Below, piece after piece: positions 1-64,000 of a DNA stretch of 64,000 nucleotides; position 1 is the first letter of the stretch; each line of letters starts with the position of its first letter. The stretch lies in assembly GCF_000803645.1 (NCBI RefSeq), contig NZ_CP009122.1:658501-722500 (forward strand), read 5' to 3'. Origin of the DNA: Sphingopyxis fribergensis. GTDB lineage: Bacteria; Pseudomonadota; Alphaproteobacteria; Sphingomonadales; Sphingomonadaceae. The translations under genes were made by a program, and so were the position numbers. Below the pieces are notes generated by a model. The model did not search any database, was not told the origin of the DNA, and was given only the letters and a program-made list of their open reading frames with translations.

Positions 1-128
1 AAGACCGATCCATCGGGCGAATAGCCGTTGAAGAAATAGCGGTCATAAAAATTGCGGTCGGTGCCCGCGAACGCAATCGGCTCGGCGCTCTGGTGCAGCG
101 GGAAATCGTCGCCCTTTGTCAGCATCAT
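1..128 (-). CDS. hypothetical protein, N-terminal part only (cut by left edge)
   Basis: Forty-two codons run off the left edge. The start is one of two adjacent ATG codons (128 or 125), preceded by a purine-rich AACGGGATGAGAA leader. The visible N-terminus has no signal peptide; it is polar and aromatic-rich (it includes the stretch DRNFYDRYFFNGY). I do not recognise the family with certainty. Similar openings occur in uncharacterised sphingomonad lipocalin-like proteins, but that link is a weak memory. It reads in the same direction as the metallophosphoesterase gene upstream, 46 bases away, so it may belong to the same transcript. Confidence 0.55.
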   Translation of the reverse strand, partial: MMLTKGDDFPLHQSAEPIAFAGTDRNFYDRYFFNGYSPDGSV

Positions 129-132
129 TTCT

Positions 133-164
133 CATCCCGTTTTTTCTTGCAACGTAACGGGATG
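133..164. promoter_or_regulatory. inverted repeat in the leader of the left-edge gene
   Basis: CATCCCGTT (133-141) and AACGGGATG (156-164) form a perfect 9-bp inverted repeat around a 14-base loop. It lies between the metallophosphoesterase stop and the start of the left-edge gene. Neither strand carries a U-run after the stem, so it is a poor intrinsic terminator. On the minus strand the right half of the stem overlaps the likely ribosome-binding region, so a leader structure or an operator is possible. Confidence 0.3.
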
Positions 165-174
165 CGGCGCGGCG

Positions 175-1023
175 TCAATGCACTGGCGGGTCGACCGGCG
201 GCACGGCGTCGATTGGCGCAACGGGTTCGCCGGGCTTGCGCGGCGGCAGCGCGTCGGGCGGCACGTCGGCAATCTGCATGTCGGGGGTCGGGACCGCCTC
301 GACGTTGCGAACGCGCACCGCGATGTCGCCATCCTTGATCCATAGTTCATTGAAACTCGGCGGAGTCGAGCGGATACGCTGCGACAGCGTTCCCGCGCCG
401 ATCATGCGGATCGAACCGGCTGGGGTTTTCTTGACCAGATCGAAGGCGTCGTGGACATGGCCGGTCAGCACCGCCGCGACGCTGCGCGCTGCGAGTTCGC
501 CGAGCGCACGTTCACCGCCGCGGGTCAGCGCGCGACCGCGCGTTCCGGCCTCGACCAGCGGATGATGCGCGGTTACGAGCGTGACGGTTCCAGCCGGAAG
601 CGCGTCGATCGCGGCGAGCGTCTTTGCGAGCGCCTTTTCGGTGACCCAGCCTTTCGACCAGTCGAGCCGCCATTGGGCGCGCGTGGTGGTCTTGAGCGGG
701 ACGACCGCGACCCCTGCAATTTCGAGTTCGCGCTCGACAAGCCGTTCGATCCCACGGATCCGGCGATAGGGATAGAAGAAGCGCTCGAGTGGGTTGAAAT
801 AGGGCAGGTCGTGGTTGCCGACTTCGACCGTCACCGGCACGTCGAGCGCGCGGATCCAGTCGCACGCCGCGGCAAACTCGCGTCTTCGCGCACGCATGGT
901 CAGGTCGCCGGTCACCAGCACGGCGTCGGGCTGCTCGCGTCGCACGCAGCCCTCGAGCCAGCAAAGCGCGGCGCGGTCCTCAAGCCCGAAGTGCAAATCG
1001 CTGATATGGAAAAGGTGGGTCAT
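175..1023 (-). CDS. metallophosphoesterase (calcineurin-like)
   Basis: A 282-residue cytoplasmic metallophosphoesterase. The metal-binding blocks appear in family order: SDLHFG with D9 and H11, GD at 39-40, GNHD at 69-72, the paired His at 153-154 and GHVH at 188-191. Such enzymes hydrolyse phosphomonoesters or phosphodiesters with a dinuclear metal centre; the substrate cannot be told from sequence. The C-terminal 30 residues are proline-rich and look disordered. Its ATG overlaps the stop of the upstream lipid-kinase-like gene in an ATGA junction (1020-1023), so the two are translationally coupled and probably act in one pathway, perhaps phosphorylation and dephosphorylation of a lipid or its head group. 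Confidence 0.88.
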   Translation of the reverse strand: MTHLFHISDLHFGLEDRAALCWLEGCVRREQPDAVLVTGDLTMRARRREFAAACDWIRALDVPVTVEVGNHDLPYFNPLERFFYPYRRIRGIERLVERELEIAGVAVVPLKTTTRAQWRLDWSKGWVTEKALAKTLAAIDALPAGTVTLVTAHHPLVEAGTRGRALTRGGERALGELAARSVAAVLTGHVHDAFDLVKKTPAGSIRMIGAGTLSQRIRSTPPSFNELWIKDGDIAVRVRNVEAVPTPDMQIADVPPDALPPRKPGEPVAPIDAVPPVDPPVH

Positions 1024-1850
1024 GCGGTGGCGAGGAATGCGAGCGGGCTGCGTTCGAGGCGGTAGGTAGCGCCCGACGGCAATTCGGCGGGTTCGCCGTC
1101 GAGGAGCAGGCCTATCGACGCTTTGCTTTCGATGACGACCGCCCGGCGTTCGGACAGGTCGACGCTCGGCCCTTCGCGAAAATCGCCGCCGAGCCACGCA
1201 ATCCCATGGCTCAGGATCGACCCCGCGCTGTCGGTGATCAATCCCTCGGCAAGGATACGATCGGGCTTCGGCGTCAGGTTGATTGCCTGGAACGACTGGT
1301 CCGAACCACGAATGCGCACGCCGTCGCCATACAGCGTCGCGTCGATCGCGCCGGGGATCGTTTCGGCAAGGCCGCTGAGGCTGAGCGAGCGAAATTGCTC
1401 CCGAACCTCGGCCCATGCCGTCGTCGGCCCGGCGATGACGCCGATATACGCACGTCCTGCGTCGGAGAGGATCGTTGGCGGATTGACTGCGCGAGCCCTG
1501 CCTGCGAGCGCGTCGTGCAAAATATCCTCCGGGTTGGCATCGCCGTGCAGTGTCTTGTGAAACAGGTTGAGCGTCCCGCCCGGAAGCGGGAGCATCGCAC
1601 CGTTCCATGTTTCAAGCTTGGCCGCCGCGGCGTTGAGTGTGCCGTCGCCGCTGAGGACCAGCAGCAAGTCGACGCCTTCGCCCGCCAGTATATCCGCCGA
1701 CGGCAGCTCGCCGTCGGGAAGGAGGATCGTGCGGACGAGCGGCGCGCCTGCCGCATCGCATATTTCGCTCAGACGGCCGACGAGCGCCTCGTCGGAACTG
1801 CCGCTGCGCAGGTTGCAGATGAGGGCGGGGCGGGAGAAGCTGCTGGCCAT
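1020..1850 (-). CDS. diacylglycerol/sphingoid-lipid kinase family protein
   Basis: A 276-residue protein of the DAGK catalytic-domain superfamily (DgkB, YegS, sphingosine and ceramide kinases). The nucleotide-binding signature GDGTLN is at residues 68-73 and the second glycine block PGGTLN at 90-95. There is no signal peptide or membrane span, as is usual for soluble lipid kinases. Expected reaction: ATP-dependent phosphorylation of a lipid hydroxyl at the inner membrane face. It is the first gene of a two-gene operon with the metallophosphoesterase and is divergent from an alpha/beta hydrolase 92 bases away. Sphingomonads make sphingolipids, and a bacterial ceramide kinase of this superfamily is known from Caulobacter, so a sphingolipid substrate is possible but unproven. 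Confidence 0.8.
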   Translation of the reverse strand: MASSFSRPALICNLRSGSSDEALVGRLSEICDAAGAPLVRTILLPDGELPSADILAGEGVDLLLVLSGDGTLNAAAAKLETWNGAMLPLPGGTLNLFHKTLHGDANPEDILHDALAGRARAVNPPTILSDAGRAYIGVIAGPTTAWAEVREQFRSLSLSGLAETIPGAIDATLYGDGVRIRGSDQSFQAINLTPKPDRILAEGLITDSAGSILSHGIAWLGGDFREGPSVDLSERRAVVIESKASIGLLLDGEPAELPSGATYRLERSPLAFLATA

Positions 1851-1942
1851 TGCCCTATCCTACGCGCGAACGGGGAAAAGGTGGCGGCCAATATCGCGCC
1901 GCCGTCTTGTTCGTCGCACCGCCGCCCTGTAGGGCGCGAAAC

Positions 1943-2896
1943 ATGGCGGGGCCGGTTTCCAGAGGACGACGGTTGATCAAATTGCTTTTCGTGGTGCTGC
2001 TGCTCGTGCTGCTGTTCGGTGGCGGCGCCAAGATGATCGTCGCGGGCGGCGCGAAATCGCTGAACATGGCCGATAAACTGCTCGGGCAGGGCGACGGCGC
2101 GCGATTGCTGCTGGCCGATCAGCCCTATGGCAACGGTCCGCGCCAGTCGCTCGATATATGGGTGCCAAGCAATGCCAAGGACGGCGACCAGCTGCCCGTG
2201 ATCGTGTTTTTCTATGGCGGCGGCTGGGACAGCGGCGAGCGGGGCAGCTACGGCTTTGCGGGACGCGCACTGGCGCGGCAAGGCTTCGCCGTCGTAATTC
2301 CCGACTATCGGCTGGTTCCCAAGGCGCATTGGCCCGACTTTATCGAGGATAGCGCGGCGGCCGTCGCGTGGACGCACGAGCATATCGCCAAGCTGGGCGG
2401 CGATCCTGACCGGATCGCGCTGATGGGCCATTCGGCGGGCGCCTATAATGCCGCGATGCTCGCGCTCAACCCGCAATGGCTGCGCGCGGCAAAGAGCGAT
2501 CCGGCCATCATCCGCGGCGTCGCGGGGCTCGCCGGCCCCTATGACTTCCTCCCGCTCGAAAAGGGTGGGCGCGGGGACAAGGCGATGGGCAAGGTGCGGC
2601 CGATCGAGAAGACGCAGCCGATCCACTTCGCGCGCGGCGATGCGGCGCCGCTGTGGCTTGCGACCGGCGACGGGGATGATACGGTGCGCCCGCGCAACAG
2701 CCAGAACCTCGCCGCGGCGATCGAGAAGGCCGGCGGGACCGCGACGCTCCGCATCTACCCCGGCATGGGGCATACGGGCATTGTGATGGCGCTCGCCGCG
2801 CCGTTTCGCAGCCGAGGGCCGGTGCTCGACGAAGCGACCGATTTCCTGCGCGGCGTCACCGCGCGCCGCGTCGCGCCCGTCGAGGCGGCGCAGTGA
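1943..2896 (+). CDS. membrane-anchored alpha/beta hydrolase (carboxylesterase-like)
   Basis: A 318-residue alpha/beta hydrolase with an N-terminal hydrophobic anchor (about residues 11-35). The oxyanion-hole motif is YGGGW (91-95), the nucleophile elbow GHSAG (162-166), the likely acid lies in TGDGDDTV and the catalytic His in GMGHTG. This pattern fits the BD-FAE/carboxylesterase group of the hormone-sensitive-lipase clan. ATG 1943 was chosen because it directly precedes the basic residues and membrane anchor; a TTG at 1973 is an alternative. The stop overlaps the GTG of the next nucleotidyltransferase in GTGA, so it heads a tightly coupled three-gene operon. Substrate unknown; a role in trimming an envelope lipid or polymer is inferred from context only. 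Confidence 0.82.
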   Translation: MAGPVSRGRRLIKLLFVVLLLVLLFGGGAKMIVAGGAKSLNMADKLLGQGDGARLLLADQPYGNGPRQSLDIWVPSNAKDGDQLPVIVFFYGGGWDSGERGSYGFAGRALARQGFAVVIPDYRLVPKAHWPDFIEDSAAAVAWTHEHIAKLGGDPDRIALMGHSAGAYNAAMLALNPQWLRAAKSDPAIIRGVAGLAGPYDFLPLEKGGRGDKAMGKVRPIEKTQPIHFARGDAAPLWLATGDGDDTVRPRNSQNLAAAIEKAGGTATLRIYPGMGHTGIVMALAAPFRSRGPVLDEATDFLRGVTARRVAPVEAAQ

Positions 2897-3687
2897 GTAG
2901 CTCCATTCCCGCTATCGTCCTTGCGGGCAGCCGGCCCGGCCCCGATCCGCTGCTGACTGGGACCAGTGTTTCAACTAAGGCGTTGCTGCCGATCGGCGGG
3001 CACGCGATGCTCGTCCATGTGGTGCGTGCCCTTCGCGGTTCACCGCTGATTGGTCCGATCACGATCCTCGCGCAGAACAGCGCCGAGTTGGCGGCCGAGC
3101 CGGGGCTTGCGGGCCTGGCCGGTCTGCATTTCGTGGATTCGGGGCAGGGAATCAGCAGCTCGCTCGCCGCGGCGTTGCCGCCGGGCGACGACCCGCTGCT
3201 CGTCACCACCGCGGACAATGTGCTGCTCATGCCGACGATGGTCGCGGAATTTCTGGCCGGTGCCGAGGATAGCGATGTCGCGGTCGCGATGGTCGAGCGC
3301 GACGTGCTGCTTGCGCGCTATCCCGAGTCCAAACGCACGTGGCTGAAATTCCGTGGCGGCTGGTGGTCGGGAGCGAACATGTTCCGGCTCCGCGGGCGCC
3401 GCGTGCTGCCGTTGCTAGATTTCTGGGGGCGCATCGAACGCGACCGCAAAAAGGGGCTCAAGATCGTCGCGGCTTTCGGCCCGTGGCTGCTGATCGGCGC
3501 GTTGCTCCGCCTCTTCACGATCCGGCAGGGCGTCGCGCGCGCCGGCCTGCGGTTTGGCCTGAAGGCGAAGGTCGTTCCGATGTCCGAACCCGAGGCGTGC
3601 ATCGATGCCGACAAACCTGCCGATATCGAGCTGATCGAAGCGATATTTGCCGCGCGGCGTGAAGCGGCTATAGGGCAGCCGCTATGA
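2893..3687 (+). CDS. MobA-like nucleotidyltransferase
   Basis: A 264-residue GT-A-fold nucleotidyltransferase of the MobA-like group. The N-terminal loop LAGSRPGPDP (10-19), the conserved Lys in STKALLPIGG and the metal-binding Asp in TADN (106-109) are visible. A moderately hydrophobic, basic stretch near residue 200 may associate with membrane. Translation begins at GTG 2893 overlapping the hydrolase stop, and the gene ends in an ATGA overlap with a second nucleotidyltransferase. Molybdopterin guanylyl transfer is unlikely, since no molybdenum-cofactor gene is near. Activation of an alcohol phosphate as an NDP derivative for the neighbouring CDP-alcohol phosphotransferase fits better. Confidence 0.78.
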   Translation: MSSSIPAIVLAGSRPGPDPLLTGTSVSTKALLPIGGHAMLVHVVRALRGSPLIGPITILAQNSAELAAEPGLAGLAGLHFVDSGQGISSSLAAALPPGDDPLLVTTADNVLLMPTMVAEFLAGAEDSDVAVAMVERDVLLARYPESKRTWLKFRGGWWSGANMFRLRGRRVLPLLDFWGRIERDRKKGLKIVAAFGPWLLIGALLRLFTIRQGVARAGLRFGLKAKVVPMSEPEACIDADKPADIELIEAIFAARREAAIGQPL

Positions 3688-4448
3688 CCATCGACAAAGC
3701 CATCATCCTGTCGGCCGGGCAGGGCTCGCGCCTGCTGCCGCTGACCCGCGACATTCCCAAATGCCTGATCGAATTCAATGGCCGCAGCCTCATCAGCTGG
3801 CAGGTTGCGGCGCTGGTCGCGAACGGGATCAAGGACATCGTCGTCGTCACCGGATTTCGCACCGAACGTGTCGAGGATCATGCGCTGCAACTTTATCGCG
3901 ACACCGGCGCGCGAATCCGCACGCTGTTCAATCCCTTCTTCCAGGTCGCCGACAATCTCGGCACCTGCTGGATCGCGCGCGAAGAGATGGACCGCGACTT
4001 TATCATTCTCAATGGCGACACGATCATCTCGGATGAAATCGTTGCGAAGCTGATCGCCGGCGCGAACGAGCCGATCAACGTGACCGTCGACGTCAAGCCC
4101 GACTATGACGATGACGATATGAAAGTGAACCGCGACGCCGAGGGCCGCCTGCATCACATTGGCAAGCGGCTGCTGCCCCCCGACACCAATGCCGAATCGA
4201 TCGGCATGCTCGCCTTCGTCGGCGATGGCCCGTCGATCTTTCGCAACCAGGTCGACCAGATGATGCGCACCCCCGACGGGGTCGAACGCTGGTATCTGCG
4301 CGCAATCGACATCATCGCCAAGGGTAACCGGGTCGGCACCGTGTCGATCGAGGGGCTCGAATGGCAGGAAGTCGACTTCCCGCAGGATGTCGAAGCCGCC
4401 GACGCGCTCACCGCGAAATGGGCCGAAGAAGGCCGCTACGCGAAATAG
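3684..4448 (+). CDS. NTP transferase, phosphocholine/inositol-1-phosphate cytidylyltransferase-like
   Basis: A 254-residue nucleotidyltransferase with the complete signature AGQGSRLLP (11-19), followed by IPK with Lys26, and NGDT at 110-113 for metal binding. The overall layout resembles LicC-type phosphocholine cytidylyltransferases and the cytidylyltransferase half of di-myo-inositol-phosphate synthase. Expected reaction: CTP plus an alcohol phosphate gives CDP-alcohol and pyrophosphate. It is coupled to the upstream gene by ATGA. Its last 13 bases overlap, tail to tail, the end of the HIT gene on the other strand. The convergent operon contains a CDP-alcohol phosphotransferase, the natural consumer of its product. 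Sugar-1-phosphate activation is the main alternative. Confidence 0.82.
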   Translation: MTIDKAIILSAGQGSRLLPLTRDIPKCLIEFNGRSLISWQVAALVANGIKDIVVVTGFRTERVEDHALQLYRDTGARIRTLFNPFFQVADNLGTCWIAREEMDRDFIILNGDTIISDEIVAKLIAGANEPINVTVDVKPDYDDDDMKVNRDAEGRLHHIGKRLLPPDTNAESIGMLAFVGDGPSIFRNQVDQMMRTPDGVERWYLRAIDIIAKGNRVGTVSIEGLEWQEVDFPQDVEAADALTAKWAEEGRYAK

Positions 4449-4864
4449 GGTTTGAGCCAGCCGGTGAGCGCGGCGATCTGTGCGTCGTCCGGCTTGATGG
4501 CTTGCGCGAGATCGGGCTGGCCCGGCCAGCCTGCATCGGGAATTGCAATACCCGCGCCCGACCGTTCGCCGTCATAACGCGGCAGGACGTGGAAATGGAC
4601 GTGCGGGTCGACCATCATCAGCATCAGATAGTTGATCTTGGCATAGCCGACGGCCTGCGTCAGCGCGGCCTCGGCCGCAGCGGTCGCGACCTTGAGTTCG
4701 GCATGCGCTTCGGCGGGCAGGTCGCCGAATGCCGTCGCTTGGGATTTCGCCGCCAGCACCAGCGCGCCAAGCGTCGGCTGCGCGGGGCGGAGCAGCACGA
4801 CCCAATGTTCATATTCGGCGATCAATGTCGCCGGATAGCCGAATTTTACGATCGTCTCGTTCAT
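4436..4864 (-). CDS. HIT family hydrolase/transferase
   Basis: A 142-residue histidine-triad protein. H88, H90 and H92 in DPHVHFHVLPR form the H-x-H-x-H active site, which acts on nucleotide phosphoramidates or dinucleotides through a covalent His-AMP step. It is the last gene of a reverse operon. The ATG overlaps the stop of the CDP-alcohol phosphotransferase (ATGA, 4861-4864), and its final codons overlap the opposing nucleotidyltransferase by 13 bases. In this cluster a role in hydrolysing a CDP-linked by-product or correcting the activated precursor is plausible, but HIT proteins are promiscuous and the substrate is not shown. Confidence 0.87.
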   Translation of the reverse strand: MNETIVKFGYPATLIAEYEHWVVLLRPAQPTLGALVLAAKSQATAFGDLPAEAHAELKVATAAAEAALTQAVGYAKINYLMLMMVDPHVHFHVLPRYDGERSGAGIAIPDAGWPGQPDLAQAIKPDDAQIAALTGWLKPYFA

Positions 4865-5919
4865 GCTTCTTCCATCCAACTGACTATTGGGCGGCCCGAC
4901 CTCTTCACCGCATAGGCCTGCACCAGCCGCACCGCGTGGACGACGAGCGAGATGACCGTCCACCAAGCGAGCGCGATCAACCCGATGTCGGGGCGCCCAG
5001 CGAGCGTAGCAAAAAAGAGGATCGCGATGTTCGGATTGCGGCGTGCCGTAACGAGGCGGAAATCGCTGTCGAACTTTTGCCACACATGGATGTCCATGCC
5101 GAAGTCCTTGATGAACAATCCTTCGATCACGCGCTGGACCACATAGCCCGCGACGACCGCGATCATTACCAGCAGGAAGGTCTGGTTCGACAGCGCGAGA
5201 CCCCAGCTGCCGAGCCCGACACCCCAGAAATACCACCAGAAGGGCGGGTGGACCAGATCGACGCCATGGTCGGCGACATTACCCCATTTCGACGAGGTGA
5301 TCGTGCAGCGCGCAAGCTTTCCATCGACGGTGTCGAGCACCATGAAGATGAAGCCCGCGAGCATGCCTTCCCAATAATGCCCATAGGCGAATAGATAAGT
5401 GGCATAGATGCACAGCGCCGCGCCGATCGCCGTCACCATATTGGGCGTCATGCCGATACTCGCCGCGCCGCGTGTCAGCCACAGCGCCAGTTCGGGCCAC
5501 AGATATTTGGTCAGCGCATCGGTGACGCCCTTATAGGCGCCGAAATAGCTCTTCCGCTCGATCTCGCGCCGTGTCTCGGGCGTCAGTTCCCTGACGAAGG
5601 GCTGTTCGAGTTTGCGAAGCTGGCGGTTGTAGAGCTTGCGCCCGTCCGAAAGGTCGATGACCGTCGCCGCCATCGGGTCGCTGCCGGCCGGTACCTGTCC
5701 GATCACCGGCGCGCGGCCCCAGGCGAAAACCGTGCCCGGCTGCTCGATCACCCAGCGCAGCAACATCGGGTCGAAGACATAGGCGAGGTTGAAGACCAGC
5801 TCGTGTCCCGGCGCGAGCGGCTTGCCGTCCTTTTCCGCCATCCGGCGGCAACGCTCGGCGTTGGTCATGCCCCAAATCGGGGTGGCGTTGTCGCCGAGAA
5901 GGCGGATGGGCGCGCTCAT
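4861..5919 (-). CDS. CDP-alcohol phosphotransferase with N-terminal extension
   Basis: A 352-residue integral membrane enzyme. The full CDP-alcohol phosphotransferase motif is present with D196, D199, G200, A203, R204, G213, D217 and D221 in canonical spacing, in a C-terminal membrane domain from about residue 150 with several spans. Residues 1-120 are a soluble domain recalling a degenerate nucleotidyltransferase, as in the bifunctional di-inositol-phosphate synthases, but lacking the glycine-rich NTP loop. Expected reaction: transfer of a phospho-alcohol from a CDP donor to a second alcohol at the inner membrane. It overlaps both neighbours by 4 bases. Active nucleotidyltransferases are supplied separately by the opposing operon. 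Both substrates are unknown; inositol, glycerol or another polyol would be consistent. Confidence 0.85.
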   Translation of the reverse strand: MSAPIRLLGDNATPIWGMTNAERCRRMAEKDGKPLAPGHELVFNLAYVFDPMLLRWVIEQPGTVFAWGRAPVIGQVPAGSDPMAATVIDLSDGRKLYNRQLRKLEQPFVRELTPETRREIERKSYFGAYKGVTDALTKYLWPELALWLTRGAASIGMTPNMVTAIGAALCIYATYLFAYGHYWEGMLAGFIFMVLDTVDGKLARCTITSSKWGNVADHGVDLVHPPFWWYFWGVGLGSWGLALSNQTFLLVMIAVVAGYVVQRVIEGLFIKDFGMDIHVWQKFDSDFRLVTARRNPNIAILFFATLAGRPDIGLIALAWWTVISLVVHAVRLVQAYAVKRSGRPIVSWMEEA

Positions 5920-6992
5920 CGCGCTGCCCGCGCGAAATCGAGGATGATGTCGGCCTGCCGCGTCGAGGCCGGGATCGGGAACTGGTCGATGGAATCGGTC
6001 ATGGCGGCTTCCTGAGCATCAACAAAGCCCGGTTGCAAGTCCGCAGCCCGTGCCAGCGCGGCGGGAAGGTCGGCGATGTCTTCGATCACCTGGCCCAGGT
6101 GCCAATGCGCAAACGCCGGATCGTCGCGCCATGCGCACCGGTTGAGATTGAGGAAGATGCACGGACGCGGACGCAGCAGGAATTCGTAAACCTGGCTCGA
6201 CACGTCGCCCAGATAGATATCGGAACTCATCGTATAGCTCATGTCGATCGAATGATGGCTTCCCATGTCGACGCGAATATGTGGCGCGGTGGTCGTGATC
6301 GGGGGCGTGCGCTGCGCCAGTTTCGTGTGCGGTGCGATGATGACGTTCCATCCCTCCAGCGCCTCGAGCGCGGCCAGAACATTGGGCCCATGCGCCGGCC
6401 ATGACGATAGTTTCGTGTCGAAATGCGGATTGTAGAACAGCGTCGGCCATTCATTGTCGAAATAACGTTGCCGCTCGGCGCATATCTCGAACTTGGCATA
6501 GCCGCCCACGACGACATTGCCCGGCTCGGACAGCTTTTGCTCGATCATGCGCCGCCGGTCCTTTTCGCCCGCGACGAGGGTCAGGTCGATCAGCGCGTGG
6601 CGCCGGCGGTAACCGCCCTCGCGGTCGCCCGCGCCATGTTTGATCACAACAATGCGCGACGAGAAGCCAGGGATGTGTTTGAGCCACGCGCTGGAAATCT
6701 CGGTCGTAACCAGCACGGGAAATCGACGGATCGCCGGATAGTTGAGCAGCAAGGTCGCGAGCCGCGAGGGTTGGCGGAACAAGGAGTCGGGGCCGCAGGG
6801 CGGGCGGCGCAATAGTATAGGTTCGAACCGTTCCTGGGGATCATAACTGAGCGCCAGATCGAGAATCTGGCGCGACGGCGACAAGATCGAAACCCGGACA
6901 TCGTCGCGACCCGCCAGCTCAAGCGCCGTCGGAAGCCAGTGATAGAGCTGCTGCGCTTCGGCTATGGCAAGGAAGGCGATGGGGGTCGGCAA
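5916..6992 (-). CDS. CDP-glycerol glycerophosphotransferase-like protein
   Basis: A 358-residue protein with the GT-B-like layout of the TagB/TagF C-terminal domain. Landmarks are HGAGD at 119-123, APHTKL at 220-225 and the donor-site block GDVSSQVYEFLL at 262-273. That block is typical of CDP-glycerol:polymer glycerophosphotransferases and related polyol-phosphate transferases. No membrane span is evident; such enzymes work on the cytoplasmic membrane face. It overlaps the CDP-alcohol phosphotransferase by 4 bases and lies 44 bases after the HAD phosphatase gene. A Gram-negative member suggests a polyol-phosphate decoration of a surface glycan or lipid rather than wall teichoic acid. A diverged glycosyltransferase is the alternative. 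Confidence 0.75.
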   Translation of the reverse strand: MPTPIAFLAIAEAQQLYHWLPTALELAGRDDVRVSILSPSRQILDLALSYDPQERFEPILLRRPPCGPDSLFRQPSRLATLLLNYPAIRRFPVLVTTEISSAWLKHIPGFSSRIVVIKHGAGDREGGYRRRHALIDLTLVAGEKDRRRMIEQKLSEPGNVVVGGYAKFEICAERQRYFDNEWPTLFYNPHFDTKLSSWPAHGPNVLAALEALEGWNVIIAPHTKLAQRTPPITTTAPHIRVDMGSHHSIDMSYTMSSDIYLGDVSSQVYEFLLRPRPCIFLNLNRCAWRDDPAFAHWHLGQVIEDIADLPAALARAADLQPGFVDAQEAAMTDSIDQFPIPASTRQADIILDFARAAR

Positions 6993-7036
6993 GGGGGACT
7001 CCAGTGGCGGGGGACTGGGAAAAGGATCGAGCGCAT

Positions 7037-7741
7037 TCAGCTCGGCCCTGTAACGATCTCGAAGTCGAGCGTTTGCCAGCCGTGGTGTGCGGCCAGGCGG
7101 GCCAGATGGCGGCTGCGCCCGATCAGCCAGGATTCATTCGCCAGCGCAAAGGTAGGCGCGTCGCTCGGGTGATCCGAATAGGCGCGGATATGCGCCGCGC
7201 CGCCGGCCGCGTTCTCATCGAGCCACTTGGTTACGCGCCGCGCCTTTTCCGTCCCGTAGCAATTCTCTCCGTCAAGCAGGGGCAGCCAGTTTCCGTCCGC
7301 GTCGCGCCGGTGGCGCGTCGCGACAATGGCGTCGAACTCCAGTGCTTCGGCAATCGCACCGGCATAAAATTCAGGCGCCGCTGTGGCCATCAGCAGGCGA
7401 TATCCCTCGGCGCGGTCGCGCGCGATGCACGCGGCGGCGCCCGGCGGCACGTCGCGCGGCACACGCCACGCGGCGAAGTCGGAAGCAAGTGCTGTGGCAC
7501 GCGCCGGGGAAATGCTGTCACCGAGCATCAAGCGGATTGCCGCGGGCTTGAACCGGGCGCGTCCGTAAAGGCGCAGCGCATAACCGAACATCAACGCCGC
7601 GAGCGCGGGGAGTAGCAGCAGGCGCCAGGGCGCCGCGCGCCATGCCGCCCACAGCAGGAATAAAGTGAAGGTCGGCGTGCGCAGCACGGTACGATCGAGA
7701 TCGTAAATCGCAACGCGAACGGGGGGCGGCGTATCGGTCAT
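7037..7741 (-). CDS. HAD-IB family phosphatase
   Basis: A 234-residue HAD-superfamily hydrolase of the SerB/PSP-like group. Motif I is DLDRT at residues 14-18 (nucleophile D14, acid D16). Motif II is the Thr in LMATAAP, motif III the Lys in GTEKARR, and motif IV the Asp pair in YSDHPSDAP. A hydrophobic stretch after motif I (about 25-55) may bind the membrane. It overlaps the flippase gene by 4 bases and is followed by the CDP-glycerol-transferase-like gene. In pathways such as phosphatidylglycerol or phosphatidylinositol synthesis a phosphatase removes the phosphate left after the CDP-alcohol transfer step, so that role fits here by inference. Confidence 0.82.
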   Translation of the reverse strand: MTDTPPPVRVAIYDLDRTVLRTPTFTLFLLWAAWRAAPWRLLLLPALAALMFGYALRLYGRARFKPAAIRLMLGDSISPARATALASDFAAWRVPRDVPPGAAACIARDRAEGYRLLMATAAPEFYAGAIAEALEFDAIVATRHRRDADGNWLPLLDGENCYGTEKARRVTKWLDENAAGGAAHIRAYSDHPSDAPTFALANESWLIGRSRHLARLAAHHGWQTLDFEIVTGPS

Positions 7742-9282
7742 GTGTTTTCGTGCTCGAACAGCCGCAGCTTGCGGCCGGTCTTGCCCAGCGACATGCGATC
7801 AGCGAGCGGCAGCGCAAAGCGTAGCGCAAGCCAGATCGCGGCAACCGCGATCAAGCCGAGCAGGGGCAGCGATACGGCGTCGGGCAGCAGGTCCGCGAAC
7901 ACGGCTGCGGTGCCGGCCACCAGAGTGATCGCTATCCCGCGCAAGGCCACCGCCGGAAATTGCGCATCGAAGGGATGCAGCTTCTCGATCATCGCGAGCT
8001 GAAGTGTCGGGATCGCGGCCATCACGACGAGCCCGATCGCTGTCGCGAGCGTCACGCCGGTCAGCGGATCGAGGTGCCCCACGACCAGCCACCCCGCACC
8101 CACCGCGACGGCAACGCCGAAGATGCTCGCGGTGAGCTGTTGGCGGAAGGCGGCGACAACCTGCAGCACCGGCGCCGAAATACCTAGCACCGCTTCAGCG
8201 GCGCGCGCGAACAGCAGGATGACGAGCGCGGCCTGCGCCGCCTGCGCCTGATGCCCGAACAGGCCGAGCAGCGACGCGCTGCCTGCGGCCAGCACGGCGG
8301 CAAGCGGCAGCGCGATCGCCGAGATCAGCCGCGTCGCATAGGCATAAATGTCGGCGACCTGCCGCCGGTCCTCGCGTTCGGCGCTCGCGGCCAGCGGCGC
8401 CATCACGTAGGTGAACGCAATTCGCACGAGCTGGACGACGCTCGACAGCTTGCGCGCGATCGTGAACAGGCCGGCAGCCGCTGCGCCAGCCGCGCCGGGA
8501 AGCAGCATATTGAGGATGAGCGCGGGCGCGTCGCCGAACAGCCGCGTGATGATGTTCGACGGCAGGATCGAAAGTCCCGCCCAGAAGGTGTTGCGCGTCG
8601 TCTCGGTGACCCAAGGCCCGGCCCACAAATCGGCAAAACTATAGTGGCGCGCGAGCAGACGCACGCTGAGCGCCGCGGTGATTGCAAGCGAGCAGAGATG
8701 CGCGATGAACAGGCCCTTGAGGCCAAGTCCGCCGGCGAAAAACAGCCCCGCGAACACCAGTCGCAGCATCTGTTCCCACACGATCCGCAGCCGGATTTCG
8801 GCACCAAACACCATCCGCGCGCGCAAGGCCGACGTCGCGATCTCGACAAAGGCCCATAGCGGCAGCGCCCAGACGAAGATGCGTATCGCGGGGGTGACGA
8901 GCTCGCGGTCATGGTCTGCGACATTGAGCAGAGGCCCGAGGTCGGCGGCAAAAGCGGCTATGATCGCCGCGACGATGATGCATGGTCCGACGCCGAAAAT
9001 CATCGCAGTACGCAGCGCCGCCGCAGCCTCGGCATTGCCCGCCGATTGCGGCACGGTGCGCTGCATCGCGCTCGTCATACCGAGGTCAAAGACATTTTCG
9101 AGCAGATTAACCGCGGCCCACAGCACAGCATAGAGGCCATAGCCCGCAAGGCCGAACATCAGCACATAGAGCGGCTGCGCGACAATCTCGACCACTGCGC
9201 CGAGACGCGCCAGCACGGTGGTGCCAAGCCCGCGCGCGACGCTGCGGCTGGTAACGGCGGGTTGGGCGACGTCTTCGCTCAT
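7738..9282 (-). CDS. oligosaccharide flippase / lipopolysaccharide biosynthesis (Wzx-like) protein
   Basis: A 514-residue polytopic membrane protein with about 12-14 hydrophobic segments of the MATE/MOP type used by Wzx flippases. ATG 9282 was chosen because residues upstream are low-complexity, polar, and would run into the sdhB promoter region. It opens the reverse operon and is coupled to the HAD phosphatase by a 4-base overlap. The likely job is to move a lipid-linked saccharide or phospho-polyol intermediate across the inner membrane, completing the pathway encoded downstream. Substrate specificity cannot be read from the sequence. Confidence 0.82.
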   Translation of the reverse strand: MSEDVAQPAVTSRSVARGLGTTVLARLGAVVEIVAQPLYVLMFGLAGYGLYAVLWAAVNLLENVFDLGMTSAMQRTVPQSAGNAEAAAALRTAMIFGVGPCIIVAAIIAAFAADLGPLLNVADHDRELVTPAIRIFVWALPLWAFVEIATSALRARMVFGAEIRLRIVWEQMLRLVFAGLFFAGGLGLKGLFIAHLCSLAITAALSVRLLARHYSFADLWAGPWVTETTRNTFWAGLSILPSNIITRLFGDAPALILNMLLPGAAGAAAAGLFTIARKLSSVVQLVRIAFTYVMAPLAASAEREDRRQVADIYAYATRLISAIALPLAAVLAAGSASLLGLFGHQAQAAQAALVILLFARAAEAVLGISAPVLQVVAAFRQQLTASIFGVAVAVGAGWLVVGHLDPLTGVTLATAIGLVVMAAIPTLQLAMIEKLHPFDAQFPAVALRGIAITLVAGTAAVFADLLPDAVSLPLLGLIAVAAIWLALRFALPLADRMSLGKTGRKLRLFEHENT

Positions 9283-9351
9283 CGTTGCCGCACCTAGCGA
9301 CTCGTTCGCCGCGCCGCCAGCGGCTTTCGCGCTTTGACTTTCTTCACCCTC

Positions 9352-9380
9352 TTGTCGACTCTGCCATTCGGGTCTAGGCA
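9352..9380 (+). promoter_or_regulatory. possible sigma-70 promoter of sdhB
   Basis: TTGTCG (9352-9357) and TAGGCA (9375-9380) are separated by 17 bases in the 127-base gap between the divergent flippase and sdhB genes. They would place the transcript start about 20-25 bases before the sdhB ATG. The -10 match is mediocre, so this is a suggestion only. Confidence 0.3.
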
Positions 9381-9409
9381 GCCCGCAATTGTATAGGGAA
9401 CCCCGCGAT

Positions 9410-10192
9410 ATGGCCCAATTCGTCCTGCCCAAGAACAGCCGCCCGCAAAAGACGGGCAAGGTCCACAAGGCCGAAGGCGCCGCGGCGGTAAAGAAATTCA
9501 AAGTCTATCGCTACGACCCCGACAGCGGCCAGAATCCGCGTTTCGATACGTTCGAGATCGACACCGAAAAATGTGGCCCGATGGTGCTCGACGCGCTCAT
9601 CAAGATGAAGAGCGAGCAGGATTCGTCGCTGACCTTCCGCCGCTCGTGCCGCGAGGGCATTTGCGGCAGCTGTTCGATGAACATGAACGGCAAGAACGGC
9701 CTCGCCTGCACGACCGCGATCGAGGATCTGAAGGGCGACATCACGATCACCCCGCTGCCGTCGATGGACGTGATCAAGGACCTCGTCCCCGATTTCACCC
9801 ATTTCTACGCGCAATATGCGTCGATCGAACCGTGGCTGAAGACCAAGACGACGACGCCGAGCGGCAAGGAACGGCTGCAATCGCCCGAGGAGCGCGAGAA
9901 GCTCGACGGCCTCTATGAGTGCATTCTCTGCGCTTGCTGCTCGACCAGCTGCCCGAGCTATTGGTGGAACAGCGACAAGTTCCTCGGCCCCGCGATCCTG
10001 CTTCAGGCCTATCGCTGGCTCGCCGACAGCCGCGACGAAATGACCGGCGAGCGGCTCGACGAGCTTGAGGATCCGTTCCGCCTCTATCGCTGCCACACGA
10101 TCATGAACTGCGCCAACGCCTGCCCCAAGGGCCTCAGCCCGGCGCGCGCGATTGCCGAGATCAAGAAACTGGAAGCCGAGCGGCACGTGTGA
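9410..10192 (+). CDS. sdhB: succinate dehydrogenase iron-sulfur subunit
   Basis: A 260-residue SdhB, close to the usual length. The [2Fe-2S] ligands are C80, C85, C88 and C100. The ferredoxin-like domain carries C171, C174, C177 and C181, plus C228, C234 and C238, for the [4Fe-4S] and [3Fe-4S] clusters. It passes electrons from the FAD subunit to quinone in respiratory complex II. ATG 9410 gives the expected [10 protein letters not shown] opening. No sdhC, sdhD or sdhA flanks it; the next genes are a thioesterase and zapE, coupled through GTGA overlaps, so the other subunits must be encoded elsewhere. Confidence 0.96.
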
Positions 10193-10680
10193 ACGACGGG
10201 ATCGAGGAGCCGAAGCGCCGCGAATATTTCAGCGCCGAGGAACTGGACGGCGGCTGGATCAGCTGGGACCTCAAGGACGCGACGCGGTTCAACAGCTTCA
10301 TCGAACCGCTGGCGGTGCGTGTCGAGGCGCCGACATCAGATGGTCGACCGCGCGCAAGGGTGCGGATGCTGCCCGAACGCAAGCACAGCAACCTCGGCGA
10401 TAATGTCCATGGCGCGGTGACGCTGGCGCTCGTCGACATCGCGCTGTTTGCCGCGTCGCACCAGTTTGGCTCGCTCAACGCGGGGCATTCGGTCACGCTC
10501 GACCTGTCGACGCAATTTGTCGGCGCCGGCCGCGTCGGCGAGCCGCTTGACGCTATGGTCGAACTGGTGCGCGAGACGGGGCGGCTGATCTTCCTGCGCG
10601 GGCTGGTCGTGCAGGGGGAGGGCGACAGTCATATCGTGTTGAGCTTTGCCGGGACGATCCGGAAGGCGAGCCAAAAGTGA
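10189..10680 (+). CDS. PaaI-like hotdog thioesterase
   Basis: A 163-residue hotdog-fold protein of the PaaI/YbgC-like acyl-CoA thioesterase group. The active-site neighbourhood [19 protein letters not shown] is recognisable: the asparagine, the HG at the start of the long helix and the acidic residue within the helix. It starts at GTG 10189 inside the sdhB stop (GTGA) and ends in another GTGA overlap with zapE. Members hydrolyse acyl-CoA thioesters, often aromatic or medium-chain. The acyl group is unknown, and linkage to sdhB probably reflects shared expression rather than a joint reaction. Confidence 0.82.
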
Positions 10681-11798
10681 CCAGTGTTCTTGCGGCCTAT
10701 GACGCGCTCGTCGCGGCGGGCGAACTTCGCCCCGATCCCGAACAGCGTGCTGCGGCCGAGCGGCTGAACCGGTTGCAGGCCGAACTTGAAGCGGTGCCGA
10801 AGCGCGGCAGCCTGCTGTGGCGTCTCGCGGGGCGCAAGCCCGAGGCGCTGCGCGGCGTCTATCTGTGGGGTGCGGTCGGGCGCGGCAAGTCGATGCTGAT
10901 GGACCTGTTCTACGATCAGTTGAATATCCAGCGGAAGCGGCGCGTCCATTTCCATGCCTTCATGCTCGACGTCCATGCCCGGATGCGCGAGGTGCGGAAG
11001 AGCGAAAGCGGCGATCCGATCCCGCTCGTCGCCGATGCGCTCGCCGAGAACACGCGCTGCCTTGCGTTCGACGAGATGGTCGTGAACAACAGCGCCGATG
11101 CGATGATCCTGTCGCGCCTGTTCACCGCGCTGATCGAGCGCGGGGTGACGATGGTCGCGACGTCGAATCGCCCGCCGAAGGATCTCTACAAGGACGGGCT
11201 CAACCGCGAGCATTTCCTGCCCTTCATCGCGCTGGTCGAGGAACGGCTCGACGTGATGGGGCTCAACGGTCCGACCGACTATCGTCGTGATAGGCTGGGC
11301 GACGGCGCGCGCTGGTTCGTGCCCGCCGACGATGCCGCGAGCGCCGCGCTGTCGGCCGCCTTCTTTCGCCTTACCGACTATCCGCCCGAGGATCGCGCGA
11401 ACGTTCCGACGCTCGAACTCGACGTCGGAGGCGGGCGGACGCTGCACGTGCCAAAGGCGCTAAAGGGCGTCGCGGTTTTTTCGTTCAAGCGCTTGTGCGG
11501 CGAGGCGCGCGGTGCGGCCGATTATCTGGCCGTCGCGCGGTATTTTCACGCCGTCATCATCGTCGGTATCCCGCGCATGGGCCCCGAGAACCGCAACGAG
11601 GCTGCCCGCTTCGTCACGCTGATCGACGCGCTTTACGAATATAAGGTCAAGCTGCTCGCGAGCGCGGCCGCGATGCCCGACCAGCTTTACATCGCAGGCG
11701 ACGGGGCGTTCGAATTCGAGCGCACGGCAAGCCGTCTCGCCGAAATGCAGTCGGACGATTATCTGGCGCTAGGCCACGGCCAGGAAGACGCCACCTAA
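10677..11798 (+). CDS. zapE: cell division protein ZapE (AFG1-like ATPase)
   Basis: A 373-residue AFG1/ZapE P-loop ATPase of normal length. Walker A is GAVGRGKS at 65-72, Walker B ends in FDE at 131-133, and sensor-like TSNRPP follows. In E. coli ZapE affects Z-ring stability, especially under low oxygen; eukaryotic AFG1 assists respiratory-complex turnover, which agrees with the position downstream of sdhB. It starts at GTG 10677 overlapping the thioesterase stop. The last 30 bases overlap the 3' end of the opposing deacetylase gene. Confidence 0.92.
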   Translation: MTSVLAAYDALVAAGELRPDPEQRAAAERLNRLQAELEAVPKRGSLLWRLAGRKPEALRGVYLWGAVGRGKSMLMDLFYDQLNIQRKRRVHFHAFMLDVHARMREVRKSESGDPIPLVADALAENTRCLAFDEMVVNNSADAMILSRLFTALIERGVTMVATSNRPPKDLYKDGLNREHFLPFIALVEERLDVMGLNGPTDYRRDRLGDGARWFVPADDAASAALSAAFFRLTDYPPEDRANVPTLELDVGGGRTLHVPKALKGVAVFSFKRLCGEARGAADYLAVARYFHAVIIVGIPRMGPENRNEAARFVTLIDALYEYKVKLLASAAAMPDQLYIAGDGAFEFERTASRLAEMQSDDYLALGHGQEDAT

Positions 11799-12812
11799 AA
11801 TCTTGCCCCAGCGCGACGAGTTGACCGTCACGGTAATCAGGTCACGGACATAGCGTACCTCATGCGCCAGATGGCCATAGGCCTGTTCGATCGTGCGGCG
11901 CAGCGTTCGCAAGGGTTTCGGCGCGGCAACGCCGATCCGTGCCGGGCGCTCGGGCGGCCCGGGCAGGGTGGCAAAGCCGCCGCTGGTTACCCGCGTGTCA
12001 TCGGCGACGGCGCGGCACAAGGCTTCCATCCGCGAAATCGCCAGGCCATTCGGAACCTCGCGGTCGCGGCTCAGCAATTCGAAACTGTGGCTGAACGCCG
12101 AAAACTGGATCGCGCCGCTCGCCGCGCTGTGATCGAGCGCGTCGCGCATTTCCTCTTCGGACATCGCGCATAGCTGCGCGGGGCGAAAGCGGCTCGCGCG
12201 GTCCATCAGCCCGCTGACGGGTACCTCGACCACGCCATGGTGGGTGCGCATGCCGAGATTGCCGGCGTCGAGCGAGATGTCGCAGCCATGGCCCTGATAC
12301 GCGCCGTTGAAGCTGCTGTCGAAGCGGAAGCCCAAGGCGGCCAGCGCGCGTAGCGTGTCGTCGTTGGCGCCGAAATTGCCGGCACGAAAGGCGGTCGGCT
12401 TCGGCGCGCCGGCACCGACAAGAATGTCGCGGGCAAGCGCGATCAGCTTCTTCTGCGCGCCAAGCGGGAAATCGCCGATATTGCGGCCGGTGAGCCGCCC
12501 GACGGGGTTGAAGCGCGCAAAGGCGAGCCATTCGGTGTGGATATGGACCTGTACCTCATGTCCGCGGGCGACGACCGGCCGGACGATCGCGTCGATCACT
12601 TCGGGGCCATAAACCAGCGCGGGCATCGGATCGACGAAGAAGGTCCCGGTCAGCCCGTGGCGCTCCAGCATATCCATCTGGAAAATAATGCCGAAATCGC
12701 CGTCGCGGCAGCGCCCGAGGATCGAGCTTTCGAAATTGGCGCGCGCGTTGGCGCCGCGCTGGTAGAGGCCGGCCGACAATTCGGTATCGAAACTGATAAT
12801 TGCCCGGGTCAC
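11769..12812 (-). CDS. polysaccharide deacetylase family protein
   Basis: A 347-residue protein of the NodB/polysaccharide-deacetylase superfamily in a diverged form. Early ISFDTE carries the metal/catalytic Asp, and VHIHTEW supplies the His-x-His metal site. The TGTFFVD and AFRAGNFG blocks match core strands of the family. No signal peptide is seen, so it is likely cytoplasmic, as with several sphingomonad members annotated near glycan genes. The C-terminal codons run antisense through the last 30 bases of zapE. Substrate unknown; N- or O-deacetylation of a surface-glycan precursor is the family expectation. Confidence 0.78.
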   Translation of the reverse strand: MTRAIISFDTELSAGLYQRGANARANFESSILGRCRDGDFGIIFQMDMLERHGLTGTFFVDPMPALVYGPEVIDAIVRPVVARGHEVQVHIHTEWLAFARFNPVGRLTGRNIGDFPLGAQKKLIALARDILVGAGAPKPTAFRAGNFGANDDTLRALAALGFRFDSSFNGAYQGHGCDISLDAGNLGMRTHHGVVEVPVSGLMDRASRFRPAQLCAMSEEEMRDALDHSAASGAIQFSAFSHSFELLSRDREVPNGLAISRMEALCRAVADDTRVTSGGFATLPGPPERPARIGVAAPKPLRTLRRTIEQAYGHLAHEVRYVRDLITVTVNSSRWGKILGGVFLAVA

Positions 12813-13051
12813 ACCTCGCGCCTAACAATACTGCGATAAGGGAGAGTTAACCGGCCCCTCCGGGATATCCCGTCCGATGCGACATACCCTAATGTGCTGA
12901 TATATAGCCACCAGGATAGGGCAACCCCGCCAAATATCCATCTATCCTGACGGACAATCCGGTGTCAGCGTTGCGGAAGCGTCATATCCTGTTTGCGCTT
13001 TGCAGTCGTCCATAGGACAGCAGGACGAGCGCTCGCACAGTTTATAGTTAT

Positions 13052-14182
<1,131 letters not shown>

Positions 14183-14183
<1 letters not shown>

Positions 14184-14827
14184 TGCGCGGGTTCGTTTCG
14201 ATCTTTTGTGCGGTCGGCTTCAGCATTGCTGGAGCCGACTCCGCACTTGCCCAGAACGGCGCGATGTGGGTCGATGACAAGGGGCGTACGACAATCCTCG
14301 GATATGGCGGTCCCGACACAGGATCGCCGATTTCGGCCAATACCCCGGTCGGAGACATGGTGGATTTATTCGATTCGGTCTGCTTGCCCAAGGCGGGGAA
14401 GCCTCATGACGCGGCGACCACGTTGGCGGCGGAAAATCGCCTCGAAGCCCGGCCGTTTATCATTGCCGGTACAAAGAAAGAGCCGCCAATAGAGCTTGCG
14501 ATCTGGCATGCTCCGGGGGCAGTTCTCGCCGCCACAGATGGCTTTTTTGCAGCGCCTCAAGCGCAGTGCAATGCAGTCTTCTATGTGAATGCTTTGCCTG
14601 ATCGAGCCGAGCTTGTCTCTGCCATGCAGAGCAAATACGGCGCCCCGGTCAACGCCGATGAGGCGACGGACAAGAACGGCAAGCCCCGAAAATATTACAC
14701 ACCCGAATGGTCGATCACGTCCAACGGCAACGCGCTCATGGTGAGCGCAACCCTGATGGCTGCGAGCAGATCTACGCCTGGCAACCGCGTCCACTTGGCC
14801 GCACGACTAAATGGAAACGTTAAATGA
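14183..14827 (+). CDS. secreted hypothetical protein between mdh and sucD
   Basis: A 214-residue protein I do not recognise. It begins with a clear signal peptide (hydrophobic core about residues 4-18, likely cleavage after A23 in ALA-Q), so the mature part is periplasmic or exported. The mature chain has two Cys (in DSVCLPK and QAQCNAV) that could form a disulfide. It starts in the mdh stop (TGATG) and overlaps sucD by ATGA, so it is locked into the TCA operon. Codon choice looks richer in A/T third positions than its neighbours, which may mean later acquisition. It occupies the position where sucC is often found. Confidence 0.75.
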
Positions 14828-15714
14828 GCATCCTCATCGACAAGAATACCAAGGTCATCACGCAGGGGATGACCGGTGCCACCGGCACCTTCCACACCGA
14901 ACAGGCGCTCGCCTATGGAACGCAGATGGTCGGCGGCGTGACGCCGGGCAAGGGCGGCACGACGCACATCGGCCTACCGATGTTCAACACCGTCGAGGAA
15001 GCAAAACATGCGACCGGCGCGACCGCGTCGGTCATCTATGTGCCGCCGCCGTTCGCCGCCGACTCGATCCTCGAAGCGATCGACGCCGAGGTCGAACTGA
15101 TCGTCGCGATCACCGAAGGCATCCCGGTGCTCGATATGGTCAAGGTGAAGCGTGCTCTCAGCGGTTCGAAATCGCGCCTGATCGGCCCGAACTGCCCCGG
15201 CGTGCTGACCCCCGGTGAGTGCAAGATCGGCATCATGCCCGGCAGCATCTTTTCGAAGGGCAGCGTCGGCGTCGTCTCGCGCTCGGGCACGCTGACCTAT
15301 GAGGCGGTGTTCCAGACCACGAACGTGGGCCTTGGCCAGACGACTGCGGTCGGCATCGGCGGCGACCCGGTCAACGGCACCAACTTCATCGACGTGCTCG
15401 AACTGTTCCTCGCCGACGAAGCGACCAAGTCGATCATCATGATCGGCGAAATCGGCGGCGACGCCGAGGAACAGGCAGCGCAGTTCCTGATCGACGAAGC
15501 CAAGCGCGGCCGCAAAAAACCGATGGCCGGCTTCATCGCGGGCCGCACCGCGCCTCCGGGCCGCCGGATGGGCCATGCCGGCGCGATCGTGTCGGGCGGC
15601 AAGGGCGATGCCGAAAGCAAGATCGCGGCGATGGAAGCCGCGGGCATCAAGGTGTCGGCGAGCCCGTCGGAACTCGGCTCGACCCTCGCCGAAGTGCTGA
15701 AGGAACGCGTCTGA
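14824..15714 (+). CDS. sucD: succinyl-CoA synthetase alpha subunit
   Basis: A 296-residue SucD of standard length. The CoA-binding Rossmann domain is N-terminal, GPNCPG lies at 121-126, and the phosphorylated active-site His is H251 in [10 protein letters not shown]. With the beta subunit it forms succinyl-CoA synthetase, which couples succinyl-CoA cleavage to ATP or GTP formation. The start ATG overlaps the previous stop (ATGA). The beta subunit gene sucC is not in the window. A strong hairpin follows the stop, separating sucD from sucA. Confidence 0.96.
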
Positions 15715-15720
15715 TCGGAC

Positions 15721-15752
15721 GGCCCGCCGGCGCCCTTTGCCGGCGGGCCTTT
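15721..15752 (+). terminator. intrinsic terminator or attenuator between sucD and sucA
   Basis: A perfect 11-bp stem, GGCCCGCCGGC (15721-15731) with GCCGGCGGGCC (15739-15749), has a 7-base loop and is followed by TTT. The U-run is short, so partial read-through into sucA is likely. Confidence 0.6.
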
Positions 15753-15797
15753 GATCCCCATATAAAATCCCACCCCTACCTCCCCGTGGAAAAGCAG

Positions 15798-18620
15798 ATG
15801 AACCTCGAACGACAAAGCTTCGACATCGACGAGCCGCAGGCCGGCCCGAGCTGGGCGCCGAAGAACTGGCCCCAGATCGATAGCGACGACCTGACCGCCG
15901 CGCTCGACCCGCAGCAGATGCAAGTCGCGGTGAAGGCCGCCGCCGCCAAGGCGGGTGCCGCGCTGTCGAGCGCCGAGGTCGAGCGCGCCGCCGACGATTC
16001 GATCCGCGCGATGATGCTGATCCGCACCTATCGCGTGCGCGGCCATCTTGCTGCCAATCTCGATCCGCTCGGCCTCAGCACGCGCGAGCTGCCCGCCGAC
16101 CTCACGCCGGAATTTCACGGCTTTGTCGGCGCCGATCAGGACCGCCCGGTGTTCATCGGCGGCACGCTCGGCCTCGAGCGCGCGACGGTGCGCGAGATCG
16201 TCGCCATCCTGCGCGCCAATTATTGCGGCAATGTCGGCCTTGAATATATGCATATCGCCGATCTGAAGGAGCGCCAGTTCCTCCAGGAACGGATGGAAGG
16301 CGCCGACAAGATCATCGAATTTTCGGTCGAGGGCAAACGCGCCATCCTGAACAAGGTGATCGAAGCCGAGGAGTGGGAGAAATTCCTCGCGCGCAAATAT
16401 GTCGGGACGAAGCGTTTCGGCCTCGACGGCGGCGAAAGCATGATCCCCGCAATGGAAGCGATCATCAAATATGGCGGCCAATATGGCGTGCGCGAAATCG
16501 TCTATGGCATGGCGCATCGCGGGCGGCTCAACATGCTCGCGAACGTCATGGCCAAGCCGTATAAGGTGATCTTCCACGAATTCGCCGGCGGATCGGCGAA
16601 CCCCGACGATGTCGGCGGTTCGGGCGACGTCAAATATCACCTCGGCACCTCGACCGACCGCGAATTCGGCGGTGCGTCGGTGCATATGTCGCTAGTTCCC
16701 AACCCGTCGCACCTCGAAGCCGCCGACCCCGTCGTGCTCGGCAAGGTGCGCGCGCAGCAGGTGGTGCGCGACGACCTCGAAAAGCATGAGCAGGTGCTGC
16801 CCGTGCTGATCCACGGCGACGCGGCGTTCGCGGGGCAGGGAATCGTATGGGAATGCCTCGGCTTCTCGGGCATCCGCGGTTACAACACCGGCGGCTGCAT
16901 CCACTTCATCGTGAACAACCAGATCGGCTTCACGACCAGCCCGCAGTTCGCGCGCTCGTCGCCCTATCCGTCGGACGTCGCAAAGGGCGTGATGGCGCCG
17001 ATCCTGCACGTCAACGGCGACGATCCCGAGGCGGTGACCTTTGCGTGCAAGCTCGCGATCGATTTCCGCCAGCAGTTCAAGCGCGACGTCGTGATCGACA
17101 TGTGGTGTTATCGCCGCTTTGGCCATAACGAGGGCGACGAGCCTTCGTTCACCCAGCCGCTGATGTATGCCGTCATTCGCCAGCATCCGCCGGTGTCGCA
17201 GCTTTGCGCCGCAAAGCTGGAAGCCGAAGGCGTGATCGACGCGGGCTGGGCCGATGCCCACCGCGCCGAGTTCGTCGCACGGCTCGAAGGCGATTTCGAA
17301 GCGGCGAAAAGCTACAAGCCGAACAAGGCCGACTGGTTTGCGGGTCGCTGGTCGGGGCTGCACGCCCCCGCCGATCCCGAGAATGCGCGCCGCAACATCT
17401 CGACCGGGGTTTCGGACAAATTGTTCGACGCGATCGGCCGCACGCTGACGACGATCCCCGACGACGTCGAGGTGCACAAGACGCTCCGCCGCGTGATCGA
17501 CGCGCGCGGCGCGATGTTCGCCGACAAGGGCGACGGCGAAGTGTTCGACTGGGCGACCGCCGAAAGCCTCGCTTTCGGGACCCTGCTCAGCGAGGGCTAT
17601 CAGGTCCGCCTGTCGGGCCAGGATTCGGGGCGCGGCACCTTCAGCCAGCGCCACGCGGTCTGGGTCGACCAGAAGACCGAAGCCAAATATGTGCCGCTGA
17701 CCACCGTGCCGCACGGCCGGTTCGAGGTGCTCGACAGCCCTCTCAGCGAATATGGCGTGCTCGGCTTCGAATATGGCTATGCGATGGCCGATCCGAAGAG
17801 CCTCGTGCTCTGGGAAGCGCAGTTCGGCGACTTCGCCAATGGCGCACAGATCATGATCGACCAGTTCATCGCGTCGGGCGAGGCCAAATGGCTGCGCGCC
17901 AACGGCCTCGTGCTGTTGCTGCCGCATGGCTATGAAGGGCAGGGGCCGGAACATAGCTCGGCGCGTCTCGAACGCTTCCTGCAACTCTGCGCCGGCGACA
18001 ATATCCAGGTGTGCAATATTTCGACCCCGTCGAACTATTTCCACGTCTTGCGCCGCCAAATGCTGCGGCCCTTCCGCAAACCGCTGATCATCATGACGCC
18101 GAAATCGCTGCTCCGTCACAAGCTGGCGGTGTCGCAGCGTAGCGACTTCCTCGGCGACGCGCATTTCCGGCGCATCATGTCCGACCGCACCCCGCCCGCC
18201 GACAAGGACGTCAAGCGCGTCGTGCTCTGCTCGGGCAAGGTCGGTTACGACCTGATGGAAGCCCGCGACGCGGCAGGCCTGACCGACACGACGGTGGTTC
18301 GCATCGAGCAGCTCTATCCCTTCCCCGGCGAGGCGCTCAGCGTTCGGCTGAAGCGGATGCCCAACCTCGAAGAGGTGGTTTGGGCGCAGGAAGAACCGCG
18401 CAACAACGGCGCCTGGTTCTTCGTCAACGAACTGATCGAGGATGCGCTGACCGATGCGGGCAAGAAGGGCATGCGGCCGCGCTATGCGGGCCGTGCCGCC
18501 GCGGCCTCGCCCGCGACGGGCCTGATGAGCCGTCACCAGACCGAACAGTCGGCGCTCGTCGCCGATGCGCTCGGCCTCAGCGTCCGCGCCGAAATCCGCC
18601 GTACCAAGAACAAAGCCTGA
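15798..18620 (+). CDS. sucA: 2-oxoglutarate dehydrogenase E1 component
   Basis: A 940-residue thiamine-diphosphate-dependent E1 subunit, the usual size. [12 protein letters not shown] and the ThDP/Mg site running from GDAAFAGQG to VNNQIGFTT are present, with the C-terminal transketolase-like half intact. ATG 15798 is preferred over GTG 15786 because alphaproteobacterial SucA proteins start just before a [16 protein letters not shown] segment. It decarboxylates 2-oxoglutarate and transfers succinyl to the E2 lipoyl group. Thirty-two bases separate it from sucB. The hairpin upstream suggests it may have its own promoter or be attenuated relative to mdh-sucD. Confidence 0.96.
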
Positions 18621-18652
18621 GCCCAGAGCCTAATCCCCAAGGAACTGCACCT

Positions 18653-19903
18653 ATGAGCACCGAAGTCAAAGTCCCCACGCTGGGCGAAAGCGTTACTGAA
18701 GCCACGATCGGCGAATGGCTGAAGAAGCCCGGCGAGGCGGTTGCGCTCGACGAGCCCATCGCGAGCCTTGAAACCGACAAGGTCGCGGTCGAAGTGCCGT
18801 CGCCCGTCGCCGGCGTGATGGGCCAGCAACTCGCCGCGGTCGGCGACACCGTCAACGTCGGCGCGGCGATTGCGACGATCGAGGCCGGCGGTGCGGCGGC
18901 TGCTCCGGCACCGGCCGCTGCTGCCCCGGCGTCCGCACCGGCTGCGAAGGCCGAAGCCGCTGCGCCGGCTCCCGCCGCGACCGCAGCGCCGGTCAGCGAG
19001 AGCGTCGATACGGTCACTACCATGTCGCCCGCCGTCCGTCGTCTCGTGCTGGAGCATGGCGTCGACCCGACGAAGATCCAGGGTAGCGGCAAGGACGGCC
19101 GGCTGACCAAGGAAGATGTGCTCGCGGCCGCGAACAACGCGCCTGCCGCCGCTCCGGCTCCGGCCGCTGTTGCTGCCGCGCCCGTCGCGGGTGGCACGCC
19201 GGGCCGCAAGGAAGAGCGCGTCAAGATGACGCGCATGCGTCAGACGATCGCGAAGCGGCTGAAGGCGGCGCAGGACACCGCCGCGATGCTGACGACGTTC
19301 AACGATGTCGACATGTCGGCGGTGATGGCCACGCGCGACAAATATCGCGAAAGTTTCGAAAAGAAGCATGGCGTGCGCCTCGGCTTCATGAGCTTCTTCA
19401 CCAAGGCGGTCGCGCTCGCGGCGCACGATATCCCTGCGGTCAATGCGCGCATCGATGGCGACGAGATCGTCTATCACGACTATCTCGATGTCTCTGTCGC
19501 GGTCAGCGCCCCGAACGGCTTGGTCGTGCCCGTCGTGCGCAATGCCGACAGCCTGAGCTTTGCCGACATCGAAAAGGCGATCGCCGACCTCGGCAAGCGC
19601 GCCAAGGACGGCACGCTGACGATCGACGACATGACCGGCGGCACCTTCACCATCTCGAACGGCGGCGTGTTCGGCGGCCTGATGTCGACCCCGATCATCA
19701 ACCCGCCGCAGTCGGCGGTGCTCGGCCTCCACCGCATCGAGGATCGCCCGGTCGTGCGGAACGGCGAGATCGTGATCCGCCCGATGATGTATCTGGCGAT
19801 GAGCTATGACCACCGCCTGATCGATGGCCGCGAGGCGGTGACCTTCCTCAAGACGATCAAGGAAGCGATCGAGGATCCGACGCGGTTGCTGATCGATCTT
19901 TAG
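18653..19903 (+). CDS. sucB: 2-oxoglutarate dehydrogenase E2 (dihydrolipoyl succinyltransferase)
   Basis: A 416-residue E2 subunit with one lipoyl domain (K43 in ETDKVAVE), an Ala/Pro linker (about 80-118), a peripheral-subunit-binding domain (about 123-158), a second Ala/Pro linker and the catalytic domain ending in SYDHRLIDG with H387 and D391. It accepts succinyl from E1 and passes it to CoA; LpdA reoxidises the lipoyl group. The gap to lpdA, normally short, is filled by a GIY-YIG gene between two hairpin repeats, beginning 9 bases after this stop. Confidence 0.96.
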
Positions 19904-19911
19904 CGCTATGC

Positions 19912-19939
19912 GCTCCTGCGAACGCAGGAGCCCAGGGTG
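19912..19939 (+). repeat. hairpin repeat, left copy
   Basis: GCTCCTGC-GAAC-GCAGGAGC is an 8-bp stem with a GAAC tetraloop, followed by the single-stranded tail CCAGGGTG. The tail and loop type match the right copy in inverse orientation, and the GAAN-loop plus CCCAG plan recurs at 33948-34027. Confidence 0.8.
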
Positions 19940-19974
19940 GGACAAGCTGCCATTCGGTCTTCACGGAGAATTGA

Positions 19975-20268
19975 ATGAACAAACCCGGATATATCTGCCT
20001 GATGGCCAGTGGCCGCAACGGGACGACATATTTGGGTGTTACCAGTGATCTTCTGACGCGGGCTTGGCAGCACCGCAACGAAGTGATCGACAGCTTCAGC
20101 AAGAAATATGGCTGCATGCGGTTGGTCTGGTACGAGGCGTTTGACGATATTCAGCAAGCGCGTCAGCGCGAGCTGCAAATGAAGAAATGGAAGCGGGCGT
20201 GGAAAGTTGAACTGATCGAACGCGATAATCCACAATGGCTGGATTTGTTCGACAGGCTATCGCTTTGA
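19975..20268 (+). CDS. GIY-YIG nuclease family protein
   Basis: A 97-residue single-domain GIY-YIG protein of the small bacterial group. GYICLM and TYLGVTS form the two halves of the signature, the conserved Arg is in LLTRAWQHR, and the catalytic Glu is in QRELQMKKW. There is no DNA-binding domain beyond the nuclease core. GGAGA lies 5 bases before the ATG. The reading frame uses A/T-rich codons more than sucB or lpdA, suggesting a separate origin. It lies between inverted hairpin repeats, which could be its substrates. Family members cleave DNA, but the biological role of this short class is unknown. Confidence 0.88.
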   Translation: MNKPGYICLMASGRNGTTYLGVTSDLLTRAWQHRNEVIDSFSKKYGCMRLVWYEAFDDIQQARQRELQMKKWKRAWKVELIERDNPQWLDLFDRLSL

Positions 20269-20296
20269 CACCCTGGGTTCCTGCGTTCGCAGGAAC
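20269..20296 (-). repeat. hairpin repeat, right copy (inverted)
   Basis: On the minus strand this reads GTTCCTGC-GAAC-GCAGGAAC followed by CCAGGGTG. Compared with the left copy, the second base pair from the stem base is T:A instead of C:G, so the stem is kept. It starts directly after the GIY-YIG stop codon. Confidence 0.8.
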
Positions 20297-20312
20297 ACTT
20301 ATGGAGTGAGTT

Positions 20313-21710
20313 ATGGCTGATTACGACTACGACGTCCTTGTCATCGGTTCTGGCCCCGGCGGTTATGTCGCGGCGATCCGCGCGGCGCAGCTGGGCCTGA
20401 AGACTGCGTGCGCCGAAGGGCGCGAGACGCTGGGCGGCACCTGCCTCAACGTCGGCTGCATCCCGTCGAAGGCAATGCTCCACGCCTCGGAATATTTCGA
20501 CGCCGCCGCCAATGGCGCGATGGCGAAGATGGGGATCGACGTAACCCCCAAGCTGAACCTGCCCGCGATGCACGGCCAGCGGATCGACGCGGTGAAGGGC
20601 CTGACCGGCGGCATCGAATTTCTGTTCAAGAAGAACAAGGTCGACTGGCTGAAAGGCTATGCGAACTTCACCTCCGCCGACACGGTCGAGGTTGCAGGCA
20701 AGGCCTATCGCGCGAAGAATATCATCATCGCCACCGGCTCGTCGGTGACGCCGCTTCCGGGTGTCGAAGTCGATAACGACAAGCAGGTCATCGTCGATTC
20801 GACCGGCGCGCTCGAACTCGCGAAGGTGCCGGGCCATATGGTCGTCATCGGCGGCGGCGTGATCGGGCTCGAACTAGGCAGCGTGTGGCGCCGCCTGGGT
20901 GCGAAAGTGACTTGCGTCGAGTTCCTCGACCAGATCCTGCCCGGCATGGACGGCGACGTCCGCAAGGAAGCGAACAAGATATTCAAGAAGCAGGGCATCG
21001 AATTCAAGCTCAAGACCAAGGTCATCAAGGCCGAGGTAAAGGGCAAGAAGGCGGTCCTGACGCTCGAACCCGCCGCTGGCGGCGATGCCGAAACGCTCGA
21101 AGCCGATGTCGTGCTCGTCTCGATCGGCCGCCGTCCGAACACCGAAGGGCTCGGCCTCGACAAGGCGGGCCTCGCGGTCAACCAGCGCGGCCAGATCGAA
21201 ACCGACCATGATTTCGCGACGCAGGTCCCCGGCATCTGGGCGATCGGCGACGTCATTCCGGGCCCCATGCTCGCGCACAAGGCGGAGGACGAAGGCATCG
21301 CCTGCGCCGAGAATATCGCCGGGCTGACCGGAATCGTGAATCACGACGTCATCCCGTCGGTCGTCTACACTTGGCCCGAAATCGCCGGCGTCGGCCTGAC
21401 CGAAGAGCAGGCGAAGGAAAAGGGCGAGGTCAAGGTCGGCAAATTCCCGATGCTCGCAAACAGCCGCGCCAAGACCAACCACGAACCCGACGGCTTCGTA
21501 AAGGTGATCGCCGATGCCAAGACCGATCGCGTGCTGGGCGTTTGGTGCATCGCGAGCGTGGCGGGCACGATGATCGCGCAGGCGGCGCAGGCGATGGAAT
21601 TCGGCGCGACGTCCGAAGACATCGCCTATACCTGCCACGCGCATCCGACGCACAGCGAAGCGATCAAGGAAGCCGCGATGGCGGTGACGGGCAAGCCGAT
21701 CCACATCTGA
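20313..21710 (+). CDS. lpdA: dihydrolipoyl dehydrogenase (E3)
   Basis: A 465-residue flavoprotein disulfide reductase. The FAD loop GSGPGG is at 12-17, the redox disulfide C44/C49 in GGTCLNVGCIPSK, an NAD-binding GGGVIGLE block lies mid-protein and the catalytic dyad region HPTHSE is near 444-449. It reoxidises dihydrolipoamide of the 2-oxoglutarate complex with NAD+ and may also serve other lipoyl complexes. GGAG at about 20303 precedes the ATG. Position downstream of sucB is conserved in alphaproteobacteria; the intervening repeat unit is the unusual part. Confidence 0.96.
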   Translation: MADYDYDVLVIGSGPGGYVAAIRAAQLGLKTACAEGRETLGGTCLNVGCIPSKAMLHASEYFDAAANGAMAKMGIDVTPKLNLPAMHGQRIDAVKGLTGGIEFLFKKNKVDWLKGYANFTSADTVEVAGKAYRAKNIIIATGSSVTPLPGVEVDNDKQVIVDSTGALELAKVPGHMVVIGGGVIGLELGSVWRRLGAKVTCVEFLDQILPGMDGDVRKEANKIFKKQGIEFKLKTKVIKAEVKGKKAVLTLEPAAGGDAETLEADVVLVSIGRRPNTEGLGLDKAGLAVNQRGQIETDHDFATQVPGIWAIGDVIPGPMLAHKAEDEGIACAENIAGLTGIVNHDVIPSVVYTWPEIAGVGLTEEQAKEKGEVKVGKFPMLANSRAKTNHEPDGFVKVIADAKTDRVLGVWCIASVAGTMIAQAAQAMEFGATSEDIAYTCHAHPTHSEAIKEAAMAVTGKPIHI

Positions 21711-21733
21711 TACGTGACAAGGGGGGAGAGATT

Positions 21734-23071
21734 ATGGCGAAGCATTGGCTCTGGGCAGCGGCTTCGCTCGCTCTCTCCCTTATCGCGACCGGGGCGCAGG
21801 CGGCACCCGACCTCAATACCGCGAATGCGCAGCTGACCGCGCTGCTGGACAAGAACTACCCGGCGCTCGATGCGCTTTATCGCGATCTCCACCAGAATCC
21901 CGAACTCGGGCTGCAGGAGGTCCGCACCGCGGGCATCCTCGCCCAGCAACTGCGCAAGGCGGGTTTCGCCGTGACCGAGAAGGTCGGCGGGACCGGCGTC
22001 GTCGGCGTGCTCAAAAATGGAGAAGGCCCAACCATCCTTATCCGCGCCGATATGGACGCGCTGCCGATGGAGGAAAAGACCGGGCTTGCCTGGGCGAGCA
22101 AGGCGCGCGCAACCTACGAGGGCAAGGATGTGCCCGTCATGCACGGGTGCGGGCACGACACGCATGTCGCCTATCTGGTCGGCGTCGCGCAGGCTTTGAG
22201 CGCGATGCGCGATAGCTGGTCGGGGACCGTCGTGTTGATCGGCCAGCCCGCCGAAGAGATTTTGAAGGGCGCGAAGGCGATGCTCGACGATGGGCTGCTG
22301 ACGCGTTTTCCCAAGCCCGATTATGGCTTCGCCGCGCATGTGCTGAACGGCCCCACGGGAACGGTCGGGATCAAGGCGGGCACCGCTTTCTCGGCTTCCG
22401 ACAGCTATTCGATCATTTTTCACGGCCGCGGCGGGCATGGCTCGATGCCCTCGATGGCGCTCGACCCGATCCCGATTGCGGCGCGCTTCGTCACCGATGT
22501 GCAGACGGTGATCAGCCGCGAAAAAGACCCGGCCGCGTTCGGCGTGCTGACGATCGGCGCAATCAACGCGGGCAGCGCGCCGAACATCATCCCCGACAGC
22601 GCGGAAGTGAAGGTCAATATTCGCTCGCTGACCCCCGAAGTGCGCCAGCTGCTGCGCTCGGGCGCCGAACGGTCGGCAAAGGCGGCGGCGATGATGGGCA
22701 ACGCGCCCGAACCGACGATCACTTATCTGACCGGCACTGCCAGCCTTGTGAACGATGAATCGATGGCGGCGAACGGTTTTGCGACGCTGAAACCCGTGTT
22801 TGGCGACCGGCTGCTTTTCGCGCCTGCGAGCGCCGCCCCCGTTTCGGCGAGCGAAGATTATTCGGAGTTCGTCGATGCGGGCATACCGTCGCTCTATTTC
22901 GCGATCGGCGGTTACGATCCCGCCATGCTCGCCGACCTGAAGGCGAAGGGCCAGCCGGTGCCGACCAATCACTCGCCTTTCTTCGCGCCCAAGGCCGAGC
23001 CAGTGATCCGCAATGCCGTCGCCGCGATCGTTCTCTCGGTCATCGGCGGCGTGCGTCCCGACGCGAAATAG
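21734..23071 (+). CDS. exported M20 family amidohydrolase/peptidase
   Basis: A 445-residue M20D-type metallohydrolase (amidohydrolase/hippuricase group) with an N-terminal signal peptide cleaved near GAQA-AP. Metal ligands are visible in MHGCGHDTH and GQPAEE, the dimerisation domain follows with GRGGHGSMP, and a later His lies in NHSPFF. Family members hydrolyse N-acyl amino acids or small peptides. ATG 21734 follows a strong GGGGGGAGAG site. It trails lpdA by 23 bases and may be co-transcribed, but a periplasmic hydrolase is functionally separate from the TCA enzymes. Confidence 0.88.
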   Translation: MAKHWLWAAASLALSLIATGAQAAPDLNTANAQLTALLDKNYPALDALYRDLHQNPELGLQEVRTAGILAQQLRKAGFAVTEKVGGTGVVGVLKNGEGPTILIRADMDALPMEEKTGLAWASKARATYEGKDVPVMHGCGHDTHVAYLVGVAQALSAMRDSWSGTVVLIGQPAEEILKGAKAMLDDGLLTRFPKPDYGFAAHVLNGPTGTVGIKAGTAFSASDSYSIIFHGRGGHGSMPSMALDPIPIAARFVTDVQTVISREKDPAAFGVLTIGAINAGSAPNIIPDSAEVKVNIRSLTPEVRQLLRSGAERSAKAAAMMGNAPEPTITYLTGTASLVNDESMAANGFATLKPVFGDRLLFAPASAAPVSASEDYSEFVDAGIPSLYFAIGGYDPAMLADLKAKGQPVPTNHSPFFAPKAEPVIRNAVAAIVLSVIGGVRPDAK

Positions 23072-23080
23072 AGCCGAGCT

Positions 23081-23710
23081 TTGTTCGACATCGACAATGC
23101 GCTGATCGTCCGGTTGCTCGACCTTGTCGGCATCGGCGTCTTCGCGCTGTCAGGGGCGCTGATGGCTGTGCGGCTGCGGCAAACTTTGGTGACCGCCGCC
23201 TTCTTTGCGCTGGTGACGGGCGTCGGCGGCGGCAGCGTGCGCGACCTGTTGATCGGCGCGCCGGTCTTCTGGATTCAGGACGGCGCGATCGCCGCGGTAT
23301 GCATCGCGATTGCATTAGTCGTCTGGATCACGCCCGAACGTTGGTGGCAGGGCCAATTGCTCGAATGGGCCGACGCGGTGGGGCTCGCCGCCTACGCCGT
23401 CTTTGGCACGGCAAAGGCGATCGCGTGGGGCGTGCCCCCGGCTCCGGCGCTGCTGATGGGCGTGATCACCGGATGCGTGGGCGGCACGATCCGCGACATA
23501 TTGGCCGGCGTGCCCTCGATTATCGTGCGGCCGGAAGTCTATGTGACCGCGGCGGCACTGGCGTCGGGACTGTTCCTGCTGCTGCAATGGCTTGGCGCGG
23601 GGACGCCGGTTGCGGCGGTAACCGGCGCAGTCGCCGGGTTCATCCTTCGTGGCGCCGCGATCCGCTGGTCGCTTGCGCTGCCCGCCTATCGCGATCCCAA
23701 AAGCGGATAG
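23081..23710 (+). CDS. UPF0126/TRIC-like membrane protein
   Basis: A 209-residue membrane protein with about six or seven spans and the duplicated family motif: VGGGSVRDLL in the first half and CVGGTIRDIL in the second. This internal repeat defines the UPF0126 (YicG) family, related in fold to trimeric intracellular cation channels. Some relatives transport glycine or small ions, but specificity is not shown here. TTG 23081 gives a start 9 bases after the amidohydrolase stop; no better start is seen. Confidence 0.82.
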   Translation: MFDIDNALIVRLLDLVGIGVFALSGALMAVRLRQTLVTAAFFALVTGVGGGSVRDLLIGAPVFWIQDGAIAAVCIAIALVVWITPERWWQGQLLEWADAVGLAAYAVFGTAKAIAWGVPPAPALLMGVITGCVGGTIRDILAGVPSIIVRPEVYVTAAALASGLFLLLQWLGAGTPVAAVTGAVAGFILRGAAIRWSLALPAYRDPKSG

Positions 23711-23760
23711 GCCAAATCGGCTAGACTTGCCAAATCGCGAAACTCTGTCAGTTTCGCCTT

Positions 23761-25089
23761 ATGAACAGTGATGTCAGCACCATCGCCCAACGGGTGCGCG
23801 ACCAGGCGCGCGCCTTGCCCGACCTGTTCGGCCGCTTCGATTTCGACAAGGCGCCCGAACGCTGGGCGCCCGAAGCCGATGCGGTGAGCGAGCTCGGCCG
23901 TGTCCGCAGCATCGACCGTGCGGCCTATCTGGACGATCCCGACCTGCTTGCGCGGATCCGCGAATATACGATGCTCGGCGACCGGACGGGCGATGCCTAT
24001 GCCGCGCTGATGCCAAGCCTCGGGTTCCAGCAGACCGTCGCGATGCTCGTCGATGCGTGCGACAAGGGAATCGATGCGGTTGCGGACGCGCCGCCCGAAC
24101 TCGTGGCTCTCATCCGCGAGATGGAACAGAGGCCCGAATGGCTCGACATGCAATTGGTCGAGGAGGGCGCCGCCTATGAGCGCAACGCGACCGCGAACCT
24201 GTCGCCCTTCCTGATCCGCGGCGCATTCATCGCGACCTTCCTCAACAAATATTCGGCGCTGCCGATGGCGCTGACCGGGACGCTCGGCCAGGCGACGGCG
24301 GCGCGGCGAGTCAAGGAAACAGCGACCTTCTTTGCCACGACCGCGCTTCCCGGCGCGCTCGCCCGCTATGGACCGGGGTTCAAGGCGGCGGCGATGGTGC
24401 GGCTGATGCATTCGATGGTGCGTGTCAATGTGTTGTCGCGGCCGGGCATGTGGGACGCCAAAACCTATGGCATGCCGATCCCGCAGCTCGACCAGATGCC
24501 CGCGGGGCTGATCCCGGTTTATTTCCTGTCGCAGGAGGTGCTGGCAAAGGGGCGCACGCGCTTCACCCGGCTCGAACGTGCGCGCGTCGAGCTGGCGCGC
24601 TATCGTAGCTATCTGCTCGGGCTGCCCGAGGATTTGCTCGCCGACACACCGGAGGAGATCGTCCGCATCTGGCGCACGCGCAGCGCGACCTTGCGCTACG
24701 AATATGACGACCAGGTCTGCGGCGGGCTGCTCCGCGCGACGATGGACGCCGAGCTGTCGAAGGACAGGTCGCCAAAGGGGCAGGTCAAGCGCCGCCTCGA
24801 ACATTCGGTCAGCCGCGTTTTCTTTGTGAAGGCATTTCTGGCCGGCGACGAGGATCGCGCCGCGAATGTCGGCGTGCCGGTGCGCCGCCGCGACCATCTT
24901 GTCTATGGCGCGACGATGCTCGGCATCGCGGGGCGCATGGCGGCGTACCGGGTCGCCTCGCGCCTGCCGGTGATCCGCCATCTCGCCGATCGCCGCCTTG
25001 TCTATCGGATCGAGCGCCAGCTCGCCGAATATGGCCGCGCCGAATTCATCTCCAACGCCGCGAATTACAAACCCGCGACGGCCAGCTAG
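23761..25089 (+). CDS. oxygenase MpaB family protein (DUF2236)
   Basis: A 442-residue, largely helical protein of the DUF2236/MpaB family, which includes latex-clearing (rubber oxygenase) haem proteins and fungal MpaB. The conserved core MVRLMHSMVRVN, with the likely haem-ligand His, is present, as are the charged QQTVAMLVDACDK and LNKYSALPMALTG blocks. There is no signal peptide, so unlike secreted Lcp it should act in the cytoplasm or on the membrane. Reaction unknown; oxidation of a hydrophobic substrate is the family trend. It is followed 23 bases later by an alpha/beta hydrolase. Confidence 0.75.
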   Translation: MNSDVSTIAQRVRDQARALPDLFGRFDFDKAPERWAPEADAVSELGRVRSIDRAAYLDDPDLLARIREYTMLGDRTGDAYAALMPSLGFQQTVAMLVDACDKGIDAVADAPPELVALIREMEQRPEWLDMQLVEEGAAYERNATANLSPFLIRGAFIATFLNKYSALPMALTGTLGQATAARRVKETATFFATTALPGALARYGPGFKAAAMVRLMHSMVRVNVLSRPGMWDAKTYGMPIPQLDQMPAGLIPVYFLSQEVLAKGRTRFTRLERARVELARYRSYLLGLPEDLLADTPEEIVRIWRTRSATLRYEYDDQVCGGLLRATMDAELSKDRSPKGQVKRRLEHSVSRVFFVKAFLAGDEDRAANVGVPVRRRDHLVYGATMLGIAGRMAAYRVASRLPVIRHLADRRLVYRIERQLAEYGRAEFISNAANYKPATAS

Positions 25090-25112
25090 GCTTTTCGAAC
25101 CAAAGGATTTTC

Positions 25113-26015
25113 ATGCAGACAGACCAGGCGGCCGTGAATGGCATCAGCATCACCTATGAAGACAAGGGGCCAAAGGGCGCGCCCGTCATCCTGTTGGTCA
25201 TGGGGCTTGGCGGCCAATTGACGTTGTGGCCCGACGAGTTCGTCGATGCGCTGAACGAGCGCGGTTTCCGCACCATCCGCTACGACAATAGGGACGTTGG
25301 CCTGTCGACGCGCTTCGACGCCGAGGGCGTACCGAATGTCAAATGGATGATCGTGAAATCGGTGATCGGGCTGCCGATCCGGCCGGCTTACACGCTTGCC
25401 GATATGGCGGCGGACGGTATCGGCCTGCTCGATCATCTCGGTATCAAACGCGCGCACATCGTCGGTGTGTCGATGGGCGGCATGATCTCGCAGCATATCG
25501 CCGCGCGTTATCCGGAGCGCGTGCTGTCGCTGACCTCGGTGATGTCGACGACGGGCAACCGCCGCCTGCCGCGCGCGCAGAAACAGGCGATGCAGGTGCT
25601 CGCGAACCGCCCGATGAACGGCGACAAGGAGGCGCTGATCGCTTATTCGGTGGGCGCCGCACGCGTGATCGGCAGTCCCGGCTATCCGGCGGCCGAGGAT
25701 CGGCTGCAACGCCGCGTGCGCGCCGATTTTGAACGCGGCTGGTATCCGCAGGGCGTTGCGCGGCAGATGGCGGCGATTGTCGCCGATGGCGACCGGCGTC
25801 CGATCCTGAAAGATATCAAGGCCCCGACGCTGGTGATCCACGGCGAGGATGATCCGCTGGTGCCGCTTCCGGGCGGGCGCGACACGGCGGCCAATATCGC
25901 GGGCGCACGGCTGCTGACGATCCCCGGCATGGGGCATGACCTGCCGCTCGGCCTGGTCGACACGATGGCGGACGCGATTGCCGAGCATGCGAAAGCGGTT
26001 GCGGTGCCAGCTTAG
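25113..26015 (+). CDS. alpha/beta hydrolase
   Basis: A 300-residue cytoplasmic alpha/beta hydrolase. The oxyanion region is MGLGGQ, the nucleophile elbow GVSMGG, the acid Asp lies in GEDDPLVP and the catalytic His in GMGHDLP. The fold resembles proline iminopeptidase and TAP-like esterases. The start ATG is preceded by AAAGGATTTTC. It follows the MpaB-type gene closely and may process that enzyme's product; this is inference. A hairpin repeat pair lies after its stop. Confidence 0.86.
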   Translation: MQTDQAAVNGISITYEDKGPKGAPVILLVMGLGGQLTLWPDEFVDALNERGFRTIRYDNRDVGLSTRFDAEGVPNVKWMIVKSVIGLPIRPAYTLADMAADGIGLLDHLGIKRAHIVGVSMGGMISQHIAARYPERVLSLTSVMSTTGNRRLPRAQKQAMQVLANRPMNGDKEALIAYSVGAARVIGSPGYPAAEDRLQRRVRADFERGWYPQGVARQMAAIVADGDRRPILKDIKAPTLVIHGEDDPLVPLPGGRDTAANIAGARLLTIPGMGHDLPLGLVDTMADAIAEHAKAVAVPA

Positions 26016-26032
26016 ATAAAAGTCATGCGCCG

Positions 26033-26110
26033 CCGCGAAAGCGGGGGCCCATCTCCGGTCGGTGCTATTTCAAAACGGGCAGGAGATGTATCCCCGCCTT
26101 CGCGGGGATA
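26033..26110. repeat. paired inverted hairpin repeat between hydrolase and sppA
   Basis: Two 24-bp copies (26033-26056, and 26082-26105 inverted) agree at 20 of 24 positions and share CCGCGAA, GCGGGG and a CATCTCC tail. The right copy extends to a perfect 9-bp stem TATCCCCGC with a 4-base loop (26089-26110). It lies between convergent genes and may also help end transcription. Confidence 0.7.
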
Positions 26111-26118
26111 GACAGTGG

Positions 26119-28101
26119 TCATTTCAGAAATAGCGCCATCGTCGCAAAGAACCCCTTCGCTTCGACCTGACCCGGCCGCGGTATGGCGGGCAGGTAGGCG
26201 CGGCAGTCGAGGCATGACGCTTGGATCGACCCCGCTTGGGTCAGCATCGTCAGATCCTGCACCAGCCGCCGCTCGGTGAGCTGGCGGTTCATTGCCGCGA
26301 TGCCGAACCAGCCGCGCGGAAGCGCTGCGGTTTCTTCCTCGGCGCCCGACCAGCTTGCGAGCATTTTCGAAAATTCGCTCGGTTCGTCCTCGAAATATTT
26401 GGCGTGGAAATCGCCGTCGACCTTGGCGAGTTTCGCGGCGGCGGCGAGCGCGTCGGGCAGGCCGCCGAACTGGTCGATCAGGCCGATCTGCCGCGCGGTG
26501 CCGCCGGCCCAGACGCGCCCTTCGGCAATCGTGCGGACCTTCTCGATCGGCTGCTTGCGGCTTTTGGCGACAAGCCCGGTGAAGCGGCCATAGATGTCCT
26601 CGACGCTTGCCTGCGCCAGCGCGTTGAATTCGTCGTTCACGCCGCCAAACACGTCGGGCTGGCCCGACAGCGGCGTCGTCGCGATACCGTCGGCGTTGAC
26701 CCCGATCTTGGCGAGCGCCTGGTCGAAGCTGGGCAGGATGCCGAAGACGCCGATCGATCCGGTGATCGTCTCGGGCTCGGCGAAGATGCGGTCGGCGGGG
26801 GTCGAAACCCAATAGCCGCCCGATGCCGCGACATTCGCCATCGAAACGACGATCGGCAGCTTCTTCGCCTTGGCGGCGAGCAGCGCCTGCCGGATTTCCT
26901 CGGACGCCAGCACCGACCCGCCGGGCGAATCGACGCGCAGCACGATCGCCTTGATGCTGCTGTCGGCGGCGGCGTCGAGGATATGCTGCGCCACGGTTTC
27001 GCCGCCCGCGACGCCGTTCGGCGCCTCACCATCGACGATCTCGCCGACGACGGGGACGACCGCGATCGCCGAGCCTTTCGTCGCGGGCGGGTTGGCGGCG
27101 ACCCAGTTTTCGAGCGGGATCGCATTATATTCCCACGGCTTGCTGTCGTCGGCGGCGCCGCTGATCTCGGCGACGCGGCGGTCGAACGCCATGCGGCTGC
27201 CGAGCTTGTCGACAAGGCCGGCGTCGACCGACGCTTTCGACAGGTCGTTGCCCGCCGCTTTTACGGCGCCCGCCGTGTCGGCGATGAAGGCGTCGACCTT
27301 GGCCGCAGGGCGGGCCTTTTTGACGTCGGTCAGCCAATTGTCCCACAGCACGCTGGCATAGGCGAGGTCGGCTTCCTTCGCTTCGGGCGACTGGTCGCTG
27401 CGCAGATAGGGCTCGACCGCGCTTTTGAAGGTGCCGACGCGGTAGATGTGCGCGGTGATACCGAGGCGGTCCATCAGCCCCTTATAATAGAGGCGCGATC
27501 CACCCGGCCCTGCGATCGCGACGCCGCCGATGCTGTCCGCCCAGATTTCGCTGGCATGCGATGCGACCTGATAGCTGTCGGTGGTGTAGGCGGTGGCAAA
27601 GGCGAGCACGGGCTTTTTCTTCGCGCGCACCTTGTCGACCGCGGCGCCGATTTCGGCGAGCGACACCTGCCCGCCGCCGAGGAAGCGGTCGAGGTCGAGC
27701 ACGACCGAGGTCACGCGCTTGTCGTCGGCGGCGACTTCCAGCGCATGGACGACGTCGCGGACGCGGATTTCCTTGAGCTGCGCGCTGCCCGACAGCGCGG
27801 CGAGCGTATCGACTTCGGCGGGTTGTTCGCTGACGATCCCGTCGAGTTCGACCAGCAATGCGCCCTCGCTGACCGGCAAGCCGGCATTGGGGCGTCCCGC
27901 GAGCAGCCCGAACAGCGCGACGAAAAACAACAGCAGAAAGATCAGCGCGAGCGCGTCCTTGATCCCGACGAGTAGGTTCCAGACCTTGCGCGGGAAGCTG
28001 GTCGTCGACTTCGGCTTGTCCTCGCCCGGTAGCGGACGACGGACGGGAATGGCCCAGGGGCCGGCGGGATCGTTGGGCGTGTTAGCGGTGCTATCGGTCA
28101 T
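26119..28101 (-). CDS. sppA: signal peptide peptidase SppA, 67K type
   Basis: A 660-residue two-domain SppA, the long form. An N-terminal membrane anchor (about residues 35-65) is followed by tandem S49 domains. The likely general-base Lys is in RVGTFKSAVEP of the N-terminal half and the nucleophile Ser in NVAASGGYW of the C-terminal half, as in E. coli SppA, where the active site is built from both halves. It degrades cleaved signal peptides in the inner membrane facing the periplasm. ATG 28101 avoids an upstream in-frame ATG in a poor context. Confidence 0.92.
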   Translation of the reverse strand: MTDSTANTPNDPAGPWAIPVRRPLPGEDKPKSTTSFPRKVWNLLVGIKDALALIFLLLFFVALFGLLAGRPNAGLPVSEGALLVELDGIVSEQPAEVDTLAALSGSAQLKEIRVRDVVHALEVAADDKRVTSVVLDLDRFLGGGQVSLAEIGAAVDKVRAKKKPVLAFATAYTTDSYQVASHASEIWADSIGGVAIAGPGGSRLYYKGLMDRLGITAHIYRVGTFKSAVEPYLRSDQSPEAKEADLAYASVLWDNWLTDVKKARPAAKVDAFIADTAGAVKAAGNDLSKASVDAGLVDKLGSRMAFDRRVAEISGAADDSKPWEYNAIPLENWVAANPPATKGSAIAVVPVVGEIVDGEAPNGVAGGETVAQHILDAAADSSIKAIVLRVDSPGGSVLASEEIRQALLAAKAKKLPIVVSMANVAASGGYWVSTPADRIFAEPETITGSIGVFGILPSFDQALAKIGVNADGIATTPLSGQPDVFGGVNDEFNALAQASVEDIYGRFTGLVAKSRKQPIEKVRTIAEGRVWAGGTARQIGLIDQFGGLPDALAAAAKLAKVDGDFHAKYFEDEPSEFSKMLASWSGAEEETAALPRGWFGIAAMNRQLTERRLVQDLTMLTQAGSIQASCLDCRAYLPAIPRPGQVEAKGFFATMALFLK

Positions 28102-28179
28102 GTCCGCGAACCTAGGGATGCGCCCCGCCCTTGGCAATGCACGCTTCGACAGGCGGGCGGTGGCGCCATACCGGCGACG

Positions 28180-29094
28180 TCAGAGCCAGCCTTCGCGGCG
28201 ATACCAGCGCACCGTTTCGGCGAGCGCGTCGTCGGTATCCTGCTCGGGCCGCCAGAGATCGGCGGGCGGGCATGCGCCCTCCGTCGCGACCCAGTCGGGA
28301 TGCGCAATATAGCGCGCGCGGTCGGGGGTCAGCTTGGCGCGGCTGCGCCGCACGAGCTTGTCGAGCTGGCCGCCGGCCTTGAGGAGGAGGGCGGGGGTGG
28401 CGACCGTAGACAGCCGCTGCCGCCCCACGGCGCGCGCGACCGCGCGGGCGAAGCTGCGGTGCGACCAGCCGGTGGGCTTGCCATCGTCGGGTTCGTAAAT
28501 CCGGCCGATGCTTGCCTCGCGGTCGGTCGCGAGCGTGACGAGCAGCCGCGCGAGTTCGTCGACATAGATTGCCGACATGCGCCCGCTCGGCACCAGCGCG
28601 ATGCCGCGGCGCGCCATGCGAAACAGGTCGAGCATCTCGGTATCGCCGGGGCCAAAGACCGCGGGCGGGCGGACGATCGTCCAGTCGAGCCCGCTCGCCA
28701 TGACCACCGCTTCGGCGCGTTCCTTCGACCAGCCATAGTTGGAGAGGTTCGGCTCGCGCGCCGCGAGCGACGACACATGGACGAAGCGCGTGATGCCGGC
28801 GCCGCGCGCGGCTTCGACGACATTGGCGGTCGCGGTTGCATTGCCGACCTCGAAGGCCGCCCGCGTGGGTACGTTGACCACGCCCGCGATGTGCATGACG
28901 ACATCGGCGTCCGCCGCCATCTCGGTCAGGCTGGCGCGGTCGTCGAGTGCGCCCATGATCCATGTCACGCCCTCGCGTTCGGGCTGCAGCCGGCGGGTGA
29001 GGGCGCGGACATGCCACCCCGCCGCGACGGCATCGCGCATCGTCGCCCCGCCCACGAAGCCGGTCGCCCCGGTCATCGCGAGCACCCGTGTCAT
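28180..29094 (-). CDS. NAD(P)-dependent epimerase/dehydratase-like protein
   Basis: A 304-residue extended short-chain dehydrogenase. The Rossmann loop is GATGFVG near the N-terminus (about 8-14). A degraded active site, with SSLA and YGWSK, keeps the YxxxK pattern. It resembles atypical SDRs such as NDUFA9-like or sugar-epimerase relatives. Its ATG overlaps the proB stop (ATGA, 29091-29094), so it is translated with proB. Substrate unknown; a role in proline synthesis is not implied by the family. Confidence 0.82.
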   Translation of the reverse strand: MTRVLAMTGATGFVGGATMRDAVAAGWHVRALTRRLQPEREGVTWIMGALDDRASLTEMAADADVVMHIAGVVNVPTRAAFEVGNATATANVVEAARGAGITRFVHVSSLAAREPNLSNYGWSKERAEAVVMASGLDWTIVRPPAVFGPGDTEMLDLFRMARRGIALVPSGRMSAIYVDELARLLVTLATDREASIGRIYEPDDGKPTGWSHRSFARAVARAVGRQRLSTVATPALLLKAGGQLDKLVRRSRAKLTPDRARYIAHPDWVATEGACPPADLWRPEQDTDDALAETVRWYRREGWL

Positions 29095-30194
29095 AGAAGG
29101 ACCATATGGTCGCGGTGGACCATCGCGCTGCGCGGTGCATAGCCGAGCGCGGCTTCCTGGGCATCGCGGCCGAGGCCAACGATGCTGGCGGCGTCGGCGC
29201 CGGGATATTCGGAGAGGCCGCGCGCGATGACGCGCCCGTCGGGGCCGGCAATGTCGAGGATGTCGCCGCGCGCGAAACTGCCGCTGACTGCGGTCACGCC
29301 CGCGGCGAGCAGGCTCGCGCCGCCTTGCAGCGCCTTGGCGGCGCCTGCGTCGATCTCGATCCGGCCCTTCGCAGTCAAGCCGCCCGCGAGCCACGCCTTG
29401 CGCGCGCTCGCGCTCTTGTCGGCGACGAACAGGCTGTGCCGCGCTGCGGTCGACAGCGGCCGGTCGATGCGCCCCGATGCGATCGCGAGGTGCGCCCCCG
29501 CGGCATTGGCGATGCGCGCCGCCGCGATCTTCGACACCATGCCGCCCGACCCCATGCCCGATGCCGAGCCGGTGTCGGCCATCGCCTCGATGCTCGCGTC
29601 GATGCGCTCGACGCGCGCGATATGGACCGCGCCGTCCTGCGCGGGGTTGCGGTCGTAGAGCCCGTCGATGTCAGAGAGCAGGATGACGCCGCCCGCCGCC
29701 GCCGCCTGCGCGACGCGCGCGGCGAGGCGGTCGTTGTCGCCGAAGCGGATTTCCTCGGTCGCGACGCTGTCATTCTCATTGATGATCGGCACGACGCCGA
29801 GGCTGAGGAGCCGGTCGAGCGTCGCCGCGGCGTTGAGATAGCGGCGGCGATGCTCAAGATCGTCGAGCGTGACGAGCATCTGCGCTGCGGTCAATCCTTC
29901 GGCCCCGAGCACCTCGGCCCAGACCTGGCTCAGCGCGATCTGGCCGGTCGCCGCCGCCGCCTGCGCATCTTCGAGCGTCCCGCGCCCCCCCTTGGCCAGC
30001 CCCAGCCGCCGCGCCCCGAGCGCAATCGCGCCCGAGGATACGACCGCGACCTGCTGACCCACGCGTGCGCGTTCGGCGATGTCGGCGGCGATCCCGACGA
30101 GCCAGTCGCGCCGCACCGCGCCGTCCGGATCGACGAGCAAGGACGATCCGATCTTGACGATCAACCGGGGACAGGAGGCGGGGGCGAACAACAT
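29091..30194 (-). CDS. proB: glutamate 5-kinase
   Basis: A 367-residue ProB with an amino-acid-kinase domain (VKIGSSLLVD near the start, SSGAIALGARRL, NENDSV, GDNDRLAARVA, GSGGMVSK) and a C-terminal PUA domain. It phosphorylates glutamate in the first step of proline synthesis and is the usual site of proline feedback. ATG 30194 puts the conserved kinase start near residue 12; upstream codons are not conserved-looking. proA is not adjacent. It lies in an obgE-porin-proB-epimerase order rather than next to its pathway partner. Confidence 0.94.
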   Translation of the reverse strand: MLFAPASCPRLIVKIGSSLLVDPDGAVRRDWLVGIAADIAERARVGQQVAVVSSGAIALGARRLGLAKGGRGTLEDAQAAAATGQIALSQVWAEVLGAEGLTAAQMLVTLDDLEHRRRYLNAAATLDRLLSLGVVPIINENDSVATEEIRFGDNDRLAARVAQAAAAGGVILLSDIDGLYDRNPAQDGAVHIARVERIDASIEAMADTGSASGMGSGGMVSKIAAARIANAAGAHLAIASGRIDRPLSTAARHSLFVADKSASARKAWLAGGLTAKGRIEIDAGAAKALQGGASLLAAGVTAVSGSFARGDILDIAGPDGRVIARGLSEYPGADAASIVGLGRDAQEAALGYAPRSAMVHRDHMVLL

Positions 30195-30240
30195 CCCGCC
30201 GCCGATAGCGCGCGGGCGCCGTCGCGCCAATGCTATTACG

Positions 30241-30972
30241 TTATCGCGCGCCGCCGAAGGTGTAGCTGAGCGCGAGCCCCACCGATGGTTGGTCGCGCGA
30301 TCCAAGCTCGCGTGTCACCGGCGAGTCCGCGGCATCGCCGACGAGCCGGTCGTAGCGGCCATAGACCGCGACGCCCCAGCGCTTGTCGAGCATGCGGTGA
30401 TAGCCCGCGGTTAAGCCGACTGACTGGATGCCGCTGCCCGGATCATAAGCGGGAAGGCCCGATGTCAGGGAGGCCGCGGGCGTGACGCCGAAATAAGCGC
30501 GCGTGTATTTCGCGTCGCCGAGCGTTACGCGCGGGCCGATCGAGAAAAGCCAGTCGTCGCCCTGCCGCGCGACATAGTCGGCGCTGACTTCGCCGGTCCA
30601 GCCCTTGTGACCGCTCAGGCCCTTGCGACCCTCGAGGCGGACGCGGAGGGCGGGGGTCAGATGGACCTGCCCGAACGCGCCGGCTTCGATCGACAAGCCG
30701 ACCTTGGGAAGGTCGGCGCCGATATCGGCGGCGGTGCGCTTGCCGATGAAGCCGAACGCGGGGCCAAAGGCGAAATTGCCCGCGTGGAGCACCGGCGAAC
30801 CGATACTCTCGTCGGGCGCCTCGAACGCAAACTCGCTAGCGCGGGTGCGCGAGACGTCGATGTACGGGCCGACCGACAAATCTTTCGCTCCCGGCCATGA
30901 CGGCGACAGTTGCGGCCCGAGGATAATTCGCGTGCGCCGCTCACCGCCATTCTCCGTCTCCTGTGCATGCAC
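30241..30972 (-). CDS. MipA/OmpV family outer membrane protein (5' end uncertain)
   Basis: At least 243 residues of a MipA/OmpV-like beta-barrel, with alternating strands and a terminal strand ending GLALSYTFGGAR. The GTG at 30972 lacks a signal peptide, but the same frame continues upstream to encode a convincing one (LLLYASPFLILTSVPVHA-Q). No ATG, GTG or TTG occurs before the in-frame stop at 31096-31098. An ATG with a good AAGGA site (31043) is in another frame. Either a rare start such as ATT (31050) or CTG is used, or there is a one-base shift near the 5' end. Confidence 0.7.
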   Translation of the reverse strand: MHAQETENGGERRTRIILGPQLSPSWPGAKDLSVGPYIDVSRTRASEFAFEAPDESIGSPVLHAGNFAFGPAFGFIGKRTAADIGADLPKVGLSIEAGAFGQVHLTPALRVRLEGRKGLSGHKGWTGEVSADYVARQGDDWLFSIGPRVTLGDAKYTRAYFGVTPAASLTSGLPAYDPGSGIQSVGLTAGYHRMLDKRWGVAVYGRYDRLVGDAADSPVTRELGSRDQPSVGLALSYTFGGAR

Positions 30973-31095
30973 GGGAACCGAGGTCAGAATGAGAAAAGGG
31001 GAAGCGTAGAGGAGTAGGTTCGGGGTGTTTCGGCGGTTTGCATCCGGAATTCCTTGTTGTTCCCGGATAAAGCGCTCGCCTTGACCCTTTTGTTC

Positions 31096-32178
<1,083 letters not shown>

Positions 32179-32198
32179 CTAAACCTCTAGACCCGCTC

Positions 32199-32268
32199 GT
32201 GTCGAGCGAAGTCGAGACACCCCGCAGCACAGCGTCAAGCCGAGGGGCATCTCGACTTCGCTCGATGC
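32199..32268. repeat. paired inverted repeat between obgE and a TetR gene
   Basis: A 25-bp unit GTGTCGAGCGAAGTCGAGAC followed by ACCCC (32199-32223) recurs inverted at 32244-32268. The copies share the core TCGAGCGAAGTCGAGA and a CCCC tail; flanking differences are paired (TGT with ACA in one, CAT with ATG in the other), so each keeps its dyad. The CGAGCGAAGTCGAG core is a common dispersed repeat in sphingomonads. Confidence 0.7.
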
Positions 32269-32323
32269 GAACGGAGAGAGGGGATGCGCGCCCTTAATGG
32301 GTGCGACACAAAATTACCAGCCC

Positions 32324-32932
32324 TTAGCCCTGCGGCTTGCCGCCATGCTCGGCCCAGAATTTGGCAATCCGCCCGGTGATCAGTTCGGTCGCGAGCACGC
32401 GCGAGGTGTCGCGCGGCAGGTCGAGTGCCTCCGCCATCGGTCCTCCTAGCTGCGCATCGCCGAGAGCCATCAGCACCAAGGCCAGCGTATCTTCGTGCAT
32501 TAGGCGCTTTTCGTGCGCATCGGGTGCCATGCCGTCGATCAGCCGATGGATCGCATCGACGATCGGGTCGAGCGCATCGTCGTTGCCCGTCGCCGCCATC
32601 CAGGTCGCGAGCGCGCCCGCGCCGCCCTCGTTGAAGGCGTCGAAGGCGAGGTCGACGATCTCGCGTACATTGCGCTCCCCCGGGCCCGACTCAGCCATTT
32701 TCCGCCCGATCGTCGCGCACACGGTTTCGGCCTGATAGGCAGCGAGCGCCTTTTGCAGCCCCGCGGCGCTGCCGAAATGGTGGAGCAGGTTGGCATGGGT
32801 GCGGTCGATGCGCGCCGCGACGGCCTTCAGCGTCACCGCCGCCGGCCCCATTTCGATCAATATATGGCGCGCCGCCTCAAGTGCCGCCGACCGGCTCTCT
32901 TCGGGACTCAGGCGCTTCTTCACTATTGACAT
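32324..32932 (-). CDS. TetR family transcriptional regulator
   Basis: A 202-residue TetR-type repressor. The N-terminal helix-turn-helix spans about residues 15-60, with the recognition part around AVAARIDRTHANLLHHFG. The C-terminal ligand domain is variable. It is divergent from a ferritin-like metal-dependent hydrolase. Its start codon lies inside the palindrome ACATATATGT (32929-32938), which also overlaps the hydrolase promoter, so it probably represses both genes. A near-identical site precedes coq4 at 51051. The ligand is unknown; related regulators respond to acyl-CoA or hydrophobic compounds. Confidence 0.88.
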   Translation of the reverse strand: MSIVKKRLSPEESRSAALEAARHILIEMGPAAVTLKAVAARIDRTHANLLHHFGSAAGLQKALAAYQAETVCATIGRKMAESGPGERNVREIVDLAFDAFNEGGAGALATWMAATGNDDALDPIVDAIHRLIDGMAPDAHEKRLMHEDTLALVLMALGDAQLGGPMAEALDLPRDTSRVLATELITGRIAKFWAEHGGKPQG

Positions 32933-32954
32933 ATATGTAAGTAAACCCTATTTT
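32923..32954 (+). promoter_or_regulatory. promoter with overlapping TetR-type operator
   Basis: TTGACA (32926-32931) and TATTTT (32949-32954) are 17 bases apart, a good sigma-70 promoter for the hydrolase at 32982. The palindrome ACATATATGT overlaps the -35 box and spacer, and the whole 22-bp block matches 51051-51072 at 20 positions. Binding by the adjacent TetR protein is inferred. Confidence 0.62.
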
Positions 32955-32981
32955 CTGGCCCCAGCGACCCTTTTCGACGGT

Positions 32982-33881
32982 ATGAGCCATATGTCCAGTC
33001 TTTCGCACACGCCGACCCCGCACGATTTGTCGATCACCCCGCGCGACATGCGCTTTGGCCGCGACGATCGGCAAGGCCGCTGGTGGCTCAATGGCGATCC
33101 GATCGCATCGGCCTTCCACACCGCGCTGTCGGTGACCTTTCCGCGCGGGGAGGCGATGTTCATCGAAGCGGTGAAGGCGCACCGCGACGGGGTCGACGAG
33201 AAATTGGCGAGCGAAATCCGTGCCTTCACCCAGCAGGAAGTGATCCACAGCCGCGAGCATGTCGTCTTCAACAAGAAGGCGGCGGAGGCGGGCTATGACC
33301 TCTCCGAACTCGAAGCCGACGTGAATCAGGTCCTTGACCTGATCAAGACGCGCCCGCAGATCGTCAACCTGATGGCGACGATCGCGCTCGAACATTATAC
33401 CGCGATGATGGCTGCGGTGATGCTGCGCGACGAGAGCATGTACGCGGGTGCTGAACCCGAATGGGCGGCCTTGTGGAAATGGCATGCGATCGAGGAAATC
33501 GAGCATAAGGGCGTCGCCTATGACACCTGGCTCCACGCAACGAAGGGCTGGAGCCGCTTCAGGCGCTGGCGCGCCAAGTCGCTGATGATGCTGCTCGTCA
33601 CCTCGCGTTTCTGGCCGAAGCGGGTGAAGGGCATGAAGGCGCTGTTGAAGCAGGATGGCCTGACCGGTTGGCGCGTCACAGCGCGCATCTGGTGGTACCT
33701 GCTCGGCAAGCCTGGCATATTGCGCCGCAGCTTCCTGCCCTGGCTCAGCTATTTTATGCCGGGGTTCCATCCGTGGAACCATGACGACCGCGGGCTGATC
33801 AAGAAATATGAAAGCGATTATGCCGACGCGATCATGCCGACGCACTCGTCGAAGCCCGAACTGTCTGTGGCGGCCGCCTGA
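32982..33881 (+). CDS. ferritin-like metal-dependent hydrolase (COG3687 type)
   Basis: A 299-residue all-helical protein of the predicted metal-dependent hydrolase family. Repeated Glu/His motifs for a dinuclear centre are visible: QQEVIHSREH, ALEHYTA and WHAIEEIEHKGVAYD. No signal peptide is present. ATG 32982 lies about 20 bases downstream of the predicted transcript start; ATG 32991 is an alternative. It is controlled by the divergent TetR gene. The reaction is unknown; these proteins commonly accompany lipid or aromatic metabolism genes and resemble diiron oxygenases. Confidence 0.82.
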   Translation: MSHMSSLSHTPTPHDLSITPRDMRFGRDDRQGRWWLNGDPIASAFHTALSVTFPRGEAMFIEAVKAHRDGVDEKLASEIRAFTQQEVIHSREHVVFNKKAAEAGYDLSELEADVNQVLDLIKTRPQIVNLMATIALEHYTAMMAAVMLRDESMYAGAEPEWAALWKWHAIEEIEHKGVAYDTWLHATKGWSRFRRWRAKSLMMLLVTSRFWPKRVKGMKALLKQDGLTGWRVTARIWWYLLGKPGILRRSFLPWLSYFMPGFHPWNHDDRGLIKKYESDYADAIMPTHSSKPELSVAAA

Positions 33882-33947
33882 TCCGCCTAGGCGGAAGGCG
33901 CAGTCTGGAACGACCGCAAGCGACCAGAAGTGGCCATTCTACTTCTT

Positions 33948-34027
33948 ACTTCGTCATCCCCGCGAAAGCGGGGACCCAGCGAGCTGACGTCGCAACTGGG
34001 TTCCCGCTTTCGCGGGAATGACGAAGT
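33948..34027. repeat. 80-bp element of two inverted 32-bp hairpin units
   Basis: Unit 33948-33979 and inverted unit 33996-34027 agree at 30 of 32 positions. Each folds as TYCCCGC-GAAA-GCGGGRA followed by CCCAG. The two mismatches are partners in the stem: C:G in the left copy, T:A in the right. The plan matches the repeats around the GIY-YIG gene, but only 16 bases separate the copies here. Confidence 0.82.
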
Positions 34028-34130
34028 TTGAGATGTCCGCTCACCACCCCAAAACCGACGCCCGATCATGTCCATCGGGCTCTGGACGCCGCGACCCTTG
34101 TCCCATATCCCTCAACATGTGGAGGGGACC

Positions 34131-34691
34131 ATGCAACCACATATGACCGCCGCCGAGATCACGCAGTTCGAACTGCAGCTCGCCGGGCTCGACTCCTTGC
34201 TCGAATTCGGGTGCGGGGGCAGCACGCTGGTTGCGGCGCGGCAGGTGCGCCGGATCGTCAGCGTCGATAGCGACCCCGTCTGGCTGGGCAAGGTCCAGGC
34301 CGACGTCGCGCGCGAGGTGGTTGAATTCAACCCCTTTCACGCCGACATCGGCCCGGTCGCCGAATGGGGCTATCCCGCCGACGAAAGCCGGATGCGCGAC
34401 TGGCCGCGCTATCACACCCAGATATGGCGCCATGTGAACGGCAGCCCCGACGCGGTGCTGATCGACGGGCGCTTTCGCGTCGCTTGTCTGTTGCAATCGA
34501 TCATCCACTGCAAACCCGACTGCGTTTTCCTGTTCCACGATTTCCACGACCGGCCGCACTATCATGGCGTGCTTCGCCATGTCGACGTGCTGGCGCGCGT
34601 CGATACGCTCGCCGTCATGCGCGCGAAGGGGCAGGTCGACGGCACCGCGGTGCTGCACGACCTGTTCGACCATTATCTGATCCCCGATTGA
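34131..34691 (+). CDS. SAM-methyltransferase-fold hypothetical protein
   Basis: A 186-residue protein with a class I methyltransferase-like N-terminus: LLEFGCGGSTLVAA resembles the SAM-binding loop, VSVDSD the acidic residue after strand 2, and DAVLIDGRFR the strand-4 region. Later strands are short, so catalytic activity is uncertain. ATG 34131 follows GGAGGGG; an upstream ATG at 34068 lies close to the repeat element and has a poorer context. It stands alone before a GNAT gene. Similar proteins in sphingomonads are often annotated as hypothetical or glycan-related. Confidence 0.68.
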   Translation: MQPHMTAAEITQFELQLAGLDSLLEFGCGGSTLVAARQVRRIVSVDSDPVWLGKVQADVAREVVEFNPFHADIGPVAEWGYPADESRMRDWPRYHTQIWRHVNGSPDAVLIDGRFRVACLLQSIIHCKPDCVFLFHDFHDRPHYHGVLRHVDVLARVDTLAVMRAKGQVDGTAVLHDLFDHYLIPD

Positions 34692-34722
34692 CCCGTTCGT
34701 CGGGCTTCGGCACATCGGCACG

Positions 34723-35253
34723 ATGTTTACATCGCCTCCCTTAATCGAAACCGACCGTCTGCGCCTGCGGCCGGGGCGCCTGTCCGACAAGGACGTCCAT
34801 ATCACCATGTGGGCTGATGAACGCGTCACGCGCTTTATCGGCGGCGAACCGCGTGCGCCCGACGTCAGCTGGGGCAAGTTTCTGAGCTCGGCGGGACTGT
34901 GGCCCGTGATCGGCTTCGGTTATTGGGTCTTCGCCGACCGGGGGAGCGACGCGCTCGTCGGCATGGGCGGCCTCAGCTATTTCTGCCGCGGCATCGCCGA
35001 GCTTGAAGGAATGCCCGAAGCGGGTTGGGCGTTCGATGCCGATCATTGGGGGGCAGGCTATGCAACCGAGGCGATGACCGCAGCGCTCGGCTGGGCCGAC
35101 GCTAACCTCGATGCCAAAGAAGTGCGCTGCATTATCGACCCCGATAACGACGCGTCGGAACGCGTGTCGGCAAAGCTCGGTTTTCGCCGTATCGGCGAAA
35201 GCGACACGCTGGGGCATGTGGTCGCGGTTTATTCGCGGCCCAAGGGTGGCTAG
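34723..35253 (+). CDS. GNAT family N-acetyltransferase (RimJ/RimL-like)
   Basis: A 176-residue acetyltransferase of the RimJ-like class. The opening TDRLRLRPGRLSD is typical, the acetyl-CoA loop lies around GAGYATEAM, and the C-terminal SAKLGFRRIG strand is present. Targets may be protein N-termini or small amines; not determinable here. Its stop codon region overlaps by 4 bases the tail of the convergent NfeD gene (CTAG shared by both stops). Confidence 0.88.
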   Translation: MFTSPPLIETDRLRLRPGRLSDKDVHITMWADERVTRFIGGEPRAPDVSWGKFLSSAGLWPVIGFGYWVFADRGSDALVGMGGLSYFCRGIAELEGMPEAGWAFDADHWGAGYATEAMTAALGWADANLDAKEVRCIIDPDNDASERVSAKLGFRRIGESDTLGHVVAVYSRPKGG

Positions 35254-35696
35254 GCCGCCTCGACCACCAACACGCCGCCGTCGGCGCTGACGACCCGAAC
35301 CTTCGTCCCTTCGGCGACATCGGGCCCGCGCACCGGCCATTCGCCGTCGCCGACCCGGGCGCGGCCGCGCCCGTCCTCGATCGCCCTGGTCACCGTCAGC
35401 ACCTCGCCGACGAGACGGCCGCCGCGCTGGTTGAGATGCGGGTCGGTTGTCGTGATCGGGTTCGCCTTCAGCCAGCGGCGGGCGCCGTAGAGGAAGATGA
35501 AGGACAGCACCGCGAAGATGCCGAGCTGAAGCGGAATCGAGATCGGCGCGATCCATGCAATAGCGCCGGTCGCAATCGCCGCCCCGCCCAGCCAGATGAG
35601 GAAGAAGCCCGGCGCGACGATCTCGGCGGCGGCGAGCAGCACGCCGAGCGACAGCCATGCCCAATGCGGCCCCATGCTGGTCAGCCAATCGGGCAT
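35250..35696 (-). CDS. NfeD-like membrane protein
   Basis: A 148-residue NfeD-family protein with two to three N-terminal membrane spans (about 10-75) and a C-terminal soluble OB-fold domain with the GRGRARVGDGEWPVRG pattern. NfeD proteins partner SPFH/stomatin proteins in membrane microdomain upkeep. The partner is encoded directly upstream, one base away, matching the qmcA/ybbJ-like arrangement. Confidence 0.88.
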   Translation of the reverse strand: MPDWLTSMGPHWAWLSLGVLLAAAEIVAPGFFLIWLGGAAIATGAIAWIAPISIPLQLGIFAVLSFIFLYGARRWLKANPITTTDPHLNQRGGRLVGEVLTVTRAIEDGRGRARVGDGEWPVRGPDVAEGTKVRVVSADGGVLVVEAA

Positions 35697-35697
35697 G

Positions 35698-36609
35698 TCA
35701 GGCTCCCTTGCGTTCGAAGGCGTCCTTCGCGAGTTCGCCGATGCCGCCCAGCGTACCGATCAACTGCGTCGCCTCGACCGGGAACAGGATCGTCTTGCTG
35801 TTCGGGCTGGTTGCGAACTGGCTGACGGCTTCGACATATTTTTGCGCAATGAAGTAATTGATCGCCTGTGAGTTGCCGCCCGCGATCGCGTCGCTGACCA
35901 TCTGCGTCGCCTTCGCCTCGGCCTCGGCTTCGCGCTCGCGCGCTTCGGCGTCGCGGAAGGCGGCTTCGCGGCGGCCCTCGGCTTGCAGGATCTGGCCCTG
36001 CTTTTCGCCCTCGGCGCGCAGGATTTCGGACGCCCGCATGCCTTCGGCTTCGAGGATGTTGGCGCGCTTTTCGCGCTCGGCCTTCATCTGCCGCGCCATC
36101 GCGTTCGAGATGTCGGCGGGCGGGCGGATGTCCTTGATCTCGACGCGGGTGATCTTGACCCCCCATGGCGTCGTCGCATCGTCGACCACATGCAGCAGCC
36201 GCAGGTTGATCTCGTCGCGCTTCGACAGGGTCTCGTCGAGGTCCATCGAGCCCATGACGGTGCGCAGGTTCGTCGTCGTCAGGTTCATGATCGCCAGATA
36301 CAGGTCGCTGACCTCATAGGCGGCCTTGGCGGCATCGAGCACCTGGAAAAACACGACGCCGTCGACCGCGACCATCGCATTGTCCTTGGTGATGATTTCC
36401 TGACCCGGAATATCGAGCACCTGTTCCATCATGTTCACCTTGCGACCGACGCGGTCGAATATCGGCATGATGAAATTCAGCCCCGGCTGCGCGGTGTGCG
36501 TGTAACGGCCGAAACGTTCGATCGTATAGGCATAGCCCTGCCGGACGGGTGTCAGCGCCCAGACAAGGAACACCAGCGCCAAGACAACCAGTGCAAGTGC
36601 GAATTCCAT
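35698..36609 (-). CDS. SPFH/stomatin-like membrane protein (QmcA type)
   Basis: A 303-residue SPFH-domain protein with an N-terminal anchor (about 2-20), the SPFH core (about 22-200) and a charged Glu/Ala/Arg coiled coil (about 170-240). In this family the protein multimerises in the inner membrane and interacts with FtsH or NfeD. It forms an operon with the NfeD gene. Stomatin-like subfamily membership (YbbK/QmcA) is supported by [13 protein letters not shown] and by the DIRPP motif. Confidence 0.9.
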
Positions 36610-36692
36610 CGATCATCCCCTTTTGCAAAATTGCGATTTGCAAACCCGCTTCCTTATTGCGGCAATGGCGGGGTTGCGCCACAGAAAAGCGC

Positions 36693-37505
36693 ATGACCCC
36701 AAGTGACTATCCGCCGCGCTCGCTGCTCTATGTCCCCGGTTCGAACGCGCGCGCGCTCGACAAGGCGGCGGGGCTCGCCGCCGACATGCTGATCATCGAT
36801 CTGGAGGATGCGGTGCCTGCGGATCGCAAGGCCGAGGCACGCGAAGCGATGCGTGCGGCGGTGACGGCGGGCTTTCCGGGCAAACGCGTCGCGGTGCGGG
36901 TGAATGCGACGGGCGCGGCCGAACAGGCCGACGATATTGCGGCGCTTTCCGGGCTCGCCATCGACGCCGTGGTGCTGCCCAAGGTCGATGCGCCGCTCGA
37001 TCTCGATCCGCTGCGCGGGCTTGGCCTGCCGATCTTCGCGATGATCGAGACGCCGACGGCGATCTATACTGCGCGCGATATTGCCGCCGATCCGGCAGTG
37101 GCCGGGCTTATCGCCGGGCTCAACGATCTGGCGCACGAATTGAAGCTGCCGGATGGAATGGACCGCGGCGCGATGAGCCATGCCATCCAGGCGATCATGC
37201 TCGCCGCGCGCGCAGGCGGCGTCTGGGGTTTTGACGGCGTCTACAATGCGATCGACGATGCCGCGGGTTTCGCGGCCGAGGCTGCCGAAGGCCGGCGGCT
37301 GGGTTTCGACGGCAAGACGCTGATCCACCCGTCGCAGGTCGATCCCTGTAACACGGCCTTTGCTCCATCCGAGCGCGAGATCGCCGCCGCCGAGGCACTG
37401 GTGACCGCAGCGACTGGCGGAGCACAGCGCCACGACGGCCGGATGATCGAGGATATGCATGTCGCGGCGGCGCGGGCGCTGCTCGAACGGGCTGGGCGTG
37501 CCTGA
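36693..37505 (+). CDS. CitE-like CoA ester lyase (HpcH/HpaI aldolase family)
   Basis: A 270-residue CitE-like TIM-barrel lyase. Family signatures are RSLLYVPGSN with R9, the acidic metal site LEDAVP, and MIETPTAI; GLNDLAHEL is in the expected place. Such proteins cleave malyl-CoA, citramalyl-CoA or related esters and need no acyl-carrier partner when they stand alone, as here. No citD, citF or mct gene is near. ATG 36693 was chosen because upstream codons run into the SPFH promoter region. Confidence 0.85.
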   Translation: MTPSDYPPRSLLYVPGSNARALDKAAGLAADMLIIDLEDAVPADRKAEAREAMRAAVTAGFPGKRVAVRVNATGAAEQADDIAALSGLAIDAVVLPKVDAPLDLDPLRGLGLPIFAMIETPTAIYTARDIAADPAVAGLIAGLNDLAHELKLPDGMDRGAMSHAIQAIMLAARAGGVWGFDGVYNAIDDAAGFAAEAAEGRRLGFDGKTLIHPSQVDPCNTAFAPSEREIAAAEALVTAATGGAQRHDGRMIEDMHVAAARALLERAGRA

Positions 37506-37511
37506 TGCCGT

Positions 37512-37531
37512 CGTTCGTCTTTCGACGAACG
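37512..37531. terminator. hairpin after the CitE-like gene
   Basis: CGTTCGTC-TTTC-GACGAACG is a perfect 8-bp stem with a 4-base loop, 6 bases after the lyase stop. No U-run follows, so termination would be partial at best. Confidence 0.3.
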
Positions 37532-37572
37532 CGCCTTGCCGGGCCGCAGCGGAAATGCCATGCGGCGGCGCC

Positions 37573-39075
37573 ATGAAAACCACCCGTTTCCACGCCGCCG
37601 TCGCGGCCATCGCCCTTCTTGCCATTGCTCCCGCTGCTTCGGCGGCGGCCGCGAAGGGCGACGCGCCGATCACCGAGGCTCAGCTCGCCGATCATATCAA
37701 GATCCTCGCGAGCGATGCGTTCGAAGGCCGCGCGCCGGGGACCGAGGGTGAGGATCGTACCATCGCCTATATCGTCGGCGAATGGGCGAAGGCGGGGCTC
37801 GAAGCGGTCCCGGGCAGCACAACGCCCTGGCTCCAGCCGGTGCCATTCGTCGAGACCCAGTCGCTCGGCGGCACCGCAAAGTTCAAGGTGGGCGGCCGCG
37901 ACTTCGCGCTGGAGGATGACGGGATCATCCTGAGCAGCCGCGATGCATCGATCTCGCTTGCCGATCTTCCGGCCGTCTTCGTCGGCTATGGCCTCGACGG
38001 CGCGGGCAAGGTCAATGCCGACGTCAAGGGCAAGCTGGCGATCATGTTGTTTGACAATGCGCCTTTCGGCGACAAGCTGCCGCGCTATCGTGAACGGCGC
38101 CAGATGCTCGCCGATGCGGGCGCAACAGCCGTACTCGTCATCGCGACCGACGCCGTACCCTGGAAGGCGCTTCGCGAGAGCGCCGGCGCCAAGTCAGTGC
38201 GCCTTGCCAGCGCCAAGCCGGGCGCTCCGGTCAGCGGCTTCCTGTCGCTCGAGGCGGCCGACGCGCTGCTCAAAAGGGCGGGGCAGGATGGCGCCGCGCT
38301 TCGCGAAGCCGCGAACTCACCCGATTATAAGGGCGCGGTCTTGCCCGTGACCGCCGACATCACCGCGACATCAAGCACGCGCGCTTTCGCTAGCAATAAT
38401 GTGATCGCGAAGCTTCCCGGCGCGAAACCCGACGGCAAGGCGGTGCTGTTCCTCGGCCACTGGGATCATCTGGGCATTTGCGCGCCCGAAGGTGCGGCGG
38501 ACCGCATCTGCAACGGCGCGGTCGACAATGCGAGCGGCATCGCCGTGCTGATCGAGGTCGCGAAGCGGCTGGGTTCGGGCGTTCGCCCCGACCGCGACAT
38601 CTATTTCATGGCGACGACGGCCGAGGAAAAGGGCCTGCTCGGCGCGCATTATTTCGCCGATCATCCGGTCGTGCCGCTCTCCGACATCACCGTCGCGCTC
38701 AACATCGACACGATCGCCATTTCGCCGCGCGGTACGCCGGTCGCGACGCTCGGTCGCGGTAAGCCCGCTTATGACGCGGTGGTGCGCGAGGCGGCGACGA
38801 AGCTCGGCCGCAAGGTCGATGAGGATGGCGAGGCCGATGCCTTCATCCAGCGGCAGGACGGCTGGGCGCTGGGCGCCAAGGGCGTCACGTCGCTGATGGT
38901 CGGCGGCAGCTTTTCGGACATGAAGCTGCTCGAAGCGTTCCTCGGCAGCGATTATCACAGCGCCGCCGACAATTTCTCCGACAAAATCCCGCTCGGCGGC
39001 GCGGCTGAGGATGCCGATCTGCATGTCGCGATCGGCCGGGCATTTGCCGATACGAAGCGTTGGGCGGGCAAATAA
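37573..39075 (+). CDS. exported M28 family metallopeptidase
   Basis: A 500-residue M28 aminopeptidase with a signal peptide (about 1-25, ending ASA-AAAK). A protease-associated insert lies in the N-terminal half. Zinc ligands and catalytic residues are in GHWDHLGI, VDNASG, TTAEEKGLLG, the Asp of NIDT and the His of YHSAADNF. It should remove N-terminal residues from peptides in the periplasm or outside. It is followed by a CGTCATTGC-type hairpin repeat that separates it from the convergent aroG. Confidence 0.9.
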   Translation: MKTTRFHAAVAAIALLAIAPAASAAAAKGDAPITEAQLADHIKILASDAFEGRAPGTEGEDRTIAYIVGEWAKAGLEAVPGSTTPWLQPVPFVETQSLGGTAKFKVGGRDFALEDDGIILSSRDASISLADLPAVFVGYGLDGAGKVNADVKGKLAIMLFDNAPFGDKLPRYRERRQMLADAGATAVLVIATDAVPWKALRESAGAKSVRLASAKPGAPVSGFLSLEAADALLKRAGQDGAALREAANSPDYKGAVLPVTADITATSSTRAFASNNVIAKLPGAKPDGKAVLFLGHWDHLGICAPEGAADRICNGAVDNASGIAVLIEVAKRLGSGVRPDRDIYFMATTAEEKGLLGAHYFADHPVVPLSDITVALNIDTIAISPRGTPVATLGRGKPAYDAVVREAATKLGRKVDEDGEADAFIQRQDGWALGAKGVTSLMVGGSFSDMKLLEAFLGSDYHSAADNFSDKIPLGGAAEDADLHVAIGRAFADTKRWAGK

Positions 39076-39085
39076 AACGCTAGAT

Positions 39086-39115
39086 CGTCATTGCTTCGCT
39101 TCGCTCGCAATGACG
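39086..39115. repeat. single hairpin repeat between convergent genes
   Basis: CGTCATTGC (39086-39094) and GCAATGACG (39107-39115) form a perfect 9-bp stem around TTCGCTTCGCTC. This is a widespread alphaproteobacterial dispersed repeat. It lies between two convergent stops and may act as a bidirectional terminator. Confidence 0.7.
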
Positions 39116-39125
39116 AAAGTGGCCT

Positions 39126-40499
39126 TTAAGCGGCCTGCTTCGCCCGCTCCGACATTTCCTGATTGAGCATTTCGGCCAGCAGGAACGCCAGCTCCAGACT
39201 CTGCCCCGCGTTCAGGCGCGGATCGCAATGCGTGTGGTAGCGGTCGGCCAGATCCATCTGGGTCACGTCCATCGCACCGCCGGTACATTCGGTGACATTC
39301 TGGCCGGTCATTTCGATATGGATGCCGCCGCCATGCGTGCCCTCGGCGCGGTGCACAGCGAAGAAGCCGCGCACTTCGGCGAGGATGCGCTCGAACGGAC
39401 GCGTCTTGTAGCCGTTGGGCGTCTTGATGACATTGCCGTGCATCGGGTCGCACGACCAGACGACGGGGTGGCCCGATTCCTTCACCGCGCGCACCAGCTT
39501 GGGCAGATGCGCCTCGATCTTGTCATGGCCGTAACGGGTGATCAGCGTCATGCGCCCCGCGACATGATTGGGGTTCAGCGTGTCGAGCAGGCGCAGCAAC
39601 ACGTCGGGCTCGAGGCTCGGGCCGCACTTCATGCCGACCGGATTGCCAATGCCGCGCAGATATTCGATATGCGCCGAACCTTCGAAGCGGGTGCGGTCGC
39701 CGACCCACAGGAAGTGGCCCGACGTGTCGTACCAACCGCCGGTCAAGCTATCCTGACGGGTGAGGGCCTGCTCATAGGGGAGCAGCAGCGCTTCGTGGCT
39801 GGTGTAGAAGCTGGTGCCCTTGATCTGCGGCACCGTCTCGGGGGTGACGCCGCACGCTTCCATGAAGGCGAGCGCTTCGGAAATCCGCGCGGCGGTTTCC
39901 TGATATTTCTTCGCCCACGGGCTGCGATCCATGAAGTCGTGCGTCCAGGCGTTGACCTGGCGCAGGTTGGCATAGCCGCCGTTCGCGAAGGCGCGCAGCA
40001 GGTTCAGCGTCGCCGCCGACTGGTTATACGCCTTGACCATGCGCTGCGGGTCGGGCTCGCGGCCCGCTTCCTCGAACGCGATGTCGTTGATGATGTCGCC
40101 GCGATAGCTCGGCAGCGACACGCCATCGATGTCTTCGAGATCGGCCGAACGCGGCTTGGCGAACTGGCCCGCCATGCGGCCGAGCTTCACCACGGGCATT
40201 TTCGACGCGAAGGTCAGCACGACCGCCATCTGGAGCAGCACGCGGAACGTGTCGCGGATGTTGTTCGGATGAAATTCGGCAAAGCTTTCGGCGCAGTCGC
40301 CACCCTGCAGCAGGAACGCCTTGCCCTCGGCAACCTTGCCCAGTTCGGCGGTCAGATCGCGCGCCTCGCCGGCAAAAACCAGCGGCGGATAATTGCTGAG
40401 CTCGCGCTCCGCCGCTGCGAGCGCGTCGGCGTCGCGATAGGTCGGGAGTTGGCGGGCCTCGTGCGAGCGCCAGCTATGCGGTTGCCAGTTTTTCGTCAT
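39126..40499 (-). CDS. aroG: 3-deoxy-7-phosphoheptulonate synthase, class II
   Basis: A 457-residue class II (plant-type) DAHP synthase. [17 protein letters not shown], and [18 protein letters not shown] with metal and phosphoenolpyruvate residues are all present. It condenses PEP and erythrose-4-phosphate in the first step of the shikimate pathway. ATG 40499 gives the usual [16 protein letters not shown] opening and follows a GACAGGCAG leader. It stands alone, divergent from a membrane protein gene. The symbol follows common alphaproteobacterial use; aroF or aroH would be equally fair. Confidence 0.94.
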
Positions 40500-40756
40500 C
40501 TGCCTGTCTTTTCGGTTCGAATCGAGCGCCACATGGCGCCTATGCCGCGCGGAAGCAATGTTTCCGGCACGACCAAACCCGAAAATTAGCATTATCGTGA
40601 CATTTGCGCACCTATGCTTTTCTTAAGCGGCAAAAACTGGTAGTTTATTACGCGCTGCGGAAATGCGATTACCCTCGCGCTACCAAGGCTTTTGGCTATC
40701 GACAACGTTATACACCCGATGACCTGCGGTTGGGTCTCGACGCGAAGCGACTGGCT

Positions 40757-41434
40757 ATGGCGAATTTCGATTCCGCATGGTTCCTCTATGGAGCTTTGGC
40801 GCTCCTGTTGGCGACAAGTTTTGTCGTGCGGATCGACTATGTCCGCATCGGCCTCGCCGCTGCGGCATTGGTTGCCTTGCCGCTGGCTCTATTTCGCGGG
40901 CCCGGCGTCGGATATAGTCTGCTCGTGCTCGCGATCCTTGTGGTCAATATCGGCATATTGGCGCGGCTGTGGCTGCGCGGCACGAAGATACGGTTTTCGG
41001 CTGAGGACGAGGAATTGCGCCGCCAGCATTTTGCGGGACTGGGCGCCGCGGTCGCGCGCGACCTGATCGATCAGGGGCACTGGATTTCGGCAAAGCGCGG
41101 CGAGGTGCTGATCCGCGAAAATCAGGCCGCCCCCAGCCTTTTCTATTTGTCCGAGGGTCAGGCGGCGATTTTGCGTGACGGCGTCGAGGTCGGGCGCCTG
41201 TCGGACGGCGCGCTGATCGGCGAGGCGACGGTGCTCGACGGCACGCATGCGACGGGCACGGTTACGCTCGGCAGCAATGCGCGGCTGTGGTTCGTTCCTG
41301 CCGCGGCCTTGCGTGCCTATCTGGCGGCCAATCCGGGCGTCGCGGGCACACTCCACGAAGGCTTCGCGCGGGCCTTGCGCGTTAAATTGGCGAGCGCGAA
41401 TACGCGCATCGCCGACCGGTCGGTAATTTCTTGA
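40757..41434 (+). CDS. three-span membrane protein with cyclic-nucleotide-binding-like domain
   Basis: A 225-residue protein with three hydrophobic segments in the first 75 residues and a jelly-roll domain resembling cyclic-nucleotide-binding folds after about residue 100. The order of three spans and a C-terminal nucleotide-like barrel resembles Popeye-domain proteins. In the phosphate-binding cassette region (GEATVLDGTHATGTV) the usual Arg is missing, so canonical cAMP binding is doubtful. ATG 40757 is chosen because the upstream in-frame stretch is basic and unlike a membrane-protein start. It is 54 bases before an ArsC-like gene. No function is assigned. Confidence 0.68.
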   Translation: MANFDSAWFLYGALALLLATSFVVRIDYVRIGLAAAALVALPLALFRGPGVGYSLLVLAILVVNIGILARLWLRGTKIRFSAEDEELRRQHFAGLGAAVARDLIDQGHWISAKRGEVLIRENQAAPSLFYLSEGQAAILRDGVEVGRLSDGALIGEATVLDGTHATGTVTLGSNARLWFVPAAALRAYLAANPGVAGTLHEGFARALRVKLASANTRIADRSVIS

Positions 41435-41488
41435 ACCGACGCGTTCTCGGCCTCGAAACTGCAATCCGCCCCTGCTAGTCCTTGGTCC

Positions 41489-41839
41489 ATGACGATGATT
41501 CTTTATGGCATTTCGAACTGCGACACGGTGAAAAAGGCGCGGCGCTGGCTCGACGAGCAGGGTGTCGCCTATCGCTTTCATGACGTGCGCAAGGATGGGC
41601 TCGACGCGGCACGGCTCCAGAGCTGGATCGACGCACTCGGTTGGGAAAAGCTTCTCAACAAGGCGGGGACGACCTTTCGCAAATTACCCGACGCAGAGAA
41701 GGACGGGCTCGACGCCGCGGCCGCGAAGGCCCTGATGCTCGACCAGCCGGCAATGATCCGCCGCCCGGTCGTCGAAGGTGTGGACGGGGTCAGCGTCGGC
41801 TTTTCGGCCGCCGACTGGCAGGCGCGTTTTGCAGCATGA
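41489..41839 (+). CDS. ArsC/Spx/YffB family protein
   Basis: A 116-residue thioredoxin-fold protein of the ArsC-like (YffB) group. The active Cys is C11 in GISNCDTVKKA; the family helix and a late Arg pair (MIRRPVVE) are present. It may act as a glutaredoxin-dependent arsenate or thiol reductase, but YffB-type members have no proven substrate. Its stop overlaps the start of the phosphodiesterase gene (ATGA). A second in-frame ATG at 41495 is possible. Confidence 0.85.
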   Translation: MTMILYGISNCDTVKKARRWLDEQGVAYRFHDVRKDGLDAARLQSWIDALGWEKLLNKAGTTFRKLPDAEKDGLDAAAAKALMLDQPAMIRRPVVEGVDGVSVGFSAADWQARFAA

Positions 41840-42912
41840 TCCGGTCGCTTGTGGCCCTGCTGGCCGTCCTGCTGTCCGCCGGCTGCACGGCTGATCCGGT
41901 GACCGCGCAGCCCACTCTCGATGGCAAGCCGCCGATCGTGATCGCGCATCGCGGTGCGTCGGGCGAACGCCCCGAACATACGCTGGCGGGCTACAAGCTC
42001 GCGATCGACCTTGGCGCCGACTATATCGAGCCCGACCTGGTGCTGACCAAGGACGGTATCCTCGTCGCGCGGCACGAGAATGAGATTTCGGAAACGACCG
42101 ACGTCGCCGCGCACCCCGAATTCGCGGGCCGTAAGGCGACGAAGACGATCGACGGGCAAACGGTCACCGGCTGGTTCACCGAGGATTTCACGCTCGCCGA
42201 ACTCAAGACATTGCGCGCGCGCGAGCGTCTGCCGAAGCTGCGCAGCACTGAATATGACGGCCAGTATGAAATCCCGACCTTCGAGGAAATCCTGACCCTG
42301 CTCGCCGAAGTGAACAAGGGGCGGCCGAAGCCCGTCGGCGTCTATCCCGAAACCAAGCACCCGAGCTATTTCGTCTCGATCGGCCTGCCGCACGAGGGGC
42401 CCTTGCTCAGGGTGCTCGATCGCTTCGGTTATCGCGGCCGCGCCGCGCCGGTGTTCATCCAGAGCTTCGAGGTCGGCAATCTGATGGACCTGCGCGCCAA
42501 GAGCGAGCTGCCTTTGATCCAGCTGATGGATGCCGAGGGCGGCCCTGCCGACCGGCCCGGCGCGAGCTATGCCGCCATGACGTCACCCACGGGGCTGAAG
42601 ATGGTCGCCGGCTATGCCGACGGCATCGGCCCGAACAAGGCGATGGTGATCCCGCGCGGCGCGCTCGGCCGGCTGGGCAAGCCGACCGACCTGGTACGCG
42701 ATGCGCATGCCGCGGGGCTGAAAGTTCATCCCTGGACCTTCCGCCGCGAAAATTACTTTCTGCCGCTCGGCGACAAGGGCGGGGTCAATCCCGCGGCGCA
42801 CGGCGACCTCGCGGGGGAAATCACCGCTTATTTGAAGACGGGCATCGACGGCCTGTTCAGCGACAATCCGCGCGAAGCGGTGGCAACGGTGCGGAAGGAG
42901 AGCGGGCAATGA
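41836..42912 (+). CDS. lipoprotein glycerophosphodiester phosphodiesterase
   Basis: A 358-residue GlpQ-type phosphodiesterase. A lipobox LLSAGC with Cys17 shows a periplasmic lipoprotein. Catalytic blocks are IAHRGASGERPEHT, with the first His, and EPDLVLTKDG; the second catalytic His is in LVARHENE. It hydrolyses deacylated phospholipids to glycerol-3-phosphate. It is coupled to its neighbours by ATGA on both sides (41836 and 42909). A signal-sequence Cys and Ca2+-type acidic residues agree with the periplasmic class. Confidence 0.92.
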   Translation: MIRSLVALLAVLLSAGCTADPVTAQPTLDGKPPIVIAHRGASGERPEHTLAGYKLAIDLGADYIEPDLVLTKDGILVARHENEISETTDVAAHPEFAGRKATKTIDGQTVTGWFTEDFTLAELKTLRARERLPKLRSTEYDGQYEIPTFEEILTLLAEVNKGRPKPVGVYPETKHPSYFVSIGLPHEGPLLRVLDRFGYRGRAAPVFIQSFEVGNLMDLRAKSELPLIQLMDAEGGPADRPGASYAAMTSPTGLKMVAGYADGIGPNKAMVIPRGALGRLGKPTDLVRDAHAAGLKVHPWTFRRENYFLPLGDKGGVNPAAHGDLAGEITAYLKTGIDGLFSDNPREAVATVRKESGQ

Positions 42913-43838
42913 CCGAAAGAGCATTGGGGAACAGCGGCCTGTCGATCCGGCCCTTCGTCCTCGGCGGTAATGTCTTTGGCATGACCGCGGGGCGCGAGGC
43001 GAGCTTTGCCGTGCTCGACCGCTTCGTCGAGCTTGGCGGCGGGATGATCGACACCGCCGACGTCTATTCGGCGTGGGTTCCGGGGCACAAGGGCGGCGAG
43101 TCCGAAAGCGTGATGGGCGCGTGGCTGAAGCAAAGCGGTGCGCGCGGTCAAGTGCTGATCGCAACCAAGGTCGGCATGATGCCAGGGGGCCTCAAGCCCG
43201 ACCGCATTCGCGAAGCGGCGCAGGGCTCGCTTGACCGGCTCGGCACCGACGTCATCGACCTCTATTTCGCGCACAAGGACGATCCCGATGTGCCGCTCGA
43301 TGAGGTACTCGGCGCCTTTGCCGAACTGGTCGATGCGGGGCTGGTGCGCGCGATCGGGGCGTCGAACTATTCGGCCGAACGTCTGGCCGAGGCGCTGCGC
43401 GTGGCGGACGATAAGGGCCTTCCGCGCTACACTGCGATGCAGCCCGAGCTCAACCTGCTCGACCGCGACCAATATGAAGGCGCGCTGCAGCGGCTTTGCG
43501 TCGACGAGGGGTTGGGCGTCGTGACCTATTTCAGCCTCGCCTCGGGTTATCTGTCGGGCAAATATCGGAGTGCCGACGACCTCGGTAAAAGCCCGCGCGG
43601 GGCACGCGTCAAACCCTATCTCGACGGGAAAGGCCCGGCGGTGCTCGCGGTGATGGACCGGATCGCGGCCGAAGCCGGCGCCACCCTCTCGCAGATCGCG
43701 CTGGCGTGGGTCGCCGCGCAACCGGGTGTGACCGCGCCGATCGCCAGCGCAACGACGGTGGAGCAATTGGACGAGTTGATGGGCAGCTTGGACCTCCGCC
43801 TCAGCGACGAACAGCTCGCGGCGCTCAGCGCGGCCTGA
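42909..43838 (+). CDS. aldo/keto reductase
   Basis: A 309-residue aldo/keto reductase TIM barrel. The catalytic set is recognisable as DTADVYSAWVPG (Asp and Tyr), ATKVGMM (Lys) and YFAHKDDP (His), with a C-terminal NADPH-binding region. Substrate unknown; the group commonly reduces aldehydes and methylglyoxal. It is the last gene of a coupled run with ArsC-like and GDPD genes. A GC-rich hairpin follows before the convergent XRE gene. Confidence 0.9.
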   Translation: MTERALGNSGLSIRPFVLGGNVFGMTAGREASFAVLDRFVELGGGMIDTADVYSAWVPGHKGGESESVMGAWLKQSGARGQVLIATKVGMMPGGLKPDRIREAAQGSLDRLGTDVIDLYFAHKDDPDVPLDEVLGAFAELVDAGLVRAIGASNYSAERLAEALRVADDKGLPRYTAMQPELNLLDRDQYEGALQRLCVDEGLGVVTYFSLASGYLSGKYRSADDLGKSPRGARVKPYLDGKGPAVLAVMDRIAAEAGATLSQIALAWVAAQPGVTAPIASATTVEQLDELMGSLDLRLSDEQLAALSAA

Positions 43839-43843
43839 AATCC

Positions 43844-43874
43844 GGCCCAACACCCCCGGGGAGAGGCGTGGGCC
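43844..43874. terminator. GC-rich hairpin between convergent genes
   Basis: GGCCCA (43844-43849) pairs with TGGGCC (43869-43874), and an inner CCCC/GGGG extends the dyad. No U-run follows in either direction, so it is only a weak terminator candidate. Confidence 0.3.
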
Positions 43875-43896
43875 GGGCCCGCGCGGCCGCGGCGTG

Positions 43897-44118
43897 TCAA
43901 TCCTTGGCGTCGTCCCATTGGAACACGGTCTCGAGCGGTTTGCCGAAGGCGCGCGCGATGCGGAACGCGACCTCGAGCGATGGCGAATATTTGCCCTGCT
44001 CGATCGCGGCGATCGTCTGACGCGTGACCCCGACGCGGTCGCCAAGATCGCCCTGCGTCATCTCGCCGGCAAGGAAGCGTAGCGTGCGGATATCGTTGGA
44101 GAATGGCGGCTTAGCCAT
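43897..44118 (-). CDS. XRE family DNA-binding protein
   Basis: A 73-residue single helix-turn-helix protein, with the HTH at about residues 20-50 (GDLGDRVGVTRQTIAAIEQ). Such minimal XRE proteins bind DNA as dimers and often regulate their own operon. It follows a 63-residue membrane protein by 33 bases. This pairing of small XRE and small membrane protein recurs in many bacteria, but no role is established. It does not look like a toxin-antitoxin pair, because the partner has no known toxin fold. Confidence 0.86.
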   Translation of the reverse strand: MAKPPFSNDIRTLRFLAGEMTQGDLGDRVGVTRQTIAAIEQGKYSPSLEVAFRIARAFGKPLETVFQWDDAKD

Positions 44119-44151
44119 GCCAGTCTCGGCGATAGCGTGTCGCGATGATGC

Positions 44152-44343
44152 TCATTCGCCGGTCCGATAGGCGGCAACCTGGCTTGCCAGCCGGACCAGT
44201 TCGGCAACGACCAGCAACAGGCCCCCCTGCGCCGCAAGCGCGGAAACGCCGCGAAGGCTCCAAGGATAGACCAGCGCATACCAGACAAAGGCGAGGGTGA
44301 TGACCATGATGGTCAACCAGTCGATTTTCTCGCGAAATGTCAT
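44152..44343 (-). CDS. small membrane protein, partner of XRE gene
   Basis: A 63-residue protein with two hydrophobic segments (about 10-28 and 38-56) separated by a short loop. I do not recognise its family; the size and the link to a downstream XRE regulator are like DUF2178-type pairs but shorter. ATG 44343 is the first plausible start. The region upstream (44344-44471) is AT-rich and holds divergent promoters for this operon and panB. Confidence 0.6.
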   Translation of the reverse strand: MTFREKIDWLTIMVITLAFVWYALVYPWSLRGVSALAAQGGLLLVVAELVRLASQVAAYRTGE

Positions 44344-44471
44344 CGTCCGATTCTCTCATGTTCGTTATTGATGACGTAATGTTAAAAATATTGAACATAA
44401 AGTAAAACGAAATTGCCATTGTCCTTCTTCGACCTTTCGCTCGAGGCCCTGACGGGCTAGACCCCCGCGCC

Positions 44472-45335
44472 ATGTCCACGACCTCCAAAACGCTCACCTT
44501 CGACACCTCGACCAGCCGCGCCAATCCGACGCCGCAGCCGATGAAACGTCTGACGGTGCCGCGTATCCGCCAGCGCAAGGGCGGCGAACCGCTCGTGATG
44601 CTCACCGCCTACACCGTCCGCATGGCGCAACTGCTCGACCCGCATTGCGACATGCTGCTCGTCGGCGATTCGCTGGCGCAGGTGATCTACGGGCTGCCGC
44701 ACACCGTCGGCGTGACGATGGAGATGATGGCGCTGCACGGCGCCGCGGTCGTGCGCGGCAGCTATCACGCCGCGGTGATCGTCGACATGCCGTTCGGCAG
44801 CTATGAGGGCAGCCCGCAGCAGGCGTTCGACAATGCGGCACGGCTGCTCAAGGAAACCGGCGCCGCTGCGGTGAAGGTCGAGGGCGGCAAGGTGCTCGCT
44901 CCGACGATCGAATTCCTCACCCAGCGCGGCATTCCGGTGATGGGGCATGTCGGGCTGACGCCGCAGGCGGTCAACATCCTTGGCGGCTATGGCGTGCGCG
45001 GCAAGAGCGAGGAAGAAGCACGCTCGATCGTCGAAGATGCCGTCGCGGTCGCCCAGGCCGGGGCTTTCTCGATCGTGATCGAGGGCGTGCTCGAATCGAT
45101 CGCGATCGAAATCACGAACAAGGTCGATTGCCCGACGATCGGGATCGGCGCGTCGGCCCAGTGCGACGGCCAGGTACTCGTCACCGACGACATGCTCGGC
45201 ATGTTCGACCGTGTCCCGAAATTCGTCAAACGCTATCAGGATATGGCGGGCGTCGTCAGCGGGGCGGTCAAGGACTATGCCGACGAAGTCAGGTCTCGTT
45301 CATTCCCGACCGAGGATCAGACCTACGCAGGTTGA
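44472..45335 (+). CDS. panB: 3-methyl-2-oxobutanoate hydroxymethyltransferase
   Basis: A 287-residue PanB with a TIM barrel, including LVGDSLAQV, with the metal-binding Asp, the VKVEGG strand and GHVGLTPQ. It makes ketopantoate from ketoisovalerate using methylene-tetrahydrofolate, in the pathway to pantothenate and CoA. It is slightly long at the N-terminus; residues 1-22 are polar and low-complexity. panC is not adjacent. A U-tracted hairpin follows it. Confidence 0.95.
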
Positions 45336-45348
45336 AGCTTCGGCGATC

Positions 45349-45375
45349 CGCCAAAGTGAAACGCTTGGCGTTTTT
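45349..45375 (+). terminator. intrinsic terminator after panB
   Basis: CGCCAA (45349-45354) and TTGGCG (45365-45370) enclose a 10-base loop and are followed by TTTTT. An alternative AAACGC-TTG-GCGTTT fold occupies the same place. Confidence 0.55.
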
Positions 45376-45448
45376 CAGCGCCGTCGCTAAGGAAGCGGCC
45401 GGCGCCGTGCGGAAAGCTCGGGCCAATATTGAGTTTATGGAGGTTTGA

Positions 45449-46222
45449 TTGGCCCTGAGCCCGACGAATGATGCCGCGCTGTTGCAAGAAGTCGACGAAG
45501 CCGTCCGCAAGGACCGGCTCGATACGATCATGCAACGCTATGGCCGCTGGATCATCGGCGGCGTCCTCGCCGCCTTGCTGGCGTTCGGCGGCTATCTGTT
45601 CTGGAACCACCGGCAGGATGCCGCGCGCGGCGAGCAGGCCGAGGAATTGATTGCGGCATTCGAAAAGCTGAGCACCAACCAGCCCCGCGCCGCGACGACC
45701 GACCTGCAAAAGCTCGCGGCCGAAGGCAATCCCGCCTATCGCGCCGTCGCGCAGATGCAGGAAGCGAACATCAAGGCGCAGTCGGGCGACCTGAAGGGCG
45801 CCGCCGCCCTGATGGCGAAGGTCGCCGCCGATACCAAGCTCGACCAGGCGCTCCGCGACCTGGCGCTGATCCGCCAGACGGCGTTCGAATATGACACGCT
45901 GAAGCCCGAAGTGGTGATTGCGCGGATGAAGCCGCTGGTCGATGCGAAGGATCCGGCGTCGAGCTGGTTCGCGAGCGCCGCCGAGCTCTCCGCGACCGCC
46001 TATTATCAGCTGGGCCAGTTCGACCAGGCCGGCGCCTTGTACGGCCGCATCGCCAAATTGCCCGACGTCACCAAGTCGCTGCAATCGCGTTCGGTGCAGA
46101 TGGCGGGCATGCTCGGCGTTGACGCGGTTGCCGATCGGGCGACCGAAAGCGCCGCGAAAGACCAAAAAGGTAGTGCCGCGCCGAAGGCAGCGGCAGCCGC
46201 AAAGACTGAGGAAGCCAATTAA
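45449..46222 (+). CDS. tetratricopeptide repeat protein, YfgM-like
   Basis: A 257-residue inner-membrane protein of the YfgM/TPR_21 family. A single anchor (about 34-52) follows a short cytoplasmic segment, and a helical TPR region faces the periplasm; the C-terminus is Ala/Lys-rich. YfgM in E. coli associates with PpiD and the SecYEG translocon. TTG 45449 is used, with GGAGG about 6 bases upstream. Its position before bamB and der is the conserved YfgM-BamB-Der order. Confidence 0.85.
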   Translation: MALSPTNDAALLQEVDEAVRKDRLDTIMQRYGRWIIGGVLAALLAFGGYLFWNHRQDAARGEQAEELIAAFEKLSTNQPRAATTDLQKLAAEGNPAYRAVAQMQEANIKAQSGDLKGAAALMAKVAADTKLDQALRDLALIRQTAFEYDTLKPEVVIARMKPLVDAKDPASSWFASAAELSATAYYQLGQFDQAGALYGRIAKLPDVTKSLQSRSVQMAGMLGVDAVADRATESAAKDQKGSAAPKAAAAAKTEEAN

Positions 46223-46223
46223 T

Positions 46224-47558
46224 ATGCGGAATGCGCGTTTCGGAATTTATGCGGCGCTGATCGCGCTGCCGCTCGCGGGCTGTGGTGTGTTCAAGGGCGA
46301 CGGTGGGCCGAAGACGCCGACCGTTGGCGACCGCGTGTCGATTCTGTCGAACGACAACAGCGTCAAGGTCGATCCGGCCACCGCGTCGATCGCGGTCGTG
46401 CTGCCCGAACCGGCAGTCAACGCGGCGTGGGCGCAGTCGGGAGGCAATGCATCGAAATCGATGGGCCATCCGGCACTCGCAGCAACGCGCACCAAGCTGT
46501 GGGAAGCCAATATCGCGGGCAGCACCAACAAGCAACGCATCGCGGCATCGCCGGTCATCGCCGACAACCGCCTGTTCGTCGTCGATACCGATGCCGTGGT
46601 CACCGCCTTCGCCGCCGATACGGGTGCAAAGCTGTGGAGCGCGTCCATCGGCAGCACGGGCAAGGATTTCAAGGCGTCGCTGTTCGGCGGCGGTGCCGGG
46701 GTCGACGGCAATGTCGTCTATGCAACGAGCGGCGTCGGCGACGTCGCGGCGCTCAATGTCGCCGACGGATCGGTAATCTGGAAGGTGAAGCCGGCAGGCC
46801 CACTCCGCGGCGCGCCGACGATCGCGTTCGGCGGCGTCTATGTGATCAGCCAGGACAACCAGATTTTCGCCCTCAACGCCGCCGATGGCGCGGTGCAGTG
46901 GCAGGCGACGGCGTCGGCAGAGGCCGGCAGCGTGTTCGGCGCCGCATCGCCCGCGGCGGGGCAGGGGACGATCGTCGCCGGCTTCTCGTCGGGCGAGGTC
47001 CAGGCCTATCGTTACGAGAATGGCCGCGACCTTTGGGAAGACGCGCTCGCACGCACTTCGATGGCGTTGTCGGTCTCGACGCTGACCGACGTCGACGCCG
47101 ATCCGGTGGTCGACCGCGGCCGCGTTTTCGCGCTCGGCCAGGGCGGCCGCATGGCGAGCTATGAGCTCGTCACGGGCCAGCGCAGCTGGGAAATCTCGAT
47201 CGCCGGCATCTCGACGCCCTATGTGGTGGGCGAGTGGGTCTATGCGATGACCGACGACGGCAAGCTGCTGTGCGTCGCGCGCGGGTCGGGCAAGGTTCGC
47301 TGGCTCCAGCAGCTCGCACGCTTCCGCGTCGAAACCGAAAAGAAAAAGAAGGATCCGATTCGCTGGAGTGGACCGATCCTAGCGGGCGGTCGGTTGATTT
47401 CCGTCAACAGCGAAGGCGTATTGTCGGAATTCTCGCCGACCGACGGATCGCTTTTGGCTTCGACGGAATTCAAATCGCCGCTGTCGCAGACCCCGGTGGT
47501 CGCGAACAATATTTTGTATGTCCTCGCGGACGACGGGCAGATCACGGCCTGGCGCTAA
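46224..47558 (+). CDS. bamB: outer membrane assembly lipoprotein BamB
   Basis: A 444-residue BamB with lipobox LPLAGC (Cys20) and an eight-bladed PQQ-like beta-propeller; repeated blade motifs such as GSVIWKVKP and GAVQWQATA are visible. It belongs to the BAM complex that folds outer-membrane proteins. It follows the YfgM-like gene by one base and precedes der. Some alphaproteobacterial homologues are annotated as PQQ-like proteins, but the operon supports BamB. Confidence 0.9.
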   Translation: MRNARFGIYAALIALPLAGCGVFKGDGGPKTPTVGDRVSILSNDNSVKVDPATASIAVVLPEPAVNAAWAQSGGNASKSMGHPALAATRTKLWEANIAGSTNKQRIAASPVIADNRLFVVDTDAVVTAFAADTGAKLWSASIGSTGKDFKASLFGGGAGVDGNVVYATSGVGDVAALNVADGSVIWKVKPAGPLRGAPTIAFGGVYVISQDNQIFALNAADGAVQWQATASAEAGSVFGAASPAAGQGTIVAGFSSGEVQAYRYENGRDLWEDALARTSMALSVSTLTDVDADPVVDRGRVFALGQGGRMASYELVTGQRSWEISIAGISTPYVVGEWVYAMTDDGKLLCVARGSGKVRWLQQLARFRVETEKKKKDPIRWSGPILAGGRLISVNSEGVLSEFSPTDGSLLASTEFKSPLSQTPVVANNILYVLADDGQITAWR

Positions 47559-47606
47559 CCAGCGTCCGGGCCGGGGCGGTCCGGTGGTAAAATAGGGATA
47601 AGTTTC

Positions 47607-49013
47607 ATGTCGCGACTCGCGACGATTGCCATTGTCGGCCGACCCAATGTGGGCAAATCGACGCTATTCAACCGGCTGGTCGGCAAGCGCCTCGCGCTCG
47701 TCGATGACCAGCCCGGCGTGACGCGCGACCGGCGCGAAGGCGACGGCCATCTCCTCGGGCTCGATTTCCGCATCGTCGATACTGCGGGATTCGAGGATTA
47801 TGACGCGGCGACGCTGCCGGGGCGAATGCGCGTGCAGACCGAAAAGGCGGTGCGCGAGGCCGACGCGGCTTTGTTCATGATCGATGGCCGTGCCGGCGTG
47901 ACACCGCTCGACGAGGAAATCGCGCGCTGGCTGCGCAGCGAAGACACGCCGATCATCCTAGTCGTCAACAAGGCCGAAGGGAAACAGGGCGAAAACGGCC
48001 TGATGGAGAGCTATTCGCTCGGCTTCGACAATCCGATCGCGCTCAGCGCCGAGCATGGCGAGGGCATCGTCGACCTGTTCGACGCGCTGCGCCCGATCGT
48101 CGACGGCTTCGATGCCGCAGCGTTCGAAGCGGTGCCGCCGCGCGGCAGCCTCGGGGAAGATGGGGGCGACGAAGAGGATGAAGACGCGCCGCTCGGCCCG
48201 CTGAAGCTCGCGATCGTCGGCCGCCCCAATGCGGGCAAGTCGACGCTGATCAACCGAATGATCGGCGAAGACCGGCTGATCACCGGGCCCGAAGCCGGCA
48301 TCACGCGTGATTCGATCCGCGTCGACTGGCAATGGGAGAAGGACGGCGAGGTCCATGAGATCCAGCTGTTCGACACCGCGGGCATGCGCAAGCGCGCCAA
48401 GGTGGTCGAAAAGCTGGAAAAACTCTCGGTCGCCGATGCGCTTCACGCGGTCGATTTCGCCGAGGTTGTCGTGCTGCTGCTCGACGCCACCAAGGGCTTG
48501 GAGTCGCAGGATCTGCACATCGCCGACCGGGTGTTGCAGGAAGGCCGCGCGCTGATCGTCGCGCTCAACAAATGGGACGTTGCCGAAGATCCCTCGTCGC
48601 TGTTCAACGGCGTCCGCGGCGCGCTCGAAGACGGGCTCAGCCAGGTCAAGGGCGTCCCGGTGCTCAGCATTTCGGGCGCGACCGGCAAGGGCATCGACAC
48701 GCTGGTGCGCGTCGCGTTCGAACAGCGCGCGATCTGGACCAACCGCGTCTCCACCGCAAAGCTCAACCGCTGGTTCGAAAACGCCGTCGAAAACAATCCG
48801 CCGCCGGCACCGGGCGGCAAGCGGATCAAGCTGCGCTATATCACGCAGGCGCGGACGCGGCCGCCGACCTTCGTCGTTTTCGGCACCCGCACCGACAGCC
48901 TGCCTGGGAGCTACACGCGCTATCTGGTCAACGGCATGCGCAAGGAATTGGGGTTTCAAGGCGTGCCGGTGCGCCTCAATTTCCGCAATTCGCGCAATCC
49001 CTATGACGAATGA
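47607..49013 (+). CDS. der: ribosome biogenesis GTPase Der (EngA)
   Basis: A 468-residue protein with the diagnostic two G domains: GRPNVGKS at 11-18 and GRPNAGKS at 205-212, with an acidic linker between, followed by a KH-like C-terminal domain. Der acts in 50S subunit assembly. The start follows a GGGATAAG site. Its end overlaps the tusA-like start by 11 bases. Confidence 0.97.
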   Translation: MSRLATIAIVGRPNVGKSTLFNRLVGKRLALVDDQPGVTRDRREGDGHLLGLDFRIVDTAGFEDYDAATLPGRMRVQTEKAVREADAALFMIDGRAGVTPLDEEIARWLRSEDTPIILVVNKAEGKQGENGLMESYSLGFDNPIALSAEHGEGIVDLFDALRPIVDGFDAAAFEAVPPRGSLGEDGGDEEDEDAPLGPLKLAIVGRPNAGKSTLINRMIGEDRLITGPEAGITRDSIRVDWQWEKDGEVHEIQLFDTAGMRKRAKVVEKLEKLSVADALHAVDFAEVVVLLLDATKGLESQDLHIADRVLQEGRALIVALNKWDVAEDPSSLFNGVRGALEDGLSQVKGVPVLSISGATGKGIDTLVRVAFEQRAIWTNRVSTAKLNRWFENAVENNPPPAPGGKRIKLRYITQARTRPPTFVVFGTRTDSLPGSYTRYLVNGMRKELGFQGVPVRLNFRNSRNPYDE

Positions 49014-49230
49014 AGCGTCGACGCTGGTCGTCGATGCCCGCGGCATGCGTTGTCCCTGGCCCGCGCTGCGGCTCGCGCGCGCGATGCGCGAGGCGGCCGA
49101 TGTGCTGCTGATCGCCGACGATCCGCAAGCCGGGCGCGAGGTGACGGCCATGGCGGGCGAACATGGCTGGTCGGTTGAAACCGACTCTGCCTCCGCCGCC
49201 GACGAGGGTCGCTGGCGCGTCCGCCGCTGA
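49003..49230 (+). CDS. TusA family sulfurtransferase-like protein
   Basis: A 75-residue TusA/SirA-like protein with the CPxP motif at C17-P18-W-P20. TusA proteins relay persulfide sulfur to tRNA thiolation or other acceptors. The start lies 11 bases inside der, so it is translationally coupled. It is not certain that this is the tRNA-specific TusA, because many paralogues share the motif. No dsrE-type partner is near. Confidence 0.85.
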   Translation: MTNEASTLVVDARGMRCPWPALRLARAMREAADVLLIADDPQAGREVTAMAGEHGWSVETDSASAADEGRWRVRR

Positions 49231-49347
49231 TCCAAAATGGGGCGCCTTACGCCTCAAGCTCCCTGACACCGTAACCTCTTTTTTACCCAACTTCGGCATG
49301 GACGGCTTGGGACCACGACCGAATTTGAACACCAAGGGACGAAAGCA

Positions 49348-49752
49348 TTGGACGAAATCTTGGTCGATTGGGATGAATTTCGCGCGACGCGCACCCAGCT
49401 GGGCGCGGCGTTCGTACGGATTCTCGGCTATTTTCGCGAAGACGGCACCAAGTCGGTGGCCGCGATCGAAGAGGCGATGCGCGCCCGCGACGCCCGCGGT
49501 CTCGTCATGCCCGCGCACACGCTGAAGAGCGAAGCGCGTCAGTTCGGCGGCGAAAAGCTCGGCGCACTCGCCGAGGATATCGAGGTGTTTGCGCGTCACT
49601 GCGTCGAAAGCCAGATCAGCCCCGAAGAATATCTGCCGCGCGTCGTCACCCTGCGCCCGCTGTTCGAAGAGACGCTCGCCGCGCTCGAGCGCGAAGCCAA
49701 CCCGCTCGTCCAACGCCGTCCTGCGGGGTTCGACCGCGCCGTCGGTTATTGA
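49348..49752 (+). CDS. histidine phosphotransfer (Hpt) domain protein
   Basis: A 134-residue Hpt protein. The phospho-accepting His is H57 in MPAHTLKSEARQFGG, matching H-x-L-K-x-x-A. It starts at TTG 49348 after AGGGA. No sensor kinase or response regulator is encoded close by, so it is an orphan relay module. Its last 7 bases overlap the convergent DUF418 gene. In alphaproteobacteria such lone Hpt proteins can serve a ChpT-like or multi-kinase relay, but this one lacks the ATPase-like half of ChpT. Confidence 0.85.
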   Translation: MDEILVDWDEFRATRTQLGAAFVRILGYFREDGTKSVAAIEEAMRARDARGLVMPAHTLKSEARQFGGEKLGALAEDIEVFARHCVESQISPEEYLPRVVTLRPLFEETLAALEREANPLVQRRPAGFDRAVGY

Positions 49753-50996
49753 CGCATCATTTGCAGTCGGCCGCGCGCCAGGCTGCGCCATAACCATTCG
49801 AGCGGGCCATAGCGAAAGCGGTCGAGCCACGGCTTGGACCAGAGCAGCATGATCGCCCACATGCCGATGCAGAAAAGATAGAGCGTCCAGCGGTCGACAT
49901 CGCCGAACAGTCCCAACCCATAGCCATAGAAGATCGTCGTCATCACGATGCTGGTGCCGAGATAGTTGGAGAAGGCCATCCGGCCCGTCGCCGCGACGCG
50001 TGCGAGCCAAGACGCGCCCGCCGCCGCCTTGATCAACACCATGAGCAAGGCCGCATAGGCGATCGTCATCATCAGCCGCCCGGGGCCCGCCCACCCCATG
50101 AAGGCATTGACCGCGACGAGATAGTCGAAGCTCGCCCGCCACTGAATCCAGCCGACGAGCAGCGTCAACAGCACGCCGGGGGGCAGCCATCGCAGCGCCG
50201 TCTGCCGATAGTCGGCGGCCGACCATGCGCCCGTCAGGAAGCCGTTCCGGAACAGCGCCATGCCGAGCATCATCAGCGGCAGTGTCTCCAATATCGTCAT
50301 CAGCACGCCGATGAACGGATTGATTGCGGTATCGAGCCGCGAGCCGAGGATCGGAAGATAGGGGCCGCGATAGAGTGCGAGCTCCTCGCTCACTTCGCCG
50401 TCGATCCTGGCATATTCGGCGCGGACCTCGCGCCCGGCCTCGGCCATCGGCGATGCGGGGTTGTCGGCCGCATTCCCCACCGCAAGCTGCGCGCCGAAGA
50501 ACAGCGAGGTCACGACCACGCCGAGTGTGAAGAGGCCGATCGCCCATTTGATCAGCCGACGCGTTTCCCACGCGCGGAAGCGGAAGGCGATGCAGCCGAC
50601 GGCGGCATAGAGGAACAATATGTCGCCCCACCAGATGAAGAAATAATGGCAGAGCCCGAAGATCGCGAGCCACGCCATACGGCGATAATGTACCGAGCCC
50701 GGATCTTGTCCCGACGCCTCTGCCCGGTCGATGATGAGGAGCATGCTCGCCCCGAACAGGATCGAGAACAGCCCGCGCATCTTGCCGTCGAACAGGATGA
50801 AGCCGAGCGCCCAGGCGGCGAGGTCGGCGGCGGTCTCGCCGCCATAGGCCTTGGGTGAGACATAGGCCATTTCGGGCATCGCAAAAGCGACGATGTTCAT
50901 CGCCAGTATGCCCATCACTGCGAAGCCGCGCAGCGCGTCGAGGGTGACGAGGCGTTCGTTCGGAACTTGTCGATCTTCGCGCACATCGCCCTCCAC
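49746..50996 (-). CDS. DUF418 domain-containing membrane protein
   Basis: A 416-residue polytopic protein with about 9-10 membrane spans. The RLVTLDALRGFAVMGILAMN opening and the C-terminal DUF418 domain (GRMAFSNYLGTS) identify the YeiB/DUF418 family. These proteins are thought to be transporters or acyltransferase-like, with no firm reaction. GTG 50996 is the start used. It is divergent from coq4; the TetR-type operator in the gap may serve both genes. Confidence 0.85.
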   Translation of the reverse strand: MEGDVREDRQVPNERLVTLDALRGFAVMGILAMNIVAFAMPEMAYVSPKAYGGETAADLAAWALGFILFDGKMRGLFSILFGASMLLIIDRAEASGQDPGSVHYRRMAWLAIFGLCHYFFIWWGDILFLYAAVGCIAFRFRAWETRRLIKWAIGLFTLGVVVTSLFFGAQLAVGNAADNPASPMAEAGREVRAEYARIDGEVSEELALYRGPYLPILGSRLDTAINPFIGVLMTILETLPLMMLGMALFRNGFLTGAWSAADYRQTALRWLPPGVLLTLLVGWIQWRASFDYLVAVNAFMGWAGPGRLMMTIAYAALLMVLIKAAAGASWLARVAATGRMAFSNYLGTSIVMTTIFYGYGLGLFGDVDRWTLYLFCIGMWAIMLLWSKPWLDRFRYGPLEWLWRSLARGRLQMMRQ

Positions 50997-51050
50997 TGTA
51001 TTATCGACCTATAACGGCTGGCGCACCAATCCGTCCAGTGCTTTAACCTA

Positions 51051-51081
51051 CTATTGACATCTATGTCAGTAATGCTATCTC
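51051..51081 (+). promoter_or_regulatory. promoter and TetR-type operator before coq4
   Basis: TTGACA (51054-51059) and TATCTC (51076-51081) are 16 bases apart. TGACATCTATGTCA is a perfect 6-2-6 palindrome covering the -35 box. The 22-bp block 51051-51072 equals 32923-32944 except at two positions. It sits 33 bases upstream of the coq4 start. Confidence 0.6.
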
Positions 51082-51113
51082 GACGTCATCACCTGATTCG
51101 AACGAGACCAGCC

Positions 51114-51893
51114 ATGATCCCCACCATCTTCTCCCACCCCGACCGCCAGCCGCAGAAGTTCCGCCCGTTCAAGGCGTTCCAGCACTTCCGCAAGCTGATC
51201 GCGGACAAGGAAGACACCGAACAGGTGTTCCACATCTTCGAGAATTTGCCGCGCAAGGGGTTCATGGACGATGCGCGCGCCTTTGTGACAAGCGATTTCG
51301 GCCGGAAGCTGATGGAACGCGAACCCTATCTGCCCGACCTGCTCGACGACCATAGCTGGATCGACGCACTGCCCGAAGGCACCGTCGGCCACGCCTATGT
51401 CACCTTCATGCGCCGCGAAGGCCTGTCGGCTGCGGGCCTTGTTGCCGAAGCCGACAAGATGGGCCGTCCGAAGTTCGACGACCAGGTGCAATGGTATTCG
51501 AACCGCCTTCGCGACACGCACGACCTGTTCCACATCCTCACCGGCTATGGCCGCGACGCGCTCGGCGAACAGTGCGTGCTCGGCTTCACCTATGGCCAGA
51601 CGGGCAATTACGGCAATTTCTTCATCGCCTATGCCGGCGGCTATGAAGTGAAGCGCGGCGTGAAGGCCGACGCCCCGGTGTTCGGCGCGATCCGTCAGGG
51701 TCAGCGCCACGGCAAGGCGTCGAAGGCGATCATCGAACAGGACATCCGCTCGCTGCTCGCCGAACCGCTCGAAGCCGCGCGTGCGCGGCTGGGGATCGGC
51801 AAGCCGACGCTCTATGAAGAAGCGCACCGCGCCTACCGCAACCGCGGGATCGATCCTTATAATTTCCTTGCGGCCAAGGCTGCGCTGGCCTGA
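51114..51893 (+). CDS. Coq4 family ubiquinone biosynthesis protein
   Basis: A 259-residue Coq4-like protein with the zinc motif HDxxHx11E: H136, D137, H140 and E152. Coq4 organises or catalyses C1 decarboxylation and hydroxylation in ubiquinone synthesis. ATG 51114 is chosen because earlier in-frame codons overlap the promoter and operator. It is the only gene transcribed from this promoter before a repeat element. Control by a TetR-type regulator would be unusual for a housekeeping ubiquinone step and may point to a paralogue with a special role. Confidence 0.85.
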   Translation: MIPTIFSHPDRQPQKFRPFKAFQHFRKLIADKEDTEQVFHIFENLPRKGFMDDARAFVTSDFGRKLMEREPYLPDLLDDHSWIDALPEGTVGHAYVTFMRREGLSAAGLVAEADKMGRPKFDDQVQWYSNRLRDTHDLFHILTGYGRDALGEQCVLGFTYGQTGNYGNFFIAYAGGYEVKRGVKADAPVFGAIRQGQRHGKASKAIIEQDIRSLLAEPLEAARARLGIGKPTLYEEAHRAYRNRGIDPYNFLAAKAALA

Positions 51894-51897
51894 ACCA

Positions 51898-52024
51898 GAT
51901 CCTCCCTGTCGCGTAGCGATGGGGAGGGGGACGCCCGCATAGCGGGTGGTGAAGGGGCGCGTTAGAGCCCCTCCGTCAGCGCTTCGCGCTGCCACCTCCC
52001 CATGGCTTCGCCACAGGGAGGATC
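51898..52024. repeat. 127-bp composite palindromic element
   Basis: Outer arms of 30 bp (51898-51927 and 51995-52024 inverted) share GATCCTCCCTGT and ATGGGGAGG around a variable core: TCGC/GCGA in one arm, TGGC/GCCA in the other, so each inner stem is kept. Between them lie CCCGC-ATA-GCGGG, GGGGC/GCCCC and CAGCGC/GCGCTG hairpins. It lies between convergent coq4 and DUF72 genes, with no reading frame inside. Confidence 0.75.
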
Positions 52025-52025
52025 G

Positions 52026-52766
52026 TCATTCCGCCAGCTTCGCGATCAGCGCCTGCGCTGCTGCCGGGTTGCGAACCTTCGCGCCCGATATGAAGAAGAG
52101 ATAGACGTCGCGGTCCCCCTCTGCCCAGGCCTTGGCGCGCTTGGCCCAATGGTCGAGCGCTTCGGCGTCATAGCCCGTTTCGACATCCTCCTGGCTGCGC
52201 TGAAGCCGCGCATAGGTGAAATCGGCGGTCTGTTCGTCGATGCACGGAAATTCGTCGCTGTCGGCATAGACGATCGCCATGTTCCGTTCGCGCACCATGT
52301 CGACAAAGGCGGGATCGCGGAAGCTTTCGTCGCGGACCTCGATCGCGTGGCGCAGCTTCAGCCCGTCCTGCGTCTCGGGAAGCAGATCGAGGAAGCCGGC
52401 GAAATCGTCGCGATCGAATTTTTTCGTCGCCATGAACTGCCAGTGGATCGGGCCCAGGCGGTCGCCGAGCCGCGTCAGCCCCTGCGTCAAGAATTTCTCG
52501 ATCGATCCGGCGCCATCGGCCAGAACCTTGCGATTGGTGGTGAAACGTGACGCCTTGACGCTGAATTTGAAGCCGTCGGGGACCGATGCGGCCCAGTTGG
52601 CGAAGGTTTCGGGTTTCTGGCTGCCATAATAGGTGCCGTTGATCTCGATCCCGGTCAGATGCTGGCCGGCATATTCGAGCTCGCGTTTGTGCGCGAGCCC
52701 GGCGGGGTAGAACGGGCCGCGCCACGGTTCGAAGGTCCAGCCTCCGACTCCGACATAGATGCTCAT
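52026..52766 (-). CDS. DUF72 domain-containing protein
   Basis: A 246-residue DUF72 TIM-barrel protein. Family landmarks are VGGWTFEPWRG near the N-terminus, LEYAGQHLTGIEINGTYYG, and the Asp in VYADSDEFPC. It is of normal length. Function is not established. It stands in reverse orientation 24 bases after purL and may be read from the same transcript. Confidence 0.88.
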   Translation of the reverse strand: MSIYVGVGGWTFEPWRGPFYPAGLAHKRELEYAGQHLTGIEINGTYYGSQKPETFANWAASVPDGFKFSVKASRFTTNRKVLADGAGSIEKFLTQGLTRLGDRLGPIHWQFMATKKFDRDDFAGFLDLLPETQDGLKLRHAIEVRDESFRDPAFVDMVRERNMAIVYADSDEFPCIDEQTADFTYARLQRSQEDVETGYDAEALDHWAKRAKAWAEGDRDVYLFFISGAKVRNPAAAQALIAKLAE

Positions 52767-52790
52767 CGGCCCCCCTCTTTCACAAAGGCG

Positions 52791-55046
<2,256 letters not shown>

Positions 55047-55079
55047 GGCGCGCCTTTAGCCTCACACGCTCAAAACGAA

Positions 55080-55113
55080 CAGACCCCATGATGCGAAAAC
55101 ATCATGGGGTCTG
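55080..55113 (-). terminator. intrinsic terminator of the small secreted protein gene
   Basis: CAGACCCCATGATG and CATCATGGGGTCTG form a perfect 14-bp stem around a 6-base loop. In the minus direction it is followed by TTCGTTTTGAG, so it should end transcription before purL. Confidence 0.65.
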
Positions 55114-55129
55114 CGGTCGGAGAGCGGGA

Positions 55130-55426
55130 TTAGCGCGAGGCGAGCGTGGCCGTCTCGATCTTGAGCGGCTGGACATCGCGGAGCGCGAAGCTGACCTGCT
55201 GCGAGCCAACGGTGCCGCGGACGCGATGCTGGCCGACGCGGAGCGTGAACGGCTTGCCGGTGCGTTCCTCGACGCCGCTGATGACGCGCGTGTGGCCAAC
55301 CTGCGTGACGGTGTAGCTGTAGGTGCTGCCCTCATGCTCGAAGCGATTGGTGGGCGCATCCTTTGCGAGGGCAACAGACGGCGCCAGCGCGAGCAGGCCG
55401 AGGGCGGGGAGAATATATTTTTTCAT
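55130..55426 (-). CDS. small secreted protein of unknown function
   Basis: A 98-residue protein with a clear signal peptide, MKKYILPALGLLALAPSVALA, cut before KDAPT. The mature 77 residues are beta-rich and contain YSYTVTQVGHTRVISGVEE; no Cys is present. I do not recognise a family. It is a monocistronic unit: its own terminator follows at 55080-55113. Periplasmic location is the only safe statement. Confidence 0.72.
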   Translation of the reverse strand: MKKYILPALGLLALAPSVALAKDAPTNRFEHEGSTYSYTVTQVGHTRVISGVEERTGKPFTLRVGQHRVRGTVGSQQVSFALRDVQPLKIETATLASR

Positions 55427-55557
55427 GATGCAAGTCCTTGTCAGATGAACAAAACTTGCCTTTGAGCCCCTCTCTTCTTGTGCGGTGCAACATGGATGGT
55501 GACGCGCGCGCCAGCAATTGCAAAAAGCGGAACCGTGATTGCGCGCGGCAAAGGGGG

Positions 55558-56220
55558 TCAGGCGTTGCGCGGGACTGCAAGCTGCCGGCTTGCGCCAGCC
55601 CACGCGGCGGTGCCGGCGAGCAGGATGTAAGCGAAGAGCATCGTGGCCGGGATGGCGAGCGAATAGGTGGGCTCTTTCGGCCCGAACCAGTCGACCACCT
55701 GGGCAAAGACGAGCAGCGCCGCGAGTATCCATAGCCGCCCATTGCCCACGGGTGCTGAAGTTCGCCGCATATAATAGATGAACGCCCCGCCAATCAGCAG
55801 GATCTCGAGCGGCATCGCGATCAGCGGATGGTTCCACAGGCCCAATCCGAGCTTCGGCGACATGCCATAGAGGGTGAGGTCGGGGATGTGGACGATCAGG
55901 TCGATGAACCAGTGCGACACCACGACCAGCGCCGCGCCGATCGCGGCTTCCTTCCTCTTGGTCGCGAACCAGACGATCGCGCCGAAAATCTTCGCCCAGA
56001 TCAGCGCGCCGAGCAGGCTGTGTGTATAGGGCATGTGATAAAGGTCCATCGGGTTCATCGCGGTGATGCCGGGCGCGATCCGCATCGCCTCGACCCCCGG
56101 GACCAGCAATGCGGCAAAGCCGATGTCGACGAGTTGTGCAGCGACGAACAAGGTTCCGAGCCCGGCGGCCTTCGGGCGCGCTGCGGCGATCAGTGCCGGG
56201 GCGAAATGGCCGATGAACAT
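55558..56220 (-). CDS. membrane protein with YdjM-like HxxxD motifs
   Basis: A 220-residue membrane protein with about six spans. GHFAPAL at the N-terminus, YHMPYTHSLLGAL, and SHWFIDLIVHIPDL carry the His/Asp residues expected of DUF457/YdjM-like membrane metal-dependent hydrolases. The family has no proven substrate. It is divergent from the xseB operon. Confidence 0.7.
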   Translation of the reverse strand: MFIGHFAPALIAAARPKAAGLGTLFVAAQLVDIGFAALLVPGVEAMRIAPGITAMNPMDLYHMPYTHSLLGALIWAKIFGAIVWFATKRKEAAIGAALVVVSHWFIDLIVHIPDLTLYGMSPKLGLGLWNHPLIAMPLEILLIGGAFIYYMRRTSAPVGNGRLWILAALLVFAQVVDWFGPKEPTYSLAIPATMLFAYILLAGTAAWAGASRQLAVPRNA

Positions 56221-56292
56221 GGCGCGAGGCTATAGGGCAAAATCACCACGTCAAGCTTGACCGGACGGGGGAGAAGGGGCCAAAGCAGGGCC

Positions 56293-56556
56293 ATGACGGA
56301 TACCCCCGAAACCGCTGCCGCCCCCGCTCTTGCGTCCCTGTCGTTCGAGGCTGCGATGGGCGAGCTCGAAACGATCGTGCGGCGGCTGGAGAGCGGCGAC
56401 GTCAGCCTCGAGGAATCGGTGGCGCTTTACGAGCGCGGCCACGCGCTGCGCGGCCATTGCGAGGCTCGGCTCGCCGCGGCGCAGGCGCGGATCGAACAGG
56501 TCAGCCTGGGCGCCGACGGCCGGCCGGCGGGAACCACCCCCTTCGGTGAAAGCTGA
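56293..56556 (+). CDS. xseB: exodeoxyribonuclease VII small subunit
   Basis: An 87-residue XseB with the LSFEAAMGELETIVRRLESG and LEESVALYERGHAL helical motifs of the family. It forms the multi-copy arm of exonuclease VII with XseA, which is encoded elsewhere. It is followed after 6 bases by ispA, the conserved xseB-ispA order. ATG 56293 fits the usual short N-terminus. Confidence 0.92.
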   Translation: MTDTPETAAAPALASLSFEAAMGELETIVRRLESGDVSLEESVALYERGHALRGHCEARLAAAQARIEQVSLGADGRPAGTTPFGES

Positions 56557-56562
56557 GCCCTT

Positions 56563-57483
56563 ATGGCGTCCGTCGACAGCGAAGTTTCGCGCGGCACACA
56601 ATTGCTTCTGTCCACGCAGGCCGAGGTTGCCACCGGCATCGACCGTCTGTTCGACCAATTGCTGCCCGTACCCCTCGATCCGCGCGGTCCGCTTTATGAA
56701 GCGATGCGCCACGCAGCGATTGCGGGCGGCAAGCGGCTGCGTCCGCTGCTGGTACGCGCCGCGGGCGACCTGTTTCACGTCGACCGCGCGCTGACCCTGC
56801 GCGTCGGCGCGGCGGTCGAGGCGATGCACGTCTATTCGCTGATCCACGACGATCTGCCGTGCATGGACGATGACGATATGCGCCGCGGCAAGCCGACGGT
56901 GCACAAGGCGTATGACGAAGCGACCGCAGTGCTCGCGGGCGATTCACTCCATGCCCTCGCCTTCGAATGGCTGTGTGACCCGGTGACCAGCGCCGATCCC
57001 TTCGTGCGCGGCGAACTCTGCTGCGAACTTGCGCGCGCCGCGGGGCCGGCGGGCATGGCGGGCGGGCAGATGATGGATCTTGCCGCCGAGACGTCGAATT
57101 TCGACCTGCCGACAGTGACGCGGCTGCAACAGCTCAAGACCGGGGCACTGATCGCCTTTTCGGTCGAGGCTGGCGCGATCCTCGCGCGTATCCCGCCCGA
57201 GGGCCGCGCACCGCTGCGCGCATATTCGCGCGACATCGGGCTCGCGTTCCAGATCGCCGACGACATCATGGACGTCGAGGGCGACGAGGCGCTCGCGGGC
57301 AAGGCGCTGCACAAGGACGAGGCCGCGGGCAAGGCGACCTTCGTCACATTGATGGGGATCGAACGCGCGCGCGAACAGGCGACGGCGCTCGTCGATCAGG
57401 CGATCGGGCATCTGGCGAGTTATGGCGGCGAGGCGGCGCTGCTGCGTGCGATCGCCCGCTATGTGGTGGAGAGGGACCGTTGA
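56563..57483 (+). CDS. ispA: farnesyl diphosphate synthase (polyprenyl synthetase)
   Basis: A 306-residue trans-polyprenyl synthase. The first Asp-rich motif is DDLPCMDDDD at 96-105 and the second DDIMD at 233-237, with the GGKRLRP substrate loop at about 55-61. It condenses IPP with DMAPP and GPP to FPP, feeding quinone, undecaprenol and carotenoid synthesis. It shares its stop with the coaD start (TGATG). Confidence 0.92.
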   Translation: MASVDSEVSRGTQLLLSTQAEVATGIDRLFDQLLPVPLDPRGPLYEAMRHAAIAGGKRLRPLLVRAAGDLFHVDRALTLRVGAAVEAMHVYSLIHDDLPCMDDDDMRRGKPTVHKAYDEATAVLAGDSLHALAFEWLCDPVTSADPFVRGELCCELARAAGPAGMAGGQMMDLAAETSNFDLPTVTRLQQLKTGALIAFSVEAGAILARIPPEGRAPLRAYSRDIGLAFQIADDIMDVEGDEALAGKALHKDEAAGKATFVTLMGIERAREQATALVDQAIGHLASYGGEAALLRAIARYVVERDR

Positions 57484-57989
57484 TGCGTATTGGGGTTTAT
57501 CCCGGAACCTTCGACCCGATCACGCTCGGGCATATGGATATCATTCGTCGCGGCGCGAAATTCGTCGACCGGCTGATCATCGGGGTGACCACCAATATCG
57601 CGAAATCGCCCCTGTTCGACGACGACGAGCGGATCGCGATGGTCAAGGCCGAGGTTGCGGGGATCGACGGCGACATCGAGGTCGTCGGTTTCAATTCGTT
57701 GCTGATGGACTTTGCCGACGCCCAGGGCGCGTCGATCATCGTCCGCGGCATTCGCGGTGTCACCGATTTCGAATATGAGTATCAGCTGACGGGCATGAAC
57801 CGCCAGCTCAACGACCGCGTCGAAACGGTTTTTTTGATGGCCGACGTCAGCCTTCAGCCGATCGCGTCGCGGCTAGTCAAAGAAATCGCGATCTTCGGCG
57901 GCGATATCCACAAATTCGTGACGCCTTCGGTGCGCGACGCCGTCGTGGCTCGCATCGCCGAGCGGGGACTGCTTCAGGGCGAGCGCTGA
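57483..57989 (+). CDS. coaD: pantetheine-phosphate adenylyltransferase
   Basis: A 168-residue CoaD. The nucleotidyltransferase motif YPGTFDPITLGH is at 6-17, and the C-terminal LVKEIAIFGGD segment is typical. It adenylates 4'-phosphopantetheine, the next-to-last step of CoA synthesis. It starts at the ATG overlapping the ispA stop and continues the xseB-ispA run. Confidence 0.95.
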   Translation: MRIGVYPGTFDPITLGHMDIIRRGAKFVDRLIIGVTTNIAKSPLFDDDERIAMVKAEVAGIDGDIEVVGFNSLLMDFADAQGASIIVRGIRGVTDFEYEYQLTGMNRQLNDRVETVFLMADVSLQPIASRLVKEIAIFGGDIHKFVTPSVRDAVVARIAERGLLQGER

Positions 57990-58076
57990 TACCGATCATT
58001 GAGCGTTCAGCTTTTTGCGGCTAGGGCCCGCCGACCGGGGCGCAAATTCCGATTTTCTTAACGAGGCCGATCCAGC

Positions 58077-58883
<807 letters not shown>

Positions 58884-58906
58884 GCGCGGAAACGCGCGCG
58901 AAGACC

Positions 58907-59941
58907 ATGCGCGTCGACGCCTTCGATTTCGATCTGCCGAACGAGCGTATCGCGCTTCGCCCCGCGCGGCCGCGCGATGCCGCGCGGATGCTCGTCGTCG
59001 ACGACGGCAAGATCGTCGATGCCGGGGTGCGCGACCTGCCCCAATGGCTGCGTCCGGGCGACTGCCTCGTCTTCAACGACACGCGGGTCATCCCGGCGCA
59101 GCTCGAAGGGCGTAGAGGCGACGCGAAAATCGGCGCGACCTTGCACAAGCGGATTGACCTGCGCCGCTGGCAGGCCTTCGTCCGCAATGCGAAGCGGCTC
59201 CGCGTCGGCGAGACGGTCGATTTCGGCGCGGGGGTCGAGGCCCTCGCCGAGGAACGGCTCGCCGACGGCAGCTTCATTCTGACCTTTGCGGGCGACGAGC
59301 CGGTCGAACTTCTGCTCGAGCGTGCGGGCACGATGCCGCTCCCCCCTTATATCGCGGGCAAGCGCGCGACCGACGAAGACGACCGCAGCGACTATCAGAC
59401 GATGTTTGCGCGCGAGGACGGCGCGGTCGCAGCGCCGACGGCGGCGTTGCACTTTACGCCCAAACTGCTCGATGCGCTGGCGGCGGCGGACATCGCGACC
59501 GAGACATTGACGCTTCACGTCGGCGCCGGAACCTTTCTGCCCGTGAAGGCCGACGACACCGAAGATCATGTCATGCACGCCGAATGGGGGCGGATCGAGG
59601 CCGATACCGCGGCGCGGCTCAACGCCGTGCGCGCCGCGGGCGGCCGCGTGATCGCGGTCGGCACCACGAGCCTGCGCCTGCTCGAAAGCGCGGCGCAGGA
59701 CGACGGCATCATCGCGCCCTTCGCGGGAGACACCGCGATCTTCATCACCCCCGGCTACCGCTTCAGGGCGATCGACGGGCTGATGACCAACTTCCACCTG
59801 CCGCGCTCGACATTGTTCATGCTGGTCAGCGCGCTGATGGGGCTGGAGACGATGCAGGCGGCTTATGCGCACGCGATTGCGCAGAGCTATCGATTCTACA
59901 GCTATGGCGATGCCAGCCTGTTGCTACCTCGCGCGAAATGA
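58907..59941 (+). CDS. queA: S-adenosylmethionine:tRNA ribosyltransferase-isomerase
   Basis: A 344-residue QueA with the usual blocks [12 protein letters not shown] near the N-terminus, [23 protein letters not shown] and [18 protein letters not shown]. It transfers the ribosyl group of SAM to preQ1 in tRNA during queuosine synthesis. tgt, its frequent follower, is absent; a terminator hairpin overlaps the stop and the pilus region begins 680 bases further on. Confidence 0.95.
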
Positions 59942-59966
59942 CCGGGGTTCCCGGTTAAGTTTGTTT
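59941..59966 (+). terminator. intrinsic terminator at the end of queA
   Basis: ACCGGG-GTT-CCCGGT (59941-59955) begins at the last base of the queA stop codon and is followed by TAAGTTTGTTT. The stem is short (6 bp) but GC-rich. Confidence 0.5.
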
Positions 59967-60413
59967 CATTGGCGCCGCCGGCGACCGGACGAATCGTGCG
60001 CCGGTCCCGCGGGCCCAAGCAATGAAAATATCTGCAGACACCGCACCGGTCAGGCAGCCATGCGCGCGAATCGCGACGTGATCGACATGCCGTGGCCGCC
60101 GCATAGCGGGCGCGCGATCCAATATAAATCTATGTTATAAAAAGGCTTTTCTGAGCCGACTGGGGTCTGTTCGGACGCTAACGACTCGTCGTGCCACTGT
60201 TCGATTTCGATACACCTTGGTCAAATCGGGCGTTTTCGGTCGCGTGCGTCGGATCAGGCCGCGCGGTCGGCCCGGCAAGCCGGTCGCGCGCGCCTTCATC
60301 CAACCAATAGGGCGCTAAGCTTTTAGAATGTGAGGCTTTACCGAGTTTCCGGAGGAATTTTGGTTGGTAAAATTAACTTTCGATTTAGCCGATTGGGATG
60401 GCGCTGCCGCTCA

Positions 60414-60427
60414 AAATTCTAGAATTT
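60414..60427. promoter_or_regulatory. 14-bp palindrome upstream of pilus genes
   Basis: AAATTCTAGAATTT is a perfect palindrome about 195 bases before the first pilin start, in an AT-rich stretch. The dyad would suit a dimeric regulator; which one is unknown. Confidence 0.4.
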
Positions 60428-60546
60428 CTGGGCATCCTTAATGTTTTAACCAATCATAAACGGTTGCGCTTCCCGTCCCGTCGTTTAATTAGTTGTTAAC
60501 CGCAGGGGGCAAGTCGCAGACTGGAAAAGTCTCCTCGGCGGTTGGG

Positions 60547-60585
60547 GAAGCGAAAAAGGGCGCCGTCGCCGGTGCCCTTCGCTTC
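60547..60585 (+). promoter_or_regulatory. hairpin in the leader of the first pilin gene
   Basis: GAAGCG (60547-60552) pairs with CGCTTC (60580-60585), and inner AAGGGC pairs with GCCCTT, giving a 39-base imperfect hairpin that ends 35 bases before the pilin ATG. No U-run follows. It may stabilise an abundant pilin message. Confidence 0.4.
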
Positions 60586-60620
60586 AGATGACACGACCAG
60601 TCTGTATGAGGGGAATTACC

Positions 60621-61172
60621 ATGAAGAAGCTTTTCGCTTTGGCCGCCATGTCGGCCATGCTTTCGACGCCTGCTTTCGCTGCGGATTCGGATTCGGAATC
60701 GTTCGACATTAACGCGAACGTTGCCGAAACCTGCACGATGGAAGGCATCAGCGACATCGAACTCGGCACGCTGTCGATCAACACCACCGCTGGCAGCAAC
60801 GCGCTGTTCCTCAACGGTGCGTCGGCCGACAACGCCGGTGAGTTCTGGCTGAGCTGCAACGACACCAATCGCATGTCGATCGTCCCGACCCTGGGCAAGC
60901 TGAAGAACCAGTCGCGCACGCTGCAGTCGGGTGATGACGCCGGCTTCAAGGACACGATCAACTATTCGGTCGCAGCCCTGAACTATCGCAACGGCTTTCT
61001 GCAGCCGTCGTACAACAGCCTGCTTGGCCCGCTGCTCCAGAACCAGAGCCGTGGTGCGATCCATCGCAAGATCGACATGGGCGCTGCTGTGACCCTGCTC
61101 GGCAACCTCGACGCCCGCCCGCTGGCTGGTGTCTACAAGGACACCGTGACCGTTACCGTCACGACCATCTGA
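60621..61172 (+). CDS. pilin-like secreted protein, first tandem copy
   Basis: A 183-residue secreted protein: signal peptide 1-20 (AFA-AD), two Cys (C38 and C79) that can form the disulfide typical of chaperone-usher pilins, and a C-terminal beta strand DTVTVTVTTI suited to donor-strand exchange. It resembles Csu/SCPU-like major subunits. It is clearly paralogous to the next gene. A GGGG-rich site precedes ATG 60621. A strong terminator follows it, so this copy is likely made in excess. Confidence 0.82.
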   Translation: MKKLFALAAMSAMLSTPAFAADSDSESFDINANVAETCTMEGISDIELGTLSINTTAGSNALFLNGASADNAGEFWLSCNDTNRMSIVPTLGKLKNQSRTLQSGDDAGFKDTINYSVAALNYRNGFLQPSYNSLLGPLLQNQSRGAIHRKIDMGAAVTLLGNLDARPLAGVYKDTVTVTVTTI

Positions 61173-61181
61173 TCCTGATCG

Positions 61182-61212
61182 CAGGGGAAGGGCGTCGCCC
61201 TTCCCCTGTTTG
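61182..61212 (+). terminator. terminator/attenuator after first pilin gene
   Basis: CAGGGGAAGGG (61182-61192) and CCCTTCCCCTG (61198-61208) form a perfect 11-bp stem with a CGTCG loop, followed by TTTGCC. Read-through would feed the downstream pilus genes at a lower level. Confidence 0.65.
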
Positions 61213-61265
61213 CCTTTCGGGCCGTCTATTCGATCATGATGCGGCCTCCTTTGGGAACATAATCC

Positions 61266-61817
61266 ATGAAAAAGCTCCTTATCGTCTCGCTCGGCGCGAT
61301 GCTCGCCTCGACGCCTGCCTTCGCCGCTGATTCGGACAGCGAAGCGTTCGACATCAACGCAAGCGTTGCCGAAACCTGCACGATGGAAGGCATCTCCGAC
61401 GTCGACCTTGGCACGCTGTCGATCAACACGACGGCCGGTTCGGGTGCGCTGCTGATCAACAACACGTCGGCTGACGAAACCAGCCCGTTCTGGGTCAGCT
61501 GCAACGAAAGCAACCGCATGCTGATCGACGCCGACCTTGGCGTCCTGAAGAACCAGACGCGCACCTTGGCCTCGGGCGATGACTCGGGCTTCAAGGACAC
61601 GATCAACTATTCGGTCTATGCGCTGAACTATTTGAACAGCGGTGCGGGTCCGGAACATAATTCGGCTCAAGGTTCGATCGGTCAGAACACGACCCGCGGC
61701 GCGATTCATCGCCAGGTTGAACTGCGCGCACGCGTGCGCGCCAACGAAAACCAGGACGCTCGCCCGCTGGCCGGCACCTATGAAGACACTGTTACGGTTA
61801 CCGTAACGACGATCTGA
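61266..61817 (+). CDS. pilin-like secreted protein, second tandem copy
   Basis: A 183-residue paralogue of the preceding protein, with the same signal-peptide class, the same Cys pair (AETCTMEGISD and WVSCNES), FKDTINYSV and the terminal DTVTVTVTTI. Differences cluster in the middle third, around the segment after ALNY. Tandem pilins may be alternative major subunits or a major and a tip subunit. A second terminator follows. Confidence 0.82.
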   Translation: MKKLLIVSLGAMLASTPAFAADSDSEAFDINASVAETCTMEGISDVDLGTLSINTTAGSGALLINNTSADETSPFWVSCNESNRMLIDADLGVLKNQTRTLASGDDSGFKDTINYSVYALNYLNSGAGPEHNSAQGSIGQNTTRGAIHRQVELRARVRANENQDARPLAGTYEDTVTVTVTTI

Positions 61818-61841
61818 TAGGTTTCGTTAACCAGATGAGGG

Positions 61842-61866
61842 AGGGGGAGCTTAATGCTCCCCCTTT
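61842..61866 (+). terminator. terminator after second pilin gene
   Basis: AGGGGGAGC-TTAAT-GCTCCCCCT is a perfect 9-bp stem (61842-61864) with a short pyrimidine run after it. It probably lowers transcription into the chaperone gene. Confidence 0.58.
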
Positions 61867-61913
61867 CAGTCTGTAGCGATGCTATCTTGCAAGAGCGTTT
61901 GGGGGAATTGGTC

Positions 61914-62708
61914 TTGTTCCGGAAATCTTTGATACTGGCGTTCGCCGCCGCAACCTTGGCCGTGGGCGCGAGTCCCGTCGAGGCGGCCCGGGTGACCCCG
62001 ATGACGGTCGAAATGGCGCCGACTGGTCGCGGATCGACCGCGCGTATCGAAGTCACCAACTCCGAAGACCGCAATTTGCCGGTCGAACTGCGGATGTACC
62101 GCGGCGATGTGAACGAGGCGGGCGAACTGACGCTCACCCCGGCCGACGAAAAATTCGTCGTCTTCCCGCCGCAGGTCGTGATCGCACCAAACGCACAGCA
62201 GGTTTTCCGGATTCAGTATTTGCCGAGCGAGCCGCTTACCAAGTCCGAAGTTTATTATGCCGCGGTCACCCAGATCCCCGTCGACCTCGATCCGACGATC
62301 TCGCGAATCCAAGTGGTGATGCGGTTCAACGTTCTGGTCAATATCGTACCCGAAGGCACCAAGGCTGAACCGGTCGTGACGTCCGCAAAGGCGCTGGTTC
62401 GCGAGACGGTAGTGCCGCCCGACGAGCGGCTTCCGGTCGATCAGCAGAAGCCCAAGACGGTGACCGAACGCGGCGTCGAGGTTCGCATCGAAAATCGCGG
62501 TACGCGCTTTTTCGCGGCTGGACGCACCGGCTGGACGATCGCCGGTACGCGCGAAGACGGCACCGCTTTTTCAGAATCGCGTACCGCCGGCCGGATGAGC
62601 GACGCGATCGGCTTTGGCCTTATTCCGCCCGGGGGGGCTCGCATCTTCTTCGTTCCGGTCGAAGAACCGCTGCGCGAGGAGGGCGTCAGCATCAAGATCG
62701 GAGAATGA
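61914..62708 (+). CDS. periplasmic pilus chaperone (PapD-like)
   Basis: A 264-residue chaperone with a signal peptide (FRKSLILAFAAATLAVGASPVEA) and two immunoglobulin-like domains. The N-terminal domain contains RIEVTNSEDRNLPVELRMYR and FRIQYLPSEP, as in chaperones of archaic (Csu-type) systems. TTG 61914 with GGGGGA 7 bases upstream gives the signal peptide directly; an ATG at 61854 lies within the terminator. It delivers the pilins to the usher encoded next. Confidence 0.85.
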   Translation: MFRKSLILAFAAATLAVGASPVEAARVTPMTVEMAPTGRGSTARIEVTNSEDRNLPVELRMYRGDVNEAGELTLTPADEKFVVFPPQVVIAPNAQQVFRIQYLPSEPLTKSEVYYAAVTQIPVDLDPTISRIQVVMRFNVLVNIVPEGTKAEPVVTSAKALVRETVVPPDERLPVDQQKPKTVTERGVEVRIENRGTRFFAAGRTGWTIAGTREDGTAFSESRTAGRMSDAIGFGLIPPGGARIFFVPVEEPLREEGVSIKIGE

Positions 62709-62744
62709 AGAAGGCGACGCGGGGCATTCAGGGGGTGGTTTAAG

Positions 62745-64000
62745 GTGATACGCTATTGTTCAAGCATCACATTGGCGTTGGTCGCGCTTCAGTCGCCCCA
62801 TGCCTATGCTGCGATGCAGGACCAAGGCCCGCCTGCGCCGCCCGCTGCCACGCCGCCTGCCGCTGCAACCGCGCAGCGCTGGACGCAATTGCAATTACCG
62901 CTGGTACGCAATGGGCAACTGAGCGGCGATATCATCGCCGAAGTGACGCCCGACGGTCAGGTCCGCTATGAACGGGCCTCGCTGCTTGAGCGACTGACTC
63001 CCTATCTTTCGCCGTCGGCGCGTGAAACCTTTGGCGCCTCCTTTGCGCAGGCCGCTTTCCTGACCTCGGCGGAGCTTGAAGCGGCTGGCGTTTTCCTGCG
63101 CTACAATCCGGCCCTGCTCGAAGTCGCGATCGAACGCATCGACCCCAATCTTGCCGCTGTGCAAACGCTTGGCCCGGTCATTAACGAAAGCCGGGTGCCC
63201 GTGACCCGGCAGCCCGAAGATTTCAGCGCCTATCTGAACGTCGTCGGCGATTTTCGCCTCGAAGATTTCAAAACGTTCGAGGATCCAGGGGTTCTCGTCT
63301 TCGGCGCCGCCCGTTTTCGGGGCGTCGTGGTCGAATTCGACGGCGGTTATGACCGGTCGATAACCGGCGGCGAAGGCAGCGGTTTCTATCGCCGCTCGGC
63401 GCGCGCGGTCTATGACGAGGTCGACAAGCTGCGTCGCTGGAGCGCGGGCGATCTCCAATTGTCGGGCATTCCCGTCATCTCGGGTGCGTTGCTGGGCGGC
63501 GTCGCCGTCGAAAAGGGCCGACGCGTATTTTCGGGCGGCGGTCCCGTCACCCAATTGGGCAGCCAGCAAATCTTGCTCGACCGAGATGCAACGGTCGAGG
63601 TGATGGTGGATGGCCAGCAGGTGCAGACCTTGCAGCTTGCGGCCGGGCCGTATGACCTGTCGCAACTGACGTCGCAATATGGCGGTCGCAACGCGCAATT
63701 GTTCGTCACCGACGTGACCGGGCGGCGGCAACTGGCCTCGTTCGATCCCTTTTTCGATCCGGTAGACCTGGGGTCGGGCGAGGACGAATATAGTGCGGGC
63801 ATCGGCTTTGTCGCGCGCGCGTTCGAGGCTTCGCCGAAATATGGCGGGTTGCCCGCTTTTTCCGGCTTTTATCGCCGCGGCATGACCAACCGCCTGTTGC
63901 TTGGCGGCGCCTTGCAACTGTCGGAGGATGTGCAGGTTGCGGGCGCCGAAATGGTCGTGTCGCCCAACAAAATTCCGGGCCGCATCGAGTTCTCGGGCGC
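62745..64000 (+). CDS. fimbrial outer membrane usher, N-terminal part (cut by right edge)
   Basis: About 418 codons of a usher run off the right edge. GTG 62745 follows GGGGGTGG and gives a signal peptide ending near HAYA-A. A Pro/Ala-rich segment (about 25-45) precedes the N-terminal domain. The plug-like region contains DATVEVMVDGQQVQTL and AGPYDLSQL, typical of ushers. It forms the pore that assembles and secretes the pilus. Gene order pilin-pilin-chaperone-usher fits an archaic-type chaperone-usher locus; a tip adhesin may lie beyond the window. Confidence 0.82.
   Translation, partial: MIRYCSSITLALVALQSPHAYAAMQDQGPPAPPAATPPAAATAQRWTQLQLPLVRNGQLSGDIIAEVTPDGQVRYERASLLERLTPYLSPSARETFGASFAQAAFLTSAELEAAGVFLRYNPALLEVAIERIDPNLAAVQTLGPVINESRVPVTRQPEDFSAYLNVVGDFRLEDFKTFEDPGVLVFGAARFRGVVVEFDGGYDRSITGGEGSGFYRRSARAVYDEVDKLRRWSAGDLQLSGIPVISGALLGGVAVEKGRRVFSGGGPVTQLGSQQILLDRDATVEVMVDGQQVQTLQLAAGPYDLSQLTSQYGGRNAQLFVTDVTGRRQLASFDPFFDPVDLGSGEDEYSAGIGFVARAFEASPKYGGLPAFSGFYRRGMTNRLLLGGALQLSEDVQVAGAEMVVSPNKIPGRIEFSG

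Follow-up and report, generated by a model that had tools for sequence, protein, structure and literature searches.

The sucB and lpdA genes of Sphingopyxis fribergensis, for 2-oxoglutarate dehydrogenase E2 and dihydrolipoamide dehydrogenase, are separated by a gap of 409 bp (19904-20312 of the window, by which is meant the whole 64,000-nt stretch of DNA analysed; Table 1). By the ORF list and by reading of the gap its sole gene is a GIY-YIG ORF of 97 codons, enclosed by two hairpins in opposite orientation that both have the form 8-4-8 (stem-loop-stem), the left one being GCTCCTGC-GAAC-GCAGGAGC on the forward strand. Reading of the gap found no content beyond the gene and the two hairpins, just as the first-pass annotation had it when it described 28-bp inverted units around a GIY-YIG gene with nothing else in the sucB-lpdA gap. 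Its comparison of the units also holds on reading: when 20269-20296 is reverse-complemented and set against 19912-19939, 26 of the 28 bases agree, and the two mismatches are partners in the stem, C:G in one unit and T:A in the other. The full arms, of 33 nt each, are 88% complementary. A 24-base unit, with up to three mismatches allowed, has the two gap sites as its sole occurrences in the window (mean of 0 in 100 shuffles), and TCCTGCGNNNGCAGGA has three places in the genome of 5.2 Mb, the two sucB-lpdA sites and one elsewhere, the last with a GAAG loop.

Table 1. Features of the GIY-YIG locus and of the neighbouring part of the window
Feature	Position	Strand	Details
Malate dehydrogenase gene (mdh)	13137..14183	+	Named by eye; start approximate; bounds the mdh-sucD slot with sucD
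sucD	14824..15714	+	Named by eye; has the mdh-sucD slot on one side and the sucD-sucA slot on the other
sucB, 2-oxoglutarate dehydrogenase E2, upstream neighbour	18650..19903	+	Named by eye from sequence; start approximate
Left arm of inverted pair	19907..19939	+	Hairpin 19912-19931, stem 8, loop GAAC, tail CCCAGGGTG toward gene
GIY-YIG nuclease gene	19975..20268	+	97 codons and stop; PF01541 match
Right arm of inverted pair	20269..20301	-	Hairpin 20277-20296, tail toward gene
lpdA, dihydrolipoamide dehydrogenase, downstream neighbour	20313..21710	+	Named by eye; ORF and LpdA search

Two other intergenic regions of the window may be mentioned here. The mdh-sucD gap (14183-14827) is filled by a small ORF that looks exported by eye, and this same slot holds a GIY-YIG unit in the genomes G058, G107, G025 and G081. 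At 33959-34017 two hairpins of a different family (CCCGCGAAAGCGGG) form an inverted pair without a gene, of which the genome has many.

PF01541 is the only Pfam match of the gene product (42.8 bits against a cut-off of 22.6), and no HUH/Y1 tyrosine transposase domain is present among its Pfam matches. Y19, R29, E66, K70 and N85 are invariant in an alignment of 54 related proteins, and four of these, Y19, R29, E66 and N85, we take to be the conserved YIG-motif Tyr, Arg, Glu and Asn of the GIY-YIG superfamily, so that both the domain score and the conserved residues place the protein there. Its predicted structure has a pLDDT of 95, and the best structural matches of the model, with weak E-values, include UPF0213 (1zg2), Slx1 and the nuclease domain of UvrC. 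The top solved-structure match by both sequence and fold is 1zg2, at 21% identity and with weak E-values of 0.016 and 0.0011, and UPF0213 proteins resemble this one in being single-domain GIY-YIG proteins; we know of no hairpin association for them. Searches of PADLOC, PHROGs and NCBIfam gave no match to a defence system, a phage family or a protein family, respectively. The median dN/dS is 0.09 for the 36 pairs among nine Sphingopyxis GIY-YIG genes, and the sucB-lpdA protein is evidently under purifying selection. PF01541 is matched four times in the genome, by three small genes and by a 677-codon frame that is presumably UvrC. Each of the three small genes has its own hairpin family, respectively of CCCGCGAAAGCGGG type, with a TCAAG loop, and of the sucB-lpdA type. 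The second GIY-YIG unit of the genome (L001:593-1353) adjoins what by eye is an apparently frameshifted IS5-like transposase gene.

The consensus from both ends of sucB-lpdA units is TGTGCTCCTGC-GAAN-GCAGGAGCCCAGGG, as derived from 91 of the 93 hairpins found (both L279 hairpins are omitted), all picked for near-perfect stems. Four of the eight stem pairs are invariant and four have double-sided changes, in 35 cells against 5.5 after shuffling, a test that leans toward structure because the hairpins were preselected for good stems. G-U pairs make up 3 of 632 stem-pair cells. This rarity suits DNA and is at odds with a role at the RNA level, in which the hairpins would shape the sucB-lpdA mRNA, by way of its stability, its processing or the translation of lpdA, with the gene incidental. 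The end of the right hairpin just 16 nt before the lpdA start is in keeping with such a role; an Rfam scan without a match, and the lack of any terminator-like site, are not. As to spread, the exact sucB-lpdA hairpin is present at most four times per genome in 60 Sphingopyxis genomes and is absent from 50 of them. By comparison the S. fribergensis genome matches CCNGCGNANGCNGG 242 times and the reversed control pattern 66 times. Of 100 of these 242 places that were listed, 12 have a related core, CCTGCGAAGGCAGG, several of them as inverted pairs. It is the stem type, and not the exact sucB-lpdA hairpin, that is dispersed in the genome.

Among described repeats the hairpins bear comparison with the CGTC-1 class of REPs, which according to a 2013 survey have an 8-bp stem, a 4-nt loop and a CCA-type tail, occur in pairs of opposite orientation, and are apparently without a dedicated transposase (PMC3733652). 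All of these sequence features are found in the sucB-lpdA hairpins. The differences are that the terminal tag CGTC (or TGTC/CCTC) is absent, the tags in the window ending in GC and GT, that the stem begins with bases other than AT, and that copies are few, two exact and one GAAG-loop TCCTGCGNNNGCAGGA in the genome, against the high copy number of CGTC-1 (PMC3733652). Among 158 hairpins close to units of the suc operon 10 have CGTC, and near other units it is at the outer side in 83, the inner side in 35, both in one and neither in 84, of 203. CGTC REPs were found mostly in alpha-Proteobacteria, and the dRS3 element of Neisseria was equated with CGTC-1 (PMC3733652). The dRS3 pattern, given as ATTCCC(N8)GGGAAT (PMC3898611), is present in the brackets of some GIY-YIG genes, such as L293 and L305.

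The bracketing of small GIY-YIG genes by inverted repeats is general. Scored as the ungapped inverted match between the two flanks, it reaches 20 or more at 91 of 113 loci in the Sphingomonadaceae (three of this genome plus 30 and 80 others, the stronger matches among those listed) and in none of 316 control windows shifted by 1000-1150 bases, the largest control score being 19; the threshold of 20 was chosen after the controls had been inspected, and the shifted windows contain less intergenic DNA than the true flanks. The other 22 loci of this sample score below 20, and at a score of 16 the counts are 98 of 113 loci, among the matches listed, against 15 of 316 shifted windows. Outside the family, in a phylum-wide search in which the genes were located by tblastn and 30 loci, the stronger of the matches listed, were read, 14 of the 27 loci from beyond the Sphingomonadaceae are bracketed at 20 or more and 13 score below it, against none of 114 shifted windows. 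The first-pass annotation had named related genes that as a rule lack hairpins as the pattern contrary to its reading; bracketing, with the scope just given, is instead the rule. That REPs are common in intergenic DNA and simply adjoin the gene by accident is a notion to which the frequency of other-family REP-like hairpins in this genome, the CCNGCGNANGCNGG matches above, lends something. Chance of this kind is hard to reconcile with the shifted windows, and also with the Sphingopyxis sucB-lpdA gaps, in which all eight that contain a GIY-YIG gene are bracketed at a score of 18 and none of the 23 with other long content is. It is contradicted further by two randomization tests that follow, and we consider it very improbable.

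In the first of these tests the hairpins of 91 bracketed loci from 54 genomes (those of the 113 with a bracket score of at least 20) were compared with the hairpins of the locus having the nearest protein in another genome, and their similarity was 24.1. When the paralogues within a genome were given each other's hairpins, over 22 genomes and 59 loci, it fell to 15.5 (sd 1.2), and the observed value was reached in none of 1000 trials. The second test takes pairs of loci that are close in the gene and unrelated around it. Among 512 pairs with at least 74% DNA identity, 75 have unrelated flanks, one of them with a 34-bit flank match and the rest with none, and 58 of these have both loci bracketed. 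The hairpin score of the 58 is 18.7 against 11.6 when they are re-paired (sd 0.8, maximum of 14.0 in 500), with the reservation that they draw on 54 shared loci in all and are not independent. Because non-syntenic pairs still outscore re-paired ones, shared synteny is not the reason for the match of hairpin with protein, and the hairpin family evidently follows the protein and neither the genome nor the neighbourhood. A separate clade of 48 GIY-YIG proteins gives a further view of this, with 37 having GTCGAAGG-type (type C) hairpins, two having other kinds and nine being without a call. Copies of CCTGAGCNTGTCGAAGG have a median of 14.5 in the 42 genomes with the type-C clade and 0 in the 77 without it, of 119 in all, and in the genera having both carriers and non-carriers the carriers are higher in eight of eight. 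Counterexamples are nine of the 42 carriers, with none of the tested pattern, and ten of the 77 non-carriers, with at least ten copies.

In a tree of 192 distinct sequences from 201 GIY-YIG proteins, all 61 from the suc operon fall in one clade of 69 (SH 94), of which 48 are from the sucB-lpdA slot, seven from sucD-sucA, six from mdh-sucD and eight from other loci (L110, L124, L127, L128, L129, L132, L135 and L138). A tblastn search of these eight loci for mdh, sucD, sucA and lpd gave no match. The suc operon of one genome, G116, contains two units, and, to go by the coordinates as read, at least 20 of the 119 family genomes have lpdA and a unit no more than about 6 kb apart. Three Rhodospirillaceae-like MAGs (L142, L145 and L150) have GIY-YIG genes that are 84-90% identical in DNA and flanks with no blastn match between them. 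The match of L142 with L145 is unbroken across hairpin pair, gene and hairpin pair and ends at the outer hairpin edges. L145 and L150 match from the start of the gene as far as the right pair's edge, and in L150 the left pair is inverted. The three suc slots, the eight other loci, the L142/L145 block and the gene-less pair L266 described below indicate that gene and hairpins together form a unit that has changed place over evolution, which agrees with the earlier proposal that the gene may be moved with its flanking hairpins.

The sucB-lpdA slot has relatives of the unit in Sphingopyxis, Sphingobium, Sphingomonas, Novosphingobium and Parasphingorhabdus, and at 47 loci the distances between them follow those of SucB and LpdA (Mantel r 0.67; permutation maximum of 0.15 in 2000). 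A recent insertion at this site is rejected because the unit is in several genera and its distances track those of its neighbours; to judge from these comparisons it is an old and mostly vertically inherited resident. Occupancy within Sphingopyxis is patchy. Of 60 gaps 56 were read (three of those left out are without a top LpdA match and one is cut by a contig end), and eight have the GIY-YIG gene, their positions on a tree of 600 bp of lpdA, with many weak forks, being as scattered as shuffled labels. The copy of L250 (G136) has in-frame stops, and both its hairpins keep perfect 8-bp stems. The 48 gaps without the gene comprise one with a same-kind hairpin pair alone, 12 with other-family pairs, 12 that are short (10-62 bp) and 23 with other sequence, these last three classes having been assigned by reading; by eye several of the 23 (L039-L067, L245-L263) are lipoprotein-like or AIG2-like. 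The gap looks like a hotspot of turnover.

The first-pass annotation had looked to empty sites in close relatives. Gene-less gaps are indeed there, and a clean empty site is not: by reading, none of the 12 short gaps has flanks like those of the occupied allele. Nearest to one comes L266, a gene-less hairpin pair of 101 bp. It looks like a fusion of the left hairpin pair seen in L048, L058 and L065 with the right flank of gene-bearing alleles, a form as would be expected from loss or gain of the gene plus one hairpin between hairpins facing the same way. The same left hairpin also recurs between other neighbour genes in a few Sphingopyxis genomes (L068 and L089; L075, L086 and L088), there in gene-less pairs whose second hairpin has another stem. 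For the possible action of the hairpins on mRNA the gaps cut both ways, as the 12 that by reading have other-family pairs without the gene would suit it, and the 12 short ones, which have no hairpin at a stem criterion of at least 7 (one, L268, has an imperfect hairpin), would not. With the same bracketing at many unrelated loci also against it, this role seems unlikely.

Divergence that matches the neighbours' suits a stationary gene. Here a comparison from Neisseria is relevant, where Ssn proteins, reportedly the subject of work by Chenal et al. in Nature Communications in 2025, are said to be GIY-YIG site-specific single-strand nucleases with cognate repeats. By analogy these would be the nearest known enzyme kind, sharing with the present case a small GIY-YIG protein that has a cognate repeated sequence, with cognate repeats beside the gene, and differing in that here this exact repeat hardly occurs away from the gene, the site of the gene is a core operon, and the unit has been relocated. 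The earlier remark that no element of this make-up had been described is in that light probably too strong. Were the sucB-lpdA protein a nuclease of the Ssn type that stays in place, its hairpins would be single-stranded DNA cut sites used in policing DNA uptake or recombination, and the gene would have moved only by ordinary homologous recombination between repeats. Several alleles do have hairpins that face the same way about the gene, which would permit the L266 deletion. The vertical signal, the purifying selection, the small spread of the exact hairpin and the reported Ssn work in Neisseria all speak for this, and we treat it as a serious possibility, if not quite an even one. Harder for it to accommodate are the units of one clade in three suc slots and eight other loci, the block boundaries at hairpin edges, and the greater number of type-C hairpins where the cognate gene is present.

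The reading that we prefer, and think probable, is that of a REP-type unit in which a small GIY-YIG gene is combined with its own cognate REP-like hairpins, tails inward, as a GIY-YIG counterpart of the RAYT ‘REPtron’. The comparisons show that bracketing is general, that the hairpin family goes with the protein also where no neighbours are shared, and that gene and hairpins have been relocated in evolution; an action of the enzyme on the hairpins, by recognising or moving them, we infer. The protein would bind its own hairpin as extruded or single-stranded DNA and would cut at the hairpin edge; the freed hairpin-gene-hairpin strand might then be exchanged into other copies of the hairpin by host repair or recombination, and in this way gene-bearing units and gene-less hairpin pairs (REPINs) may replace each other. 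GIY-YIG enzymes are hydrolytic. To our knowledge none is a transposase, which counts against a mobile unit of REP type, as do the hardly spread exact hairpin and the divergence that follows the neighbours.

GIY-YIG homing endonucleases also combine this catalytic domain with a mobile gene, which interrupts its own recognition site and usually lies inside an intron or intein. In the present case the Rfam scan showed no intron, no intein was seen, and the gene is intergenic between two intact ORFs, with recognition-like hairpins flanking it. A search of the available literature found no paper on an association of small GIY-YIG genes with flanking hairpins. The analogy with RAYTs and REPs drawn in the first-pass annotation has gained from the bracketing, the paralogue swap and the non-syntenic pairs, which tie the nuclease to its own hairpins. 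The likeness lies in an enzyme gene flanked by its own REPs and in the existence of gene-less inverted pairs, and the difference is that a RAYT is an HUH/Y1 enzyme with GTAG REPs (PMC3733652) and the sucB-lpdA enzyme is a GIY-YIG nuclease.

A wider and more tentative suggestion, which we put forward as possible and somewhat doubtful, is that small GIY-YIG nucleases are the missing mobilising enzymes of CGTC-type REPs and that they constitute a second and chemically unrelated REPtron system, in which each nuclease would recognise its own hairpin on single-stranded DNA and drive the exchange of units and REPINs. The 2013 survey did not settle which enzyme, if any, is responsible for moving CGTC REPs (PMC3733652), and a GIY-YIG partner would fit that gap. 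With three GIY-YIG genes and three hairpin families in one genome, specificity can be compared within a single genome, and a GIY-YIG gene whose hairpins go with it from one site to another is a direct and testable candidate for the mobilisation of CGTC REPs.
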